From NCBI GenBank assembly GCA_025057155.1, contig JANWYD010000001.1:209113-273112 (forward strand): a stretch of DNA of 64,000 nt, read 5' to 3'. The notes under the pieces were generated by a model, which saw only the letters and a list, made by a program, of their open reading frames with translations, did not search any database and was not told where the DNA came from. This DNA is from Chloroflexaceae bacterium (GTDB taxonomy: Bacteria; Chloroflexota; Chloroflexia; Chloroflexales; Chloroflexaceae). The position numbers were made by a program, and so were the translations under genes. Shown here one piece after another: positions 1 to 64,000 of this stretch (the first letter of the stretch is position 1; each line of letters opens with the position of its first letter).

Positions 1-1103
1 ACGGCCAGCCTGCCTGGACCCAGGGCATGCGCACCCTGGCCTGGTCGCGGGAGGGGCGCCGTATCTACTATTTGCGCAACGAAGGCGGGCAGCGGCGCGT
101 ATATGTGCAACCGGTTGATGGCGGTCCGGCGCAGAGCCTGAGCGACGGCGAAGGGTATACCTGGTTCGCGCAGCCGTCTGCTTCACCTGGCGCCGACGCG
201 GTGGCGGGCATTGCCTCGGCGCCGGCCATCCCCCCGCGCCTCCTGGTCGCCGACGGCCAGCGGACACGGGTGCTGCGCCGCAGTTCCGGCGAACTGATTC
301 CAGCGGTGCAACTGGCCAGCGCGCTGCCAGTCACCTGGCTCGCGCCTGGCGCCGAAACGGTCCACGGCATTCTCTACCTGCCGCCGGGCTACGTGCCCGG
401 CGGGTCTGGCCCGCGCCCCCCGGCCATCGTGCGCGTCCACGGCGGGCCGACAGGCCAGGCGGTGCTCAGCTACAGCGCCGAGGTGCAGTTCCTGGCCACA
501 CGCGGCTACGCGGTGCTGGAAGTGAACTTCCGCGGCAGTACCGGCTACGGGCGGGCCTACGCCCAGGCCCTGCGCGAGCAGTGGGGGGTGCTCGATGTCG
601 CCGATGCTGTGGCCGGGGCGCGCTACCTGGACGCGGCGGGCATCGCGGATCCGGAGCGGATCGTCATAATGGGCGGCAGTTCCGGCGGCTACACCGTGCT
701 GGAGGCCCTGATCCAGGCCCCTGGCGTATTCCGGGCGGGGGTCTGTCTCTATGGGGTGACCGATCTCTTCAGCCTCGCCGCCGAGACTCACAAGTTCGAG
801 GCGCACTACACCGACTGGCTGGTCGGGCCGCTGCCCGAAGCCGCTGCGCGCTACCGCGAGCGCTCCCCGCTCTTCCATGCCGACAAGATCGTCGCGCCCC
901 TGGCGATCTTCCAGGGGGAAGAGGACCGGGTGGTGCCGCCCAATCAGGCCGAGGCGATCGTCGCCGCCCTGCGTCGCCGGGGCGTGCCCCATGTTTACCA
1001 TCTCTTCCCCGGCGAAGGGCATGGCTGGCGCCGCGCCGAGAACATTGAACGCTACTACACGGCCCTTGACGCCTTTCTGCGGCAGTATGTGGTGTTTGCG
1101 TGA
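1..1103 (+). CDS. S9 family prolyl oligopeptidase-type peptidase (5' truncated by window edge)
   Basis: This is the C-terminal part of a serine peptidase of the prolyl oligopeptidase (S9) family; the frame is open to the first base, so the real start lies upstream. The first 90 or so residues look like the end of a beta-propeller (repeated short strands such as RRIYYLRNEGG). The alpha/beta-hydrolase domain follows. The nucleophile serine sits in MGGSSGGYT, the acid in GEEDRVVP and the histidine in GEGHGW, all in the expected order near the C-terminus. These enzymes cleave oligopeptides, often as cytoplasmic dipeptidyl or acylaminoacyl peptidases; the exact specificity cannot be told. The gene ends just before a nested repeat element. 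Confidence 0.9.
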   Translation, partial: GQPAWTQGMRTLAWSREGRRIYYLRNEGGQRRVYVQPVDGGPAQSLSDGEGYTWFAQPSASPGADAVAGIASAPAIPPRLLVADGQRTRVLRRSSGELIPAVQLASALPVTWLAPGAETVHGILYLPPGYVPGGSGPRPPAIVRVHGGPTGQAVLSYSAEVQFLATRGYAVLEVNFRGSTGYGRAYAQALREQWGVLDVADAVAGARYLDAAGIADPERIVIMGGSSGGYTVLEALIQAPGVFRAGVCLYGVTDLFSLAAETHKFEAHYTDWLVGPLPEAAARYRERSPLFHADKIVAPLAIFQGEEDRVVPPNQAEAIVAALRRRGVPHVYHLFPGEGHGWRRAENIERYYTALDAFLRQYVVFA

Positions 1104-1118
1104 GGGAGGTTGGGTAAA

Positions 1119-1365
1119 AGGTCGGTAAAGTACGTTGCCCTGCATTTCCGCCCCCCTCCCGGCCTCCCCCCGTTGGGGGGAGGAGGCTGGGAGGGGGTGG
1201 AGGTTCAGAGCCTATCCGGATAACCTGGTTATACGATGACTTCTGGAAGAGAGTAGCCCTTCCCGTCCCTCTCCTCAGGGAGGGGCGTGCGGAAACTCGC
1301 TTTCCCCGCCTTCCTACAGGAGTTATCGGATAGGCTCTGAGCGAGAGCCTTAATTTATATTGTCA
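1119..1365. mobile_element. Decayed copy (E) of the 140-bp MITE-like element, split by a second element
   Basis: The left part (about 1119-1207) matches the left half of the four intact copies described at 3806, 8051, 17749 and 54017, including the shared run GCATTTCCGCCCCCCTCCC. The right part resumes at about 1338 with GAGCGAGAGCCTT, which aligns to the right end of the copy at 54017 (GAGCGAAAGACCTT). Between them lies an inserted element with its own inverted ends. The terminal bases are degraded, so the outer borders are approximate and no target duplication is visible. Confidence 0.6.
1205..1340. mobile_element. Second MITE-like element, about 136 bp, nested in the first
   Basis: The element is bounded by near-perfect inverted repeats of about 20 bp: TCAGAGCCTATCCGGATAAC on the left and GTTATCGGATAGGCTCTGA on the right. 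There is no coding capacity. If the ends are taken as GAGCCTATCC, the flanks are TCA and TGA, which fits a T-N-A target as used by some IS5-group elements; this family assignment is an inference. The interior carries a GGAAACTCGCTTTCC palindrome of the kind found dispersed elsewhere in the window. Confidence 0.6.
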
Positions 1366-1384
1366 TCGGGAAGCAACGTACGGC

Positions 1385-1416
1385 AATCTAAAATCCAAAA
1401 TCCACAATCCGAAATC
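1385..1416. repeat. Heptamer tandem repeat (minus strand GGATTTT type)
   Basis: Degenerate tandem copies of AAAATCC lie immediately beyond the stop codon of the minus-strand methyltransferase gene. The same heptamer occurs in a cleaner array after trkH at 30822-30854. On the transcribed strand this reads as repeated GGATTTT, giving spaced T-runs after the stop codon. Confidence 0.7.
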
Positions 1417-1419
1417 ACA

Positions 1420-2520
1420 TCACCTCCCGCCATCCTTCCGGGTATATTCGCAGATCACCGCCGGCTGGCCGAGCACAAAGACCCGGTGGCGCGGGCCAGG
1501 GCGCAGGGAACGGGCCGCGCCGCTACGTGCCTGTTCCAGTAGTTGCGCATCGCCTGCCAGGACCACCAGGCGCCCGCCCGGCCGCAGGACGCGCGCGATC
1601 TCGGCCAGCACCTCCCGGTACAGATCGGGCAACTCGGCCTGGTCGCCGATCTGCTTGCCGAAGGGCAGGTTGACCGCCACCTTGTCCACGCTCTGATCCT
1701 CCAGCGGCAGGCGCCGGGCGTCCCAGCGGCTGGTGACGACCTGGCCCCCGACGCCGCGCAGGTTGGCGCGCATCGCGCTGACCGCCTCGTCGCTGATGTC
1801 ACCCCCGTGCAAGGCAGCGAAGGGACCGGCGGCGGCCCGCTCGACCAGCAGCGTGCCCGCGCCGGCCATGGGGTCGAGGAACACATCGTCGGGCGTCGGG
1901 TGGGTCAGAGCAACCATGGCCGCGGCCAGGGCCGGGCGCAGGGAGGCAGGCAGGTGGCGGAGCTTGCCCCGCTGGCGCATCGAGACATCGGAGAGCCGCA
2001 GGGCGCAGAGCAGTTCCTGATCCACCAGGGTGGCCCAGACTTCCAGGTCCTCGCCTTCGTCAACCAGGCGCCAGGGGCCGGGCCAGCCATCGCGCACGGC
2101 GTCGGCCACGGCGCGGCTCACGTCGCGGCGCAGGTACTGCTGGTGCCCAACGGTGCGGGCGATGACCCGAAAGGCGCCGCCACCCTTGTGAGCCCTGCTC
2201 ACCCGCCGCCAGATATTGAGGGCCGGGGCGACGCTCTCGGAGGAGCGCACCGCGGCGTAAATCTGCCGCAGCCCGCGTTCATCGGCGGCCACGCGGAAGG
2301 CCCGCGCCGCCACCACGAAGACATCTTCGACGGTACGAAGACTGAGCAGAGATTTCGGCCCGCCCTGGTAATCGAGCAACACGATGTCGTCGCGTCCCGG
2401 CACCGCTTTGATGCCCGCCAGTCGTGGCGGGGCCGGCGCGGACCCGCCGGACAACGTCTGTTCGGCCTCCTGCCAGGCGAGCGTGCCAAGACCGGGTACA
2501 GTTTGCAGAGCGTAGAGCAT
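1420..2520 (-). CDS. THUMP-domain RNA methyltransferase (Trm14/RlmL-like)
   Basis: A 366-residue predicted S-adenosylmethionine-dependent methyltransferase acting on RNA. The N-terminal half resembles a THUMP RNA-binding domain. The C-terminal half is the UPF0020 catalytic fold, with SAM motif I DPMAGAGTLLVERA, a following acidic strand (GGDISDEAV) and catalytic motif IV NLPFGKQIG, the NPPY-like loop typical of N2-guanine methyltransferases of tRNA or 23S rRNA. The substrate cannot be decided between a tRNA position 6-type and an rRNA-type enzyme. The gene starts 14 bp after the stop of the M20 peptidase gene, so the two are probably co-transcribed. No strong ribosome binding site precedes the ATG. 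Confidence 0.85.
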   Translation of the reverse strand: MLYALQTVPGLGTLAWQEAEQTLSGGSAPAPPRLAGIKAVPGRDDIVLLDYQGGPKSLLSLRTVEDVFVVAARAFRVAADERGLRQIYAAVRSSESVAPALNIWRRVSRAHKGGGAFRVIARTVGHQQYLRRDVSRAVADAVRDGWPGPWRLVDEGEDLEVWATLVDQELLCALRLSDVSMRQRGKLRHLPASLRPALAAAMVALTHPTPDDVFLDPMAGAGTLLVERAAAGPFAALHGGDISDEAVSAMRANLRGVGGQVVTSRWDARRLPLEDQSVDKVAVNLPFGKQIGDQAELPDLYREVLAEIARVLRPGGRLVVLAGDAQLLEQARSGAARSLRPGPRHRVFVLGQPAVICEYTRKDGGR

Positions 2521-2534
2521 GGCTCAGGGCCATT

Positions 2535-3623
2535 TCAGCTCGTCACGTAGGCAAGCAGCACGTGGTAGAGATCAACCAGACTGGCGATGCTCACCCACTC
2601 TTCGTCGGAATGGAGGCCCGCGCCGACCGGCCCGACACAGACGGCGGGAATACCGGCGCCGGTGTAGTAGCGCGCGTCGGTGGCGTAGTGTTCGCGAAAG
2701 AGTCGGGGCGGGCGCCCTAGGCGTCGTTCAAGAAGATCCGCCAGGCGCGCCACGCCAGGGTGTTCCGGGTCGGTGTACAGCGCGTAGCCGGTCTCAATAA
2801 CCGTTGGCGCAGCGGTCGGGAAACACTCCCTCAGCGCGGCGAGCACGTCTTCGGGCGTCTCATCGCTCGTGTAGCGAATATCGAACGTGACCGCGGCGAA
2901 CGCCGGCACCTGATTGCGCGCGCCGGCGCCCGCCCGCAACGCAGTCGGGGTAACGGTGGTGCGCCACTCATCGGGGCCGGCGGGTGGCGGAAAGCGCGCT
3001 TCGACCGCCGATAGGCCGCGCGCCAGGTCGCCGATCGGATTGTGACCCTCCCAGGGATGCGAGCCGTGCGCCGGGCGACCGGGCAGGGCCAGTTCGACCC
3101 ACATGCAGCCCTTGTGGGCGTAGAGGATGCCCAGGTCAGTCGGTTCAAGACAGAGCATCAGGTCGCACCGCCACCCTTCGGCGAGCAGGCGCCCCGTGCC
3201 CGCGGCGCCGCCGATCTCCTCGTCGCTGACGAACTGGAAGCCCGCATCAGGGCGCTCCGGGAGCGCCGCCAGGTCGCGCAGTAGGCGCAGCATCACCGCG
3301 CAACTGCCCTTCATATCCAGCGCGCCCCGGCCATAGATCCGCCCCTCGCGCATCTCAGGCGTGAATTGTTCGGGCCGGCCCACGACCACGTCAAGGTGGC
3401 CATTGAACATCAGCGCGGGAGCGCGCGTCTCGCGCAGGGTGGCAACGATTGCGGGCTTGCCGTTCGCTGCGCTGCGTTCAACAAAAAGACCCGGGACATC
3501 GGACAGGTAGGCGGCCACGTAGTCCATACAGGCCGCCAGTTGATCGGGCCGGTCGGCGGTCGACTCGAAGCGCACCAGGTCCGTGGTGAGCGCGACAAGT
3601 TCATCACGGAGGGGTCGATCCAT
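2535..3623 (-). CDS. M20 family metallopeptidase (ArgE/DapE/CPG2 type)
   Basis: A 362-residue zinc peptidase or deacylase of the M20 family. The metal-binding landmarks are in order: the first ligand and flanking aspartate in FNGHLDVV, the bridging aspartate in GRGALDMKGS, and the catalytic glutamate pair in SDEEIGG. A lid or dimerisation domain follows, then the C-terminal histidine ligand region. Members hydrolyse N-acyl amino acids or dipeptides in the cytoplasm. The annotation as ArgE or DapE is not justified, because no lysine or arginine biosynthesis genes are nearby. A GAGG precedes the chosen ATG. The gene is the likely first gene of a two-gene unit with the downstream methyltransferase. 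Confidence 0.88.
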   Translation of the reverse strand: MDRPLRDELVALTTDLVRFESTADRPDQLAACMDYVAAYLSDVPGLFVERSAANGKPAIVATLRETRAPALMFNGHLDVVVGRPEQFTPEMREGRIYGRGALDMKGSCAVMLRLLRDLAALPERPDAGFQFVSDEEIGGAAGTGRLLAEGWRCDLMLCLEPTDLGILYAHKGCMWVELALPGRPAHGSHPWEGHNPIGDLARGLSAVEARFPPPAGPDEWRTTVTPTALRAGAGARNQVPAFAAVTFDIRYTSDETPEDVLAALRECFPTAAPTVIETGYALYTDPEHPGVARLADLLERRLGRPPRLFREHYATDARYYTGAGIPAVCVGPVGAGLHSDEEWVSIASLVDLYHVLLAYVTS

Positions 3624-3702
3624 GGAGATGCCTCACGCAGGTGGATGCTTTGATACTGTATTGTACCACCTGGGATGGCGGGACGCTGCGCAGGCAGCGT
3701 AT

Positions 3703-3793
3703 GGGGAAACGCCGTTTCTCCGCACTCCTCATTACCGGCGTTGGGAGGCCGAGAGTGCCAGCGGGCGGGGGATTGGGGAAACCCGCTTTCCCC
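3703..3793. repeat. Two dispersed GGGGAAAC-N-GTTTCCCC-type palindromes
   Basis: Imperfect palindromes lie at about 3703-3721 (GGGGAAACGCCGTTTCTCC) and 3775-3793 (GGGGAAACCCGCTTTCCCC). They belong to the family repeated in many gaps of this window, for example at 24487, 33056, 34287, 38478 and 40380. They fill most of the gap upstream of the M20 peptidase gene. Confidence 0.7.
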
Positions 3794-3805
3794 AGGTCGC
3801 CTCAG

Positions 3806-3947
3806 TAGCCTGTAAAGTTACGTTTCCTGGCATTTCCGCCCCCCTCCCAACCTCCCCCCGTTGGGGGCAGGCGCCGGACTCCCTCCCCTAGCGGGGGAGG
3901 GTTGGGGAGGGGGCGGGGGTTCAGGGAAAGACTTTGTTTACAGACCA
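3806..3947. mobile_element. MITE-like element, copy A (142 bp)
   Basis: Its ends TAGCCTGTAAAG and TTTACAGACCA are inverted repeats, matching the TAGTCTGTAAA ends of the other copies. The flanks CTCAG (3801-3805) and CTCAA (3948-3952) look like a 5-bp target duplication with one change. The interior is two GC-rich arms, including a G-run tract near 3892-3919 with G-quadruplex potential. It carries no gene. The right flank runs into the stop codon of the cyclic-nucleotide-binding gene. Confidence 0.85.
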
Positions 3948-3948
3948 C

Positions 3949-4446
3949 TCAATGCCGGCGCCCCAGTTCGTTGTGCTGCCAGCGGATGTTGCCGCGCAGC
4001 AGCAGGTTGGAGGCGCGCAGCTTATAGGCCAGGTCTGAGGCGATATTTCGCATCACCCGGTAGCCGATGCGTGGATTGCGCTCGCAGAGGGCCGCGAAGT
4101 CCCGCTCCCGGATCACCAGGAAGATGCACGGGTCAACACAGGTGACGGTGGCCGAGCGAGTGGCGCTGCCGAGCAGCACCATCTCACCAAAGCTCTGGCC
4201 GCTGTAGAGCATGTTGATGGTGCTTGGCGCCATGACGCCCTCGGGGAGGCGAGTGGTGATCGAGATGCGCACGCAGCCCTCGAGGATCACCATCATTTCG
4301 TCGCCTTCGTCGCCCTCGTGAAACACCTCATGTCCCGCCGGCATGCGCAGCGGTTTGCACATCGCCGCAACCTGAAACAGTTCTTCGTCGCTCAGGCCGC
4401 CGAACATTTCCACTCGCCGCAGATGTTCAACAAAGGTTGAGTGCAT
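3949..4446 (-). CDS. Cyclic nucleotide-binding domain protein
   Basis: A 165-residue protein consisting essentially of one cNMP-binding (CAP_ED) domain. It has the beta-roll glycines (EGDEGDEMMVILEG) and a phosphate-binding-cassette-like segment (GQSFGEMVLLGSATRSATV, with the FGE and RSA motif). No helix-turn-helix of the Crp/Fnr type is visible after the C-helix, so this is more likely a stand-alone ligand sensor than a DNA-binding regulator. The start is chosen at the ATG preceded by GGGAGGGG with about 3 nt spacing; an in-frame ATG 48 bp upstream lies within the promoter and is less likely. It lies 125 bp downstream of the riboflavin operon on the same strand, but has its own candidate promoter. 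Confidence 0.85.
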   Translation of the reverse strand: MHSTFVEHLRRVEMFGGLSDEELFQVAAMCKPLRMPAGHEVFHEGDEGDEMMVILEGCVRISITTRLPEGVMAPSTINMLYSGQSFGEMVLLGSATRSATVTCVDPCIFLVIRERDFAALCERNPRIGYRVMRNIASDLAYKLRASNLLLRGNIRWQHNELGRRH

Positions 4447-4468
4447 AGCCCCTCCCACCGGGGTTTTT

Positions 4469-4511
4469 ACTGAGGGAACCTCAGTATACCACACCGATTC
4501 CCGCAGTGGAA
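4469..4511 (-). promoter_or_regulatory. Candidate promoter with overlapping palindrome for the cNMP-binding gene
   Basis: On the minus strand there is a -10 of TATACT (4483-4488), 17 bp from a weak -35 of TTCCAC (4506-4511). A perfect palindrome ACTGAGG-GAA-CCTCAGT (4469-4485) overlaps the -10 and the expected start site, the position expected for a repressor operator. No regulator is identified. Confidence 0.45.
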
Positions 4512-4571
4512 AGAGGGTCGCTTGTTATGCAAAAATATCCGCCACCAGCTTTTCCAACCGTGCGGGCATTA

Positions 4572-5888
4572 TCAGTCCTCCAGAAGACGTCGCAGGTTCG
4601 CCATTTCAATCGCAGCGATGGCAGCCTCGGCGCCACGATTACCCGCTTTGGTTCCTGCCCGTTCGAGCGCCTGTTCGAGACTCTCCGCGGTCACCATCCC
4701 AAAGGTTATCGGCAACCCTGTATCGAAAGCTGCCGAGGCGATCCCGCTGGCTGCCTGGCCTGCCACATAGTCGAAATGCGGGGTTGCGCCGCGGATCACG
4801 ACGCCCAGGCAAATGATCGCATCGTAATACGAGCGCTGTGGTGGAGCGCCTTTGCGTCGGGCTATCCATCGGGCCGCCTGAGGAACCTCAAAGGCGCCCG
4901 GCACCCAGATAACGTCAATATCGCCCTCGGCAACTCCGTGGCGGATCAGCATCTCCTGCGCCCCGCGAAGGAGTTCCCTGCCGATAGCGTCATTGAAACG
5001 AGAGATCACAATGCCAAATTTCAGCCCGGCGCCGATGAGATGCCCTTCAAATGTCCGTCCCACTGTTTCCTCCCTCCGCTCTGCAGTCGTCCGACGCCCG
5101 ACCCCCTCCGCCCCCGACCGGCTAGCGGCATCTGGTGCGTAGCCTGAGTACCGGCGTTGCGACCAGTCCGGAGATGGTGCACTGTTTAAGATTGTCCCGT
5201 TATGGAATGGGGCTGCCGGCATTCCGGCGCATCCTGCCGGTGACAGGGCCGGTACGCTGTGCAGGGCGCCGGACGCCATCTGACGCCGATAGGCGATCAG
5301 GTCGGCAATAGTGACGATCCGTAAGCGGTGCCGCTCTGCGAATCGTTCCAGCTCGGGTCGCCGGGCCATGGCGCCATCGTCGTGCATGATCTCACAGATC
5401 ACCGCCGCCGGATACAGGCCTGCCAGCCGCACCAGATCCAGTGAGGCCTCGGTCTGGCCAGCGCGGGTCAACACGCCTCCTTCGGCAGCCCGTAGCGGAA
5501 AGACATGCCCGGGTCGGGCCAGATCCTCCGGCTTCGTGGCCGGATCGATGAGGGTGCGGATCGTCGTAGCGCGATCAAAGGCTGAGATGCCGGTGGTAAC
5601 ACCCCGCCGGGCTTCGACCGAAACGGTGAAGGCGGTGCCGAAGGCCGAGGTGTTCGCTTCAGACGGCACCATCAGCGGAATGCGCAATGCATCGAGGCGT
5701 TCGCCGGTCATAGCTACGCAGATCAGGCCACGACCCTCACGGGCCATAAAGTTGATGACCTGCGGCGTTGCAAACTCGGCGGCAATGGCAAGATCGCCCT
5801 CATTTTCACGATCTTCATCATCTACAATGATGACCAGCCGCCCGGCCCGCAGCTCATCCAGTGCAGCCTCAATGCTGGCGATAGGCAT
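4572..5888 (-). CDS. ribB-ribH: RibB-RibH fusion: DHBP synthase plus 6,7-dimethyl-8-ribityllumazine synthase
   Basis: A single 438-residue frame joins two riboflavin enzymes. Residues 1-203 are 3,4-dihydroxy-2-butanone-4-phosphate synthase (acidic loop [10 protein letters not shown] at 23-32, RPGHVFPL at 125-132, [10 protein letters not shown] at 143-152). Residues about 288-438 are lumazine synthase ([40 protein letters not shown]). Residues about 204-285 form a low-conservation linker rich in A, S, P and R. RibB is usually fused to RibA, not RibH. An in-frame GTG at 5063 (residue 276) has GGAGG seven bases upstream, so RibH may also be made separately. The RibB start at 5888 overlaps the ribE stop by 20 bp and has GAGG upstream; an upstream in-frame ATG lies inside ribE. 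Residue 145 is Gln where His is usual. Confidence 0.88.
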
Positions 5889-6480
5889 CGTGAGCCTCAC
5901 GCATGAGTCGCTCGACGTATTTTCCGAGGATGTCCACTTCCAGATTGACCCGGCTGCCAACAGGCTTGTGTGGCAGGGTAATGTGCTGTTGAGTGTAAGC
6001 AACCAGCATGAAAGTGAAGGCGTCTTCAAGGACATCCACCACGGTCAGACTTGTACCGTCTACCGCGATGTAGCCTTTGGGAACGATGTAGCGCAGCAAT
6101 TCACCCGGCGCCGCGACGGTTACCCACAGCGAGTCGCCCTCTGGTCGGAACGCGCGGATCACGCCTGTGCCATCAATGTGTCCCTGGACGAAGTGCCCGC
6201 CGATGCGTCCATTCAACGCCAGCGAACGTTCCAGGTTTACTCTGTCGCCGAGACGCAGATCGCCCAGATTGGTCCGCCGCAGGGTTTCCGGCGAGAGGCC
6301 GACGGTGAAGTCGGAATCGGTCGTGTTGGTCACCGTCAGACATACGCCGTTGACGGCAAGGCTGTCTCCGAGACCAGTAGCTTCCAGCACCGTAGAAGCC
6401 TGCACGGTGAGTGACCAGCCTCCCGCGACTTCGATGAGTTCCTTGACTGTTCCGATTTCCTCTACAATGCCTGTGAACAT
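5869..6480 (-). CDS. ribE: Riboflavin synthase alpha chain
   Basis: A 203-residue enzyme that dismutates two 6,7-dimethyl-8-ribityllumazine molecules to riboflavin. It shows the two tandem lumazine-binding barrels: the first opens with [10 protein letters not shown] and holds NGVCLTVT, the second holds [13 protein letters not shown] and [10 protein letters not shown]. Length and motifs are normal for RibE (also called ribC). The start has a strong AGGAGG seven bases upstream. The gene overlaps ribD by 19 bp and the ribB-ribH start by 20 bp, implying translational coupling in one riboflavin operon. Confidence 0.96.
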
Positions 6481-7652
6481 GGGGATTCCTCCTGATAATA
6501 CAGCTCAGCCTGGATCCACAGGTCATTATCGGACCGCAACTCCGACCAGGATGTCAGTGCGGCGTTGTCCAGCTTGGCAATGCGCATACCCCGGACTCGT
6601 GTCGCCTCAAGCAGGGTTGTCGCCCCGGGTCCGCCAATTGGACCAGGCGCCGTGCGCCCTCCAATGATGATAGGTGCGATGAAGAGCCAGAGCCGGTCCA
6701 CCAGCCGCTCGGCGATGCACGTACCCAGGATCTCACTCCCGCCTTCAACGAGCAGGGTCAGCATCCCGCGCTGTCCAATGGCATCGAGCAATGCTGGCAG
6801 TGCAACGCGCCCGTGGCGATCAGCGGGCAGAATCCACACCTCAACGCCGCGTTCCTGGAGGGCGCTACAGTGAGCGGCAGGCGTAGCCTGTGTCGTTGCC
6901 AGCACGGTTTGTCCAGGCAACGCCGGGTCGAAGACGCGGGCCGACCGTGGCACACGCCCCCGACTGTCGGCCACGATGCGCAGGGGATGGTGCGGCGCAT
7001 AGCCCTGATTAGGCGGCAGGCGCGTGGTCAATTCGGGATCATCAGCCAGCACAGTGCCCGCGCCGACCAGGATCGCGTCGCTGACATTGCGCAGAGCATG
7101 CACCTGCTGGCGTGACGCCTCGCCGGTGATCCACCGTGAAGCGCCGGTGGAAGTGGCAATCTTACCATCGAGGCTCATGGCGACCTTGGCGGTTACATAA
7201 GGCCTGCCGGTCGCCACGTATTTGAAGAACGGGCGATTCAACTCGCGCGCCGCCGCCTCGCATAAACCGCGCTGGACCCTGATCCCGGCCGCTGCAAGGC
7301 GGGCGTGGCCCTGTCCGTTGACCAGCGGGTTGGGGTCTGGGACGGCATAGTACACCTCGGTGATGCCAGCGGCGATGATGGCCTCGGTGCATGGAGGGGT
7401 GCGTCCGTGATGCGCACACGGCTCCAGCGTGACATACAGGGTCGCCCCGCGCGCGGCCTCGCCGGCCATGCGCAGCGCCTCGATCTCGGCATGGGGCATT
7501 CCCGCGCGACGATGGCGCCCTTCACCTACGATCCGGCCACCATTGACAATGACCGCTCCAACCATAGGGTTGGGACTGGTGCGGCCCTCAGCCTGACGCG
7601 CCAGTTCCAACGCTCGTTCCATAAACTGCATAGGTTCCATAGTCATAGTCAT
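6462..7652 (-). CDS. ribD: Bifunctional riboflavin deaminase/reductase RibD
   Basis: A 396-residue bifunctional enzyme catalysing the deamination and side-chain reduction of the pyrimidine intermediate after GTP cyclohydrolase II. The N-terminal deaminase domain (about 1-150) carries the zinc motifs HAEIEAL and PCAHHGRTPPC. The C-terminal reductase domain (about 155-380) carries AMSLDGKIA, GAGTVLADDPELTTR and VEGGSEILG. It is the first gene of the operon and lies behind the FMN riboswitch. Several ATGs cluster at the start (MTMTMEPMQFM) and no clear ribosome binding site picks one, so the start could be up to about ten codons downstream. GTP cyclohydrolase II is not encoded in this operon. 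Confidence 0.96.
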   Translation of the reverse strand: MTMTMEPMQFMERALELARQAEGRTSPNPMVGAVIVNGGRIVGEGRHRRAGMPHAEIEALRMAGEAARGATLYVTLEPCAHHGRTPPCTEAIIAAGITEVYYAVPDPNPLVNGQGHARLAAAGIRVQRGLCEAAARELNRPFFKYVATGRPYVTAKVAMSLDGKIATSTGASRWITGEASRQQVHALRNVSDAILVGAGTVLADDPELTTRLPPNQGYAPHHPLRIVADSRGRVPRSARVFDPALPGQTVLATTQATPAAHCSALQERGVEVWILPADRHGRVALPALLDAIGQRGMLTLLVEGGSEILGTCIAERLVDRLWLFIAPIIIGGRTAPGPIGGPGATTLLEATRVRGMRIAKLDNAALTSWSELRSDNDLWIQAELYYQEESPCSQAL

Positions 7653-7747
7653 GTGCCGCAGTTACGCGAACATACACGGTCAGGATGGGAGTGAGCACCT
7701 TGCCACGCTCTTCTGCCTCCTCGTATCAACGGCTCCAACAAACACAA

Positions 7748-7778
7748 CGTCCCGAAGGTGTCAGATGCCTTCGGGACG
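7748..7778 (-). terminator. Second leader hairpin of the rib operon
   Basis: A perfect inverted repeat CGTCCCGAAGG (7748-7758) and CCTTCGGGACG (7768-7778) lies between the FMN aptamer and ribD. On the minus strand it is followed by TTGTGTTTGTT, a weak T-rich tail, so it may be a terminator or part of a switching structure. Confidence 0.6.
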
Positions 7779-7823
7779 CTTTATGCGCGCAAGCCAGCCG
7801 CCACGCCGCTGGCTGGCCTGCTG

Positions 7824-7859
7824 TGAAAATACCCCGAACAATAACACTGTTCGGGGTAT
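7824..7859 (-). terminator. Intrinsic terminator downstream of the FMN aptamer
   Basis: The 12-bp stem ATACCCCGAACA (7829-7840, plus strand) and TGTTCGGGGTAT (7848-7859) is followed on the minus strand by TTTTC. It sits about 45 bases after the aptamer 3' end, the usual place for an FMN-controlled transcription terminator. The competing antiterminator was not mapped. Confidence 0.75.
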
Positions 7860-7904
7860 CGCGAAACCAGATCAGCACGCTATGGCGGAATCCCAGCGTG
7901 TTTG

Positions 7905-8048
7905 AACCTTCTTTCATCCCGACTATACGGTCGGCCCCGGAGTTGCACCGGATCGTGCGCCGCATCAGAAAGTTGCCGCGCTCGTGGGCTATACCACCGA
8001 TCGGGAATTGCCCGGCTTCATTGCCAGACTCACCCTGCCCCGAAGGTT
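7905..8048 (-). ncRNA. FMN riboswitch (RFN element)
   Basis: Read on the minus strand, the RFN consensus blocks appear in order: GGGGCAGGGTGA, AATTCCCGATCGGTGG, AGCCCACGAGC, GATCCGGTGCAACTCCGGGG and CCGACCGTATAGTCGGGATG. The closing P1 stem is AACCTTC paired with GAAGGTT. The aptamer lies in the leader of ribD-ribE-ribBH and is followed by two hairpins, so FMN binding is expected to end transcription early. The 5' edge of P1 abuts the 5-bp target duplication of a MITE-like element. Confidence 0.95.
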
Positions 8049-8050
8049 GC

Positions 8051-8188
8051 TAGTTTGTGAACTAAGTTTTCTGGCCTTTCCGCCCTCCTCCCCGCCTCCC
8101 TCCGTTGGGTGGAGGAGCCGGATGTCCTCCCCCGCGGGAGAGGGTTGGGGAGGGGGTGGGTTGAGCACAAAACCTGGTTCACAGACTA
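8051..8188. mobile_element. MITE-like element, copy B (138 bp), abutting the FMN riboswitch
   Basis: Its ends TAGTTTGTGAAC and GTTCACAGACTA are inverted repeats. It is flanked by a perfect 5-bp direct duplication GTTGC (8046-8050 and 8189-8193). The interior matches the GC-rich arms of copies A, C and D. It carries no gene. It lies between the FMN aptamer and any upstream promoter on the minus strand. Confidence 0.9.
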
Positions 8189-8354
8189 GTTGCCCTATTC
8201 AATTAAGAGGTGCTTGTCATTTCAGGATGCCGCTATGCAAACCCCATTCTAGCAAGCGCGTGAAGAAACTTGCTCTCTTCGCCTTCTTCTGACCAGTGTT
8301 GGGATAGAGTATACCATAAAGTGTCGGAACGCTGTATGCTATAATCGCCCTCTG

Positions 8355-11300
8355 ATGGTTGCCGAAGCGCCACTGCTGCTTGCCCTCTGCGCGCCCCTGC
8401 TGCTCTATCTGCCCGGTTGGGCCGTGAGCCGGCGCTTCGGCGCGCCCGCCGACCCTCTGGAGCGCCACTTCGAGCGCGTGGCCGCCAGCGCCCTCTGGAG
8501 CGGCTGGCTGGCCTTGCTCCTGGCCCAGCTTGGCCTGTTTAGTCTCTGGTTGCACCTGTCTCTGACCGTCGCCGCCAGCGCCCTCGTGGCCCGGGGCGGG
8601 CGGCGCGCGGCGCCGGCAGGCCCCGTTCCCCGCTGGCAGTTCCTGGTCTACGGCGCGGTCCTGGCGCTGACATTGCTGCTCGTCGCGCGCCCATTCGAGG
8701 TGGTGCTGGGGGTGCGCGACGCGGGGGTCTATGCCAACACCGGCTTCGCCATCGCCCGCACCGGGGCGCTGGTGCAGGCCGATCCGTTGCTCGCCGATCT
8801 GGGGCGGCGGGCCGGTGATCCTGACCCCCGGCTTGCCAATCCGGCGCGCCAGGCGATCACCAACTACACTATCGGGCAGCCGCAAGAGCGCTACATCGCC
8901 ACGCGCCTGCGGGCCGCCGGGTTCTTCGTCTATGAGGGGGAACTGTCCCGGGGCCGGGTGGTGCCCCAGGGCCTGCACCTCCTCCCCGCCTGGATCGCCC
9001 TGCTCACCGCCGCTGGCGGCCCCGCCGCGGGGCTGTTCGCCGTGGGCTTGCTGGGCTGGCTGGGGGTGTGGAGCGCAGGTATGCTCGGGCGGCGTCTGGC
9101 CGGTCCCTGGGTGGGCTGGCTGGCGATGATGTTCCTCGCCCTTAACGGAGTGCAGGTCTGGTTTGCGCGCTATTCCACCGCCGAGACGGTCGCGCAGTTT
9201 TTGATCTGGGCCGGCTTGTTCTTCTTCGCCGTGATGCACGATCCCGCCAGTGACACGGCTACCCGGCGGCGGGCTGCGGCCCTGGCAGGTCTGGCGGTAG
9301 GGCAGGTGGCCCTGGCGCGGCTGGATTTCTTTCTCCTCGGCCCGCTGCTGCTCTACCTGGTCTACATCTGGGTCAGCCGCCGCTGGGAACGCTGGCACAC
9401 TATTCTCGCCCTGGCCCTTGGCCTGATGCTCGGCCACGCCGTGCTCCACGTGCTGCTGATCGCCCGGGCCTACGTCTTCGATACCGGCCACGAACGCCTG
9501 CTGCGCGATTCGGCCCTGCTGGCCCTGGCAAGCCTGCCCTTCCTGACCCCTGAGGTGCGCGAGACGTTTCTGACCAGCCCCCGCAGCGCCCTGGCGCGCC
9601 CGCTGACTCTGCCCGGCGACCTGACTCTGGGCGCCTGGGCGCGCCTGGCGCTGGAACTGGCCCTGCTGGGCGCCGTGGGGGCCGCCCTGCTCGCCCTGCG
9701 CGCCCGTGCCGGCCTGCTGCGGCGCCTGGAGCAGACCCTGGCCCGCCGCCGCGAGCCGCTCCTGCGGGCGACCATGGTCGCGCTCCTGCTGCTGGCCGGC
9801 TACGCCTACCTGGTGCGCCCGCAGATCCTCGACGCCGACATCTTCTTCAACACCCGCGGCGGCTGGAACGACCCCCTCACTCGCGACCCGGAGCTGGTGG
9901 CCCTCGATGTGCGCGAGGGGCGCATGACCATTGACGAGGCTCGCGCCATGGCCGGCGTGGTGCTGGTGGGGGACAAGGTCTGGGAGCAGCAGCCCGACCT
10001 GGCGGCCACCGCCGAACTGCGCGCGCGCCTGGCGGAAGAACGAGGCCCCTGGCGCGGGCCGTTCAGCAACCAGACCCTCAACTGGCTGCGGCTCCAGGGC
10101 TACGTGGGCGCGCCCATCCGCCTGCCGGTGCAACTCTGGTACGAGGAGTACAACGGCATGTCCTGGTGGCAGCGGCTGACGGCCGACCCGGCAACGTTCA
10201 CCTCGCAGCCGGAGATTATCAACGAGAAGTACCGCATTCCCCTGGCGAACCTCGTGCGCGTGGGCTGGTACCTCTCACCCCTGGGCATGGTCCTGGGCTG
10301 CGTGGGCTACGCCCTGTGGTGGCGGCGCGGGCTGAGCGCAGCGGCGTGGCTCTTCCTCAGCGTCAGCCTGCTGGGCACGTTCTTCTACGTGCGGCAAACC
10401 TACGGCACCGGCGAGCAGCACTACATCTACATTCTGCGCCGCTTCGTGCCGATAACCTATCCTGCGCTCAGCCTGGGGATGGCCTACGCCCTGGTCGCTC
10501 TGGCCGCTGCCGGGATTGCACGCTGGCGTTCCACGCCCCGTGTCCTCGGGGCAGGACTGCTCGGCGCGGCGGTGGCGCTCGCGGCGCTGCAAGTGGCCTT
10601 CTTCGCGGTCACCAACCGCCCGATCTTCTTCCATACCGAGTACCGGGGAGCAGTGGCGCAACTGAGCGCCCTGGCGCGGCAGTTTCGCCCCGGCAGCGAC
10701 GTGCTGCTGCTGCGCGGCGGCGCCCCTATCCATGCCCAGTCCCGCGACATCCCCGACCTGGTGGCCACCCCGCTGCGCTTCGCCTATGACCTCGACGCCT
10801 TCGCAGTGAAGAGCGCCCGGCCGGGCAACTACGCCGCGGACCTGGCCCTCCAGGCCCGCTACTGGCGCGCCGAGGGCCGCGAGGTCTACCTGCTGCTGAG
10901 CGCCTCGGGCGGCAGCTTCGCCCTGCCCGGCTTCGACCTGGAACTGGCGGGCGCCTTCACCCTCGACCTGCCGGAGTTCGAGCAACTCACCGACCAGAAG
11001 CCGCGCAACGTCTCGCGGCTGACGCTGCCCTTTGCGATCTACCGACTCGTGCCGGGCGCGCCGGGCGCGGTCGCCACGCCCGAGCCGCCCCTCCTCCCCG
11101 ACGCCTTCGCCGCCCAGGTCACCGGCTTCTACCGCCCCGAAGCAGACCCGGTGGGCCGCGCCTATGCCTGGACCAACGGCGACGCCATCCTGCGCCTGCC
11201 GTGGCCCGCCGGAGCCGCCGCAAGCGAGGTAGGGCTGGAGCTGGGCGCTGGCGAGCGTCCAGCACACCTGGGGCCGGCGCGGGTGTGCCTGAGCGCCCTG

Positions 11301-11585
11301 CCCGAAACCAGCCAGTGGCCTGCCACGACGGGCGCGCCGGTCGAACTGGGCTGCTTCGCAGTCAATGGTGAGCCGGGCACGTACCGGGTGCGCCTCGATC
11401 CGGCGCGGCTGCCGCCCGCGCCCACCGGCGCCCTGTTGCTGCGCCTGGCCGGGCCGTCGTGGATCCCCGCCCGCGAGGACCCGCGCCAGAACGACCGCCG
11501 CGACCTGGGGGTGCAGGTGTATGGGGTGGGGGTGGAAGAAACAGACATCCTAGAAAACGGGAATGTAGGGCGATCGCTTCAGTGA
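8355..11585 (+). CDS. Large multi-pass membrane protein, GT-C glycosyltransferase-like
   Basis: A 1076-residue protein with many hydrophobic segments: roughly a dozen between residues 5 and 500 and several more between 630 and 760. It ends in a long soluble C-terminal region of about 300 residues. A loop after the third or fourth membrane segment contains GVRDAGVYANTGFA, reminiscent of the acidic first external loop of GT-C (PMT/ArnT-like) glycosyltransferases, and LARLDFFLLGPLLLYLVYI is typical of such proteins. Function is inferred, not demonstrated; a lipid-linked sugar transferase of the envelope is the best guess. A TATAAT lies about 10 bp before the ATG, so the transcript may be nearly leaderless. 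Confidence 0.65.
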   Translation: MVAEAPLLLALCAPLLLYLPGWAVSRRFGAPADPLERHFERVAASALWSGWLALLLAQLGLFSLWLHLSLTVAASALVARGGRRAAPAGPVPRWQFLVYGAVLALTLLLVARPFEVVLGVRDAGVYANTGFAIARTGALVQADPLLADLGRRAGDPDPRLANPARQAITNYTIGQPQERYIATRLRAAGFFVYEGELSRGRVVPQGLHLLPAWIALLTAAGGPAAGLFAVGLLGWLGVWSAGMLGRRLAGPWVGWLAMMFLALNGVQVWFARYSTAETVAQFLIWAGLFFFAVMHDPASDTATRRRAAALAGLAVGQVALARLDFFLLGPLLLYLVYIWVSRRWERWHTILALALGLMLGHAVLHVLLIARAYVFDTGHERLLRDSALLALASLPFLTPEVRETFLTSPRSALARPLTLPGDLTLGAWARLALELALLGAVGAALLALRARAGLLRRLEQTLARRREPLLRATMVALLLLAGYAYLVRPQILDADIFFNTRGGWNDPLTRDPELVALDVREGRMTIDEARAMAGVVLVGDKVWEQQPDLAATAELRARLAEERGPWRGPFSNQTLNWLRLQGYVGAPIRLPVQLWYEEYNGMSWWQRLTADPATFTSQPEIINEKYRIPLANLVRVGWYLSPLGMVLGCVGYALWWRRGLSAAAWLFLSVSLLGTFFYVRQTYGTGEQHYIYILRRFVPITYPALSLGMAYALVALAAAGIARWRSTPRVLGAGLLGAAVALAALQVAFFAVTNRPIFFHTEYRGAVAQLSALARQFRPGSDVLLLRGGAPIHAQSRDIPDLVATPLRFAYDLDAFAVKSARPGNYAADLALQARYWRAEGREVYLLLSASGGSFALPGFDLELAGAFTLDLPEFEQLTDQKPRNVSRLTLPFAIYRLVPGAPGAVATPEPPLLPDAFAAQVTGFYRPEADPVGRAYAWTNGDAILRLPWPAGAAASEVGLELGAGERPAHLGPARVCLSALPETSQWPATTGAPVELGCFAVNGEPGTYRVRLDPARLPPAPTGALLLRLAGPSWIPAREDPRQNDRRDLGVQVYGVGVEETDILENGNVGRSLQ

Positions 11586-11924
11586 ATATGCCAGAGGCAT
11601 GTTAGAGTCATTACAGGTTCATCCGGGATTGCAGTAGGGGGAGAATGCCCCTGGTTAATGAAACCCTCGCAAGAGAGAAGTGGTATAATCTCCCAATCTT
11701 CTTCCTCGGATGTTAGGCGTTGGAAGCTATAGGGTAACCCGAACAAGCAAGCCGCCACGAACTTCACGTCAGAGCGAAGTGGTACGTTATTGTCGTATCG
11801 CACAGTGCGAACCGAGTCATTGTGCCAGATCTGCAATATCGCACCCACGATCGGCAAAAGTTTGGCTCCTCAATAACCCTTATGCTTCGACGTTTCTGAA
11901 AGTATAACCAAAACGGGGTTCAAA
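11586..11924. other. Gap upstream of the restriction-modification genes
   Basis: No convincing gene is present; two short overlapping frames (minus 11579-11857, plus 11710-11907) have no recognisable features. Base composition shifts from GC-rich to AT-rich here, so this probably contains the left border of the acquired restriction-modification segment. A TATAAC at 11903-11908 could be the -10 for the methyltransferase gene, but no good -35 was found. Confidence 0.4.
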
Positions 11925-13358
11925 ATGGCACCGCATCCCTTCAACAACTCAAATGCTTCGTTAATCGCTCGTTTTGTGGATCTTGATGATATAGAACTTC
12001 TTGATAAAGAGTTATCTCAGCGTTTTAAGGAGAGATTTGTCGTTCAAGCCCCGTTTTCTCGTCTTCTGGTTAGTTTTCAGGCTAATAAATCCAGGCCCGT
12101 CTACCGCTGGTATAAGTACAAGGAGGCGTTTTCGGCCTCGCTAGTCGAACATTTCTTTAATAGGTACAAAATAACCGCAGGAAAAATACTTGACCCATTT
12201 GCTGGAAGTGGAACCACGCTTCTGGCGGCAAGCGCAATCGGTATTGATGCGGATGGTATCGAGCTGTTGCCTGTTGGTCGTGAAATAGTTGCTGTTAAAC
12301 AAATATTATATACAGAGTTTACACACGAGGATTTTGAACGATTGAGTCAATGGTCAGAACAAAAGCCCTGGCAGAAATCTGAAGTGTGTGTTCCTTTGCC
12401 TGAGTTGCGTATTACCAAAGGAGCTTATCCTGAGGAAACGAAACAGGCTATTGAAAAATATATGGGTCTGATTCAGCAGGAGAATAGCAAGGTCCAGGCC
12501 GTATTGCGTTTTGTTTTACTATGCGTCGTGGAGTCTATTAGTTTCACCCGCAAGGACGGGCAGTATTTGCGTTGGGATGTTCGTTCGGGACGAAAACAAG
12601 GCAAAAAAATTTTTAACAAAGGTGATATACCGAGTTTTGATGAGGCTATTTGCGACAAGATTAACGAAATATTAGTTGATGTGTCTCCAAATCATCAGGC
12701 GACTTTGTTTCCCGCTGAAAAACCCCATGGTCGGATTCGTTTGTATAATGGATCATGCCTGGAGATTCTTCCCCAATTGCCCGATTGTGAATACGACGCA
12801 ATTATAACTTCACCGCCATACTGCAACCGCTATGACTATACACGCACATACGCATTGGAACTTGCGCTTTTGGGCGTAACTGCCGCCGAGTTGTCAAGGC
12901 TTCGTCAGGAGATGCTAAGTTGCACTGTAGAAAATCGCGCGAAAGATCTGCTGAATATTAACCCGAAATGGACGAAAGCTCTCTCCGCTGCTGATGAGCA
13001 ACAACTGCTTCAATCTATTCTAACGTATCTGGACCGACAAAAAGCGCAGGGCGCCCTTAACAACAATGGCATTCCTGGAATGATCCGAGGCTACTTCTAT
13101 GAAATGGCATGCGTTATCGCCGAGTGTGCGCGTGTCTTAAAACCTGGCTCGCCGTTATTCATGGTTAATGATAATGTGCGATACGCAGGCGCCAGTATTT
13201 CCGTAGATATGATTCTGTCAGATATCGCGGAAAGATTAGGGTTCTACGTTGAAAATATTTTTGTCTTGCCAGATGGCAAAGGCAACAGCAGCCAGCAGAT
13301 GGGTGAATATGGAAGGGAGAAGTTGCGTAAGTGCATTTACGTTTGGAGAAAACAGTGA
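11925..13358 (+). CDS. DNA methyltransferase of an AvaI/BsoBI-type R-M system
   Basis: A 477-residue DNA methyltransferase. The SAM-binding motif DPFAGSGTT is at residues 90-98 and the catalytic TSPPYC is at about 295-300. The SPPY form points to amino methylation, most likely N4-cytosine. Motif I precedes motif IV by about 200 residues, leaving room for a target-recognition region between them. The partner endonuclease strongly resembles BsoBI/AvaI, so the predicted target is CYCGRG. Length agrees with what is known for M.AvaI (about 480). The gene is clearly more AT-rich than its neighbours, which indicates horizontal transfer. Its TGA overlaps the ATG of the endonuclease gene. Confidence 0.9.
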
Positions 13359-14314
13359 TGTCTTTGCCTCCATATCGAAGCCATCTGAGCTCAAGTAGCG
13401 ATCTCGTCACGACCTATGAAGATACGCGCGCAGGATTTGTTGCTCTCGCGCTCGAAAAGAACCGTCGTGCTACACCATATGTAGCTGAGGCTCGGGCTCT
13501 TCAATCTGCCGCATCAAAAGCTAAACGACCGTCTGATTTACTAACCATTAAGGGCATCGAGTCGGGCCTGCTCACTGCAGCGGGATTATCTGACAAAGCT
13601 CAAGTTCATCTACTTCAGACAGACAAAGACGAAGCTATCAATAATTTGATAAAGAACTTCCTTGAGCCAGCGGGTGCTAAGTTTGTTGAAGAGCTTGTAT
13701 TCAGATTCTTGCTAACACGTGGAGATGCACTGGGTGGTTCGATGCGCAACATAGGTGGTGTGCTGGCAGAGCGAAAAGTCTCCAGATCTATAATTTCTAC
13801 CCTGAGAATAGCCGGTGTAGCGTACAAGTGGCAGGATGCTAAGACCAGACAATGGCTCGATATGAAAGATGACGACCCGGACGTCGAACTGTCCTTACGA
13901 GGGTTGAGTTGGCAAATAAAAGGCAAGCCACGAACACTGATTTATAATCTGACCGTTCCTCTAGTTAAAAATAATGTGGATATATGTTTGTTTGATCTGA
14001 ACCCCGCTGATTTGCACAAAGAAACTTGCAACTCAGCTAAATCGTACATTGCTCTTGGTGAACTTAAGGGAGGCATTGATCCGGCAGGAGCGGATGAGCA
14101 TTGGAAAACTGCGCGAACTGCTCTTGAGCGTATACGTGTAGCTTTTGCTAAACAAGGTCATACTCCTTACACCTTTTTTATAGGTGCGGCAATCGAGAAG
14201 AAAATGGCTGCTGAAATATGGGAGCAATTGAGTGCGGGACAGCTTGCTAACGCTGCTAACTTGAATCACCCCGATCAGGTCGCATCAATTTCGCGCTGGT
14301 TGTGTATGCTCTAA
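13358..14314 (+). CDS. Type II restriction endonuclease, AvaI/BsoBI family
   Basis: A 318-residue endonuclease matching the BsoBI/AvaI family in length and along its whole sequence (for example [20 protein letters not shown] and [15 protein letters not shown]). Active-site residues fit the PD-(D/E)xK fold: D208 (VDICLF), E235 and K237 (GELKGG), and H248 (DEHWK). These sit four or five positions from the BsoBI residues D212, E240, K242 and H253. The predicted target is CYCGRG. The start is taken at the ATG that overlaps the methyltransferase stop (TGATG), which gives translational coupling and the family N-terminus; an in-frame ATG 27 bp earlier is inside the methyltransferase gene. It is AT-rich like its partner. 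All catalytic residues are intact. Confidence 0.93.
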
Positions 14315-14458
14315 ATAGTGACCACACGGCGATTGAAACAATACGCCGGCGCCCGGCGACGATGGTTGTGCTGGTGTGCGTCAGCGTTCCAGCCGAGATT
14401 AGCCAGCAGTTGGGTCGTGAGTTAAGGATCTCCTACATCCATCATCGAAGGAGCCTGT

Positions 14459-15274
14459 ATGAACGCGAGGGTCGCCGCCCCTCAGCTCTCCGGTCGTCTG
14501 CTTGCCTATTTCGCGCTGGCCTATGCCCTCTCCTGGTCCATCGGCATCGCCCTGGCCCTGGCCGCCCACGGACTGATCGCGCCCATCCTTCCCCGATGGT
14601 TTCACTATCTCATCGCCTATGGCCCCCTGCTCGCCGCCGTCATCGTGACCGGGGCGACCGAGGGGCGACGGGGATTGCAGGAGCTATGGGCGCGCGTCGC
14701 CAGGTGGCGCGTCGAGCCGATCTGGTGGCTTGTCGCCCTATCCCCGCTTTTGATCGGGCTGGCAGTCATCCTGTCCGTCGATCTCCTGACTGACAACCCC
14801 ATTACGCTCGCGCAGCTCGGCGAGGTGCATTTTCTTCCTCCCCTGGGCATCGGCGCGCTGCTGCTGTGGATCTTTACCTTCGGAATCGGTGAAGAGGCAG
14901 GCTGGCGCGGGTATGCCCTGCCGCGCTTGCAGAAGGCCCACAACGCGCTGAATGCCACGATCATCCTGACGATCTTCTGGGCATTCTGGCACCTGCCGCA
15001 GTTCTTCTATCTCTTTGACCCGGCCATCGCCCCGGGATGGGCGCTGGGGTTGTTCGCCGGGGCGCTCGTGTTTACCTGGCTATTTAACAGCACCGGCGGC
15101 AGTGTGCTCGTTGTGGCGCTCGCGCACGGCTGTTTCAATTTCATTTCGGCCTCGAACGCCGGCAACGGCGTGCTTGCCGCCGTCATCAGCACCGTGGTGA
15201 TGGTGTGGGCGGTGGTAGTGGTGTTCCTGTACAAACCGAAGCATCTGTCACGCCGCGCCAGGGTCACAGTTTGA
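14459..15274 (+). CDS. CPBP family intramembrane glutamic endopeptidase
   Basis: A 271-residue membrane protein with about seven or eight hydrophobic segments and the three signature motifs of CPBP (Rce1/Abi-type) proteases. These are EEAGWRG with its paired glutamates and arginine (near residue 142), the FWHLP histidine motif (near 178) and AHGCFNF (near 224). These proteases cut substrates inside the membrane; bacterial targets are mostly unknown. A GAAGGAG lies six bases before the ATG. It is GC-rich again, so it marks the far side of the AT-rich restriction-modification segment. Confidence 0.9.
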   Translation: MNARVAAPQLSGRLLAYFALAYALSWSIGIALALAAHGLIAPILPRWFHYLIAYGPLLAAVIVTGATEGRRGLQELWARVARWRVEPIWWLVALSPLLIGLAVILSVDLLTDNPITLAQLGEVHFLPPLGIGALLLWIFTFGIGEEAGWRGYALPRLQKAHNALNATIILTIFWAFWHLPQFFYLFDPAIAPGWALGLFAGALVFTWLFNSTGGSVLVVALAHGCFNFISASNAGNGVLAAVISTVVMVWAVVVVFLYKPKHLSRRARVTV

Positions 15275-15305
15275 CTGCACGCATGGGACTACCGAAACCC
15301 GACCT

Positions 15306-15369
15306 TCACCTCCACACCTCCACACCTCTACACCTCCACACCTCCACACCTCCACACCTCCACACCTCA
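15306..15369. repeat. Octamer tandem array (CACCTCCA) between convergent genes
   Basis: There are about eight tandem copies of CACCTCCA, one of them CACCTCTA. The array runs up to and includes the stop codon of minus-strand phaC and begins about 30 bp after the stop of the CPBP gene. Similar arrays occupy the other tail-to-tail gaps at 28848 and 43190. Confidence 0.92.
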
Positions 15370-16455
15370 CGCCCGGGCCTTGAGCCAGTTGGCAATTGTT
15401 GGCGCCAGATCGCGCTGGGCCTTGCCGCTGACGTACATGCCGATATGTCCGACGGGGAAGGCGCACAGAGTGTAGTCGGACGTGCCCACGTGCTCGCCAA
15501 GGGCGATGGTCGAGGGCGGCGGCACCAGGTGGTCCTGCTCGGCGTAGATGTTCAGCACCGGCATGGTCAGCCGGCGCAGGTCAATGCGGCGCCCGCCGAT
15601 TTCGGCTTCGCCGCGGACCAGCTTGTTTTCGTGGAAGAAGTCCTTCACGAACTGCCGAAACGCTTCGCCCGCCAGGTCCGGGCTATCGAAGATCCACTTC
15701 TCCATGCGCAGAAAGTTGAGCAGCTTCTGCTCGTCATCCATCACTTCGAGGGCGTCCAGGTACTTCTGGAAGTTAAGCTGGAGCGGCTTAAGCATCACGA
15801 AGCCGAAGTTCATCAACTCGCCGGGGATGTTGCCGGTGGCCTCGACCAGTTGATCCACGTCGAGGCCCAGCCCCCACAGGTTCAGCAGCCCGCTGCGTCC
15901 CTCCTGGGTGGCGTGGAAGTCAATCGGCGCGACCATGACCGTCAGGTTCTTCACCTTCTCGGGGTAGAGCGCAGCGTAGCAGACCGAGAAGGTGCCCCCC
16001 TGGCAGATGCCGAGCAGATTGATCTTCTCCAGGCCGTGGCGCTCGCGCACCACGTCTACACAGGTGTCGAGGTAGCCAGCGATGTAGTCTTCGAGGGTCA
16101 GGTAGCGGTCGGCCCGCGAGGGGTAGCCCCAGTCAATCAGGTACACGTCCATGCCCTGGGCCAGCAGATTGCGCACCAGGGAGCGGTCGGGTTGCAGGTC
16201 GGCGACGGCGGGGCGGTTGACCAGGGCGTACACGATCAGGATGGGGATGGGAAACGGCTGCTCGACCACAGGGACGTAGCGGTAGAGCACCAGCTTATCC
16301 TCGCGGTAGACCGGCTCTTTCGGCGTTGTACCCACCTGGATGTCCTCGTGGCGCATGCGGCTCAGGGTACGCATGCCCTCCACGAACTTACGATGCATCT
16401 CGGTCAGTTCGTGGAGCGTCTCAACCGGGTTCAGTTGAACGGGGGCCTGGGTCAT
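15367..16455 (-). CDS. phaC: Class III poly(3-hydroxyalkanoate) synthase subunit PhaC
   Basis: A 362-residue alpha/beta-hydrolase that polymerises (R)-3-hydroxyacyl-CoA into PHA granules together with PhaE. The nucleophile is C151 in the lipase-like box GICQGG; the acid is D308 (EQDHLVP) and the base is H337 (GHIGM). The length of about 360 is that of class III synthases and far shorter than class I or II. AGGAG lies seven bases before the ATG. It is encoded 115 bp downstream of phaE on the same strand. It would give this organism carbon and energy storage. Confidence 0.95.
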   Translation of the reverse strand: MTQAPVQLNPVETLHELTEMHRKFVEGMRTLSRMRHEDIQVGTTPKEPVYREDKLVLYRYVPVVEQPFPIPILIVYALVNRPAVADLQPDRSLVRNLLAQGMDVYLIDWGYPSRADRYLTLEDYIAGYLDTCVDVVRERHGLEKINLLGICQGGTFSVCYAALYPEKVKNLTVMVAPIDFHATQEGRSGLLNLWGLGLDVDQLVEATGNIPGELMNFGFVMLKPLQLNFQKYLDALEVMDDEQKLLNFLRMEKWIFDSPDLAGEAFRQFVKDFFHENKLVRGEAEIGGRRIDLRRLTMPVLNIYAEQDHLVPPPSTIALGEHVGTSDYTLCAFPVGHIGMYVSGKAQRDLAPTIANWLKARA

Positions 16456-16533
16456 TGCAGTTCTCCTGGATATAACTGCGGGGGAAGCGGGTTCGCCAGG
16501 GCGCTGCCCGATGCAATGGCGAAACTTTGCCGG

Positions 16534-16550
16534 GCAACCTTGAAGGTTGC
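16534..16550. repeat. Short palindrome GCAACCT-TGA-AGGTTGC
   Basis: A 7-bp stem with a 3-base loop lies 20 bp past the phaE stop codon. The same CAACCT/AGGTTG palindrome recurs at 17718, 24610 and 53716, mostly just beyond gene ends, suggesting a dispersed terminator-like repeat. Confidence 0.6.
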
Positions 16551-16570
16551 TCTACAGGCACGCCCGCCGC

Positions 16571-17617
16571 CTACGACGTCTTCTTGCGGGCCGGGGCGCG
16601 CCGGGCCGGGGTTTCGCGCCCCTCGCGCAGTTCCTTACGCAGCGCCCGCACTTCCTTACGCAGTTCGTAGATGTTACGATGAACCTCATCAATCTCGCTG
16701 CGCGTCGGCACATAGCTCGCCCGCAGGCCGAACTCGACGATCTGCTGCTCGTGGAGGCGGTAGCGCATCGCGGCGTTGAACAACTGGCGCTGGGCCTGCA
16801 GGAACTTCTCGCCGGAGAAGGCCGCCTCCAATTGCCGGTCGGCCACGCTGGTCCAGAACTGGAGCAGTTCGTGCAGGCTCTGGATAGGCCGTTCATTCTG
16901 GGCGCGCTCGGCCAGGCCACGCAATACCTGCTCGAACACGTCGGTCCAGATATCAGCGACAACCAGTTGAAATTGAACGCTAGCGCGGCGCAACTCGGCC
17001 CAGGCCTCGAAGCCGCGCAGGACCTTCTCCTCCAGTTCGCGCGAGAAGCCCATGCGCGGACTTTCAAGCACGCGCCCGAACGAGCGCTCATAGGCGTCCC
17101 AGTAGAGACTGGTCAGTTCTAGCAAGGCGCTACCACCGGCGGGCGCGCTCGGCGCCTGCCGCAGCACCTCGGCCCAGGGACGGGCGAGTTGCTGCATCTC
17201 CTCCAGGTAGAGCCGCCAGAGATCGCTGCTCTCCTGAACCGCGCGGGCCAGCGCGGCAGGGTCAGGGAAAAACTGGCGCCGCAGTTGCTCGGCGGTCTCG
17301 CGCAGCGCCCGCGTCTGGTCCTCGCCAGCGGCGAGCCGCGGGCTGAGATCCTGCCAGGCGCGGGAGAGTTGCTCCATCACCTGCAGCATAATTGACTGGG
17401 CGCTCAGCAACTGGCGCGACATCACCTGGGCGAAGGGGTCGGCCCCGGTGAGCCAGGCGGTGAAGCCCTGGGTCGCGGCCTGCTGCCACTGGGCGATCAT
17501 CTGGGGCAGAGCAGGGGGGGTCTGCTCGTTGGTCGCGCCGTACAGTCGCTGCCAGGTCTGCCGCTGCGCGTCGAGCCAGAAATCCATGAGGGTGCGGGGC
17601 GGTTCTGCCAATGCCAT
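16571..17617 (-). CDS. phaE: Class III PHA synthase subunit PhaE
   Basis: A 348-residue, largely helical protein that fits the PhaE subunit of class III PHA synthase, which activates PhaC. Recognisable stretches include the PRMGFSRE segment, followed by the long amphipathic helices found in PhaE. The C-terminus has a heptad-like helix (NIYELRKEVRALRKEL) and a basic alanine-proline-rich tail (RRAPARKKTS), reminiscent of granule- or DNA-associated phasins. AAGGAGG lies seven bases before the ATG. It is the first gene of the phaE-phaC pair. Confidence 0.9.
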   Translation of the reverse strand: MALAEPPRTLMDFWLDAQRQTWQRLYGATNEQTPPALPQMIAQWQQAATQGFTAWLTGADPFAQVMSRQLLSAQSIMLQVMEQLSRAWQDLSPRLAAGEDQTRALRETAEQLRRQFFPDPAALARAVQESSDLWRLYLEEMQQLARPWAEVLRQAPSAPAGGSALLELTSLYWDAYERSFGRVLESPRMGFSRELEEKVLRGFEAWAELRRASVQFQLVVADIWTDVFEQVLRGLAERAQNERPIQSLHELLQFWTSVADRQLEAAFSGEKFLQAQRQLFNAAMRYRLHEQQIVEFGLRASYVPTRSEIDEVHRNIYELRKEVRALRKELREGRETPARRAPARKKTS

Positions 17618-17708
17618 ACACGCTCCTCCTTGCCGGCCCCTTCGGGCCGGATACAGGCGATGAGCGATAGTATAGCATTTCGGAGCGAAGGCTGCTCAGG
17701 GGGGGACC

Positions 17709-17747
17709 TTCCAGCAGGGGCAACCCTCCAGGTTGCCCCTGCTGGAA
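17709..17747. repeat. Long perfect hairpin upstream of phaE
   Basis: A perfect 17-bp stem (arms 17709-17725 and 17731-17747) encloses a 5-base loop CTCCA. Its centre contains the CAACC/GGTTG core of the short palindrome family. It directly abuts MITE copy C. There is no T-tract on either side. Confidence 0.75.
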
Positions 17748-17748
17748 G

Positions 17749-17889
17749 TAGTCTGTAAAGTAGGTTTCCTGGCATTTCCGCCCCCCTCCCAGCCTCCCCC
17801 CGTTGGGGGGAGGAGCCGGGCTCCCTCCCCCAGCGGGGGAGGGTTGGGGAGGGGGCGGGGGTTCAGGGAAAGACTTTGTTCACAGACTA
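17749..17889. mobile_element. MITE-like element, copy C (141 bp)
   Basis: This is the best-preserved copy: ends TAGTCTGTAAAG and GTTCACAGACTA, with GC-rich internal arms. The G-run tract at 17835-17861 could form a G-quadruplex. The flanks GGAAG and ATAAG agree at only three of five bases, so the target duplication is degraded or absent here. It lies between divergent phaE and the 3' end of the P-type ATPase gene. Confidence 0.85.
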
Positions 17890-17925
17890 ATAAGGTTCCT
17901 CGGACCTGCCAGAAGGCCCCTTTGC

Positions 17926-19860
17926 CTACCCTCGATGGACCAGCAACCGCAGGCCATTCAGCACCACCAGGATGGTGCTGCCCTCGTGGCCGACCACGCC
18001 GAGGGGCAGGGGCACGCCGATAGTGAGGGTTAATGTAACCAGGGCTACCACCACGGCGAAGGCGAAGATAATGTTCTGCCAGACGATGCGCTGGGCGCGC
18101 CGGCTAAGGTCCACGGCGTAGACGATGGCCCCCAGGTCGTCGCGCATCAGCACTACGTCGGCGGTTTCCAGGGCCGCGTCGGTGCCGGCAGCGCCCATGG
18201 CGATGCCGATTGTGGCGCTGGCCAGCGCTGGCGCGTCGTTGACCCCATCGCCCACCATAGCCGTGGGGCCATAGGCGGCGCCCAGTTCGCTGACGATACG
18301 CACCTTATCTTCGGGCATCAGGCCGGCATGGACCTCATCCACCCCCAGGCGGCGCCCGACAGCCTGGGCCACGCGGGGGTTGTCGCCGGTGAGCATCACG
18401 ATGCGCTCGATACCGTTGGCCCGCAGGGCGCGGATCTGCGCAGCAGCGTCTTCCCGCTCGCGGTCCATCACCGTTACCAGGCCAAGCCACTGCGCGCCGC
18501 GGCGCGCCACCAGCACGCTGCCGCGCCCCTCATCGGCAAGCCGGTCGGCCTCGGCCAGCAGCGCTTCAGGGATCGGCGTTCCCGCATGTTCGAAGAGCCG
18601 CGGCGCGCCCACCAGCGTCTCCACGCCATCCCAACTGGCGCGCACGCCCATGCCGGTCACCGCCTCAAAGCGCTCTGGCTCGCTGACCACAATGCCCTGC
18701 TCCTCGGCATAGGCGATGATCGCTCGCGCGATGGGATGTTCGCTGGGCTGCTCGGCGCGGGCCACGGCGCCCAGCAACTCCTCGGTCGTGACGCCAGCGC
18801 AGGGCAGCACGTCACTCACCACCGGCTGGCCATAGGTCAGCGTGCCGGTCTTATCGAAGGCGATGACCTTGATCTTGCTCAACTCCTCGAGATAGGCGCC
18901 GCCCTTGAAGAGCACGCCGTTGCGGGCGGCATTGGCAATAGCGCTGAGCAGGGCCGCCGGCACGCTGATCACCAGGGCGCAGGGCGAGGCCACCGTCAGC
19001 AGCACCATCGCCGTGTAGAAGTTCTCGTGCCAGGGCACGCCGAACAGCGGCGGAACCAGGGCGATGAACAGGGCCACGGCGAGGATCACCCCGGTGGCAT
19101 AGTACTGCTCCGCCCGGTCGAGGAAGCTCTGCGTGCGCGCCTTGCGCGCCTGGGCCTCGCTGACCATGCCGATGATGCGCGCCAGGGTGCTCTCGCTGGC
19201 CGGCTTCGTGACCACGATGTCCAGGGCGCCGCTCTGGTTGAGCGTGCCGGCCAGCACCGGATCGCCCTCGCTGCGCTGCACCGGCATCGACTCGCCGGTC
19301 AGCGCCGACTCATCGAATGCGCCCGAGCCGCGGAGAATGGTTCCGTCCAGCGGCACCCGGTCGCCGGGGCGTAGCACCACCACCGCGCCAACGCCCACCT
19401 CCTCCACCGGCATGGTCGCCAGCGTATCGCCCTGGCGCACGGTGACCGTATCGGGGCGCAGTTCGAGCAGACTCTCAATCGCCTGGCGCGTGCGATCCAT
19501 GGCGTAGTTCTGCAGCACATTGCTGAGCGAGAACAGGAACAACAGGATCGCCCCCTCGCTCCAGGCGTCCACATAGGCCGCGCCGAGGGCCGCCAGGACC
19601 ATCAGCAGATCCACGTTGATCCGGCGTTCGCGCAGCCCTTCGAGAATGGCCTGGACGGCGTAGAACCCGCCGAAGAAGTAGGTGGCGACGCGCACTGCCA
19701 GCAGCGCCGCGGGCGCGACGTCAAGGCGTTCGAGCATCCCTCCGGCGACAATGCCCGCCAGGGTCAGAATCACGAAGAGGGGTTCCAGGATACGATCATC
19801 AAAGGTAAAACGCCGCTCCGACCGCACTGCGGTCTGAATGCGTTCAGAAAGGGTTGCCAT
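17926..19860 (-). CDS. Heavy-metal P1B-type ATPase (Zn/Cd/Pb-exporter-like)
   Basis: A 644-residue metal-exporting P-type ATPase. Landmarks in order are the actuator loop ALTGESMP, the transmembrane metal-binding motif SPC (VASPCALVISVP), the phosphorylation site DKTGTLT, a nucleotide-domain HP dipeptide (SEHPIARAI), and the hinge GDGVNDAPAL. The C-terminal segment GHEGSTILVVLNGLRLL is typical of the zinc/cadmium group. No N-terminal CXXC metal-binding domain is present. The chosen ATG is preceded by GAGG and lies 8 bp after the stop of the TrmB-type regulator gene, so the two genes form an operon. Confidence 0.92.
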   Translation of the reverse strand: MATLSERIQTAVRSERRFTFDDRILEPLFVILTLAGIVAGGMLERLDVAPAALLAVRVATYFFGGFYAVQAILEGLRERRINVDLLMVLAALGAAYVDAWSEGAILLFLFSLSNVLQNYAMDRTRQAIESLLELRPDTVTVRQGDTLATMPVEEVGVGAVVVLRPGDRVPLDGTILRGSGAFDESALTGESMPVQRSEGDPVLAGTLNQSGALDIVVTKPASESTLARIIGMVSEAQARKARTQSFLDRAEQYYATGVILAVALFIALVPPLFGVPWHENFYTAMVLLTVASPCALVISVPAALLSAIANAARNGVLFKGGAYLEELSKIKVIAFDKTGTLTYGQPVVSDVLPCAGVTTEELLGAVARAEQPSEHPIARAIIAYAEEQGIVVSEPERFEAVTGMGVRASWDGVETLVGAPRLFEHAGTPIPEALLAEADRLADEGRGSVLVARRGAQWLGLVTVMDREREDAAAQIRALRANGIERIVMLTGDNPRVAQAVGRRLGVDEVHAGLMPEDKVRIVSELGAAYGPTAMVGDGVNDAPALASATIGIAMGAAGTDAALETADVVLMRDDLGAIVYAVDLSRRAQRIVWQNIIFAFAVVVALVTLTLTIGVPLPLGVVGHEGSTILVVLNGLRLLVHRG

Positions 19861-19868
19861 GGTAAGCC

Positions 19869-20642
19869 TCAAAAATGCAGCACCTGCTGGTCTTCGGGCG
19901 ACAGCCTGGCCAGCAGATCGGGACCAAGCCGGGCAAAAATGCGTTGGGCGAAGAGTTCCATCCAGATAAACTGCCGGGCAATCAGCACCATATTATGGTT
20001 GGTCGTCACCGTGGCGGTGGTGAACAGGTGACCGCTGGCGATCAAAAACTCGCGTTCATCGGCGACGACGATCAGCGTTTCCTCCATCTGGTGCAGTTCG
20101 GTCTCGCGCGGCGGATGGCGCACCACCTGGCCAAGCTCGAACTCGGCCGTGCCGGTGAGAATGACGCCCAGGGCGACCCCGCGGGCGTGGGCGCGGGTCA
20201 GGCACTCGCGCAGGGCCTCGACATCGGCGTCGGTAAGCACAAGCATCAGTTCGTGCTGCGCGCCCTCGATCAACTCCTCGGCGTAAGCCAGGGCCTCGCG
20301 GCGCCCGCTGAAGTTCCACAGCCGCCCTGACTCCTGCCGGTTGTAGAGCGGCATCAACTCGGCCCGCAGCCGCTCGGCCCGTTCGCGGGCCTCGCGCTCG
20401 TAGCGATCCAGCAGCACCGCCGGCGAGACCGGTCGGTAGAGGGTGGCCTTCTCCTCCTCGGATTTGAGCACCGCCCCCCGTCCCTCCAGCCGCCCCAGGG
20501 CCTCATACACCATCGAGCGCGGCACGCCGGAACTCTTGCTGATCTGATAGCCCGTCGCCGGATGCTCGCTCAGCAGAGCCAGGTAGACTTTAGCTTCGTA
20601 TTCGGTCAACCCCAGGGCTGCCAGTTGGTCGAGCAGATCCAT
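19869..20642 (-). CDS. TrmB family transcriptional regulator
   Basis: A 257-residue regulator. The N-terminal winged helix (about 1-75, EYEAKVYLALL and SGVPRSMVYEALGRLEGRG) is followed by a coiled linker of R and E residues, then a TrmB-type phospholipase-D-like sensor domain (RREALAYAEELIEGAQHEL onwards). It is the first gene of an operon with the metal P-type ATPase, so it probably senses metal or an associated signal and controls the exporter. The ligand cannot be deduced. A well-placed palindrome sits at its own promoter, suggesting autoregulation. Confidence 0.9.
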   Translation of the reverse strand: MDLLDQLAALGLTEYEAKVYLALLSEHPATGYQISKSSGVPRSMVYEALGRLEGRGAVLKSEEEKATLYRPVSPAVLLDRYEREARERAERLRAELMPLYNRQESGRLWNFSGRREALAYAEELIEGAQHELMLVLTDADVEALRECLTRAHARGVALGVILTGTAEFELGQVVRHPPRETELHQMEETLIVVADEREFLIASGHLFTTATVTTNHNMVLIARQFIWMELFAQRIFARLGPDLLARLSPEDQQVLHF

Positions 20643-20667
20643 AGCGATTGTCGTCTCATTGCATATT

Positions 20668-20721
20668 AGTAGTTCAACTCCGAACTACTCATAGTATACC
20701 GCGCTGCATACCCCTCGTCAA
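20668..20721 (-). promoter_or_regulatory. Promoter and candidate operator of the TrmB/P-type ATPase operon
   Basis: On the minus strand -35 TTGACG (20716-20721) and -10 TATACT (20693-20698) are spaced exactly 17 bp. Immediately downstream, across the expected start site, is a perfect 8-bp inverted repeat with a 6-bp spacer: AGTAGTTC (20668-20675) and GAACTACT (20682-20689). The position fits repression by the regulator encoded 26 bp further on. Confidence 0.75.
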
Positions 20722-20909
20722 CCCTTTTGTTCGGCCCTTCTCCGGGGCGCCCTTGCGCGCCTGTGCCGGGTGACGGTACACTAGAGAGGGTTGCGGTAAC
20801 AAACGGGTCCGGGAGGGTGTAGCCCGCCCAGATCCTCCCATCCGGCACGGGCATGGGTCAATCCGGCTTACCCGCCCTCCTTCAACCGAGCGAGGAAGGA
20901 GATACAGCG

Positions 20910-21008
20910 ATGAATAAACGTCGGCGCCGGCTGGCGCAGTTCCTCAGCGTCAGCGTCATCGGCTTTCTGGTGATGGTGCTGGTGGTGACGGCGATCGCGC
21001 CGTACTGA
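20910..21008 (+). CDS. Small single-span membrane protein (32 residues)
   Basis: A short frame with a strong Shine-Dalgarno (GGAAGGAG, nine bases before the ATG). The product starts MNKRRRRLAQF, a positively charged head, followed by a single hydrophobic stretch of about 20 residues and a short end (IAPY). This is the design of a small inner-membrane protein with the charged end in the cytoplasm. No family is recognised. It lies between the divergent regulator gene and the convergent secreted protein gene. Confidence 0.6.
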   Translation: MNKRRRRLAQFLSVSVIGFLVMVLVVTAIAPY

Positions 21009-21093
21009 GGTGGTGCGTGGGGAAAGCAATGGTCTGGAAAGGCGTAGCCTTCCCAGACCATCTAGATTCAAGCGATCTTCATTTGTGCTCGGC

Positions 21094-22320
21094 CTACGGC
21101 AGGCGATCCCCGATCGTGCCCTGGTTGAAGGGATCGAGCACATCTGGCGACGGGCCGGTGATGTTGCTGCTGCTGTCAATGACAGCCGGCCCAGGAACGG
21201 GATTGAAAATGGTGTCCTGCGGAATGGCCCGTTGCAGGGTGAAGCTGGTAATAACCAGGTGCCCGCTCAGACTGCCTCTGGCGGTCGCCTGGTAGAATCC
21301 GGTTGGCAGGCGCTCATCGAGGTAGAGCACGGCGTAGAAATCACCCACGCCGTCGGCGAACTGCGAAGGCAGCCCGCGCACCGACCCGTCCGGCAGCGTC
21401 AGCCAGATGTCCACCCGCTCTCCAGGGTAGAACAGCGCGCCCTGCACCTCAAAGGCGCTTCGCTGCGGGTCGGCCTGGTCGGGCGGGAAGGCCACACGGA
21501 ACGTGGCCCAGCCGGTCGGCGTCACCGGCGGCGAGGTGAGGGTGAAGGTGGTAATGACGCGGTAGCCGCTGCTGGCGCCCTGAATGGTGAACTGGTAGAC
21601 GCCCACCGGGTTCAGGCCGTCGAAGGTGAAGGCGGCGCGAAAATCGCCCGAATTGTCGGCGAAGATGGCCGGACCGGGGGGGAAGTTGAGCACCGTCCCA
21701 TCAGGCGCGGTGATCCAGATGTCAATCCTTTCGCCGCCGCGGAAGCCGCTGCCGTTGATGTCCACCCGCGAACCCTGCACGCCCCTGGCTTCATTGCTGC
21801 CTACGCGGGTGACCGCGGCAAAGGCCGGGCCGGGGTTCGGCCCCGGCGCGCCGCCGGGCACCACTACCAGCGCCGCGCCGGCCACCTTGCCGCTCAGCAA
21901 GCCGCGCCCGGTAAAGAAGTAGCAGCCGTAGGGCCAGGTGCCGGGCACGGTCAGCACTGCCGATACCTCGCCGGCGATGTTGGCATTCGCCCGGCTGGCC
22001 GCCGGGTTGTTGATCACCTGATCAATCGTGCCGTCGAGCAGTCGCGCGGCCGGCACGGTGAAGAGCCGCCCATCGGGAAACGAGATGTCAACCTCGACCG
22101 GCTCCGTCCAGTAGCGCGACAGCTTGAGTTGAAAGCGCCCGCCCTGGAACACCGATGGGGCGCTGATGCCCACGCGGTCGCACACAACCCGGGGCCGATC
22201 GCTGAAAATGCCGAACGAGGCCGTCGAAGCCGACGAGGTATAGGCGAACACCCCCAGCACGAGCGCCAGGGCCAGCGCGAACCCGGCGGCAGCGAACCGC
22301 AGCATCTGTCGTTGTCGCAT
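21094..22320 (-). CDS. Secreted or anchored protein with three repeated beta-sandwich-like units
   Basis: A 408-residue protein with an N-terminal hydrophobic export segment (residues about 8-27). At least two clear internal repeats, near residues 187-275 and 290-375, share GERIDIWITAPDG / GERVDIWLTLPDG, a GDF motif, a GxYQ(F/A)T motif and an (I/V)ITxFTL ending. A more divergent first unit (about 50-160) has DISFPDG and GTWPYGCYFF. Such repeats look like Ig- or IPT-like domains of extracellular proteins. Function is unknown; a cell-surface or adhesion role is an inference. No enzyme motif is seen. Confidence 0.65.
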   Translation of the reverse strand: MRQRQMLRFAAAGFALALALVLGVFAYTSSASTASFGIFSDRPRVVCDRVGISAPSVFQGGRFQLKLSRYWTEPVEVDISFPDGRLFTVPAARLLDGTIDQVINNPAASRANANIAGEVSAVLTVPGTWPYGCYFFTGRGLLSGKVAGAALVVVPGGAPGPNPGPAFAAVTRVGSNEARGVQGSRVDINGSGFRGGERIDIWITAPDGTVLNFPPGPAIFADNSGDFRAAFTFDGLNPVGVYQFTIQGASSGYRVITTFTLTSPPVTPTGWATFRVAFPPDQADPQRSAFEVQGALFYPGERVDIWLTLPDGSVRGLPSQFADGVGDFYAVLYLDERLPTGFYQATARGSLSGHLVITSFTLQRAIPQDTIFNPVPGPAVIDSSSNITGPSPDVLDPFNQGTIGDRLP

Positions 22321-22517
22321 AACTCGTTCCTCTCGTCAGAGATGCCCGGGCGGGCCGTTCCCACCCGGGCCGCGCCACCCAAAGGGTGGCGCTCCAGAGG
22401 CAGGCTGATGCAACGTCTTCAGGGCAAGATCAGACGCCAGTAACTCGGGTGGCGTCGCAGCCCCAGACCCCATCGCCGGCGCCGCATTGGCATTGGCCCT
22501 GACGAGGGAGCGTGTCT

Positions 22518-22546
22518 TTGCGCCAGCCGGCGTGTGATGATATAGT
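22518..22546 (+). promoter_or_regulatory. Candidate sigma-70-type promoter for the DCC-family gene
   Basis: TTGCGC (22518-22523) and TATAGT (22541-22546) are spaced 17 bp and lie about 55 bp upstream of the ATG at 22602. They could drive the small gene group that follows. Confidence 0.45.
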
Positions 22547-22601
22547 ACTGATAGCAACCTGATACGCTCAAGCTGCGTATATTACGACAGGCTTACACAC
22601 A

Positions 22602-22991
22602 ATGAGCATGCCTCGCTATACGCTGCTCTACGATGGCGCATGCCGGCTCTGCACCGCCCAGATTGGCTGGATCGAAGCCTATAATGATGCCGGCATCATC
22701 GAAGTGCTTGATATGCGCTCGCCCGAGGCTCGCGCGCGCTTCCCGCAGGTCACTCCCGAAGACGCGCAGCGTGAAGTGCATCTGGTGGCCCCTGACGGCA
22801 CGCTCTATCGCGGCGCCGATGCGGTGCGCGAAACGTTGCTGCGCCTGCCGGCTCTGCGTGGCCTCGGCGAGTTGATGCGCCTCCCCGGGGCTATGCTCTT
22901 CGCCCGCCCGATGTATGCCTGGATCGCCCGGAACCGTTACCTCCTTGGGGGGCGCGCTGATGCCTGCGATGACGGCGTGTGCCGGCCCTAG
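22602..22991 (+). CDS. DCC-family thiol-disulfide oxidoreductase-like protein (DUF393)
   Basis: A 129-residue protein with the family signature YDGACRLC close to the N-terminus, where the two cysteines form a thioredoxin-like CxxC site. It also has the later hydrophobic segment common in DUF393 proteins (YAWIARNRYLLGG) and C-terminal cysteines (ACDDGVC). The family is predicted to handle thiol-disulfide exchange, but substrates are unknown. It is followed at 23008 by a small membrane protein gene on the same strand. Confidence 0.85.
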   Translation: MSMPRYTLLYDGACRLCTAQIGWIEAYNDAGIIEVLDMRSPEARARFPQVTPEDAQREVHLVAPDGTLYRGADAVRETLLRLPALRGLGELMRLPGAMLFARPMYAWIARNRYLLGGRADACDDGVCRP

Positions 22992-23007
22992 CCCTGCCGG
23001 GTCGTTT

Positions 23008-23376
23008 ATGCTCCCGCACCATCCGCGCCTGCTGCTGATGGCCCTGGCGGTCCTGTGGTCTCTCGCGCCAGCGGTCCTCCTCGCTGGCGACGGAGGCGCA
23101 CCTGGAGGCGCCGCTGCCCCGCTGGCGCTGCGGTTCACCGCGGAGCGCCCGGGTCTGCCGCCGCTCCCTTCCGATGCGCCCCTCCGCCAGACAACCCCTG
23201 ATCGCGCCGAAGAAACGCCATGGCGTGGTTCACGGGCTCTCTTCTTCGCCTTCCTCTGCCTGTCCCTCATTCCGATCCTCTCACTTGTCGTCGCCTTTGC
23301 CCTCAAGCGCCGCTTCGACACCCTCAGCCGTCGGCGGCGTGCATCCGGCAGGTACCGATCTCCCAATGCGCCGTAG
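23008..23376 (+). CDS. Hypothetical membrane protein with signal-like N-terminus
   Basis: A 122-residue protein of unknown function when started at this ATG, 16 bp past the stop of the DCC-family gene. An N-terminal hydrophobic segment resembles a signal peptide (LLLMALAVLWSLAPAVLLA). A proline-rich exposed middle is followed by a C-terminal transmembrane helix (FFAFLCLSLIPILSLVVAF) and a basic tail rich in arginine. In-frame ATGs at 22960 and 22969 would give longer, overlapping versions. There is no strong ribosome binding site, so the start is uncertain. Confidence 0.5.
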   Translation: MLPHHPRLLLMALAVLWSLAPAVLLAGDGGAPGGAAAPLALRFTAERPGLPPLPSDAPLRQTTPDRAEETPWRGSRALFFAFLCLSLIPILSLVVAFALKRRFDTLSRRRRASGRYRSPNAP

Positions 23377-23482
23377 TACTACCTCGACGATTTTTGAAGT
23401 ATCAAATAGCGCCTTGCCTTTCTGGGCAAAGTCATTGCATACTAAGAACAGACGGGTTTGTTGTCGGAGACTTGCGTCTCAT

Positions 23483-23552
23483 TGCCAGCCTCCCGCCGCT
23501 GGCAGGAGGCGCCCGGTTGCCTCCCCGGCGGGGGAGGGTCAGGGAGGGGCAG
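23483..23552. repeat. GC-rich hairpin repeat
   Basis: The block holds GCCTCCCGCCGCTGGCAGGAGGC followed by CTCCCCGGCGGGGGAGG, two adjacent stem-loops resembling the interior of the MITE-like elements but lacking their TAGTCTGTAAA ends. It fills much of the 280-bp gap between the two small membrane protein genes. Confidence 0.55.
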
Positions 23553-23656
23553 GGGGGATAAACCTGCAACGTAAGCGAGGCCCTGCCAGGCCTTTTCCCA
23601 CTGCTTGGCGGCAAAGCCGCCTGGTTGTCTAACGTGTCGAGGAGGAGCTACAATCG

Positions 23657-23914
23657 ATGCCGCTGCTGTTGCATTTGATGATGGCCGGGGTGTGGGCCTC
23701 AACCGTCATCATTCACACGCGCCGTTTGTTTCGTCTTGCTCGCGTCGAGCAGTTGGCTCGGTGGGAAGACCGTGTGCGCCTCCGCTCGGGTGCGAACCGG
23801 ATCTGGTGGTGGTTGGGCCAGCAGGAGTTCTGGCGCGGTGTGATTCCTGATTGCCTGCGGGCAATGGAGATTACGGCGATGATCTTCCTCATCGCCTGGG
23901 GCATGAGCAGATAA
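23657..23914 (+). CDS. Small hypothetical membrane protein (85 residues)
   Basis: An 85-residue protein with a good ribosome binding site (GAGGAGG before the ATG). It has an N-terminal hydrophobic segment (MPLLLHLMMAGVWASTVII), a basic tryptophan-containing middle (NRIWWWLGQQEFW) and a second hydrophobic segment at the C-terminus (AMEITAMIFLIAWGM). No family is recognised. It is the second of three short membrane protein genes in a row on the plus strand. Confidence 0.6.
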   Translation: MPLLLHLMMAGVWASTVIIHTRRLFRLARVEQLARWEDRVRLRSGANRIWWWLGQQEFWRGVIPDCLRAMEITAMIFLIAWGMSR

Positions 23915-24002
23915 CTACGCAGACGCCTGCGCTGCGCACGAGCGAGGTGAGAGGCTGTTCCTGGTAAGGCAAGGCCCTCTCAAAACCTCCCCTGTGGGGC
24001 CT

Positions 24003-24404
24003 ATGTTCACCGATTTGCACGTGCAGTGGGCGGCTGTGGCCTTTGGCTGGCTGGCTGATTTCTCGCTCCGCATCCTCATTCAAGTGACCCTTGGCTGGCT
24101 CGGCGCAACTTCCGTGTTCGTCGCGCCGAGCCTCCACAAGCCGCTGCACGTGTTCATCCTCGCGCTGCTCCTCGGCGCTACCGCCACCGGCGGCTTTATC
24201 GCCGCGCGCATCGCCGGCGCGGCGTTCACCCTTCACGGCTTACTCGTCGGCGTTACGTCGATTCTGGCGGCGGCGGCAAGCAACCCTGGCCTCGCGCCGG
24301 TGCCGCGCCTGCTTGTCGCCGTCCAGGCCCTGGGTCTGTTGAGCGGCGCCCTTGGGGGGCTGCTGGCTTTTTATGTTACCCGCGCACGGACGTCACGGAG
24401 ATGA
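24003..24404 (+). CDS. Hypothetical four-span membrane protein (133 residues)
   Basis: A 133-residue protein with about four hydrophobic helices separated by short loops and ending in a basic tail (RARTSRR). The sequence is rich in glycine and alanine within helices (ALLLGATATGGFIAARIAGA), as in small integral membrane proteins of the TIGR04086 kind, but that assignment is tentative. The ATG at 24003 is chosen over one nine bases upstream; neither has a strong ribosome binding site. Confidence 0.55.
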   Translation: MFTDLHVQWAAVAFGWLADFSLRILIQVTLGWLGATSVFVAPSLHKPLHVFILALLLGATATGGFIAARIAGAAFTLHGLLVGVTSILAAAASNPGLAPVPRLLVAVQALGLLSGALGGLLAFYVTRARTSRR

Positions 24405-24486
24405 TGGGCTGCCGGGGGCGCCATCCGGACGAGGTTCGGGGAGTCCCGGATTTCCTGCTCCTCCGACCACCGACCTGGCAGGCGAG

Positions 24487-24630
24487 GGCGTGGGAAAACC
24501 TGGTTTCCCCATCCACGGGCAGGGGCGCGGGGAAAACCGGTTTCCCCGTTCTCTTCCGCCCACCGGCCCTTCGGGCAGAGACGTGGGTGACCTCGGGTTT
24601 CCCAGGCGCGCGCAACCTGGAAGGTTGCGC
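24487..24630. repeat. Cluster of short palindromes in a convergent gap
   Basis: Three GGGGAAAACC-GGTTTCCCC-type palindromes (near 24487, 24528 and 24591) are followed by the perfect palindrome GCGCAACCT-GGA-AGGTTGCGC (24610-24630). The last one ends inside the stop codon of the minus-strand pseudouridine synthase gene. The whole stretch separates two convergent genes and could end transcription in both directions. Confidence 0.7.
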
Positions 24631-25550
24631 TACAGGAACGCCTCAAAGAGCGGCGGCGGCGGGCTGGCAAGGGCCAGCATCGCGCCCGTGATTGGGTGTC
24701 GCAGGCGCAGTTCGGCGGCGTGCAGCAGGTGACCAGGCAGCGGCTGGCCGGCATAGCCGGGCGGGCCGCCGTAGCGCGTGTCGCCGAGCAGGGGATGGCC
24801 CAGGTGCGCCAGGTGCAGGCGGATCTGGTGGGTGCGCCCGGTATGGGGTACGGCGATGACCAGCGCGGCATCGCCCAGGGTTCGCGCAACGCGGAAGCTG
24901 CTGTGGGCTTCGCGCACGCGCCCGCCGCCCTCGGGCAGCGCCTGTCCCACAGCCTCCAGCGGATAGATGCGCCAGCGCCCCCCGGCTGCCCGGCCGTGGC
25001 CGGTGCGCAAGTCAATCGCGCTCCACGGCGGTCTGCCTGCGCAGAGGCCGAGGTAGGTCTTGACCACCTCGCCCGTGGTAAAAGCCGCCTGCAATGCGGC
25101 ATTGGCAGCAGGCGCCTTGCTCACCAGCAGCAGGCCCGAAGTGTCGCGGTCAAGCTGGTGCGCCAGGTGCAGCGGCGGCGCCGCGCCGTCGCGCGATGTC
25201 AGGTAGCGCCCCAGGGCCGCGAGCACGTTGCCTTGAGCGTCCCACGGTGTGGCCCCCACATACCAGCCCGCGCGTTTGTGCACGGCGATCAGCCAGGCAT
25301 CCTCGTAGGCCAGATCCTCCGCCGTAATGGTTACGTCGGTATAGCCGTCGGCGGGGGGAAAGCGCAGCGTCAGCTCTGCGCCAGCGGGCGCAGGCGCAGC
25401 AGCGTCGCTCACCCGGCGCCCGTCGAGCCAGGCCCCGCCCCGGGCTGCCGCAATGGCGCCGGCCTCGCCCGCAAGGCGCGCCGCCAGTTCGCGCAGACCC
25501 AGCCCGGCGTCTTCGGGCGCGATGCGATAGGTGATGCGCGACCGTTCCAT
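24630..25550 (-). CDS. RluA-family pseudouridine synthase
   Basis: A 306-residue enzyme that isomerises uridine to pseudouridine in RNA. An N-terminal S4-like or variable region (about 1-90) precedes the catalytic domain. The active-site aspartate is in HQLDRDTSGLLLV, followed by KTYLGLC and the C-terminal motif HTGRTHQIRLHLAHLGHPLLGD that marks the RluA family. The target base (RluC, RluD or tRNA type) cannot be assigned. The start at MERSRITYR is chosen because residues upstream of it are low-complexity and unlike the family. Confidence 0.9.
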   Translation of the reverse strand: MERSRITYRIAPEDAGLGLRELAARLAGEAGAIAAARGGAWLDGRRVSDAAAPAPAGAELTLRFPPADGYTDVTITAEDLAYEDAWLIAVHKRAGWYVGATPWDAQGNVLAALGRYLTSRDGAAPPLHLAHQLDRDTSGLLLVSKAPAANAALQAAFTTGEVVKTYLGLCAGRPPWSAIDLRTGHGRAAGGRWRIYPLEAVGQALPEGGGRVREAHSSFRVARTLGDAALVIAVPHTGRTHQIRLHLAHLGHPLLGDTRYGGPPGYAGQPLPGHLLHAAELRLRHPITGAMLALASPPPPLFEAFL

Positions 25551-25671
25551 CCCCGCCTCGCCAGATCCCCCTATAGCGTTTCTCAAAACGATTGACCCGC
25601 ACCGCCGGCTGCGCGCGCAGCGAGCCGCACGGCTCAGGGTCTTCAGTGGCTCAAGCATTCCGGTCAGTGCT

Positions 25672-27222
25672 CTAATCCCCGCTCTCCAGCCGTTGCCGCA
25701 GCTCTTGCTTTAGATCCCACAGCCGCTGTGAAAGCGAGACGTGGTAAATGTGCGGGTTGACAATACGGCGCACGCCAGCGTCGAGGCGCTCAACGTCGGC
25801 CCGACGCCGCTCACGCATCGCTTCCAGGGAAGGCAGTTCGTACACCAACTGGCCCTCGCGCAGCACCTCAACCAGGAGCGGTTCCATTCCCGAAAGCGCC
25901 GCTGGCTCCAGGACACGGAACATAGTTGGTTCGCTAGGATGGCGCAACACAATCTGCTCCATCCGCGCTGGATCCTCGTCGTCCAGGCATACCATGTCGG
26001 CGGTCGCCAGGCCGCGCCGGTCATAGAGCCGCCAGGTCTGCTTGAGACCGGGAGTGGTCATCTTCGCGGGCGAGTCGGCGATCTTGATCGCCGGACGCCA
26101 GGCGTTCCCATCGTGGATGGCCACCAGTTTGTACACCCCGCCGAGGGCGCCCTCGCCGTGTGAAGTGACCAGACGTGTGCCCACGCCGTAGACCAGCCGG
26201 TGGATGATTGCGTCGGCATCGGCGCCGTAGCGCCTGGCCTCGGCGGCAATCTGGGTCTGGATCTGCCAGATCACCAGTTCGTCCAGGTCGCTGGAGAGCA
26301 CGATCACTGTGTCGCTGAACCCGGCCCGGTCGAGCATCAGCGCGGCCTGGATGGCCAGGTAGGCCAGGTCGCCCGAGTCGAGGCGGATGCCCACCGGTTT
26401 GTGGCCCTTCGCTCGCAGTTCTTCAAATACCCGGATGGCGTTGGGAACGCCGCTCTCCAGCGTATCCACCGTGTCAACCAGCAGGATGCAGTCATCAGGG
26501 TAGACTTCGGCGAAGGCGCGGAAGGCGTCGAGTTCGCTCTGGCCCAGCGCCAGGTAGGCCTGCACCAGGGCGTGAGCATGGGTGCCTTTGGGGGGGAGCC
26601 CCAGAGTGCTGGAGAGGCCCACATTAGAGGTAAAATCAGCCCCGCCGATCAACGCCGCGCGGGTGCCGGCATTGGCGCCGCGGTCCTGCCCTCGCCGCAG
26701 CCCGAACTCCAGCACCATGCTTGCCCGGCTCACCTCGCGGATGCGCGCAGCTTTGGTGGCGATGAGGGTCTGGTAGTTGATCTGGTTGAGCAGCGCCGTC
26801 TCAAGGATCTGGGCCATCGCCAGCGGCCCGCGCACGACGCTCAATGGGACGCCGGGATGCACCACCCGTCCCTCGGGAATGGCGCTGAGGCTGATGGCCT
26901 CGAAATGCCCGTGATGGCGCAGGTAGTCGAGGAAGTCGTCGGCGAAGAGCTGTGCGCCGGTGCGGGTGCGCTGGGCCCGCAGGTAGGCCAGATCCTCCTC
27001 TCGGAAACGCGCCGCGCGCATCCAGTTCAGCAGCCACTCCAGACCGGCGACCACGCAGTAGCCAGCGGCGTGCAGCCCATAGTCGGGGTAGCGCCGGAAG
27101 AAGTGGTCGAACTGAGCCGGCCGCTCGTGCAGCCCGGCCCGAAAGTAGAGCTGGGCCATGGTCAACTGGTACTGGTCGGTGAAGAGGATGCCCTCAGCCG
27201 TGCGCTGCTGCTCTGCTCGCAT
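25672..27222 (-). CDS. pncB: Nicotinate phosphoribosyltransferase
   Basis: A 516-residue enzyme that makes nicotinate mononucleotide from nicotinate and PRPP in the NAD salvage (Preiss-Handler) route. The N-terminal segment [15 protein letters not shown] is diagnostic, followed by an EFGLRRGQ motif, the sugar-phosphate region [13 protein letters not shown] and the [11 protein letters not shown] loop. It is somewhat longer than the common bacterial form. The start is supported by AAGGAGG five bases before the ATG. It is probably a single-gene unit. Confidence 0.93.
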
Positions 27223-27414
27223 CGTGTCCTCCTTAGGGGAACGAGCCGCCGGGGTAATAGTGTATACTTGACACTAGATGATAGTCTGCCCGGCGTCGGA
27301 TGTCAAGCCCTGCGGATGCGTGAATATCGGCTATCATGGGGGGAGGGTCCGGGAGGGTGCAGCCCTTCCGGGAAGTGGTGTGCGGCGCAGCCGCATGTGA
27401 GAAAGGAACCGCGT

Positions 27415-28845
27415 ATGCGCCCCGATGAGTTTCGACAGGCGGGCCATGCGTTGATTGACTGGATCGCCGCCTACCGGGAGCGCCTCCCCGAACTGCCGGT
27501 CTGGTCGCGCGTCAATCCTGGCGCCATCCGCGCGCAGCTCCCCCCCGCGCCTCCGGAGGCCCCCGAGCCGTTTGCCGCGCTGATCGAGGACCTGGAGCGT
27601 ATCATCCTTCCCGGTCTCTCCCACTGGCAGCATCCGCGCTTCTTCGGCTACTTCCCCGCCAACGCCGCCCTGGCCTCGGTCCTCGGCGACCTGCTCAGCA
27701 CCGGGTTGGGCCAGCTTGGCCTGAACTGGGAAGCCAGCCCCGCGCTGACGGAGCTGGAAGAGCATATGGCTGACTGGATGCGCCAGCTCTTTGGCCTCTC
27801 CGAGGCATGGCGCGGTGTTATCTACGACACGGCCAGCACTGCGACCCTGGTGGCGCTTCTCTGCGCCCGCGAGCGTAGCACCAGTTACAGCCAGACCCGC
27901 GGCGGTCTACAGGCCGAGGAGTTGCCCCTGACTGTCTATGCTTCAGCCGAGAGCCACAGTTCAGTGGAGAAAGCCGTGCTGCTCGCCGGCTTCGGGCGTT
28001 CGAACCTGCGGATCATCCCCACCGACGAGCGCCACGCGATGCGCGTGGATCTGCTGGCCGATGAGATCGTCGCCGACCTGACCTATGGCCGCCGGCCCTG
28101 CGCCGTCGTGGCGACAAGCGGCACGACGGCCACCACCGGGTTCGACCCGCTGGAGCCGATTGCCGCCATCTGCCAGGAGCGCGGCCTGTGGCTGCACGTG
28201 GACGCGGCGATGGCCGGCTCGGCGCTCATCCTGCCCGAGTGCCGCTGGATGTGGCAGGGCATTGAGGGGGCCGACAGTCTGGTGCTCAATCCCCACAAGT
28301 GGCTCGGCGCGGCCTTCGATTGTTCACTCTTTTACGTGCGCGATGCGCAACACCTGATCCGGGTGATGTCCACCAACCCCAGCTATTTGCAGACCGCGAC
28401 CGACGGGACGGTGACCAACTTCCGCGACTGGGGCATTCCGCTGGGGCGGCGCTTCCGCGCCCTCAAGCTGTGGTTCCTGCTGCGTCTGGAGGGGGTGGAA
28501 GCCCTGCGCGCCCGCCTGCGCCGCGATCTGGCCGCTGCCCGGTGGCTCGCCGACCAGGTTCGCGCGACCCCGGCATGGCGCCTGCTCAATACGGTGCACC
28601 TGCAAACGGTCTGTGTGCGCCACGAGCCGCCCGGGCTGGAAGGCGAGGCCCTTGATCGCCACACCCTCGACTGGGTCGGGCGGATCAACGCCTCAGGCGC
28701 GGCCTTCCTGACCCCGGCGGTGCTCGATGGGCGCTGGATGTGCCGGGTGAGCATCGGCGCCGAGCCGACCACCCATGCCGATGTTGCCGCCCTGTGGGCC
28801 TTGATGCGTCAGGAGGCGGAGGGCGTCAGAGGAGTCGCGTTCTAG
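27415..28845 (+). CDS. Group II PLP-dependent decarboxylase (aromatic amino acid decarboxylase family)
   Basis: A 476-residue pyridoxal-phosphate enzyme of the DDC/TDC family. It opens with an FRQAGHALIDWIAAY helix, followed by HPRFFGYFPAN, the HSSVEKA substrate-loop motif, HVDAAMAGSA (the aspartate binding the pyridinium nitrogen) and NPHKWLGAAFDC, where K295 should hold the cofactor. Homologues decarboxylate aromatic L-amino acids such as tyrosine, tryptophan or phenylalanine; the substrate is not known here. The ATG follows a GAAAGGA. The frame stays open for more than 1 kb upstream, but that stretch lies antisense to pncB and is not coding. Confidence 0.88.
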   Translation: MRPDEFRQAGHALIDWIAAYRERLPELPVWSRVNPGAIRAQLPPAPPEAPEPFAALIEDLERIILPGLSHWQHPRFFGYFPANAALASVLGDLLSTGLGQLGLNWEASPALTELEEHMADWMRQLFGLSEAWRGVIYDTASTATLVALLCARERSTSYSQTRGGLQAEELPLTVYASAESHSSVEKAVLLAGFGRSNLRIIPTDERHAMRVDLLADEIVADLTYGRRPCAVVATSGTTATTGFDPLEPIAAICQERGLWLHVDAAMAGSALILPECRWMWQGIEGADSLVLNPHKWLGAAFDCSLFYVRDAQHLIRVMSTNPSYLQTATDGTVTNFRDWGIPLGRRFRALKLWFLLRLEGVEALRARLRRDLAAARWLADQVRATPAWRLLNTVHLQTVCVRHEPPGLEGEALDRHTLDWVGRINASGAAFLTPAVLDGRWMCRVSIGAEPTTHADVAALWALMRQEAEGVRGVAF

Positions 28846-28847
28846 GG

Positions 28848-29053
28848 GGGTGTGGAGATGTGGAAGTGTGGAGATGTAGAGGTGTAGAGATGTGGAGGTG
28901 TAATACGCAGGTTGCGCTCAGTCGTACCGGATCGCTGTCGGTACGCAGCGGCGTAGAGAAGGCTGTGGTGCACAGACCTGTGTTGTATGGTTCGGCGCAA
29001 CCTCGTCCAAAGTCCCCCCACCTCCACACCTCCACACCTCCACACCTCCACAG
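28848..29053. repeat. Paired inverted octamer arrays between convergent genes
   Basis: The left array (28850-28904) reads as about seven octamers of the TGTGGAGA/TGTAGAGG type, beginning about 5 bases after the decarboxylase stop. The right array (29019-29052) reads as four CACCTCCA octamers, ending about 12 bases from the lpd stop. The arrays are complementary in sense and are separated by about 115 bp of unique sequence. They could fold into one long imperfect stem. Confidence 0.88.
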
Positions 29054-29064
29054 TTCATACAACC

Positions 29065-30474
29065 CTAGAGATGCAGCGCCGCGCCATGCGCCAGGGCGTG
29101 GGCGGCCTCGCCGATGGCTTCGTGCAGCGTCGGGTGCGCATGGATGGTCTGCACCAGGCTCTCGCCGGTGGCCTCGTGGGTCAGGGCCAGCCCTCCTTCG
29201 CCAATTATCTCGGTGACGCGGGGGCCGATCAGGTGCACGCCCAGGATCTCGCCGTACTGCTGGTCAGCAACGACCTTGACGAACCCGAAGCGGCTCTGGC
29301 CGAGCACCCGCGCCTTGCCGTTGGCCGAGAAGGGGAAGCGCCCCACCTTCACCTGGTAGCCCTGCTCCTTCGCCTGGGCCTCGGTCAGGCCGACGCTGGC
29401 GATCTCAGGGTTGCAGTACGTGCAGGCAGGGATCTTGCGGTAATCCAGCGGCGTCACGTGCAGCCCGGCGATGTGCTCGACCGCCAGGATGCCTTCGGCG
29501 CTGGCCTTGTGGGCCAGCCAGGGCGTGGCCGCCACGCAGTCGCCAATGGCGTAGATCCCCTCGGCGGCGCGCATGTAGCCGTCGGTCTCGATGAATCCGC
29601 GGGCGTTGCGCTTCACGCCGGCCTCTTCCAGGCCGATGTTCTCAGTGTTCGGCGTAATGCCGATGGCGACCAGGAGCTTCTCCACGGCGATCTGCCGGGC
29701 CTTGCCGCCAGCATCGATAAGCGTAACAACCACCTGCTCCCCGCCGGCGTCAATGCTCTCCACGCGGGCTCCGGCCAGCGTCTTGATCCCCCGGCGCTGG
29801 AACGCTTTAGCCAGTTCGGCGGAGACCTCTTCGTCTTCGTTGGGCACGATGCGCGGCAGCGCCTCAACCAGGGTCACCTCGGCCCCGAAGGCGCGGTACA
29901 TCGAGGCGAACTCCACCCCGATCGCCCCCGCGCCGATCGCCAGCAGGCTCTCCGGCACGGCAGTGAGCCGCAGCGCATCGGTGGAGGAGAGCACCCGCTG
30001 CCCGTCGAACTCTACGCCGGGAAACGGTCGCGGACGCGCCCCGGTCGCCACGATGATCTGCTTGCCGGTCAGGGTGCGCTCGCCGCCCTCGTTCAGACGC
30101 ACGTGCACTTGACCGCGCCCTGCCAGCCGTCCCCAACCGGCTACCACCTCGACCTTGTTCTTCTTCATCAGGTAACTCACGCCGTCGGTGCTGGCCTTGA
30201 CCACGGCGTCTTTATGCTGCATCGCGCCGCCGAGGTCGAAGCTAAGCCCCTCGACGTTGATGCCGAAGCGTTTTCCTTCGCGCACCTCGTCGAGCAGGTC
30301 CGCGCTGTGCAATAACGCCTTGGTGGGAATGCAGCCGACGTTCAGACACACGCCGCCGAGTTGACCTGCCTCGACCAGCGCCACGCGCATTCCCAACTGG
30401 CTGGCCCGCACCGCGGCGACATAGCCGCCCGGCCCCGAGCCGATGATCACCACATCGTAGACGCTCTCGCTCAC
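29065..30474 (-). CDS. lpdA: Dihydrolipoyl dehydrogenase (E3)
   Basis: A 469-residue flavoprotein that reoxidises dihydrolipoamide in 2-oxo acid dehydrogenase complexes. The N-terminal FAD motif is VVIIGSGPGGYVAA, the redox-active disulfide is in GGVCLNVGCIPTKA, and the NAD motif is LAIGAGAIGVEFAS. The C-terminal dimerisation domain carries the His-Glu pair (HAHPTLHEAIGEAA). The start is placed at a GTG with AAAGG eight bases upstream; an ATG 24 bp earlier lies within a duplicated non-coding motif and lacks a ribosome binding site. It is encoded away from sucA and sucB, which lack an adjacent E3. Confidence 0.95.
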   Translation of the reverse strand: MSESVYDVVIIGSGPGGYVAAVRASQLGMRVALVEAGQLGGVCLNVGCIPTKALLHSADLLDEVREGKRFGINVEGLSFDLGGAMQHKDAVVKASTDGVSYLMKKNKVEVVAGWGRLAGRGQVHVRLNEGGERTLTGKQIIVATGARPRPFPGVEFDGQRVLSSTDALRLTAVPESLLAIGAGAIGVEFASMYRAFGAEVTLVEALPRIVPNEDEEVSAELAKAFQRRGIKTLAGARVESIDAGGEQVVVTLIDAGGKARQIAVEKLLVAIGITPNTENIGLEEAGVKRNARGFIETDGYMRAAEGIYAIGDCVAATPWLAHKASAEGILAVEHIAGLHVTPLDYRKIPACTYCNPEIASVGLTEAQAKEQGYQVKVGRFPFSANGKARVLGQSRFGFVKVVADQQYGEILGVHLIGPRVTEIIGEGGLALTHEATGESLVQTIHAHPTLHEAIGEAAHALAHGAALHL

Positions 30475-30489
30475 GGGAATTGCCTTTCT

Positions 30490-30602
30490 TTCTCTCATAT
30501 GGCAAACCTGGTTCCCATAGAAACCCGCCGCCCAGCATCGGAATGATCGTCGAGCCGCGGCTTTCTCTCATATGGCAAACCTGGTTTCCATAGAAACCTG
30601 TA
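30490..30602. repeat. Direct repeat upstream of lpdA
   Basis: Two near-identical copies of a segment of about 33 bp, sharing TTTCTCTCATATGGCAAACC and a following GGTT(C/T)CCATAGAAACC, lie at about 30493-30527 and 30565-30600. Each carries an AAACCTGGTT palindrome core related to the dispersed GGGGAAACC family. One copy covers the alternative upstream ATG of lpdA. Confidence 0.75.
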
Positions 30603-30821
30603 TGCCACGATTGAGATGAAAAGAGAATGCTCAGGAGGGTGCGGCCCTCCCAGACCGACAGGGGAGCTCAAGGTTGACAGAGGCGGTTCGCGAACCGCCC
30701 CACGAGCGGGTTCGCCGGCTGTGCTGCCCGTTCATTGTAGCACGGGCGCTCGCGCCCAATCCGGCGCGGTTCCAGCACGCCGGTTCAGACGTTACCACGC
30801 CATCAACCGCCTCTTCATACC
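30603..30821. other. Non-coding gap between lpdA and trkH
   Basis: No gene is seen. The stretch contains a TTGACA at about 30674, the self-complementary block GGCGGTTCGCGAACCGCC and further GC-rich short inverted repeats. The minus-strand promoter of lpdA is expected here but was not located with confidence. Confidence 0.35.
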
Positions 30822-30854
30822 CCAATCCAAAATCCAAAATCCAAAATCCAAAAC
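30822..30854. repeat. Heptamer tandem array after trkH
   Basis: About four copies of CCAAAAT lie directly past the trkH stop codon. On the transcribed strand they read as GGATTTT repeats. It is the same unit as at 1385-1416, also next to a minus-strand stop codon. Confidence 0.85.
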
Positions 30855-30858
30855 TCCC

Positions 30859-32250
30859 TTAGCCGATCAGAATCTGCTCCTCTGGATACTGCACCAGTTG
30901 AGTGCGCCGTTGCTGCCCGGCGATGGCGACGACGATGGTCAGCGCGCCCAGGCGCCCCCAGAACATCACCAGGCAGATCACCAGTTGCCCGAACAGGTTC
31001 AACTCCGTGGTCAGGCCCAGGCTCAGGCCGCAGGTGGCAAAAGCCGAGACCACTTCGAAGACCACCGGCTCCAGGGGCGAGTCGTGGGTCATGGCTATCA
31101 GCCATGACGCCAGCAGAGTAACCAGCAGGCTGATGGTCAACACCGCCCCCGCCTTGCGCGAGGTGCCCGCCGCCAGCGAGCGCCCGCCGAACTGGGCCGT
31201 GGGCAGCCCGCGGGCGTAGCTCCACAACGAGATGGTCATAATCGCGAAGGTGCCGGTGGTAATGCCGCCACCCATTGACGCGGGGGCGCAGCCGATGAAC
31301 ATCAGCGTGATCATGAGCAACTGGCTCGGGGCGCTCAGTTCGTCGAAATGAGCGATGCCCACAAAGCCGGCGGTGCGCGCCGATACTGACTGGAACAGGC
31401 AGATCAGCAGGGCGCGCAGGGGGTTCTCTCCGGCGAGGGCGCCCGTGCTGCGGATCTCGGCGACCCAGAAGCCAAGTGTGCCGCCCACGACCAGGAAGGA
31501 GACCACGATCAGCGTCAGGCGCGTGTGCAGCGACAGGCGTCGCTCGCGATAGTAGGTCAGCAGGTCGGCGATGACGGGAATCCCCAGGCCGCCGATGAAG
31601 ATCAGCGTGCCCATGATCGCCAGGGTGAGATTGTCGCGTGGAATGCCTTCGGGAAAGCCGGGCGTGCCGGTGAAGAGATCGAAACCGGCATTGCAGAAGG
31701 CCGAGACGGCGTGGAAGATGGCATAAAAGAGCGCCTGCCACTCGCTAAGGCGCTCGTCGGTGCGCCAGTGCAGGTAGAGCAGCAGCGCGCCCAGGCCCTC
31801 GAACAGCAGCACGGTGGTCAGCACCCGCTTGGTGAGCGAAACGATCGCCGCGGGTGAGAGCAGGCCCAGCGAGTCGCTCAGCGCCACGCGTTCGGTCAGG
31901 CCGATGCGCCGTCCCAGCAGCCGCAGGATCACCACCGCGACAACCATGAACCCGACGCCGCCGACCTGAATGCCGGTCAGGAGCAGAATCTGGCCCACCA
32001 GCGAGAGATCCTGCGACGCGGTGATGGTTGACAGCCCCGTGACGCTCAGGGCCGAAACGGCGGTGAATAAAGCGTCGTTCCAGGCCAGAGGGCGCTCGCG
32101 GCCGGATACTGGCAGCATCAGCAAGAGGGTGCCCAGGCTGACCAGCAGGGCCAGCCCGCCCACAATGCGTGGCGCCGGGCGCAGGGGTCGCCGGGTTGCG
32201 CCGGCCGGAACGCGCCCCGATCGGGCCAGTTGACCGCGAGCGATCCGCAT
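30859..32250 (-). CDS. Potassium uptake membrane subunit TrkH/KtrB
   Basis: A 463-residue channel-like potassium transporter subunit of the TrkH/KtrB family. Four pore-loop repeats are visible by their selectivity-filter glycines: SVTGLST, FCNAGFD, ARTAGF and TCGLSLG. Hydrophobic helices flank each one. The length and the short N-terminus favour the KtrB type. The start codon follows directly on the stop of the TrkA-like gene (TAAATG), so the two subunits are translated from one message. Confidence 0.94.
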   Translation of the reverse strand: MRIARGQLARSGRVPAGATRRPLRPAPRIVGGLALLVSLGTLLLMLPVSGRERPLAWNDALFTAVSALSVTGLSTITASQDLSLVGQILLLTGIQVGGVGFMVVAVVILRLLGRRIGLTERVALSDSLGLLSPAAIVSLTKRVLTTVLLFEGLGALLLYLHWRTDERLSEWQALFYAIFHAVSAFCNAGFDLFTGTPGFPEGIPRDNLTLAIMGTLIFIGGLGIPVIADLLTYYRERRLSLHTRLTLIVVSFLVVGGTLGFWVAEIRSTGALAGENPLRALLICLFQSVSARTAGFVGIAHFDELSAPSQLLMITLMFIGCAPASMGGGITTGTFAIMTISLWSYARGLPTAQFGGRSLAAGTSRKAGAVLTISLLVTLLASWLIAMTHDSPLEPVVFEVVSAFATCGLSLGLTTELNLFGQLVICLVMFWGRLGALTIVVAIAGQQRRTQLVQYPEEQILIG

Positions 32251-32922
32251 TTATCTGGCCTGGTTGCAAAAGCTGCTGATGGACTGATCCGAACCGATCA
32301 CCAGGATCATATCATCACGCGCGAACACCATGTCGGCGGAGGGAGTGACGAACATCTGCGAGCCGCGCTTGATCGCCAGCACGTTGATGCCGAAGCGTTT
32401 ACGCAACCCGCTGGTCATAAGCGACTGGCCCACCAGCCAGTTCGGCACACGCACCTCGGCCACGCTGAAGCCCGAACCCAGGTCAAGATGATCAAGCACT
32501 CGCGGCTCGGCCAGGCGCCATGCCAGCCGGGCGCCTGCCTCGTGTTCGGGCAGCACCACCTGGTCCGCGCCGACGCGCAGCAGGATCTGCTGCTGGCGCT
32601 CACTGACCGCCTTGCAGACCACCCGTTTCACGCCCATGCTTTTCAGCGTCACCGTGGTCATTAGATTGTTTTCAAAGTGCGTGCCGATCGCCACCACCAC
32701 GGTTTCAAAGGAGGTGATGTCCACGGCGCGCAGGGCGTCTTCGTTCGTGGAGTCCAGGGCTACGATCTGGGTGATACGGTCGGCCAGTTTCTGAACAATT
32801 TCGGGGTCGCGGTCAATTCCCAGCACCGTGTAGCCGCGCTCGATGAGATTCAGGGCCACGGCGCTGCCGAAGCGCCCCAGGCCGATCACTGCGAACTCCT
32901 GGCTGCCGTTTCGACGGGCCAT
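32251..32922 (-). CDS. Potassium uptake regulatory subunit TrkA/KtrA (RCK protein)
   Basis: A 223-residue cytoplasmic gating subunit. The RCK N-domain (about 1-130) has the dinucleotide motif GLGRFGSAVA and the acidic end of strand two in GIDRDPE. The TrkA_C domain (about 140-223) follows. It binds ATP, ADP or NAD(H) and gates the membrane subunit encoded immediately downstream. The single-RCK size matches KtrA rather than the double-length E. coli TrkA. Confidence 0.94.
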   Translation of the reverse strand: MARRNGSQEFAVIGLGRFGSAVALNLIERGYTVLGIDRDPEIVQKLADRITQIVALDSTNEDALRAVDITSFETVVVAIGTHFENNLMTTVTLKSMGVKRVVCKAVSERQQQILLRVGADQVVLPEHEAGARLAWRLAEPRVLDHLDLGSGFSVAEVRVPNWLVGQSLMTSGLRKRFGINVLAIKRGSQMFVTPSADMVFARDDMILVIGSDQSISSFCNQAR

Positions 32923-33349
32923 CCCCGTTACCTTCCTGATCCTACGTTCATCGTAGGCTTGCCTGTGCCAACTTTCTCATGCGCCCCTCATTGTACAACG
33001 CTTCCGCGCTTTATCTACTTGCATAGATGCTTTTTCAAAGCCGGTTGGAGGATGTGGGGAAACCTGGTTTCCCCACGCCTCTGCCGGCAGGGGTGGGGGG
33101 CGCGGCCCGCCCGGCGCGGGTTGAAGGGATGCGGGGCAACCAGGGTTCACCCCGCCCCTGCGGGCGGAGGAGAGCGGACGAGACCCGCCCAGGGCAGGAT
33201 GCAGGGAGGTGGGGACGCCAGGTTTCCTCTCGCCCCTGCCAGCGGGAAAAGCGGTGACACAGCGATTGTTCGTTGGACCCCATCAGCCCTCAGTTTTCTC
33301 TTTCTCTGCCCCCCGGCAGCGCGCTCCGATGTGCTACAATGCCGGCGCT
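32923..33349. repeat. Gap with three imperfect GC-rich repeat units
   Basis: Between divergent trkA-like and tatD genes, three related units begin near 33050, 33130 and 33200. Each starts with an ATG(T/C)(G/A)GGG(G/A) block, carries a variant of GGGGAAACCTGGTTTCCCC and then CGCC(C/T)CTGCCGGCAGG-type hairpins. The units are diverged from one another. A TACAAT about 12 bp before the tatD ATG may be its -10. No gene is present. Confidence 0.6.
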
Positions 33350-34141
33350 ATGAGTGACGCGCCACTGTTGATTGATACGCACGCCCACCTGGCGATGAGC
33401 CAGTTTGACGAGGATCGTGAGGCGGTGATCGCCCGCGCCCGGGCCGCTGGCGTGGCTCGCATGATCGAAATCGGCTACGACCTGCCCTCCTCCCGGGCCG
33501 CGGTGGCCCTGGCTGAACGCCATCCCGCCATCTACGCCGTGGTTGGCCTGCAGCCCAATCACATCCACGAGGCCCCGCCCGACTATCTGGAGCAGGTGCG
33601 CGCCCTGGCCGCGCATCCGAAGGTGGTCGCCATCGGCGAGATCGGTCTCGACTACTACTGGATGCGCGTTCCCCCCGCCACCCAGGAGGAGGTCTTTCGC
33701 GCCCAGCTCGCCCTTGCTCGCAACCTGGGGTTGCCGGTGGTGATCCACAGCCGCGACGCGCAGGCCGATACACTGCGCATCCTCGCCGACGCGGCCCGCG
33801 GCCAGACCGGGGTGATGCATGCCTTCTCCGGCGACTGGGCCTATGCGCAGGCCTGCCTCGACATCGGCTTCATGCTCTCGTTCAGCGGAACCCTGACCTA
33901 TGCCAAAGCCGCCGCCCTGCACCAGGTCGCCCGGCAGGCGCCGCTCGCTATGCTGCTGACCGAAACCGATAGCCCTTATCTGTCTCCCAACCCCTACCGC
34001 GGCCAGCGCAATGAACCTGCCTATGTGCGCCTGGTGGTCGAGCGACTCGCTGCACTGCGCAATGAGCTGCTGGCCTACGTGGCCGCTCAGGTGTGGGCGA
34101 ACGCCGGGCGCCTGTTTACCTTCGGTGAGCGGCACGGGTAA
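33350..34141 (+). CDS. TatD family metal-dependent hydrolase
   Basis: A 263-residue TIM-barrel hydrolase of the TatD family, reported as DNase or nuclease proofreading enzymes. The metal ligands are seen in DTHAHL, EIGLDYYW, HSRDA, HAFSGD and TETDSPYL, in family order and spacing. The start is the ATG just downstream of a TACAAT-like -10, giving a possible short leader; longer in-frame starts would read through the repeat-rich gap. It is a single-gene unit. Confidence 0.93.
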   Translation: MSDAPLLIDTHAHLAMSQFDEDREAVIARARAAGVARMIEIGYDLPSSRAAVALAERHPAIYAVVGLQPNHIHEAPPDYLEQVRALAAHPKVVAIGEIGLDYYWMRVPPATQEEVFRAQLALARNLGLPVVIHSRDAQADTLRILADAARGQTGVMHAFSGDWAYAQACLDIGFMLSFSGTLTYAKAAALHQVARQAPLAMLLTETDSPYLSPNPYRGQRNEPAYVRLVVERLAALRNELLAYVAAQVWANAGRLFTFGERHG

Positions 34142-34214
34142 GATGGGGTCGTGGGAAGATGCCAATCCTGTGGACCTGACCATCTCGGTTGGGCTGTCCG
34201 GATGACAGCGGAGT

Positions 34215-34306
34215 AGCGAAACCCGGTTTCCCCATGTCCCTGACCGGTGGCGGGGCCGCCGGCGCCCTACCGTCGGGCCGGGGGATGGGGAAACCCGGTT
34301 TCCCCG
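34215..34306. repeat. Two GGGGAAACCCGGTTTCCCC-type palindromes
   Basis: Copies at about 34215-34233 and 34286-34306 flank a GCCGGCG-rich hairpin block. They occupy the gap between tatD and the transglutaminase-like gene and belong to the dispersed family. Confidence 0.75.
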
Positions 34307-34344
34307 TACCCCTCCGAACAGCTATTGTTGACATCAACTCACCT

Positions 34345-36657
34345 ATGGCAGCCGGAACCCACCCATCTCCCGCGCCAGGCCCGGCGTGCACCCTGGGCGC
34401 GCTGCTCCCCGGCGCGCTGCTGATCCTGCTGATGACCGGCTCGGTCGTGTACGCGCTCTCGGTGTCGGGCTGGGCGCCTGGCCTGGAGGCGCTGCGGCCC
34501 ATGGCCCTCCTCGGCCTGCTGTGCGGAGTCGTCTTTGCCGGGCTGCCCTGGCTGCCCCGCTGGGTCGCCCACCTTCTCAGCGCGGCTCTGGCGCTCACCT
34601 GGGTCGTGCATGCCCTGGCCCCCTTGCTCGACGAGCGCCTGCTGACCTGGCGCGACCGGGCCACCGATCTGCTCATTCGCGGGCTGATCTGGGCGCGCGT
34701 TCTCAGTTCAGGCGGGCGTGGCGAGGATATCGCTCTCTACGTGCTGGCCCTCTGCCTGCTCTGCTGGGGGCTGGCCTATGGCACGGCCTGGGCCGTGCTG
34801 CGCGAGGGCCAGGTCTGGCGTCCGATCATTATGAACGCGACCATCGCCCTGGTCAACTACACCTATGTCCAGCCCAAGCCGACGACGGCTTTCTTCATTT
34901 TCCTTGGGGCCGCGCTGCTGCTGCTAGTGTATCAGAACATGCGCCAGCGCCTGGCGTTCTGGGATGCCTGGCAGATCGAGCATCCCGATCTGCTGCCGGT
35001 CCATGTGCTCTGGTCCGCGACCCTGGTCTGCGCGGCGCTGATTGCCCTCACCGCGCTGTTGCCCGGCAGCGTATCGGTGGATCGGGCCACGCGCACCTGG
35101 GCGGTGTTGAGCAGCCCCGTCCGCCTGGCCCGCGAGCAGTGGGAAGATATGTTCAGCACCATCAGCGCCCCGCCGGGCGCCGGCAGCGGGGCCTTTACCT
35201 CCCGTGGCGCGGCCCTGGGCGGGGCGCGGCGCCTCGGCGACGAGGTGGTGATGACCGTGCGCTCCATGCGCTACGAGTACTGGCGCGCCGTGGCCTTCGA
35301 CCGCTACGACGGGGCCAGGTGGGAAAACACCACCGGCGAACAGGCTCGCGCCACCCTTGGCGCCGCCACCCCCGAACAGGCCCGCACCCCCCGCGCCGCC
35401 AATGAACCCATTCCCCTCGCCGATCTACGCGGGCGGCGCGAGATCACCCAGACGGTTACGCTGGCCAGGGATCGCCTGGATGACCTGGTGGTGGTCGGCG
35501 GCGCAGCGCGGAGCCTCAGTCTGCCGGCGCTGGTGGAACACAACTATCTCCTCGACGAGAGCGGCGCCGCCCGGCCCAATTTCGACGATAGCGCGCTCAT
35601 CGTCGCCCGTCAGCGCCTCAGCGCCGGGACAACCTACAGCGTCACCGCCCTGGTCTCCTTCGCCGACATCAGCAGCCTGCGCGCCGCTGGCGATGACTAC
35701 CCCCGCTGGGTGCGCGAGCGCTACCTGCAGTTGCCCGACAGCGTCACCCCGCGCACCCGCGAACTGGCCGCCCGACTGGTGAGTGAAGCTGGCGCGCTCA
35801 CCGCCTACGATCAGGCCGTGGTCATTCAGGACTACCTGCGCACCTTGCGTTACAACGAGAGCATCGCCACCCCGCCCGCCGGCAGAGATCTGGTAGACTG
35901 GTTCCTCTTCGAGCAGCGCGAGGGCTACTGCGACTATTTCGCTTCGGCCATGGTGGTGATGTTACGCTCGCAGGGCATCCCCGCCCGCTGGGTGCGCGGC
36001 TACGCCGGGGGCGAATTTGATGTCGAACGGGGAGTCTACGTGGTGCGCGAGAGCGTGGCCCATAGCTGGCCCGAAGTCTACTTTCCCGGCTTCGGCTGGG
36101 AGCGCTTCGAGCCGACCCCAGCGGCCTACACCAGCCCGCCACAGCGCCCGCTGACCGGCGCCTTCGGCGAGGACGCCGCGGACACGACGGCAAGCGGCGT
36201 CGCGCCCCGCGACACCCGCGACCTGATCGAGGAGCTTGACGAAGGGTTAGAGCCGAGCCGCGCCCCGGTCATCGTGCAGGTGCAGGGCGGCGCACCCCGC
36301 GGTCTGCCGCTCATCGGCGTGGCGCTGGCGATTGCCGCGCTGGGCGCAGGAACGCTGTACGGGGTATGGCGCCGCGAAACGCGGGGGCTGGGGGCCGTCG
36401 CGGCAACCTATGCGGGCATGGCCCTCCTGGCCGGCTGGGGCGGACTACCCCAGCGTCCCTCACAGACCCCTGAGGAGTATGCCGAAGCTCTCGGAGCGGC
36501 CCTGCCCGCGCATCGCCATACCATTCGCGCCATTGCCCGCGCCTACGCCGGTGAGCGTTACCGCGGGCGTCCGGACCCCCTGCCCCCCGCCGAAGCGATC
36601 GGGGCGTTGCGGCGGGCGCTCATCCGCCGGGTGATCAGCCGTGGGCGGTGGGAGTAA
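34345..36657 (+). CDS. Transglutaminase-like membrane protein (TgpA-type, DUF3488/DUF4129 architecture)
   Basis: A 770-residue membrane protein. The first 240 residues or so hold about six hydrophobic segments, followed by a long soluble region with a transglutaminase-core domain. The catalytic cysteine is C529 (REGYCDYFAS) and the histidine is H573 (ESVAHSWPEVYF). The third position lies in GWERFEPTP, with glutamate where aspartate is common. A further transmembrane segment near 655-675 and a DUF4129-like tail complete the standard arrangement. Such proteins are often encoded with MoxR ATPase and DUF58 genes; neither is adjacent here. The role is probably extracytoplasmic peptide-bond chemistry. 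Confidence 0.85.
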   Translation: MAAGTHPSPAPGPACTLGALLPGALLILLMTGSVVYALSVSGWAPGLEALRPMALLGLLCGVVFAGLPWLPRWVAHLLSAALALTWVVHALAPLLDERLLTWRDRATDLLIRGLIWARVLSSGGRGEDIALYVLALCLLCWGLAYGTAWAVLREGQVWRPIIMNATIALVNYTYVQPKPTTAFFIFLGAALLLLVYQNMRQRLAFWDAWQIEHPDLLPVHVLWSATLVCAALIALTALLPGSVSVDRATRTWAVLSSPVRLAREQWEDMFSTISAPPGAGSGAFTSRGAALGGARRLGDEVVMTVRSMRYEYWRAVAFDRYDGARWENTTGEQARATLGAATPEQARTPRAANEPIPLADLRGRREITQTVTLARDRLDDLVVVGGAARSLSLPALVEHNYLLDESGAARPNFDDSALIVARQRLSAGTTYSVTALVSFADISSLRAAGDDYPRWVRERYLQLPDSVTPRTRELAARLVSEAGALTAYDQAVVIQDYLRTLRYNESIATPPAGRDLVDWFLFEQREGYCDYFASAMVVMLRSQGIPARWVRGYAGGEFDVERGVYVVRESVAHSWPEVYFPGFGWERFEPTPAAYTSPPQRPLTGAFGEDAADTTASGVAPRDTRDLIEELDEGLEPSRAPVIVQVQGGAPRGLPLIGVALAIAALGAGTLYGVWRRETRGLGAVAATYAGMALLAGWGGLPQRPSQTPEEYAEALGAALPAHRHTIRAIARAYAGERYRGRPDPLPPAEAIGALRRALIRRVISRGRWE

Positions 36658-36758
36658 GAGCGGGATCTTGGTGCAAGGCCCAGGCGACCTATTCCGGGAT
36701 TGGCACGACGCCGATTGCCTCCGGACGCGCCGCGCCCGATCCAGAGTCCGCCATAGCG

Positions 36759-37166
36759 TTAGCGCGGCATCGTGTGGGCCAACGTAAAAAGAATCTTGAA
36801 AACGAGGGGCCAGGAGGCGAGAACCACCGCCACGCCAGTAACAAAGAAGAATAGATGCCGGCCCCATCGGCGCGGTCGCGAGTTGAGGCTGCTTGCTTCA
36901 AGCACGATCGAAATGAGCGCTGGCGCTGATCCTCCGATCAGCAGGATGGGGGTCAGCCAGAGACTGTACGAGACCCCAATCCACACGGATAGCACGGCAA
37001 TACCCGCTACGAAAGCAAATCCCGCATACGCCGTAACCCAGCGTTCAGTATCGACGACGCCGGTGGCAAGGTGGGTCGTCTCCTTGAAGGCGGAACGGAT
37101 CATCAGGACGATACAGCCGAAGGCGGCAATCAGCAACAGCGTCGGGAACACGATGTGGTAATGCAT
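36759..37166 (-). CDS. Hypothetical membrane protein (135 residues)
   Basis: A 135-residue protein with four hydrophobic segments: IVFPTLLLIAAFGCIVLM near the start, then two in the middle around WVTAYAGFAFVAG and WLTPILLIGGSAPALISIVL, and a last one around LFFFVTGVAVVLASW. No family is recognised. The start at MHYHIVF is preferred because upstream residues in the frame are polar and unlike a leader. It sits at the edge of a patch with lower GC content. Confidence 0.5.
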   Translation of the reverse strand: MHYHIVFPTLLLIAAFGCIVLMIRSAFKETTHLATGVVDTERWVTAYAGFAFVAGIAVLSVWIGVSYSLWLTPILLIGGSAPALISIVLEASSLNSRPRRWGRHLFFFVTGVAVVLASWPLVFKILFTLAHTMPR

Positions 37167-37276
37167 ACAACCCTGTGCTCCTCTCTGGCGAGCAGTTGTA
37201 CGGTGATCAGAGAGATTAATGGTACGGACTCGAACAGTTTCTGGGGAATGCTGGCGCTTGCCGGTGCGCAATGTTT

Positions 37277-37878
37277 TTACCTGCCCCCTATATACAAGAA
37301 TTCTCTATGTATAAGATCAAATGATCCTCGTAAGGAGTTCCAACGATACACATAACGCACTCTTGCCAGTATTTCATCCTGACCGTCATTGTCAACATCA
37401 AGAAGCGATTTTTCGCTATTAGAGTCGATTTTTGGGTATGCCAGGGCTGAGGTTGGAGCGTGTATATTTAAAAAAGCGGTTTTATTTTTGTAGCATTTAT
37501 CCACTATAATATACACTCGATTGGCAAAATAATAATGGCGTCACATGCTTCATCAGGATTGATGAGTGTATATCTATGTGCAGAACTGTCTCGGTAAGTC
37601 AGGAAAGCCCCGCGAAATAATTGGTGTATTCCCTCCTTTTCGGAAGGCCATAAGCGCGGATCTGTTAAAAATCCCGTATTGGGGTGAAAAGCCTGTTTTA
37701 TTAGTTCCATTGCATCAGAATCAAAAGATCCCATGATTGCGCGGAGTTTTTCTTCTATAACTTTATAAGCGTTTAAGATGGCGTCGTCTAGAAAATCGTG
37801 ATCAAACCTGTCGATCACACGAATAGCGATATCTGGATGTAATTCCTTTTCTCGAAGTATATTCGCCAGCTTGCCCAT
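37277..37878 (-). pseudogene. TIGR02391 (Ymh)-like gene, apparently frameshifted
   Basis: The first frame (37504-37878) gives 124 residues with the TIGR02391 landmarks FHPNTGFLTDP and LFRGAFLTYRDSSAHR, but ends abruptly after NPDEACDAIIILPIECIL. The expected C-terminal helix continues in another frame (37277-37516) as ANRVYIIVDKCYK. The shift maps to the T-rich run ATTATTATTTTGCC near 37530, where one extra base would restore the frame. The second frame later contains DVDNDGQDEI, a calcium-loop-like motif. The family is associated with mobile or defence-like loci, but its function is unclear. The patch is AT-rich. A sequencing error is possible. Confidence 0.6.
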
Positions 37879-37903
37879 TCAGTATTACTCCTGTTGTGTA
37901 ACT

Positions 37904-38187
37904 TTACTGGCCATACTGACACTTTCTCGGCGCTGATACTCCCGGATGATGTACCCTTTGATCGGTCATTGGATAGAGAGTATTGGCCCGTAGGGCCTCC
38001 GCAGCAAAGGCGAGCGCTGTCTGAGGCGCCTCTGTGGTTAAATGGGGATGGGCGGCAAGCAGTTGCTCGATGGTTTCGCTGGCGGCGACTCTGGTCAGAA
38101 TCGACTCTACCGTAATGCGGGCGCGGGCGAAACAGGCATGCCCATTATAATGGCCTGGTTGCCCTGAATTGACCAGTGGTATGTCAT
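37904..38187 (-). pseudogene. DUF433 antitoxin-like gene, apparently frameshifted
   Basis: Starting at the ATG at 38187, which has AGGAG six bases upstream, the frame reads MTYHWSIQGNQAIIMGMPV, similar to the start of DUF433 proteins, and then ends early. Adding one T in the run GTTTCGCC restores the rest of the domain in the second frame: RITVESIL, ETIEQLLAAHPHLT, then ALAFAAEAL. DUF433 proteins are usually antitoxin-like partners of a PIN-type toxin; no toxin gene is adjacent. This is the second gene in a row broken at a T-run. Confidence 0.6.
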
Positions 38188-38537
38188 AGACTGCTCCTGC
38201 ACGGTGTTTCCATCGGTTCGATCCGCTGGAATGATCGGATTGGAAGGAGCATTCCGGTCTTTTCACCAGGCATCCGCGTTCGAGTGCGGCGCGCCGGGCA
38301 AAGGTGCGCTATACTGGCATGAACGTGCGGCTACCGGAGGGGGCGGCTGTAAGGGTTTCTAACGTGCAAACAGGCCAGGAATGGGAGCATCTGGCAGGGC
38401 GTCGCCCTTCCGGGAGAACGATATTCCTGCTGCCATTAAGGAGGGAGGCCGCTGCCGTAAAAGAATCAAACCAGGGATGGGGAAACTCGCTTTCCCCATC
38501 CCTGCCAGCAGGGAGGTCTGAAGCGTTGCAGCCCTTC
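38188..38537. other. Gap without a gene, with one dispersed palindrome
   Basis: No gene is seen. At about 38478-38500 there is a copy of the dispersed palindrome (GGGGAAACTCGCTTTCCCC) followed by CCCTGCCAGCAGGG, lying between the DUF433 remnant and the Phd-type antitoxin gene. Confidence 0.5.
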
Positions 38538-38795
38538 TCAGCTCTCCGCTGGCGTCTCGCTCCCGCCGTTCGCCTCCTCCTGCTGCAGGTGGAGATCGGC
38601 GAGCTGGCGCAGCGCAGTAAACAGCTCCACATCGAGAATCACGCCCGTAGGGTAGCCCTTCTGCGTGACGATGATCGGCTGGTGGTTGGCCCGCGAACGC
38701 TTAATCAACGCTGCCAGCGAGGAGGCGGCCTTTGAGATTGGCACGACACCCTGCTTCAGGTCAACGTCCAACGTATACTTCTTCAGATCGACCAC
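38538..38795 (-). CDS. Phd/YefM family antitoxin (orphan)
   Basis: An 85-residue protein with the Phd/YefM fold signature. The N-terminal DNA-binding part (VVPISKAASSLAALIKRSR) leads into PIIVTQKGYPTGVILDVELF, the usual beta-turn-helix segment, and a disordered tail (EEANGGSETPAES) that would normally wrap a toxin. No RelE-, Doc- or YoeB-type toxin is found on either side, so it is an orphan antitoxin or a remnant of a module. Confidence 0.85.
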   Translation of the reverse strand: MVDLKKYTLDVDLKQGVVPISKAASSLAALIKRSRANHQPIIVTQKGYPTGVILDVELFTALRQLADLHLQQEEANGGSETPAES

Positions 38796-39080
38796 GACAC
38801 CCTCCTGAATTATTCAATCCTTGCGGCTTATCCAGTGGAAACAGGGACCAAAGTCGCCCAAAACCGACTCCTGGTGCGTCTTTTTGTCCCTTTCTTGGCC
38901 TGCGGGTCAAAAACTGCCGTGCACGAGCATTATTCTCGCATACTAAGTTTGCCCGGCAGCGGCGATCTTTTTCGGACGCCAGGACCGATAAAAGATTGTA
39001 TTACATTTTACACCATAAGTTGATTTTTGTTAAGTCATTTTGGTGAAAGTCGGCGCGAAGAATCTTCCCCTCGCTCAGGT

Positions 39081-40202
39081 ATGATTACTACCCTCCTGCT
39101 GAATCACGGTCCGCTGGCCCTCCCCGCCTTCTTGCCCGATGCCACCCTTGGCGTCGTCCGTGCAGTGGACGCGCGCGACCTGCGCGAGGCAGGGGTTGCG
39201 GCGCTGGTGATGAACGTGTTCCACCTCATGCAACGTCCCGGCTCTTCGACCGTGACAGCCCTCGGCGGGTTGCATCGCATGGCGGCCTGGGACGGGCCGA
39301 TTATGACCGATTCGGGCGGGTTTCAGGCCTATTCGCTGATCCGCCAGCACCCGGGGGCCGGGCGCCTCAGCGATGAGGGGCTGACTTTCCGGCCCGAGGG
39401 GGCCGAGCGCCCCTTCAAACTTACCCCTGAGAAGAGCGTGCAATTGCAACTGGCCTATGGCGCCGATGTGGTAATGTGCCTGGATGATTGCACCCACGTG
39501 GATGCGCCAGCGGATGAACAACGCGCGGCGGTTGAGCGAACGATCCGCTGGGCGCGGCGCTGCCGCGATGAGTTCGACCGCCAGATGCGCCAGCGCCGTC
39601 TGGGCGCCGCGCGTCCGCTGCTCTTCGGCGTGGTGCAGGGCGGCGGCGATCTGACGCTGCGGCGCCGTTGCGCCGAGGCGCTGCTGGAACTCGATTTTGA
39701 TGGGTATGGCTTTGGCGGCTGGCCCCTCGACGCGCAGGGCAACCTCTTGCACGAGGTGCTGCGCGCGACGCGCCAGTTGATCCCTCCCCACCTGCCGATG
39801 CATGCCCTCGGCGTGGGCCATCCCGAAAACGTGGTGGCCTGCGCCCGTATGGGCTATCAGCTCTTCGATAGCGCCCTTCCCACTCGCGATGCCCGAGCGG
39901 GCCGCCTCTACGCCTTCGGCGCCGACCCGTCCGCGCCGGGGTTCCGCCTCGCCGGACGCTGGTTCGAGACGATCTATGTCGCCGATAAGAAGTTCGTCAA
40001 GGCGACCGCGCCTGTCTCGCCAGCGTGTGACTGTTACACCTGCCGTCACTATACCCTCGGCTACCTCCACCACCTGCACCGGTCCGGCGAAACGTTGTAC
40101 CTGCGCCTGGCCACTATCCATAATCTGCGCTTTATGACCCGGCTGATGGAAGTATTGCGCGCCGAGGGCGCTGGGCAGTTGGCCTCGATCACCAGCGGGT
40201 AA
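39081..40202 (+). CDS. tgt: tRNA-guanine transglycosylase family protein, divergent
   Basis: A 373-residue base-exchange enzyme of the Tgt family, which inserts queuosine precursors into tRNA. Seen are TDSGGFQ with an active-site aspartate, GVVQGGGD, and the nucleophile loop FDSALPTRDARAGRLY, which differs from the usual DCV(L/M)PTRxxRxG. The zinc site is CDCYTCRHYTLGYLHHL. The segment FGGWPLDAQG replaces the usual GGLSVGE, so substrate preference may differ. The start is the ATG at 39081; upstream in-frame codons run into AT-rich non-coding sequence. No other queuosine gene is in the window. Confidence 0.82.
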   Translation: MITTLLLNHGPLALPAFLPDATLGVVRAVDARDLREAGVAALVMNVFHLMQRPGSSTVTALGGLHRMAAWDGPIMTDSGGFQAYSLIRQHPGAGRLSDEGLTFRPEGAERPFKLTPEKSVQLQLAYGADVVMCLDDCTHVDAPADEQRAAVERTIRWARRCRDEFDRQMRQRRLGAARPLLFGVVQGGGDLTLRRRCAEALLELDFDGYGFGGWPLDAQGNLLHEVLRATRQLIPPHLPMHALGVGHPENVVACARMGYQLFDSALPTRDARAGRLYAFGADPSAPGFRLAGRWFETIYVADKKFVKATAPVSPACDCYTCRHYTLGYLHHLHRSGETLYLRLATIHNLRFMTRLMEVLRAEGAGQLASITSG

Positions 40203-40233
40203 TGCCTGGTCGAGGTCAAGCCTGGCGGCGTGT

Positions 40234-40440
40234 TATAATCCGGGATAGCTGATCGCATTGCATAGCCACGCGGCTTCCGGGCGGCTTCGCCTCCGTTGAG
40301 CGAGGAGATGCGGCCCCGGCGCTCCTCCAGCCGGCCCTGGGGCCGCAGGCGCCCTCCCATTCGGCGGGGGGAGGGGGCATGGGGAAACCCGGTTTTCCCG
40401 TACTTCTTCAGCCACTCTTGATTATGGTAGGAGACTCCCG
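40234..40440 (+). promoter_or_regulatory. Leader region of acnA with TATAAT and palindrome
   Basis: A TATAAT lies at 40234-40239 about 200 bp upstream of acnA; no convincing -35 is visible. A GGGGAAACCCGGTTTTCCC palindrome of the dispersed family lies at about 40380-40399 in the predicted leader, 40 bp before the start. Confidence 0.4.
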
Positions 40441-43188
40441 ATGAACAACAGTTTTGGCGCTCGCTCCACGCTTCGGGTTGGCGGTAAAGAATATGAGATC
40501 TATCGGCTTGATAGCCTGGCGCGGCACGGGGTAACCCTCGAGCGCCTGCCCTTCAGTCTCCGGATTCTGCTTGAAAACCTGCTGCGCACCGAAAATGGCC
40601 GCACCGTGACCGCCGATGATGTCCTCGCTCTTGCTAACTGGGACCCGCGGGCCGAGCCGGAGCGGGAAGTGGCCTTCACCCCCGCGCGCGTCATTTTGCA
40701 GGATTTTACCGGCGTGCCCTGTGTGGTTGACCTGGCGGCTATGCGCGACGCGATGGCTGACATGGGCGGCGATCCGGCGCTCATCAATCCCCTGCAACCC
40801 GTGGAACTGGTGATTGACCACTCGGTGCAGGTGGACGCCTATGGCACCGAGGCGGCCGTGTTGATCAACCGCGAGCTGGAGTTTGAGCGCAACCGGGAGC
40901 GCTATGCCTTCCTGCGCTGGGGCCAGACCGCCTTCCAGAACTTCAAGGTTGTGCCCCCGGGCAACGGAATCGTGCATCAGGTGAATCTGGAGTACCTGGC
41001 CCGCGTGGTCTTTACCAGCGACGAGAACCCCCGCGCTACCGGCCCGGTGCAGGCCTATCCCGATACCCTGGTCGGCACTGATAGCCACACGACGATGATC
41101 AACGGCCTTGGCGTGCTCGGCTGGGGTGTTGGCGGCATCGAAGCCGAGGCGGCGATGCTCGGCCAGCCGGTCTCGATGCTTATTCCCCAGGTGGTCGGCT
41201 TCAAGCTCTACGGCGCCCTGTCCGAGGGCGCTACCGCCACCGACCTGGTGCTCACCGTGACCCAGATGCTGCGCCAGAAGGGCGTGGTGGGCAAGTTCGT
41301 GGAGTTCTTTGGCCCCGGCCTTGCCGCCCTCTCCCTGGCTGATCGCGCCACTATCGCCAATATGGCCCCCGAGTACGGCGCCACCTGCGGCATCTTCCCG
41401 GTAGACGCCGAGACCCTGCGCTACCTGCGCTTCTCCGGTCGCTCCCCCGAGCGAGTCGCTCTGGTGGAGGCGTACTTCAAGGCCCAGGGCCTCTTCCACG
41501 ATGAGTATACGCCCGACGCCGAGTACTCCGATGTCCTGGAGCTGGATCTTGGCAGCGTCGAGCCGAGTGTCGCCGGCCCCCGCCGCCCCCAGGATCGCGT
41601 GGCGTTGAGCAAGATCGGTCCGGTGTTCGCTGGCGCGCTGCCTGGCATCCTTAGCCCCAGAGGCGAGGTTGATCCCGCTGCGTTGCAGACGCGCGTGCCC
41701 TGCATCATTGATGGCGAGACGGTGGAGTTGGGCCACGGTTCGGTAGTCATTGCCGCTATCACCAGTTGCACCAACACTTCCAACCCCTCGGTGATGATCG
41801 GCGCCGGCCTCCTGGCCAGAAAGGCCGTCGAGAAAGGCCTGCGCGTCAAGCCCTGGGTCAAGACTTCGCTTGCCCCCGGCTCCAAAGTAGTGACCGAGTA
41901 CCTTGATCGCGCCGGATTGACCCCCTACCTCAATCAGTTGCGCTTCAACACCGTCGGCTACGGATGCACCACCTGCATCGGCAACTCAGGCCCCTTGCCC
42001 CAGCCGGTCTCCCAGGCGGTCGAGCAGGGCAATCTGGTAGTCGCGTCGGTGCTGTCGGGGAACCGCAACTTTGAGGGCCGGGTGCAGTCAGAGGTGAAGG
42101 CCAACTTCTTGATGAGTCCGCCGCTGGTGGTGGCCTTTGCCCTGGCCGGGCGCATTGATATTGACCTGACCAGCGAGCCCCTGGGCGTGGGCGCCGATGG
42201 CGAGCCGGTGTTCCTCCGAGATATCTGGCCGAGCCATGCCGAGATCCAGGAGACGATTGACGCGGCGATCCAGTCGGAAATGTTCCAGCGCAGCTACGCG
42301 CAGATTTTTGTCGGCGACGAGCACTGGGAGAACCTGGACGTGCCGGCCGGCGATCGCTTCGTCTGGGACCCGCAGAGCACCTATGTGCGGCGGCCGCCCT
42401 ATTTCGATCACATGCCGGAGGAGCCGCCCGCGCACGTGCCCGAGATTGAGGGTGCGCGGGTGCTGGCGTTGCTTGGCGATAGCATCACCACCGACCACAT
42501 CTCGCCCGCGGGGAGCATCAAAGCCAGTTCACCCGCCGGCCGCTACCTGATCGAACGCGGCGTTGAACCAAAAGACTTCAACAGCTACGGATCACGCCGC
42601 GGCAACCACGAGGTGATGGTGCGCGGCACCTTCGCCAATGTGCGCCTGCGGAATCGCCTGGCGCCCGGAACCGAGGGGGGCTTTGCTCCCTACCTGCCCA
42701 CCGGCGAGATCCTCTCCATCTACGACGCCGCCATGCGCTACCAGGCCGACGGAACGCCGCTGCTGGTCATCGCCGGCAAGGAGTATGGCTCCGGCTCCAG
42801 CCGCGACTGGGCCGCTAAAGGGCCGTATCTCCAGGGCGTCAAAGCGGTGATCGCCGAGAGCTTCGAGCGCATCCATCGCTCGAACCTGGTTGGCATGGGC
42901 ATCCTGCCGCTGCAATTCAAGCCGGGGGAGAGCGCCGAAAGCCTCGGCCTGACCGGCCGCGAGGTCTACGATGTTCTCGGCCTCAAGGAGGCCGTGGCCT
43001 TAGGGTTCGCCGGTGGGCGGACGCTTACGGTGCGCGCCACTGGAGATAATGACACGGTGAAGACCTTCGAGGTGATCGCGCGGATTGATACTCCCCAGGA
43101 ACTGCAGTACTACGTCCACGGCGGCATCTTGCAGTATGTGCTGCGCCAGCTCCTGGCGGAGTCGAAGCAACCTGCCCCGGGAGCGTAG
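40441..43188 (+). CDS. acnA: Aconitate hydratase A (IRP1/AcnA type)
   Basis: A 915-residue aconitase interconverting citrate and isocitrate in the TCA cycle. The three cysteines that bind the 4Fe-4S cluster are C443 (SCTNTSNPS) and C509 and C512 ([12 protein letters not shown]). The C-terminal swivel domain carries [13 protein letters not shown] and the [11 protein letters not shown] substrate motif. The length is normal for the AcnA class. The start has GGAG about seven bases upstream. It faces the HdrDE-like pair tail to tail across an octamer array. Confidence 0.97.
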
Positions 43189-43189
43189 G

Positions 43190-43335
43190 GTGGTGTGGAG
43201 GTGTAGAGGTGTGGAGCTGTGGAGTGGAGAGGATACCTGCAATTCGGATATCTCCGCACCTCTACATCTCCACACCTCTACATCTCTACACCTCCACACC
43301 TCCACACCTCCACACCTCCACACCTCCACACCTAC
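43190..43335. repeat. Paired inverted octamer arrays between acnA and the HdrE-like gene
   Basis: The left array (43192-43231) has about five GTGGAGGT-type octamers starting a few bases after the acnA stop. The right array (43250-43333) has about ten CACCTCCA-type octamers with CATCTCTA variants, running into the stop codon of the minus-strand gene. Only about 20 bp separate the arms, so a long hairpin is likely in RNA or single-stranded DNA. Confidence 0.92.
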
Positions 43336-44153
43336 GCAATCGTCCCCACCATCCGCCGGCGGGTCGCCACGGCGATGGCGAAGAACCCATACACTATATG
43401 GAAGAGGTAGGTGAAGGGGAAGAGCGTGAAGAGCGCCAGGCCCAGCGCGGCGTGCACGAACACGATCCCCGGCACGAGTTCCAGCCGCGCGAACAGCTCC
43501 GTCCAGATGATGCAGAAGATCAGCGTCCGGACGAGCATGCGGTCCCAGGGCCGGCGACCGGCCACGCGCACCCCTCGCGACGCCTCATCCATATCCGAGA
43601 CGATAGCCGAGCTGCGCCGCAGCAGCAGGGTGATCATCAGGGCCATGTTCCCGACCACGGCAAACCCGACCGCCACCCAGGTCACGCCGACGAAGACCGG
43701 CGCCAGGCTGCCGAAGAGGAAGTGCGACTGTAGCGCCTCGCCGTTGCCGAAGATGATCGCCAGCAGGTTGGAGGGGCTGGTGTTGTAGCTGTGTTCCAGG
43801 TGCCGGGCCACGTCGGGCACGGGCTGGCCTGCCAGCAGGCGCGCCCCCAGGATCAGTGCCGAGAGCGTATAGCCGGTGACCTCGGTGATGATGGCGATGT
43901 GATAGGCGATCAGCCCGTAGCCCCAGAGCGAATTGGATTTGCGATGGAAGTGGGCGAACGGGCCGATCAGCACCGCCTTGAGCGCTGCGCCCAGCGGCAT
44001 GCGCGGCGGGGCGCCGATGAAGTTCGGCGTCACGCCCCGGAAGTGCTGGCGAAACAGCAGGGCCTTGAGCAGGCGCCCCAGGCGCAATCCCAGACCGACG
44101 AGAAAGATCGTAAAGACGATGGGCGCAACGATGTCCAGAAGAGTGATGAGCAT
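43332..44153 (-). CDS. Membrane b-type cytochrome subunit, NarI/HdrE/DsrM-like
   Basis: A 273-residue membrane protein with six or so hydrophobic segments and several histidines within or near helices (AYHIAIITEVTGYTL, FAHFHRK, FVHAALGLALFTL, LFHIVYGFF), as expected for haem b ligands of the NarI/HdrE type. It would pass electrons between the quinone pool and the soluble iron-sulfur partner encoded 20 bp upstream. The start at MLITLLDIV is supported by AAGGAGG seven bases upstream; a longer ATG would overlap the preceding gene. Confidence 0.82.
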   Translation of the reverse strand: MLITLLDIVAPIVFTIFLVGLGLRLGRLLKALLFRQHFRGVTPNFIGAPPRMPLGAALKAVLIGPFAHFHRKSNSLWGYGLIAYHIAIITEVTGYTLSALILGARLLAGQPVPDVARHLEHSYNTSPSNLLAIIFGNGEALQSHFLFGSLAPVFVGVTWVAVGFAVVGNMALMITLLLRRSSAIVSDMDEASRGVRVAGRRPWDRMLVRTLIFCIIWTELFARLELVPGIVFVHAALGLALFTLFPFTYLFHIVYGFFAIAVATRRRMVGTIA

Positions 44154-44173
44154 CGCGGGGCCTCCTTCCCCTG

Positions 44174-45691
44174 TCAGCAATTCGGACACTCGGCCAGCTC
44201 CCGCAGGCCACGCAGTTGATCCATCACGCTGGGATGCGTGGCGGCGAAGCGCTTGACGATCGGGTCCTGCTCCAGCCAGTCCACCAACTTGTCAAAGTCA
44301 GGCAGGTGCGCCAGCATCGCCATGCGGCCCCCGATGCTGTGAGCGTCGAAGAAGTCCGGGTCGCGTCCGATCAACTCGGCGGGCATGTACATGCGGTCAA
44401 GCTCGCCGCGGCGGGCCAGGGCCTGCTCCATTGCGTCGTAGACCACCTCGAACAGCACCTGCACCATGCGCTCGCCCGGCTGCGCCAGCCCGTAGACGTT
44501 GCAGGTGTCCTCCAGCGACAGCGAGCAGACCACGCAGGGCGTTGTCACAAGCTCCGCGCCCGTGAGCTTGATCTGGTTGGCCTTCAACACTGAGATCTTG
44601 CGCCGCAGCTCGGTGTTCTCGGGCAGGCGCATACCGCCCGCGCCGCCGTTGCAGCAGTAGTTGTACTCGCGGTTGGGCGTCATCTCCACGAAATCGGTGG
44701 TGACGTAGCTCAGGATCTCGCGGAAGATCTCCCCCAGACCGGAGAGGCGCGTGGCGTAGCAGGGGTCGTGCAGGGTGATGCGGGTGTTCAACGGTTCGAC
44801 CGGCAGGCGGCCATCTTTGATCAGCTCCAGCATCAGCGCGTCCACGCTGACCACCGGGTACTTGAGCGGTCGCCCAAGGGCCTCTGAGGCCTCGGCATAG
44901 AGGGTGCGCACATCGCACCCGCACTCCACCAGCAGGATCTGCTTCACGCCCAGCCGATCCGCCTCTGCTTCCCACTCCTCCAACATCACTCGTGACAGTT
45001 TGTGATGCACGGCGATGTGGTCAATCTCGGTGCCGGTGTCAACGACGCGCGGCGAGACCGTGTAGCTCACGCCTGCCGCATTGAGGATCTTGACCATCTT
45101 GATCCCATAGTCGGGGATCTTGGTGTTGCCGGCCGCCGGGCAGACGAAGAGCAGATCGGCGCCGTGCACCTCCACGGGCACCTCGATGCCCTCATTCTGG
45201 AGAAACAGCCCGACACGCCCGATGACCTGCGGGATGGTCAACCCGAAGCTGTGCCTCAGATTTTCGGTATTCTCGATGATGGACTTGATCGTAGGATTGG
45301 CGCGGCTGAGACCGGCGTCAGTATAGGCCGCCCGACCCAGGCGCACCACGCGCCGGGTGCTCAATCCGAGCGGGCAGGTCAGGGTGCACCGGCCACAGGC
45401 CGTACACTGCCAGAACGACTGCATGCGCTCGCGCACATCCTCAAGCGTCGGCGCCTTGCGCAGCCCGAGCGCGGTGGCGACACGGCCCTCCAGGGTCATG
45501 TACGAGTGGTACACATCGCGAATGAGTTTGGTCTTGTAGGTCGGGTGGAGCTTCTCATCGCCGGTTGCGAGGTACCAGGCGCACGCATGACCGCACAGCT
45601 TGCAATCCATGCATGCTTCGAGCGTAATAACGTCCTCCGGGGTCATGTTGCGCTCAAGGGACTCGACGAATGCTTTCAGCTCACCTTCCAT
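44174..45691 (-). CDS. HdrD/DsrK-like iron-sulfur protein (CCG-domain)
   Basis: A 505-residue cytoplasmic iron-sulfur protein. Two 4Fe-4S motifs are exact: C27, C30, C33, C37 and C96, C99, C102, C106. Two CCG-type domains follow, seen in VECGCD and DPCYATR with the NYCCNGGAGG signature. This is the architecture of heterodisulfide reductase HdrD and of the DsrK/TmcB-type proteins. With its membrane cytochrome partner it should form a quinone-linked complex with an unknown redox partner. It lacks other hdr, dsr or qmo neighbours. The start has GAAGGAG upstream. Confidence 0.87.
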   Translation of the reverse strand: MEGELKAFVESLERNMTPEDVITLEACMDCKLCGHACAWYLATGDEKLHPTYKTKLIRDVYHSYMTLEGRVATALGLRKAPTLEDVRERMQSFWQCTACGRCTLTCPLGLSTRRVVRLGRAAYTDAGLSRANPTIKSIIENTENLRHSFGLTIPQVIGRVGLFLQNEGIEVPVEVHGADLLFVCPAAGNTKIPDYGIKMVKILNAAGVSYTVSPRVVDTGTEIDHIAVHHKLSRVMLEEWEAEADRLGVKQILLVECGCDVRTLYAEASEALGRPLKYPVVSVDALMLELIKDGRLPVEPLNTRITLHDPCYATRLSGLGEIFREILSYVTTDFVEMTPNREYNYCCNGGAGGMRLPENTELRRKISVLKANQIKLTGAELVTTPCVVCSLSLEDTCNVYGLAQPGERMVQVLFEVVYDAMEQALARRGELDRMYMPAELIGRDPDFFDAHSIGGRMAMLAHLPDFDKLVDWLEQDPIVKRFAATHPSVMDQLRGLRELAECPNC

Positions 45692-46197
45692 AACCTCTGC
45701 TCCTTCGTTGCACTACCGTTACTCGCCGCAGGTCACACCTCATCGCTCCAGCGGATGCGCACATAGACCCATGCCAGGTCGCTGCTGCGCCCTCGCCACA
45801 GTGATCCCGAAACGTCCGATACCTGCCGGAGTTATATCAAATCCGCCGCATTTGTGTGCAGGAAGGGATAGCTGGATAGAAATCCACGTCCCTCCACGCG
45901 AAAAGGATGCGCACTAGCGAGCGGGGTTCGATATTATACCCCTTCGGGCGTCTTTCCTTTCGGAGTTATTTGTTTCACAATCGGAGGTTGGTGTCCGCAC
46001 CGTCGTTGAGCCGAAATATAGCAGGGGAAAAATCTTTTTCAAGACCATCATCCGCCGTGTTTAGTTATGAGTTGACAACTTTACGCACGAGACACTAATA
46101 GTTGCAAGGTATAAAACAAGCAATTATCCCAACTTTGCACTATAATAGTCAATTATATCGCTATCACGGTTATGGAGTGTGATTAGAATACGGCATA
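45692..46197. other. AT-rich gap of 500 bp with promoter-like motifs
   Basis: No gene is seen. On the minus strand a TATAAT (plus 45933-45938) could serve the HdrD-like gene, without a clear -35. The 45960-46190 part is distinctly AT-rich and borders a truncated transposase, so it may be a remnant of inserted DNA. Confidence 0.4.
46072..46101 (+). promoter_or_regulatory. Consensus-like promoter without an obvious gene
   Basis: TTGACA (46072-46077), an 18-bp spacer and TAATAG (46096-46101) lie on the plus strand; a TATAAT follows at 46141-46146. Downstream there is only the minus-strand transposase remnant, so any transcript would be antisense to it. The promoter may belong to lost DNA. Confidence 0.35.
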
Positions 46198-46755
46198 TCA
46201 GGCTTCGACGCCTTCAGAGGAGGAGCGACTGGGATAGATGATTTTTTGGGTTGTCGCTCCGCGAGGGGACTCCATCGGCGCCTGGGGGTGTGGCGCGCGC
46301 CGCGGGTGGTACCCCAGCGTCTTGAGTTTGGCGGCAATCGTCTGGACGGTTGGCAGTTCATCATCAGTGTAGCCAAAGTCGCTAATCAGGCGACGGCGCA
46401 CTTCCGCTGCGCTCAGACAGGCCATGCGCGGGTCGGTGCTGCACTTTGGATCGGGATCGAGACGCCGTTGTTGCTCGATCAGCGCGCAGATGTCGGCCAG
46501 GAGTTGCGGCAGGCGCTCTTCGGCTCGTTGCCGCCCCTGAGGTCCAGGCAGGCTCGGGTCGCTGGCGCCCGCTTCCAGCTCGCGCAGGCCCTTGCGGATA
46601 GTCACCCGGCTCCAGCCCAGTTCACGCTCGGCCAGGCGCTGGCCGCCCGGTCCAAGCTCCCTGACCGTAAGCGCCATAAAACGCCGGCGATCGCGCCCCT
46701 TGAGCTTGCGCGCCGTTTCGATCAGCAGCTCCTTGAGTGACTCGGTCAACTCCAT
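46198..46755 (-). pseudogene. ISAzo13-type transposase, N-terminal fragment
   Basis: 185 residues match the N-terminal part of ISAzo13-family transposases (LTVRELGPGGQRLAERELGW, then LSAAEVRRRLI and DELPTVQTIAAKLKTLGY). Full proteins are about 400 residues; here the DDE catalytic half is gone, replaced by an unrelated proline-serine-rich tail (APMESPRGATTQK). It cannot be active. Terminal inverted repeats were not identified. Confidence 0.82.
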
Positions 46756-47383
46756 CGCTGCCGTACCGCCTTCGCGAGACGCTGACGACCGCAGCTACCT
46801 CAGCCGTCGCGCCATATGGTTTCGCTGTGCGGCCCGGGCGAGAACCGCGCCGGGGAGGTGCAGGACTGCACAAAACCTGGCCTCTCCAGCAGGCATCGGA
46901 GAAGCGAGGTCGATCTCAGGGCGCGACTCGCAGCCGTCCTGACCGACAGACGTTTCGCATTCACGCGGCGCGATGAGATAATGCAAAACTCTTGCTTATC
47001 GAAAGTATGCCAGAATCGATCTGAGACCACAACGCTCAGAATGGGTTGTTGCGCCCGTACCCGATTGGGTGGGAAAAACTACCCATGTCCTATACCATGG
47101 GGGGGTATGTCCCGGCTGGTTGCAGCACGGCGGGGAAGCCCGATTTGCCTGCTCCCTCCCTCGAATAGCATCGGGACCTCAGTATCACCGATCTCACGCT
47201 CCTGTCGACTGTTCATCAGCCAGGCATAGCACATTTGTGATCGCCATCCTTACCCCGCGGTGCTATGCTGAAGATGGCCGCAGTATCGCTCAGGTTCCGG
47301 CGATCGCGACCCCATCGGAACCAGTCTGGCCCGTCGGTGCGCGCCACCGGCGCGCATCCAGATCAACCTTCAGGAGGTGTGCG
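46756..47383. other. Gap of about 630 bp, probably insertion-sequence debris and a leader
   Basis: No gene is convincing; short frames here lack features and are out of character with neighbours. A CCTATACCATGGGGGGGTATG block near 47087 has partial symmetry. The last 60 bp form the leader of the secreted protein gene with its AGGAGG. Confidence 0.4.
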
Positions 47384-48253
47384 ATGAAACGGACCGTTCT
47401 TGCCGGCATGTTCGCGGTGTTCGCCGCCGCCCTGCTGGCCCTGCAGCCCGTGCTGGCCGCGCCCGCTATCGGCAACGAGAGCTTCCTGCGCGTCTGGACC
47501 CGCCAGGATTACCCCGTCTCCCAGGGCCTGACCGATCGCTCGTGGACATGGGGGCCCGCGCCCATCAGCGGGATTATGCGCGAAACCTACATCGAAGGCA
47601 TTGACGGTTTGCGAACCGTGCAGTACTTTGATAAGAGCCGCATGGAGATCAATGATCCGACTGCCAATCCCAACAGTCTCTGGTACGTCACCAATGGCCT
47701 GCTGCCCATCGAAATGATGACCGGGCGCATGCAACTCGGCAATAACCGCTTCGAGCAGCGCGGCCCCGCTCGCATCAGCGCCATTGGCGACCCCGGGCAG
47801 TTCCCGACCTATGCCGATCTGCTGCCCCTCTACCAGAGCCCCGGCGCCGTTAATCCCAATGATCTCGGCCGGCCCGCGACCGGATTCTTCAACCCCGATG
47901 GCTCCATCACCGGCTTCAACGACTTCGTCAACGACCCCAACACGATCCTGGTGCTGGGTGATAACAACCACGGGGTGGCGAAGGTCTTTATTGACTTTAT
48001 GAATCAGCGGGGGCTGGTCACTGAGGGCGGACGGAACGTGATTGGACGGGTCTATGATCCCCTCTTCGTCTTCGGCCTGCCCGTTACCGGGGCTTACTGG
48101 GTCAAGGCCAAGGTCGGCGGCAAGGAGGCGCCTATCCTCTTCCAGGTCTTCGAACGCCGCGTGCTGACCTACAACCCTGCCAACCCGCCCGCCTTCCGCG
48201 TCGAGATGGGCAACGTCGGCCAGCACTATTACCAGTGGCGCTACGGTCGGTAG
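47384..48253 (+). CDS. Secreted protein of a Chloroflexota-type family
   Basis: A 289-residue exported protein. An AGGAGG six bases before the ATG and a clear signal peptide (MKRTVLAGMFAVFAAALL, cleavage likely after VLA) fix the start. The mature part has RVWTRQDYPV, YFDKSRMEIND, VTNGLLPIEMMTG and a C-terminal block VLTYNPANPPAFRVEMGNVG followed by QHYYQWRY. These tags recur in uncharacterised extracellular proteins of Chloroflexota, as far as I recall. The function is unknown; no catalytic motif is evident. Confidence 0.75.
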   Translation: MKRTVLAGMFAVFAAALLALQPVLAAPAIGNESFLRVWTRQDYPVSQGLTDRSWTWGPAPISGIMRETYIEGIDGLRTVQYFDKSRMEINDPTANPNSLWYVTNGLLPIEMMTGRMQLGNNRFEQRGPARISAIGDPGQFPTYADLLPLYQSPGAVNPNDLGRPATGFFNPDGSITGFNDFVNDPNTILVLGDNNHGVAKVFIDFMNQRGLVTEGGRNVIGRVYDPLFVFGLPVTGAYWVKAKVGGKEAPILFQVFERRVLTYNPANPPAFRVEMGNVGQHYYQWRYGR

Positions 48254-48316
48254 CGACAGGAGGATGTGAGAAGGCGCGGCCGTCTGCGGCCTTACGTAAA
48301 CATCGCCAGTTGGAGG

Positions 48317-48355
48317 GGGTTGAGGAAAGCAGATTTCCCCAACCCCCTCGCTGCC
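48317..48355. repeat. Palindrome of the GGGGAAA/TTTCCCC family
   Basis: GAGGAAAGCAGATTTCCCC, then CCCCTCGCTGCCAGGAGG, lies between the convergent secreted protein and sucB stop codons. It is the same arrangement as at 38478 and may act as a bidirectional terminator. Confidence 0.5.
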
Positions 48356-48365
48356 AGGAGGATTT

Positions 48366-49634
48366 CTACCCCTCCAGCAGCAGCGCCTCCGGATCCTCGA
48401 TCAACTCCTTGACCCGTACCAGGAAGCGCACGGCGGTGCTGCCGTCAATGAGGCGATGGTCGTAGCTCAGGGCCAGGTACATCATCGGGCGAATGACGAT
48501 CTGCCCATTGACCGCCACGGGCCGTTCCTCGACCTTGTGCATGCCGAGGATGCCGACCTGGGGGGTGTTCAGGATAGGCGTGGAGAGCAGCGAGCCGTAG
48601 ACGCCGCCGTTGGTGATGGTAAAGGTGCCGCCCTGCAGATCGGCGAGGCTCAGGGTCCCCTCGCGCGCGCGGCGAGCCAGGTCGGCGATCTCCCGCTCGA
48701 GCTGGGCGAAGCTCTTGCGGTCGGCGTCGCGCACCACCGGCACCACCAGCCCCTCCTCGACGCCCACGGCCACGCCGATGTCATAGTAGTACTTCACCAC
48801 CACCTCGTCGCCCTGCAACTCGGCGTTGACCATAGGAAAGGCTTTCAGCGCCCCGACGACGGCGCGGGTGAAGAAGGACATAAAGCCCAGGTTCACCCCA
48901 TAGCGCTCCTTGAAGGCCTCCTTGCGCCGCTTGCGGAGTTCCATCACCGCGCTCATGTCCACTTCGTTGAAGGTCGTGAGCATGGCCGCGGTCTGCTGGG
49001 CTTCGACAAGCCGCCGGGCGATGGTCAGGCGGCGCCGACTGAGGCGCTGGCGTTCCTCGTAACGTCCGGAGGCGGCGGCCGGCGGGGCCGGGGCGGGCCG
49101 GGTCGCTGGCGCGGGCGGCGGCGCCGCCGCCGCGGGAGTGGCGGACACCGGTGCGGATGGCGCCCCTCTCGGGGCCTGAACGCTGCGCAGCACATCCTCC
49201 TTGGTAATCCGTCCGCCCGGCCCGGTGCCCGCCACCCCCCGCAGATCGACTGCATACTCCGCCGCCACCCGCTGGGCGGTCGGCGTGGCCAGCACCGCCG
49301 CGCCGTTCGCGCCGGGCGTCTCCGCCCCGCCCGGTTCCTCTGCGACCGCCGCCGTTACCGGCGGCCCGGATGCAGCAGCCTCCGCTCGCGGCGCCGCACT
49401 CGCCTCGATAGCGCCCAGCACGTCGCCGATCGCCACCGTCGCGCCCTCTTCCTTCAGGATAGCCGTCACTACGCCGGCGTGATCCGCCGCCACCTCCAGG
49501 TTCACCTTGTCGGTCTCCAGCTCAACCACCGGTTCGCCCGCAGCGACCGTCTCGCCGACCCGTTTCAACCAGCGAGCCACCGTCGCTTCGACGATTGACT
49601 CGCCCAGCGAAGGGACTTTAATCTCGTAGGCCAT
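48366..49634 (-). CDS. sucB: 2-oxoglutarate dehydrogenase E2 (dihydrolipoamide succinyltransferase)
   Basis: A 422-residue acyltransferase. The lipoyl domain (about 1-80) has the lipoylated K43 in [12 protein letters not shown] peripheral-subunit-binding domain ([20 protein letters not shown]) is set between alanine-proline-rich linkers. The catalytic domain ends with [15 protein letters not shown], whose H393 is the active-site base. It lies 152 bp downstream of sucA on the same strand. The ATG with an upstream GGAGA is chosen; a longer frame reads into the intergenic repeat. E3 is encoded at 29065. Confidence 0.95.
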
Positions 49635-49763
49635 GGCCTGTTTCTCTCCGGCGCCAGTGCTACGACAACACGTTTTCTTTGTAGTCCTGGCGGTCAGAAT
49701 TCGGTTCAATGCTCGCACCTCAGCATCAGGCGCGTTTCGAACGATCTCCGCAATCTGGTCTGC

Positions 49764-49783
49764 GCCTCTACATCTCCACACCC
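49764..49783. repeat. Octamer repeat remnant after sucA
   Basis: CCTCTACATCTCCACACCC represents two or three degenerate CACCTCCA-type octamers, four bases past the sucA stop codon. This is the only copy between genes on the same strand. Confidence 0.6.
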
Positions 49784-49786
49784 TGG

Positions 49787-52609
49787 CTACCCTGCGCTTT
49801 CACTGATAGCGGTCGCCGCTACCGGCGCCCCGCGCGCCGCTTCGCGCAGAATGCGCTGCTGCTCGACCACGTGTGCACTGTGAATGCCCTCGGCCGGTGA
49901 GGCTGACTCCGGGCGGCCCACGTAGCGCAGCGGGAGCGTTGGGGGCAGCAATGCCCGCAGCTTCGGCGCAATGTAGCTCCATGCGCCCATGTTCTGCGGC
50001 TCCTCCTGCAGCCAGACCACCTCCTGCACCTGCGGGTAGCGCTCCAGCGCCGACTTGAGCTGCTCCTCGGGAAACGGGTAGAGCATCTCGACCCGAAGCA
50101 CGTCTATGCTGCCGCGGGCCTGCTCAAACTCGGCCGAGGAGAGCAGATCAATCGCCACCTTGCCGCTACACAGGATGAGGCGCGTCACCTCGGCGGGGTC
50201 GGGGGCCTCCGTACCCAGCCCCAGCACTGGCTGAAACTGGGTCTGCGTCAGATCGTTCAACGAGGACGCGGCAAGCGGGTGGCGCAGCAGGCTCTTGGGC
50301 GTCATCACCACCAGGGGTCGGGGATGCACCGGCAGGGCCGCGGCCTGGTAGCGCAGGAGGTGGAAGTACTGCGCCGCCGTCGTCGGATTCGCCACCCGGA
50401 TGTTGTCGGTGGCGCAGAGTTGCAGGAACCGCTCCAGACGCGCCGAGGAGTGCTCCGGTCCCTGCCCCTCGTAGCCGTGCGGCAGCAGCAGTACCAGCGC
50501 CGGGTCCACTGACCACTTGGCGCGCCCGGAAACGATGAACTGGTCAATGATCACCTGGGCGCCGTTAGCGAAATCGCCGAACTGGGCCTCCCAGATTACC
50601 AGCGTGCCGGGAGCGTGGGTGCTGTACCCATACTCGAAACCCAGCACGGCCGCCTCGGAGAGAGGGCTGTTGTACACCGCGAATGAGGCTCGCGCCTGGG
50701 GAATATGATGCAGAGGAATGAAGCGCTCCCCCGTGACCACATCGTGCAGCACCAGGTGCCGCTGGCTGAACGTGCCCCGCTCGGTATCCTGCCCGGACAT
50801 GCGGATCGGCGTGCCATCGGCCAGAATGGCGGCAAAGGCCAGAATCTCGGCGTGGGCCCAGTCAATGCCGCCTTCGTCGTGGATGCTCTGGCGCCGCCGC
50901 TGCAGCATGCGCTCCAGCTTCGGATGCACCGTAAAGTCTTCGGGCCGCTCGAGCAGCGCCTCGTTGAGTTCCAGCAGCTTCTGGCGCGAGATGGGCTTGG
51001 CGAAGACCTTGTTGCGCATCTGGTTCACCACCGGCGGAGTCGGGGGCTGTGGCGGAGCGGCGGCCGCCAGACGCTGCCGCTCGCGCACCATGTCGAAGGC
51101 GTGTTGCAGCTTCGTCATCACCGCCTCGACCCGCGCCTCGGCCTCTTCGTGGGTGATCAGGCCCCGGCGCTCCAGTTCCTGGGCCCACAGGGTGCGCACC
51201 GTCGGGTGGTTGCGGATCTTTTCGTACATGCGCGGCTGCGTGAACTCCGGCTCGTCGCCCTCGTTGTGTCCCCAGCGCCGGTAGCCCACCAGGTCAATCA
51301 CGAAATCCTTCTGGAACTTCTCGCGATAGGCCCAGGCCATGCGCGCCACTGCGATGCAAGCTTCCACGTGGTCGGCATTCACGTGCACCACCGGCATCTC
51401 GAAGCCGCGGGCCAGATCGCTGGCGTAGAGGGTCGAGCGCGAGTCGCGCGCGTCGGTGGTGAAGCCGATCTGATTATTCAAGATAATATGGATCGCCCCT
51501 CCCACCCGATAACCGGCCAGGCCCGACAGGTTCAGCGTCTCGGCGACGATGCCCTGGCCGGGGAAGGCCGCATCGCCGTGGATGATGATCGCCAGGGCCT
51601 CTTTCTCATCTTCGTAGGGGAAGCCGGGGCGCGTGCGCTTCTCCTGCGCCGCCCGCGTGCGCCCCAGGATCACCGGGTTGACGAACTCCAGGTGGCTGGG
51701 GTTGGGCGCCAGGGTGATCGGCATCTCTCGGATGCCGCTCTCACGGTACGCCTTGCGCGCCCCGAGGTGGTACTTCACGTCGCCCGTCCATCCCAGATAG
51801 GTGTCCTTGGAGTAATCGGGAGTCTGAAACTCGCTTAGAATGGAGAGGTATGGCTTGCCAAGAATATGGGCCAGCACGTTAAGCCGCCCGCGATGGGCCA
51901 TGCCGATCACCACTTCCCGCGTGCCGGCCACCGCCGCGTTGCGAATGATCGCGTCAATCATCGGCACCAGCATGTCGCAGCCTTCGATGGAGAAGCGCTT
52001 CTGGCCGGGGAAGGTCTTGTGCAGGAAGCGCTCGAAGGTCTCCACCTCGGTCAGGCGATCGAGCAGTTCGCGCTGCCGGTCGGCATCCATGCCGCCAAAG
52101 AAGCGCCGGCTCTCGGCGCACTCGCGGATCCAGGCGCGCTCTTCGTAGTTCTGGATCTGGTCGGTCTCGTAGCCGATCGGGCCGGAGTAAATCTGCCGCA
52201 GCTTTTCGACCCCCTCGGCGGCGTTGGCCGACTCGGCGGCGAGCGGCCCGCGCACGATATGCGCCGGGAGCGCCGCCAGGTCGGCTACGGTAACCCCGTG
52301 GGTCGCCAGTTCCAGCCCCGGGTCGCCGGGCGGATCGCTGCCCAGGGGATCGATCCGCGCCGCCAGGTGCCCCAGCTCGCGAATGTAGCGGATCAGCCGC
52401 GCCGCGCCGACGATCCGCGTCACATCGAGTTGCGTTTGCCCCGAAGCCGCCAGTTCCGCGTCCGGCGGGCCGTACTGGCGGAAAAAGGCCCGCGTTGCTT
52501 CGTCCACCGCGGCCGGGTTGGCCGTGTACCGCTCGTATAGCTCCACCAGGTAACCGGCGTTGGGCCCGTGGAATTGCCGCAAGTTCATAAGGTGTTTTCT
52601 CGCGTTCAT
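49787..52609 (-). CDS. sucA: 2-oxoglutarate dehydrogenase E1
   Basis: A 940-residue thiamine-diphosphate enzyme decarboxylating 2-oxoglutarate. The N-terminal segment ([20 protein letters not shown]) is the E2-binding part of OdhA/SucA proteins. The active-site region shows [23 protein letters not shown] and [12 protein letters not shown]. The transketolase-like pyrimidine domain has [12 protein letters not shown] and the C-terminal domain has [17 protein letters not shown] second ATG seven codons later (MNLRQFHG) is also possible, because no strong ribosome binding site decides. A TACAAT about 55 bp upstream may be its -10. Confidence 0.95.
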
Positions 52610-52744
52610 GCTGCTAGATATTTGCGCCCGGCGCCTCTGCCGCGCGCCGCCAACTCGGAGGTATTGTACCACGCCTCGAACCGGAGCTTTGTGGTGTCGG
52701 TCACAAATAATTGTTGGGATGGGCGGATTGACGGGGCCTGGCCT

Positions 52745-52886
52745 TGCGCGCCAGGGGGTTGGCGCAGAGCCGACCCCGCGGGCCGGCTTTGCCACTGCCG
52801 GCAACGGCCATGCGCCCGCGGACGTCCATCATGATGTGCGCGCCAGGGGGTGGCGTAGAGCCGGCCCCGCGTGCCGGCTCTACGGC
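52745..52886. repeat. Direct repeats with GTAGAGCCGGC hairpin
   Basis: Two related units of about 48 bp (52745-52793 and 52839-52886) share GCGCGCCAGGGGG and a hairpin. In the second it is perfect: GTAGAGCCGGC (52855-52865), a 7-base loop, then GCCGGCTCTAC (52873-52883). The first is diverged. They lie between divergent sucA and the phosphoesterase gene. Confidence 0.75.
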
Positions 52887-52923
52887 GCGCATGGCCGGGC
52901 GCGGCCTTCCCGTTGAACCGTGG

Positions 52924-52975
52924 TATAATATGCTTTTAGCCATTGGACATGGGTGCGGGGAAACGGGGTTTCCCT
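52924..52975 (+). promoter_or_regulatory. TATAAT and palindrome upstream of the phosphoesterase gene
   Basis: A TATAAT at 52924-52929 is a likely -10 for the gene at 53016, but no matching -35 was found. A GGGGAAACGGGGTTTCCC palindrome of the dispersed family follows at about 52957-52974. Confidence 0.45.
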
Positions 52976-53015
52976 GTTGCAGCGAAAGATTTTTCGCCCC
53001 AACAACAACGACAGG

Positions 53016-53678
53016 ATGAAAAACCTGCACGTCACGCTCGGCAGCGAACCGGTGGACCTGCTTCCTGAACGGGCGCTGTTCTGGCCCCGTGAGCGCACCC
53101 TGATCGTCGCCGACGCTCACTTCGGCAAGGCCGCCAGCTTCCGCGCCGCGGCCATCGCCGTTCCTGAGAGCGCCGCCGCCGACCTGGCCCGGCTCACCGC
53201 TGCTCTGCAACGCACCGGCGCCGCCCGCCTGGTACTGCTGGGCGACTTCCTGCACGCCCGCGCCGGTCGCGTCCCGGCCGTGCTCGCCGCCATCGCCGCC
53301 TGGCGCGCTGCCCATCCTCGCCTGGAGACCCTCCTTGTGCGCGGCAACCACGATGTGCGCGCTGGCGACCCGCCTGCGGCCTGGGGCATCGCCTGCGTTA
53401 ACGCGCCCTTTCTTCTCGGTCCCTTCGTCCTCTGCCACGATCCCGACACGCCCGCACCGGCCTACGTTCTGGCCGGCCACCTCCATCCCGCCGTCGTTCT
53501 GACCGGGCCAGGCCGCCAGCGCGAACGGCTGCCCTGCTTCCTCATCGGCCCCAGCCGGGCCATCCTGCCCGCCTTCGGCAGCTTCACCGGCCACGCCACG
53601 GTATCCCCCGCCGCTGATGAACGCGCCTATGTTATCGCCAGCGAGGTCATTGAAGTGCAACAGCCCGGCGGGTTCTGA
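53016..53678 (+). CDS. PdeM-like metallophosphoesterase
   Basis: A 220-residue calcineurin-like phosphoesterase. The metal-binding motifs are in order: VADAHFGKA (aspartate and histidine), LGDFLHA, RGNHD and AGHLHPAV. The motif set and length match PdeM, the ligase-associated DNA damage response endonuclease, although its usual partners (a DEAD/H helicase, exonuclease and LigB-type ligase) are absent here. The start is at MKNLHVTLG, preceded by ACAGG. Confidence 0.85.
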   Translation: MKNLHVTLGSEPVDLLPERALFWPRERTLIVADAHFGKAASFRAAAIAVPESAAADLARLTAALQRTGAARLVLLGDFLHARAGRVPAVLAAIAAWRAAHPRLETLLVRGNHDVRAGDPPAAWGIACVNAPFLLGPFVLCHDPDTPAPAYVLAGHLHPAVVLTGPGRQRERLPCFLIGPSRAILPAFGSFTGHATVSPAADERAYVIASEVIEVQQPGGF

Positions 53679-53715
53679 GGACCCGCCGGGCCGCTGTGTT
53701 CATCTACGGGCGGTC

Positions 53716-53730
53716 CAACCTGGAAGGTTG
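53716..53730. repeat. Short palindrome CAACCT-GGA-AGGTTG
   Basis: A perfect 6-bp stem with a 3-base loop lies 38 bp after the phosphoesterase stop, between convergent genes. It is the same palindrome as at 16534 and 24610. Confidence 0.6.
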
Positions 53731-53753
53731 CGCCGACCCGCTTTCCCTGGTGT

Positions 53754-53933
53754 TCACCCCAGCAACATGAACAGCGCGTTGATCGCGTATGCAATGCCCC
53801 CGAAGGTGAGCAGGGTGATCACGCCTGCCAGCACAAGGGCCGTGGTTTCCGAGACCTCGCCGAACAACCCCCGGCTTTCCGTGCGTCCGTCGCGACGCGC
53901 TACCTGCGATACGCGCTGATTCATTGCTTCCAT
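53754..53933 (-). CDS. Small single-span membrane protein (59 residues)
   Basis: A 59-residue protein with a polar, basic N-terminal half (MEAMNQRVSQVARRDGRTES) and a C-terminal hydrophobic helix (ALVLAGVITLLTFGGIAYAI). No family is recognised. GAGGTG upstream supports this ATG; a start eight codons earlier is possible. The gene is convergent with the phosphoesterase gene. Confidence 0.55.
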   Translation of the reverse strand: MEAMNQRVSQVARRDGRTESRGLFGEVSETTALVLAGVITLLTFGGIAYAINALFMLLG

Positions 53934-54016
53934 GGGTGACACCTCATTACAGACCATCTCAAAACGATTGATAGTTGGGTGGGCAAGAAATTTTCTCTGC
54001 CCATCATCCTGCTTAC

Positions 54017-54156
54017 TAGTCTGTAAGATAAGTTTCCTGGCAATTCCGCCTCTCTCCCATTCTCTCCCCGTTGGGTTGATGTGCTCAGCTCCCTCCTCCA
54101 GGGGGGGAGGGTTGGGGAGGGGGCAAGGTTGAGCGAAAGACCTTGTTTACAGACTA
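54017..54156. mobile_element. MITE-like element, copy D (140 bp)
   Basis: Its ends TAGTCTGTAAG and TTTACAGACTA are inverted repeats. It is flanked by a perfect 5-bp duplication CTTAC (54012-54016 and 54157-54161). Interior arms are as in the other copies, with a G-run tract at about 54099-54123. It carries no gene. Confidence 0.9.
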
Positions 54157-54590
54157 CTTACAGGGTAGCCGCCCGCCGGTTCGCTGTTGAGGGGCGCCTT
54201 ACCTTTCTTTCATTGAGGGATTCCTCCCCTTTTCGGGAAGAATCTCCTTCTCCGTCTGGTTTCGCTCCGCTCCTGAGGTGAAAACGAGCTGTAGATAGGC
54301 AGGATTGGGGATAGCAAAGTCTTCAGGATCTGGTTCATGCCTTCGATGGGCGGTGAAGCTGTGTGAGACGTGATGCGCTGGTTTCCCTTGTCTTTGCCTC
54401 CGTGATTGCCCCGGACGTAATATGCCGGTAACAGAATGTTTACCCGCTGGTTACGCTGGCGTATAGCGTCGTGTCGTACACTGTACAGTGGCTGCAATCA
54501 CGGGTGTATGGCGCTCGTTTACCGGAACGCGGCGCGCCATCGTTGATCAAGGTGTGCGAATCAGGCCCCCTGTCCTCGTGAGGAGATCCT
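54157..54590. other. Gap of about 430 bp upstream of the large membrane protein gene
   Basis: No gene is seen. A minus-strand open frame at 54210-54497 lacks a ribosome binding site and recognisable features. The segment has a mild hairpin (TCCTCCCCTTTTCGGGAAGA) and the leader with GAGGAGAT before the ATG at 54591. Confidence 0.35.
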
Positions 54591-57500
54591 ATGCTCGACC
54601 TGCTGACCACACTTCTGTGCACCGCACTGCTGGGAATGCTGTTCCTGGCCCTCATCGTCTGGCTGGCGCGCCGGCCCGCAGGGCCGCGCACGGTCAATCC
54701 GTATGTTCCGTCTCCGGCCGGGCAGGTCACGCCGGAGCAGTTCATTGAGTTCGACGCGCTGGTGCAACGCTGGGTGGCCGAGGAGCGCCTCTCCCCGGCG
54801 GTGGGATCTGCCATTCGCAGTCTGATCGCCGCCGACTACGCTGCCGCCGGGTTCGGCACATTCCCTTCCGCGGCTGCCACTGCGCCGAATGCCGCCTCTG
54901 CGCCCGCCGCGTCCTCCGGCGACGTGGCCCGGCCTGTCGCGCCAGTTGCGCCTGTTGCGGCGTCCCCACCCCTTGCGGCGTCGCCCGCGCCCGTCGCCGC
55001 CGCGCCGTCCGCGCCAATCGCCGCCGAACCGCCCCCCCGGGTGAGCGCCCGTTCCTGGGGCGCCGCGCTGCTGGCCCTGGGCACCCGCCGCGCCCTGCTC
55101 TATCTGGGGGCGTTCTTGCTCGTCATTTCCAGCCTGACCCTGGTGATCTTCAACTGGGCCAGCTTTTCGCCGCTGGTGCAGTTTGCCATCCTCGCCGGCA
55201 CCACCGTCGCCCTCTGGGGACTTGGGACGTGGATGGCGCGCCAGCCCGCTCTGGGCGCCGCTGGCGCCAATTTGCAGGCCGTGGCCGCCCTGCTCGTCCC
55301 GGTGGTCGGTTTTGCCCTGTCGCGTCACGGTCTGCTTGATCTGGCCCCGCGCCCGGCCTGGCAACTGGCCTCGGCCCTCAGCCTGGGGTTGTACCTGCTC
55401 ACCGCCTGGCGCACCCGGCGGGCCTTCTACGCTGGCGCGGCAGTGGTTGCTGCCCTCAGCCTGATCTTCGCCGCCCCCGAGGCCCTGGATGGGGGATGGA
55501 AAAGCGCCGTTGCCACGATCTTTCTGGCAGCCCTGGTCCCCCTTACCATCCGCCTGCGGTCCACCGGCGCCACGGGGTCAGCTACGGGCGTGGCCCACGT
55601 CAGCCTGGTAGGGGCGCCGTTGCTGGCCCTGGGCGCTTGCACCCTCTACCTGGCCGGCCTGAGCGACGGCCTCGCCTTCGGCGTTACCCTCCTGGTCACC
55701 GCCCTGTTCTGCGTCCTGCGCTACCGGGCCGACCGGCGCGGCTGGTGGTTCTGGGCCGCTGTTGCGCTACCGCCCCTGGCGCTGGTGGTGATCCTCGCCG
55801 AGTTCGATCCGCCCCTGCGCGTGCAGGCCCTGGCACTGGCCCTCCTGGCCCTGGCCTACCTGTGGCTGAGCGCCGCTCTTGAACAGCGCGCACGCCCCGC
55901 CGCCGCGCCGCTGGCCCTCGGCGCGCTGCTCATTGGCGCGCTGGCCTTGCTCCCGGCGGGCCTCGATCTGAACGTGGCGCGCTTCGCCCTTGGTCCCCTG
56001 GCGGCCATGGGCCTCAGCGCCATCGTCCTGGTCGAACGGGGGCGCTTCGCCTGGCTTGGTTCCAGCCGCGATGGTCTGGCCGCCGGGGCGCTCGCTGGCG
56101 GGGGCGCCGCGCTCGCTGGCTGGCTGGGCGCGCTGCTCACCCTTACGCCGCTCACATACGGGCAGATCGGCCTGCTCCTGCTGCCCCTGGCGGCCCTGGC
56201 CTTCGCCGGCGCTCGCTGGTGGCCCGGTTCGCTTCGCCCCGCCTACGATCCCGCGCTCCAGACCCTGGGGATCTTCATCGCTCTGGCTGCCGGCGGGCTG
56301 GCGCTGGAAAACACCGCGACGCAACTCCCGGCGGCCCTGCTCCTCACGCTGATCTTCGGCGCACAGGCCGCGCTGCGGCGGGGCTGGCCGTGGGCTGTCC
56401 TCAGCCTGGGCGCGGGTCTCCTTGTCGCATGGTTCGCTCTCGAGCGTTTCGTTCCCGGCGCGGCCTGGACCCGCGCCGCGACGCTCACTGCCCTGGCCCT
56501 GAGCGCCGCCTACACCCTCGGCGGCGAACGGCTGCGCGCCACGGCGCTGCGTTACTGGACCTGGCCGGCGATTGCCTGGGGCGCGCTTGCCGGCGCGTTC
56601 GCCGCCGCGCTGGCTCTGCTCCAGGTCTTTGACAGGCATCCCCTCGCCGCGCTGACCTTCCTGAGCCTGGCGGGGCTGGCGGCGCTGCACAGTTTCCGCT
56701 GGCGCCAACCGCTGCTGGGCTATGGCGTGGCGCTGCTCCTGGCCACCGGCGCGCTCGTCGCCGCCGGTCAGGGCTTCTTCACCGCCTGGCAGCCGCAACT
56801 CGGCGACCTGGCCCTGGTGGTCTGCGCCCTGGCCCTGGGCCTGGCATTGCTCGGCCAGGCCCTGCGCCGCGTTGACCGGAGCTATGGGCCGCCCTACGAG
56901 TGGGTGGCCTTCTTCCTACTGCCCCTCGCGCCGCTGCTGGTCCTGGGCGACTCGGCCCGTCTCGCTCTCATCTGGGGCAGCATGGCCGGTCTCTACGCCC
57001 TGGCGCTCTGGCGCTACCGGCAACCCTGGCTCCTGGCCCTGGCCTTCATCGCGGCCGACCTGGCGACGTTCCACGCCGTCGCCTGGCAGTTGCCCGACAA
57101 CCCGCGGGAACAGGCCGGCCTCTTGCTGGCCGGGCTGGTGTGGCTCCAGGCGCTGGCGAGCGCCGCACTGCGTCGCGGGCCGGCCCCCTGGAACGTCGCC
57201 GGGCTATGGGGCTACAACAGCGCCGCGGTCGGCGGGGTGGGGGCCCTGGCCCTGGCCAGCGCCAGCGATGGGGCGCTGGCGAGCGCCGCGCTTGCGCTGG
57301 CGGCGCTGCTCGCCGTGCTGGCGCAGGTCGAACGTAGCGAGGCCGTGGCCTGGGGCAGTCTGGCGCTGGCGGTGCCGGGGGCCTGGCTGGCGCACACCGC
57401 CGCGGGGCTGGAGGGCGCCTGGGCAGCAGCCTGGCTGGTGCTTGAACTGGTGGGTCTCAGCCTGCTGGGGTGGCTGGCGATCCGCTCTGGCCTGGTCCTG

Positions 57501-58163
57501 TGGCGGCGCGTCACCGGCGATGGCGCCCTGGGCGCGGCGGCGCTGCTCACGCTGGGGGCCACGCTGGGCGGTCAACTCGCCCCGCTGACCTTCGCCCTGG
57601 CGAGCCTGGGCCTCCTGCTGGCCACCGTGGCCGTGCGCGAGCAACAGGCTGCCTACGCCTACGGCGCGGGCGGGGCGTTCGTGGGCGCGGCCCTCAGCCA
57701 GCTCGCTGGCTGGGGTGTGCGCGAGTTGCAGTGGTACGTCATCCCGGCAGGGCTATACCTGCTGGTCCTGGCCGGGGGACTGCGCCGCTTCCAGGGCCAG
57801 CGGCGCGCCTCGCAACTCATCGAAGCCGCGGCGGTCATGCTGCTCCTCGGGGTGACCACGGCGCAGGCCCTGCTGCCCGAGGGCGGGCTATTCTACTCAT
57901 TGCTGCTCTTCGGCGAGTCGCTGGTGATGGCGACCTACGGCGCCCTCTCGCGGCTGCGGGTGCCCTTCGTGGGCGGGATCGCCTTCTTCGTCGCCGGGGT
58001 ACTGTGGATGACCGTTGACACGGTGCGCCTGGCGAACCAGTGGGTCATCCTGGGGATCGTGGGCCTGATGATGGTGCTGGCCTACGTGGTGCTGGAGCGC
58101 CACCAGGAGCGCCTGCTGCGGGCCGGGCGCTTCTGGGCCGAGCAGCTCCGGGCGTGGGAGTAG
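54591..58163 (+). CDS. Very large multi-pass membrane protein (DUF2157/SCO7613-like)
   Basis: A 1190-residue protein. An N-terminal membrane anchor (residues about 5-25) precedes a cytoplasmic segment (VTPEQFIEFDALVQRW) and an alanine-proline-rich linker (residues about 90-150). From about 160 to the C-terminus there are some 30 alternating hydrophobic helices. The first, LYLGAFLLVISSLTLVIFNW, resembles the DUF2157 start. Related giant membrane proteins occur in Actinobacteria and Chloroflexota, with no known function. GGAGATCCT precedes the ATG. GC content and alanine-leucine content are extreme, so distant similarity should be judged with care. Confidence 0.7.
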   Translation: MLDLLTTLLCTALLGMLFLALIVWLARRPAGPRTVNPYVPSPAGQVTPEQFIEFDALVQRWVAEERLSPAVGSAIRSLIAADYAAAGFGTFPSAAATAPNAASAPAASSGDVARPVAPVAPVAASPPLAASPAPVAAAPSAPIAAEPPPRVSARSWGAALLALGTRRALLYLGAFLLVISSLTLVIFNWASFSPLVQFAILAGTTVALWGLGTWMARQPALGAAGANLQAVAALLVPVVGFALSRHGLLDLAPRPAWQLASALSLGLYLLTAWRTRRAFYAGAAVVAALSLIFAAPEALDGGWKSAVATIFLAALVPLTIRLRSTGATGSATGVAHVSLVGAPLLALGACTLYLAGLSDGLAFGVTLLVTALFCVLRYRADRRGWWFWAAVALPPLALVVILAEFDPPLRVQALALALLALAYLWLSAALEQRARPAAAPLALGALLIGALALLPAGLDLNVARFALGPLAAMGLSAIVLVERGRFAWLGSSRDGLAAGALAGGGAALAGWLGALLTLTPLTYGQIGLLLLPLAALAFAGARWWPGSLRPAYDPALQTLGIFIALAAGGLALENTATQLPAALLLTLIFGAQAALRRGWPWAVLSLGAGLLVAWFALERFVPGAAWTRAATLTALALSAAYTLGGERLRATALRYWTWPAIAWGALAGAFAAALALLQVFDRHPLAALTFLSLAGLAALHSFRWRQPLLGYGVALLLATGALVAAGQGFFTAWQPQLGDLALVVCALALGLALLGQALRRVDRSYGPPYEWVAFFLLPLAPLLVLGDSARLALIWGSMAGLYALALWRYRQPWLLALAFIAADLATFHAVAWQLPDNPREQAGLLLAGLVWLQALASAALRRGPAPWNVAGLWGYNSAAVGGVGALALASASDGALASAALALAALLAVLAQVERSEAVAWGSLALAVPGAWLAHTAAGLEGAWAAAWLVLELVGLSLLGWLAIRSGLVLWRRVTGDGALGAAALLTLGATLGGQLAPLTFALASLGLLLATVAVREQQAAYAYGAGGAFVGAALSQLAGWGVRELQWYVIPAGLYLLVLAGGLRRFQGQRRASQLIEAAAVMLLLGVTTAQALLPEGGLFYSLLLFGESLVMATYGALSRLRVPFVGGIAFFVAGVLWMTVDTVRLANQWVILGIVGLMMVLAYVVLERHQERLLRAGRFWAEQLRAWE

Positions 58164-58189
58164 GGGTTTCACCGTGCGGCCCTCAGGCG

Positions 58190-58437
58190 ATCGTCGTTCT
58201 GGTGGTGTTTCGCCCCCTCCCTGACCCTAATTTGGGGCAGTGGAAAACCCCTACCTCATCTCTCAGGTGCAGGGTTTTTCAAGCGAGAAGGGGTTTTTAG
58301 CATTCCTATGGGCTTACGATCTCACCCCCTCACCCCCCGCTCCCCTCTCCCGCGCGGGAGAAGGGGGTAGGGGGGTGGGGGGTGAAGGACGCGGGCATAT
58401 CGGAAGAAGGAAGACCCCTCCACCGAACCCATGCCGA
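58190..58437. repeat. GC-rich repeat block after the large membrane protein gene
   Basis: It contains AAAACCCCTAC and GGGGTTTTTAG arms, then CACCCCCTCACCCCCCGCTC with GGGGGTAGGGGGGTGGGG, forming two stem-loops. It differs from the TAGTCTGTAAA family. It lies between convergent genes and could be a strong bidirectional terminator. Confidence 0.6.
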
Positions 58438-60603
58438 TCAGTGGGCCTGAGCCGCGCCCTTGCTGCCGTACTTCGCCATCGTCTCGTCGTCGGTGATCGG
58501 GTTGCGAAGGTTATCCACCAGCTCCTGGATCTCCTTCGGCGGGGCCTTGGTCATCAGGCTGATCACAACGCAGAGGATGATCGCCACCGGCAGGCCGAAG
58601 ACGCCCGAACCCAGGTGAGAGATGCCGAGCACGTTAAAGGCCGGGTTGACATAATTCATCGACATGTAGAAGATAGTCACAGCCAGGCCGCCGATCATGC
58701 CCGCGATGGCGCCGGGGCCATTGGCGCGTCGCCAGAAGATGCCCAGCAGCACGACGGGGAAGAAGGTTGCCGCAGCCATCGAGAAGGCCCAGGCCACCAT
58801 CTGGGCGATCAGCGCCAGGCGCGGGATGGCCAGCAGCGCGGCGATTACGGCGGCCACGACGATCATCGCCTTGCCCAGCATGATGCGGGTTTGCAGGCTG
58901 GCTTTAGGGTTAATCGTGCGGAAGTAGATGTCGTGGGCCACCGCCGAAGCAATCACCACCAGCAGCCCGTCAGCGGTGGAGAGGGCCGCGGCCAGACCGC
59001 CAGCGGCCACCAGCGCGCCGATCGTGAAGGGCAGGCCGGCGATATCAGGCGCGGAGAGCACCACCAGGTCGCCGTCAATCGTTGCGGAGGTCGGCGTACC
59101 GATCTCGCCATACTGGACGATCCCGTCCACTGACTTCTCGGTCACCGCTGTGCCGGAGATCTCGCCGGCGCGCCCGGTCTTGTCATCAACCTTCTCGAAG
59201 GGACCGAGGTCAATCTTGCCGTTGCCGTTCAGATCCTCGACAACGACGGCCTTGGACTTCTCCAGGTTCTTCACCCAGGAGGGCTGCTTTCCAATCTCCA
59301 CGCCGTTGATGCTGCTGAAGTCACGGATGGCGATCAGCCCATTGCGGCCCCAGGTTTCCGTCCACTCCGGCAGTTCGCTGACCGGCTTGCCAACCACGTT
59401 CTCAAGAATGTTCCAGCGGGAGAAGGCAGCGTAGGCCGGGGCGGTGAAGTAGAGCAGGAAGATGAAGAACAGCGACCAGCCCACGCTCAAGCGGCTCTCC
59501 TTCACCGAGGGCACGGTGTAGAAGCGGATGAGAATGTGGGGCAGGCCGGCAGTGCCCAGCATGAGACAGGCCATGAGGGCCAGGAAGTTCCACGGCGTGC
59601 CGCGCCAGTCGCCCAGTTCGGGCCGCTTGGCGTCGGGAATGGTGATCGCCTCGGGCGGGGTCAGCGAGGTGCCGAACTGGGTATTGATCTGGGTCACGGC
59701 AGCGCGCGCCGAGGCGTTACTCATCCCTTCGTTGAAGGGCGGAATGTACCCGGTGGTGACGAACTTGCCCGGCACCACTGGCGACTCAGTGGTCTTAGAC
59801 AGCCCCTGTTCCTGCTCCAGAACCATGATTTTCTGCAGCGCCTGCCCGTAGCTCAACTGCGGGATGGGGAAGCCGGTGAGCTTAATGGAGAGGAACGTCA
59901 CCGGGATCAGGTAGGCGGTGATCAGAATGATGTACTGGGCCACCTGGGTCCAGGTCACCGCCTTCATACCGCCGAGGAACGAGCAGACCAGCACGCCGGA
60001 GAGGCCGAGCACCACGCCAAGCCGGTAATCCACGCCGACGAAGCGCTGCATAATCAGGCCCACGCCCACCACCTGGGCTGTCACATAGGTAAGGCTCACG
60101 ATAATGGCGCAGATGGCGGCGACGACGCGGGCGGTATTGCCGCCATAGCGAGCGCCCACGAAGTCAGGGATGGTGTACTGGCCGAACTTGCGCAGGTACG
60201 GCGCGAAGAGCAGGGCCAGCAGCACGTAGCCGCCGGTCCAGCCCATAATGTAGGCCAGGCCGTCATAACCGATGAGGAAGAGCGTACCGGCCATCGAGAT
60301 GAAGGAGGCGGCGCTCATCCAGTCGGCGCCGGTGGCCATGCCGTTGAACACAGCCGGCACGTTGCGCCCGGCGACATAGTACTCATCGAGCAGCTTGGTG
60401 CGCGAGATGATGCCGATGGTGGCATACAGCGCCATGGTCAGCAGCAGGAAGATCCAGCCGATGATCCGCGACGGCAGGCCGGCAAAGACCTCCAGCAGCA
60501 GCATGACGGCCGATACGAGGAGAAAGCCGATGGTAAACAGCCCATAGTACCGCGCCATCTTGTTGCGGAAGACGCTCTGGGCGCTCGAGGAAGAGACTGC
60601 CAT
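58438..60603 (-). CDS. Sodium:solute symporter, large subunit (ActP/VC_2705-like)
   Basis: A 721-residue transporter of the SSS family with about 13 membrane helices. SSS landmarks include DEYYVAGRNVPAVFNGMATG, GARYGGNTARVVAA and the signature GGLAAALSTADGLLVVIASA. A hydrophilic insertion of over 100 residues before the signature carries DLNGNGKIDLG, a calcium-loop-like motif. The substrate is probably a carboxylate such as acetate, judged from the family only. AGGAG lies seven bases before the chosen ATG. It is encoded downstream of the small subunit. Confidence 0.9.
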   Translation of the reverse strand: MAVSSSSAQSVFRNKMARYYGLFTIGFLLVSAVMLLLEVFAGLPSRIIGWIFLLLTMALYATIGIISRTKLLDEYYVAGRNVPAVFNGMATGADWMSAASFISMAGTLFLIGYDGLAYIMGWTGGYVLLALLFAPYLRKFGQYTIPDFVGARYGGNTARVVAAICAIIVSLTYVTAQVVGVGLIMQRFVGVDYRLGVVLGLSGVLVCSFLGGMKAVTWTQVAQYIILITAYLIPVTFLSIKLTGFPIPQLSYGQALQKIMVLEQEQGLSKTTESPVVPGKFVTTGYIPPFNEGMSNASARAAVTQINTQFGTSLTPPEAITIPDAKRPELGDWRGTPWNFLALMACLMLGTAGLPHILIRFYTVPSVKESRLSVGWSLFFIFLLYFTAPAYAAFSRWNILENVVGKPVSELPEWTETWGRNGLIAIRDFSSINGVEIGKQPSWVKNLEKSKAVVVEDLNGNGKIDLGPFEKVDDKTGRAGEISGTAVTEKSVDGIVQYGEIGTPTSATIDGDLVVLSAPDIAGLPFTIGALVAAGGLAAALSTADGLLVVIASAVAHDIYFRTINPKASLQTRIMLGKAMIVVAAVIAALLAIPRLALIAQMVAWAFSMAAATFFPVVLLGIFWRRANGPGAIAGMIGGLAVTIFYMSMNYVNPAFNVLGISHLGSGVFGLPVAIILCVVISLMTKAPPKEIQELVDNLRNPITDDETMAKYGSKGAAQAH

Positions 60604-60776
60604 GGTCACACTCCTGACACTTGTAACACCACTCGTCAGCGGATGGCCCGTGGAGAGCGAGCCGCGGCTGGCCGGCTCTGGCGGTGACTCCGTCGTTCAA
60701 CCACGGGGCGCACAAATGCAACTGAGCGCGAAACCGATTGCGTCGAGCAGCGATGCTTCTTAAAGATGGCGCGGCG

Positions 60777-61058
60777 CTAGCGGTCGCGGTCACTCAGGCC
60801 GTACTTCGCGTCAAGCCGGTTCATGGCAAAGGCGTAGTAGAAGATGAGGATCACGAACACCACCAGCGATCCCTGCGAGCCCATATAGTAGCCCAGGGGG
60901 AAGCCGGCGATCACGATGTTGTTCAACTGATTGACGAACAGCACCGGCACATACGAGACCGCGAACCAGATGATGACCAGCGTGGTGATCAGGCGAAGGT
61001 TCTCCCGCCAGTAGAGCCTGGCGCGCTCCTCGGCGGGCAGCTTGGTGAGGTCGGTCAT
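60777..61058 (-). CDS. Symporter small subunit (DUF4212)
   Basis: A 93-residue protein with two hydrophobic helices (LITTLVIIWFAVSYVPVLF and LVVFVILIFYYAFAMN). The motif YWRENLRLI near the N-terminus and the C-terminal LDAKYG are typical of DUF4212, the small partner of VC_2705-type symporters. It precedes the large-subunit gene by about 170 bp on the same strand. Confidence 0.92.
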   Translation of the reverse strand: MTDLTKLPAEERARLYWRENLRLITTLVIIWFAVSYVPVLFVNQLNNIVIAGFPLGYYMGSQGSLVVFVILIFYYAFAMNRLDAKYGLSDRDR

Positions 61059-61397
61059 TGAGGGCCTCCTTGCTCGCTACGTCCGGCGCTTCCTGGCGCC
61101 TTCCATTGCGCAATCGCATCCGTTTCCCGAAGCCATCCGGTTTCGGCGGACACGGACGAGCCATCCCGGCGCGACGAACGTGGTACGCGTCGAGATGCGA
61201 GAAGCAGCCGCGTTCTGCGGCGCACCTCTCAGAACCGATGTTTCGGGTTATTCGATGGATTGCTCGGTGGTAACAGCCTACCAGAGCTTTTTCATGCGCG
61301 TTTAAGATTTGTGTAAAGTTTCTGTAAAGCCTGAGGCGAGCGAGGGACTCCAGGCCCTGCAGCGGGGGTATGACAAAACCTGGTTTCTCCGTACTCC
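61059..61397. other. Gap upstream of the symporter genes
   Basis: No gene is seen. It contains the expected minus-strand leader of the symporter operon and, at about 61372-61392, an imperfect AAAACCTGGTTTCTCC palindrome of the dispersed family next to the binding-protein gene's stop codon. GTAAAGTTTCTGTAAAG near 61315 is a short direct repeat. Confidence 0.45.
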
Positions 61398-62237
61398 TCA
61401 TGGCGGCGGGGCGCCGCCAATCCCGAACCAGTGTTCGTTCAGCCGCGCGAAGAAGCCGTCGCGCTGCAAATCATCGAGGATGCGGTTGACCTCGGCTTCG
61501 AGCCGGAAGGCCGAACGGGGGAAGGCCAGGACCAGGGGTTCGCTGGTCAGGGCGCCGACGATGCGCAGATCCGCACGGCCCTGGGTGGCCTCCAGCGCCG
61601 TCACCATGTCGGTAATGACCGCGTCGAGCTGGCCCGCTCGCAGGTCGGCCAGAGCATCGGCGGGGTCGTCGTAGTTCTGGCGAAGCCTGAAGTTCGCCCC
61701 TGCGCGCAGCAGGCGCCGGGCGAGGGCGTCAGCGTCGGCGCCCAGAGCCACGCCCACCGTCTGGCCGCTCAGATCGGCGACCCCGGCGATGGGCGCCCCG
61801 GCAGGCGCGACCAGAACCTGCCCCGCGTCGAAGTAAAAGCGTGAGAAACGGGCGCGGAAGCCCTGTTCGGGGGCGTAAGGCAGCGCCGAGGCGATCATAT
61901 CCGCCCGACCGCTCACCAGGCTGTCGTAGAGCGCGTCGAAGCCCGTGGGCACGAACTCGACCTTTACCCCCAGTTCCGCGGCGATGGCCCGGGCCAGGTC
62001 AATGTCGTAGCCGATCACTTCCCCATCCCGCTCAAAGGCAAACGGGCGGAAGCCCACGTCGGTCGCCACCCGCAACGTCTCTCGACGTTGCATTGCTGTC
62101 CAGACCGGGTCGAGGGGCGGCGCCCCCCGGGGGCCGCCTGCGGCGCTCCACGCCAGCAGCGCGTACAGCGCCAGCACGCCCAGGGCCATCCCGTCCACCA
62201 GCGCATCACGCTGCCATCGAGGCGGGCGACTCATCAT
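61398..62237 (-). CDS. Family 3 substrate-binding protein (amino-acid type), membrane-anchored
   Basis: A 279-residue periplasmic-binding-protein fold of the SBP_bac_3 family. An N-terminal hydrophobic segment (ALGVLALYALLAWSAAGG) anchors or exports it; no lipobox cysteine is seen. The binding lobes show LRVATDVGFRPFAFERDG, GYDIDLARAIAAELG, DALYDSLVSGRADMI and DALADLRAGQLDAVITD. Such proteins bind amino acids or opines, or act as sensors. No ABC permease or ATPase gene is adjacent, so it may be an orphan binding protein. Confidence 0.88.
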   Translation of the reverse strand: MMSRPPRWQRDALVDGMALGVLALYALLAWSAAGGPRGAPPLDPVWTAMQRRETLRVATDVGFRPFAFERDGEVIGYDIDLARAIAAELGVKVEFVPTGFDALYDSLVSGRADMIASALPYAPEQGFRARFSRFYFDAGQVLVAPAGAPIAGVADLSGQTVGVALGADADALARRLLRAGANFRLRQNYDDPADALADLRAGQLDAVITDMVTALEATQGRADLRIVGALTSEPLVLAFPRSAFRLEAEVNRILDDLQRDGFFARLNEHWFGIGGAPPP

Positions 62238-62272
62238 ATTCTCATTATCGTTCCTTGATTCTCACAGATGGC

Positions 62273-62286
62273 TGAAGTATACTTCA
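62273..62286. promoter_or_regulatory. Perfect 14-bp palindrome upstream of the binding-protein gene
   Basis: TGAAGTATACTTCA lies 36 bp upstream of the start codon and contains TATACT, a possible -10 on the minus strand. The placement suggests an operator over the promoter, but no -35 was found. Confidence 0.45.
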
Positions 62287-62460
62287 CAGTAACAACCTTG
62301 CTTCCGCGTAGTCCGGCACTACGCAGAAGAGGACTGAACTGCTCACCTGATCCCATCACGCGCGTAATCTGCACCGCCGCACCGGAGAAGCCTGTAAAGA
62401 CGCTTCTTGAGTAGCAACATTCTCGTCTCTTTGCGGCGCTGCGCGAACAAGGGAACGTGC

Positions 62461-63102
62461 ATGGAAGAGCCTCGCGAGCAGCAACCCGTTGCAGCCCCGC
62501 CCCACCCCGCCTCACTCTACGGTGACGGGCCGCCACCGGGGATGTACGTCGCAAGTCCCGCGCCCTCGGCGCCCGGCGTGGCCGCGCGGGTGGCGCGCTT
62601 GCTCTTCCATCGCGCCTTCTGGTACGCTGAACAGCTCTGGCTGGTGGCCCGCCCGAATCTGGGCTGGATCATCCTCACCACCTTCCTCCTGGGCGTGATA
62701 GGTTTCCTCAGCCTGTTGCTGATCCTGCCGCGGCTCACCCGTGAGCAGCCGGCGGATATCCGCGTCGCCTGGCTCCAGCCCGCCCCCGCGGTCGTGGATT
62801 TCCTGCGCGGCCAGCAGACCTACGACGCCGATCTGATGTGGAACTCCTTCAGCCCCAGTTTCCAGGAGTCGTTGCAGGCGCGCGACTTCACGCGCGATGT
62901 CCTGGCCGAACAGATGGAACAGGAACGGCGCAACGGGCAGCGCTACCGCAAGTTTGAGTACATTGGCGGCGTCAGGCTCCCCGATAACCAGGCGATGTAT
63001 TTTTACGTCGTGGAAGTGTCAGTTCCCCGGAGCGCTCGCACGCGCTCGATTTCCTTCGTCTTCACCGTGGACCGAGACGGCAAGATTGTCGCCATCGAGT
63101 AA
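62461..63102 (+). CDS. Hypothetical single-span membrane protein
   Basis: A 213-residue protein. A proline-rich N-terminal region (about 1-45) precedes a transmembrane helix (IILTTFLLGVIGFLSLLLIL, about 77-96) and an extracytoplasmic domain of about 115 residues (YDADLMWNSFSPSFQESLQA, then SISFVFTVDRDGKIVAIE). The C-terminal part has the look of a small NTF2- or DUF3887-like domain, but that is tentative. It lies 35 bp upstream of the AAA ATPase gene on the same strand and is probably co-transcribed with it. Confidence 0.65.
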   Translation: MEEPREQQPVAAPPHPASLYGDGPPPGMYVASPAPSAPGVAARVARLLFHRAFWYAEQLWLVARPNLGWIILTTFLLGVIGFLSLLLILPRLTREQPADIRVAWLQPAPAVVDFLRGQQTYDADLMWNSFSPSFQESLQARDFTRDVLAEQMEQERRNGQRYRKFEYIGGVRLPDNQAMYFYVVEVSVPRSARTRSISFVFTVDRDGKIVAIE

Positions 63103-63137
63103 GCGCGCTGGCGCGTATCTGGAAGTGGAGAACACGC

Positions 63138-64000
63138 ATGGCCATTGAGCCCTACCGCCCCAACGACGCACAATACCGCGATGATTTCGATCGCGAGCTC
63201 GACAAGAAGCTGGATAAGCTCTTCTACCGCTGGCAGTGGAAGCTCTTCCGCTTCGTCCGCACGCTGATCTTCATTGCGATCGGGATCTGGCTGGCGACCA
63301 ACTTGCTGCCCCCGGTGTTCGAGACCATTCTGTCGGGCAACCTTGGCCCGATGATCCTGCAATTCATCCCTGTCGCTATTTACCTGTTCTTCTTCATTGG
63401 CTTTCAGTTCTTTCTCATGTACTACTTTATGGCCCGTACCCGCATCTACTGGGTAAAGCCAGGCGAGACGGGCATCAGTTTCAAGGACTACCGCGGCAAC
63501 CCCGAGGTGCTGGAGGCGGCGCGGCGGGTGGTGACGCTGCTGAAGGGGGCCAAGGAGTTCAAGAAGATGGGCGGCGAGGTGACCCGCGGCATTCTGCTGA
63601 TCGGGCCGCCCGGCACCGGCAAGAGCTACCTGGCGCAGGCCATTTCAACCGAGGCGGGGGTGCCCTTTGGCTATCTCAGCGCCCCATCGTTGCAGTCGGC
63701 CTGGATGGGGATGGGTAACATCAAGGTGATGAACCTGTACCGCAAGGCTCGTCGCTTCGCTCGCGAGTATGGGGCCTGCATTATCTTCATTGATGAAATT
63801 GACGCCATCGGCGGCGCCCGCTCGACCAGCCTGATGGGTACCGGCGCCGCCGGGATGGAGGGCGCCGCCGCTGGCGGTTTGCACAGGGTGGTGATGGGCA
63901 TCGGCGGCATCATGGGCGGCGGCAACGGCATTCTCAATGAACTGCTGCTGCAGATGGACCCGCCGCCCCAGGATAGCTGGTGGGGCAAGCTGTTGCGCAC
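63138..64000 (+). CDS. FtsH-like AAA ATPase (3' truncated by window edge)
   Basis: The frame stays open to the window end, giving 287 codons. Two membrane helices (about 38-60 and 72-100) precede an AAA domain. Walker A is GPPGTGKS with K162, Walker B is IIFIDEIDAIG with D219 and E220, and the pore-loop position reads AWMGMG where FtsH has FVGVG. Between Walker B and LNELLLQMD is an unusually long glycine-rich insertion (residues about 226-262). FtsH proteases extract and degrade membrane proteins; whether a zinc protease domain follows cannot be seen. GTGGAG upstream supports the ATG. Confidence 0.85.
   Translation, partial: MAIEPYRPNDAQYRDDFDRELDKKLDKLFYRWQWKLFRFVRTLIFIAIGIWLATNLLPPVFETILSGNLGPMILQFIPVAIYLFFFIGFQFFLMYYFMARTRIYWVKPGETGISFKDYRGNPEVLEAARRVVTLLKGAKEFKKMGGEVTRGILLIGPPGTGKSYLAQAISTEAGVPFGYLSAPSLQSAWMGMGNIKVMNLYRKARRFAREYGACIIFIDEIDAIGGARSTSLMGTGAAGMEGAAAGGLHRVVMGIGGIMGGGNGILNELLLQMDPPPQDSWWGKLLR

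Follow-up and report, generated by a model that had tools for sequence, protein, structure and literature searches.

A MITE-type element inserted beside an FMN riboswitch in the ribD leader of a Chloroflexaceae bacterium

In the trp operon of Streptococcus pneumoniae, a BOX element lies between two T-box riboswitches and forms part of their transcript; those who described it infer that regulation still works despite its presence (PMC3049150). The Correia elements of Neisseria carry promoters and an IHF site, and the formation of riboswitches and terminators counts among the conceivable effects of MITEs (review PMC10969869). Within the open-licence literature, searched mostly by title, we came across no account of a MITE directly next to an FMN riboswitch. 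Here we describe such an arrangement in a window of 64,000 nucleotides from a Chloroflexaceae bacterium (genome G000; 5.13 Mb, draft of 189 contigs).

The riboflavin operon of the window is encoded on the minus strand and comprises ribD (deaminase plus reductase, PF00383 and PF01872; 6462..7652), ribE for riboflavin synthase (two copies of PF00677; 5869..6480) and a RibB-RibH fusion that joins DHBP synthase and lumazine synthase in one ORF (PF00926 and PF00885; 4572..6035). Between the two domains of this fusion lie about 85 residues, with no Pfam match to GTP cyclohydrolase II, and the same layout is found in G002 (L121), a genome of the same genus. In G002 (L089/L121), the riboswitch leader runs straight into a reductase-only RibD, lacking the deaminase domain (~150 aa) that both the window and G004 have; a RibD query returned no deaminase-domain match elsewhere in that genome. 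On the opposite side of the leader, a large divergent ORF (8355..11585, plus strand), probably a membrane protein, has no Pfam match; its 5' end is kept in G002 and it bounds the far end of the intergenic region.

The ribD leader contains an FMN riboswitch aptamer (7902..8051, minus strand) that matches the RF00050 covariance model over its full length (model positions 1-138 of 138) with 90.1 bits, above the Rfam gathering cut-off of 66.2 bits. In the Rfam alignment, the P1 stem is formed by the 5' strand AACCUUC (8042..8048) and the 3' strand GAAGGUU (7905..7911, paired as 7911-7905), both on the minus strand. Downstream, the expression platform includes a terminator-like hairpin, CCCCGAACA...UGUUCGGGGUAUUUU (7826..7860, minus strand), which folds with 15 pairs and is absent from the output of a simple terminator scan, and a second hairpin recognised by folding (7748..7779, minus strand). 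Both are kept in G002. The 5' arm of the second hairpin, CCCGAAGG, is complementary to CCUUCGGG of the aptamer, and this complementarity suggests that P1 and the platform may compete.

Immediately 5' of the aptamer lies an element of 138 bp (8051..8188, minus strand, the direction of ribD transcription), an imperfect palindrome with no ORF of its own, recognised from its copies in the genome, their alignment, its hairpin and its absence at the G002 site. Its terminal inverted repeat on the aptamer side (TAGTTTGTGAACTAAGTTTT; 8051..8070) is identical at 17 of 20 positions to that on the promoter side (8169..8188; reverse complement TAGTCTGTGAACCAGGTTTT). Target-site duplications GTTGC flank both ends. 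The inner copy (8046..8050) forms part of P1 and corresponds to a single GTAAC (minus strand) at the G002 empty site; the outer copy (8189..8193) is assigned from the sequence, from the 5-bp duplications found across the family and from the comparison with G002. When folded as RNA, the element forms one hairpin: a 156-nt stretch reaches -80.8 kcal/mol (z = -6.2), and none of 200 shuffles was as stable. The sole ORF across it (7984-8292, plus strand) looks like a chance frame, and no transposase is present within the 138 bp. Matches to microRNA families over the element fell below the gathering score and were dismissed as chance on a long hairpin. Taken with the family-wide duplications and the single-copy empty site, the terminal repeats bear out the original prediction of a MITE-type insertion with a true target duplication.

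The family numbers approximately 43 copies in G000, a figure derived from 57 blastn matches, some of which are one copy matched on both strands; most are 79-87% identical to the copy in the ribD leader. An alignment of 26 copies yielded the consensus ends TAGTCTGTGAAC...GTTCACAGACTA. The terminal motif TAGTCTGTRAA occurs 134 times in G000, versus 0 for a reversed control, and is found in other genomes of the genus as well (45 in G003, 41 in G002, 3 each in G001 and G004). Exact 5-bp duplications outside TAG...CTA were present in 13 of the 34 copies with both ends readable, compared with 1.25 expected and a maximum of 6 across 1000 random re-pairings. The duplications prefer a CTNAG-like target, and GTTGC at the ribD leader is off-consensus. 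According to a rough reading-frame analysis of 30 copies, none lies inside a gene and about one third lie at most 60 nt from a predicted gene start, which makes 5' regions the usual landing place of the family.

No transposase gene was found between matching terminal repeats in the draft assembly of 189 contigs, and the element had no match in plasmid records. Two candidate partners were rejected. The one IS-sized pair of terminal repeats (1,572 bp, contig C7), considered as an autonomous transposon, encloses an epimerase-like ORF and is made of two MITE copies; the single PF01609 (DDE_Tnp_1) gene is interrupted by a stop within the match and lacks matching ends. The C7 pair itself (G000:C7:135165-136736, L114), two copies measuring 1.57 kb end to end around the epimerase-like ORF, could resemble a composite mobile unit. 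Elsewhere in the genome, three copies stand head to tail with CTCAG joins, one target-length spacer each (G000:C27:24325-24748; L002, L027), and contigs C2, C5, C9 and C10 bear a longer class, about 320 bp in length, that shares these ends (L115, L116, L117, L119). A CRISPR-DR28-like repeat (38 bits; L010:1410-1433) was noted about 70 bp from another copy. An end motif also occurs about 2.2 kb from a second FMN riboswitch in both G000 (C2:39984) and G003 (C294:3502), probably one older insertion that the two genomes have in common.

The insertion site can be aligned directly with one same-genus genome, G002. On the minus strand, G002 reads GAATAGA-GTAAC-CTTCGGGG and continues with CTTCGGGGC; the window reads GAATAGG-GCAAC-(138 bp)-GCAAC-CTTCGGGG, likewise followed by CTTCGGGGC. 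The empty site that had been predicted for a close relative therefore exists, with a single target copy that differs from the window by one C/T substitution in the five bases. Synteny, judged by comparing ORF translations, is complete, with the divergent ORF on one side and ribE, RibBH, CRP-like, M20-peptidase-like and methyltransferase-like genes on the other. The element is also absent at this position in G004, which has another upstream gene, and in G012, G024 and G036 from another genus of the family; a search for further close relatives returned only distant RibD homologues. Given the syntenic empty site and four further, more distant relatives without the element, we conclude that the insertion is derived in the lineage of the window. 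An element that is structured and directly adjoins an aptamer could also be read as an ancient, immobile part of the riboswitch leader. Such a conserved arrangement, named in advance as evidence against a recent insertion, is refuted by the five genomes, and the element recurs in about 43 genome copies, with no Rfam riboswitch near any of the 29 other copies examined; we regard this reading as practically untenable.

Two bases (8050-8049) separate the element from P1, and the first three bases of P1 belong to the aptamer-side copy of the duplicated target, as anticipated from the overlap of GTTGC with the stem. P1 is intact because the target duplication left a full GCAAC copy on this side. 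The aptamer of the window scores 90.1 bits, and that of G002, which is uninterrupted, 89.0 bits. This shows that the FMN sensor was left intact at the level of sequence and covariance, and it would be expected to bind its ligand.

With a gap of two bases, no promoter fits between the element and P1, so any promoter must lie in the element or beyond it. The element is thus placed between the aptamer and any upstream promoter, as proposed, and in the window no promoter fits that would give a start site between the two, the other outcome named as speaking against the proposal. Where transcription begins was addressed with a promoter model fitted on sequence upstream of 36 other FMN riboswitches from relatives; one of the 37 training sequences (L104) duplicates the window, adding noise and no promoter signal. 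Most of these riboswitches show TTGACA-17/18-TGNTATNNT, and roughly 12-29 nt lie between the end of the -10 and the TTCGGGGC motif. In four ribD-linked FMN riboswitches of the family there is a good -10 only (TATAAT or TACAAT), at about 20 nt from the aptamer, and a canonical promoter lies 17 nt from the other FMN riboswitch of G000 (L097).

It had been suggested that the element supplied a promoter, and promoters known in other bacterial MITEs (PMC10969869) lend this some weight: an outward promoter could now drive the riboflavin operon in the manner of Correia elements. The ancestral promoter region also looks weak or decayed. G002 itself has no strong promoter, its best being CTGAGA-18-TGGCATCCT, 37 nt upstream of the TTCGGGGC motif, and its TGGCATCCT reads CGGCATCCT in the window, where the -35 is disrupted. 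However, the family-trained model gives the element no score above -0.9 in the direction of ribD, whereas shuffled sequence averages 2.4, and no match came from a generic sigma-70 scan of the region. These results speak against the suggestion, and we consider a promoter brought in by the element very unlikely.

Because the element lacks promoter-like sequence toward ribD, the most likely course is a start upstream with read-through of the element, and the 5' leader would then measure up to some 650 nt. Two candidate start regions lie on the minus strand within the 166 bp between the element and the divergent ORF: an extended -10, TGGTATACT (8308..8316), kept in G002 and scoring 4.4 with the position weight matrix, which is not above chance, and a 20-nt block, GGCATCCTGAAATGACAAGC (8212..8231), identical in G002 and a possible alternative promoter region. 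Neither scores above shuffled sequence. Since the best upstream candidates are within the shuffled range, ribD transcription could start at a non-canonical site inside the element.

Read-through would expose the operon to the element as RNA. Attenuation of ribD transcription might come from the hairpin itself or from a Rho-type site formed by its C-rich 5' half; the hairpin is indeed very stable, and inserted repeats such as BIMEs are able to attenuate operons according to work cited in PMC3049150. Yet a terminator scan found no intrinsic (U-tract) terminator in the element, and the operon is intact. It encodes a RibD in an open frame, and no other full-length RibD was found in G000. The pneumococcal BOX, co-transcribed with its riboswitches without apparent loss of regulation in the reading of its authors, points the same way. 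We therefore view harmful attenuation as unlikely, if less so than a promoter inside the element. A sole full-length RibD in an open frame, behind a well-preserved riboswitch, indicates instead that the insertion was probably tolerated.

Folding of the leader was modelled at ligand-free equilibrium, a setting that leaves FMN and co-transcriptional order outside the model. When the transcript began 5 nt outside the element, P1 formed with a probability of 0.95; with shuffled elements in place of the real one the value was about 0.01, and the difference arises because the real element closes on itself. For starts from 8195 to 8302, P1 was roughly three to six times likelier with the element than without, and mostly low in both; this comparison used an element-free construct with one target copy, whereas earlier element-free constructs carried both. 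In this model, the element need not disturb the aptamer. One could go further and regard the self-folding element as an insulator that closes on itself next to P1 and keeps the upstream leader from pairing with the aptamer, in which case the insertion would have improved or re-tuned FMN sensing; we hold this to be highly doubtful.

Our preferred explanation, which we consider probable, is a single MITE insertion after the split from G002, with an intact sensor, read-through from upstream and a near-neutral effect. As the empty site and the family show, a non-autonomous MITE with TAGTCTGTGAAC-type ends, about 138 bp in length and favouring CTNAG-like 5-bp targets, inserted once in the ribD leader. 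As judged by sequence and covariance score, the target duplication rebuilt the P1 strand through its aptamer-side copy, and ligand binding is presumably unaffected. Transcription of ribD-ribE-ribBH would begin in the upstream region (8194-8354) and pass through the element, so that the mRNA would bear a self-folding 138-nt hairpin 5' of the aptamer. FMN control via P1 and the terminator hairpins downstream is probably little changed, and the insertion would be tolerated as near neutral, with at most a modest shift in leader folding, stability or elongation.

The locus offers a natural experiment: two species of one genus carry the filled and the empty version of a riboswitch leader, and the boundaries are exact to the base. 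It illustrates that, through its target-site duplication, a transposon can insert at the border of a structured RNA and leave that RNA whole; the filled/empty pair allows a direct test of the 5' context that a riboswitch tolerates. The insertion is an ordinary kind of event, cleanly documented, and no new type of system. Its riboswitch resembles the known FMN riboswitch (RFN element, RF00050), with a full-length aptamer before rib genes and terminator-like hairpins downstream; in most relatives, however, the promoter lies 12-29 nt upstream, whereas in the window a 138-bp insertion comes in between. Like Correia elements, the element is short, has terminal inverted repeats, belongs to a family common beside genes and might alter expression, but Correia elements bear promoters, and nothing promoter-like points toward the operon in the ribD-leader element. 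A published precedent is the BOX in the T-box trp leader, another MITE-like repeat within a riboswitch leader whose riboswitch, its authors infer, stays functional. The BOX is modular, lies between two T-boxes and has been shown to be transcribed, whereas the present element is a single palindromic unit 5' of a single FMN aptamer and is known from sequence.
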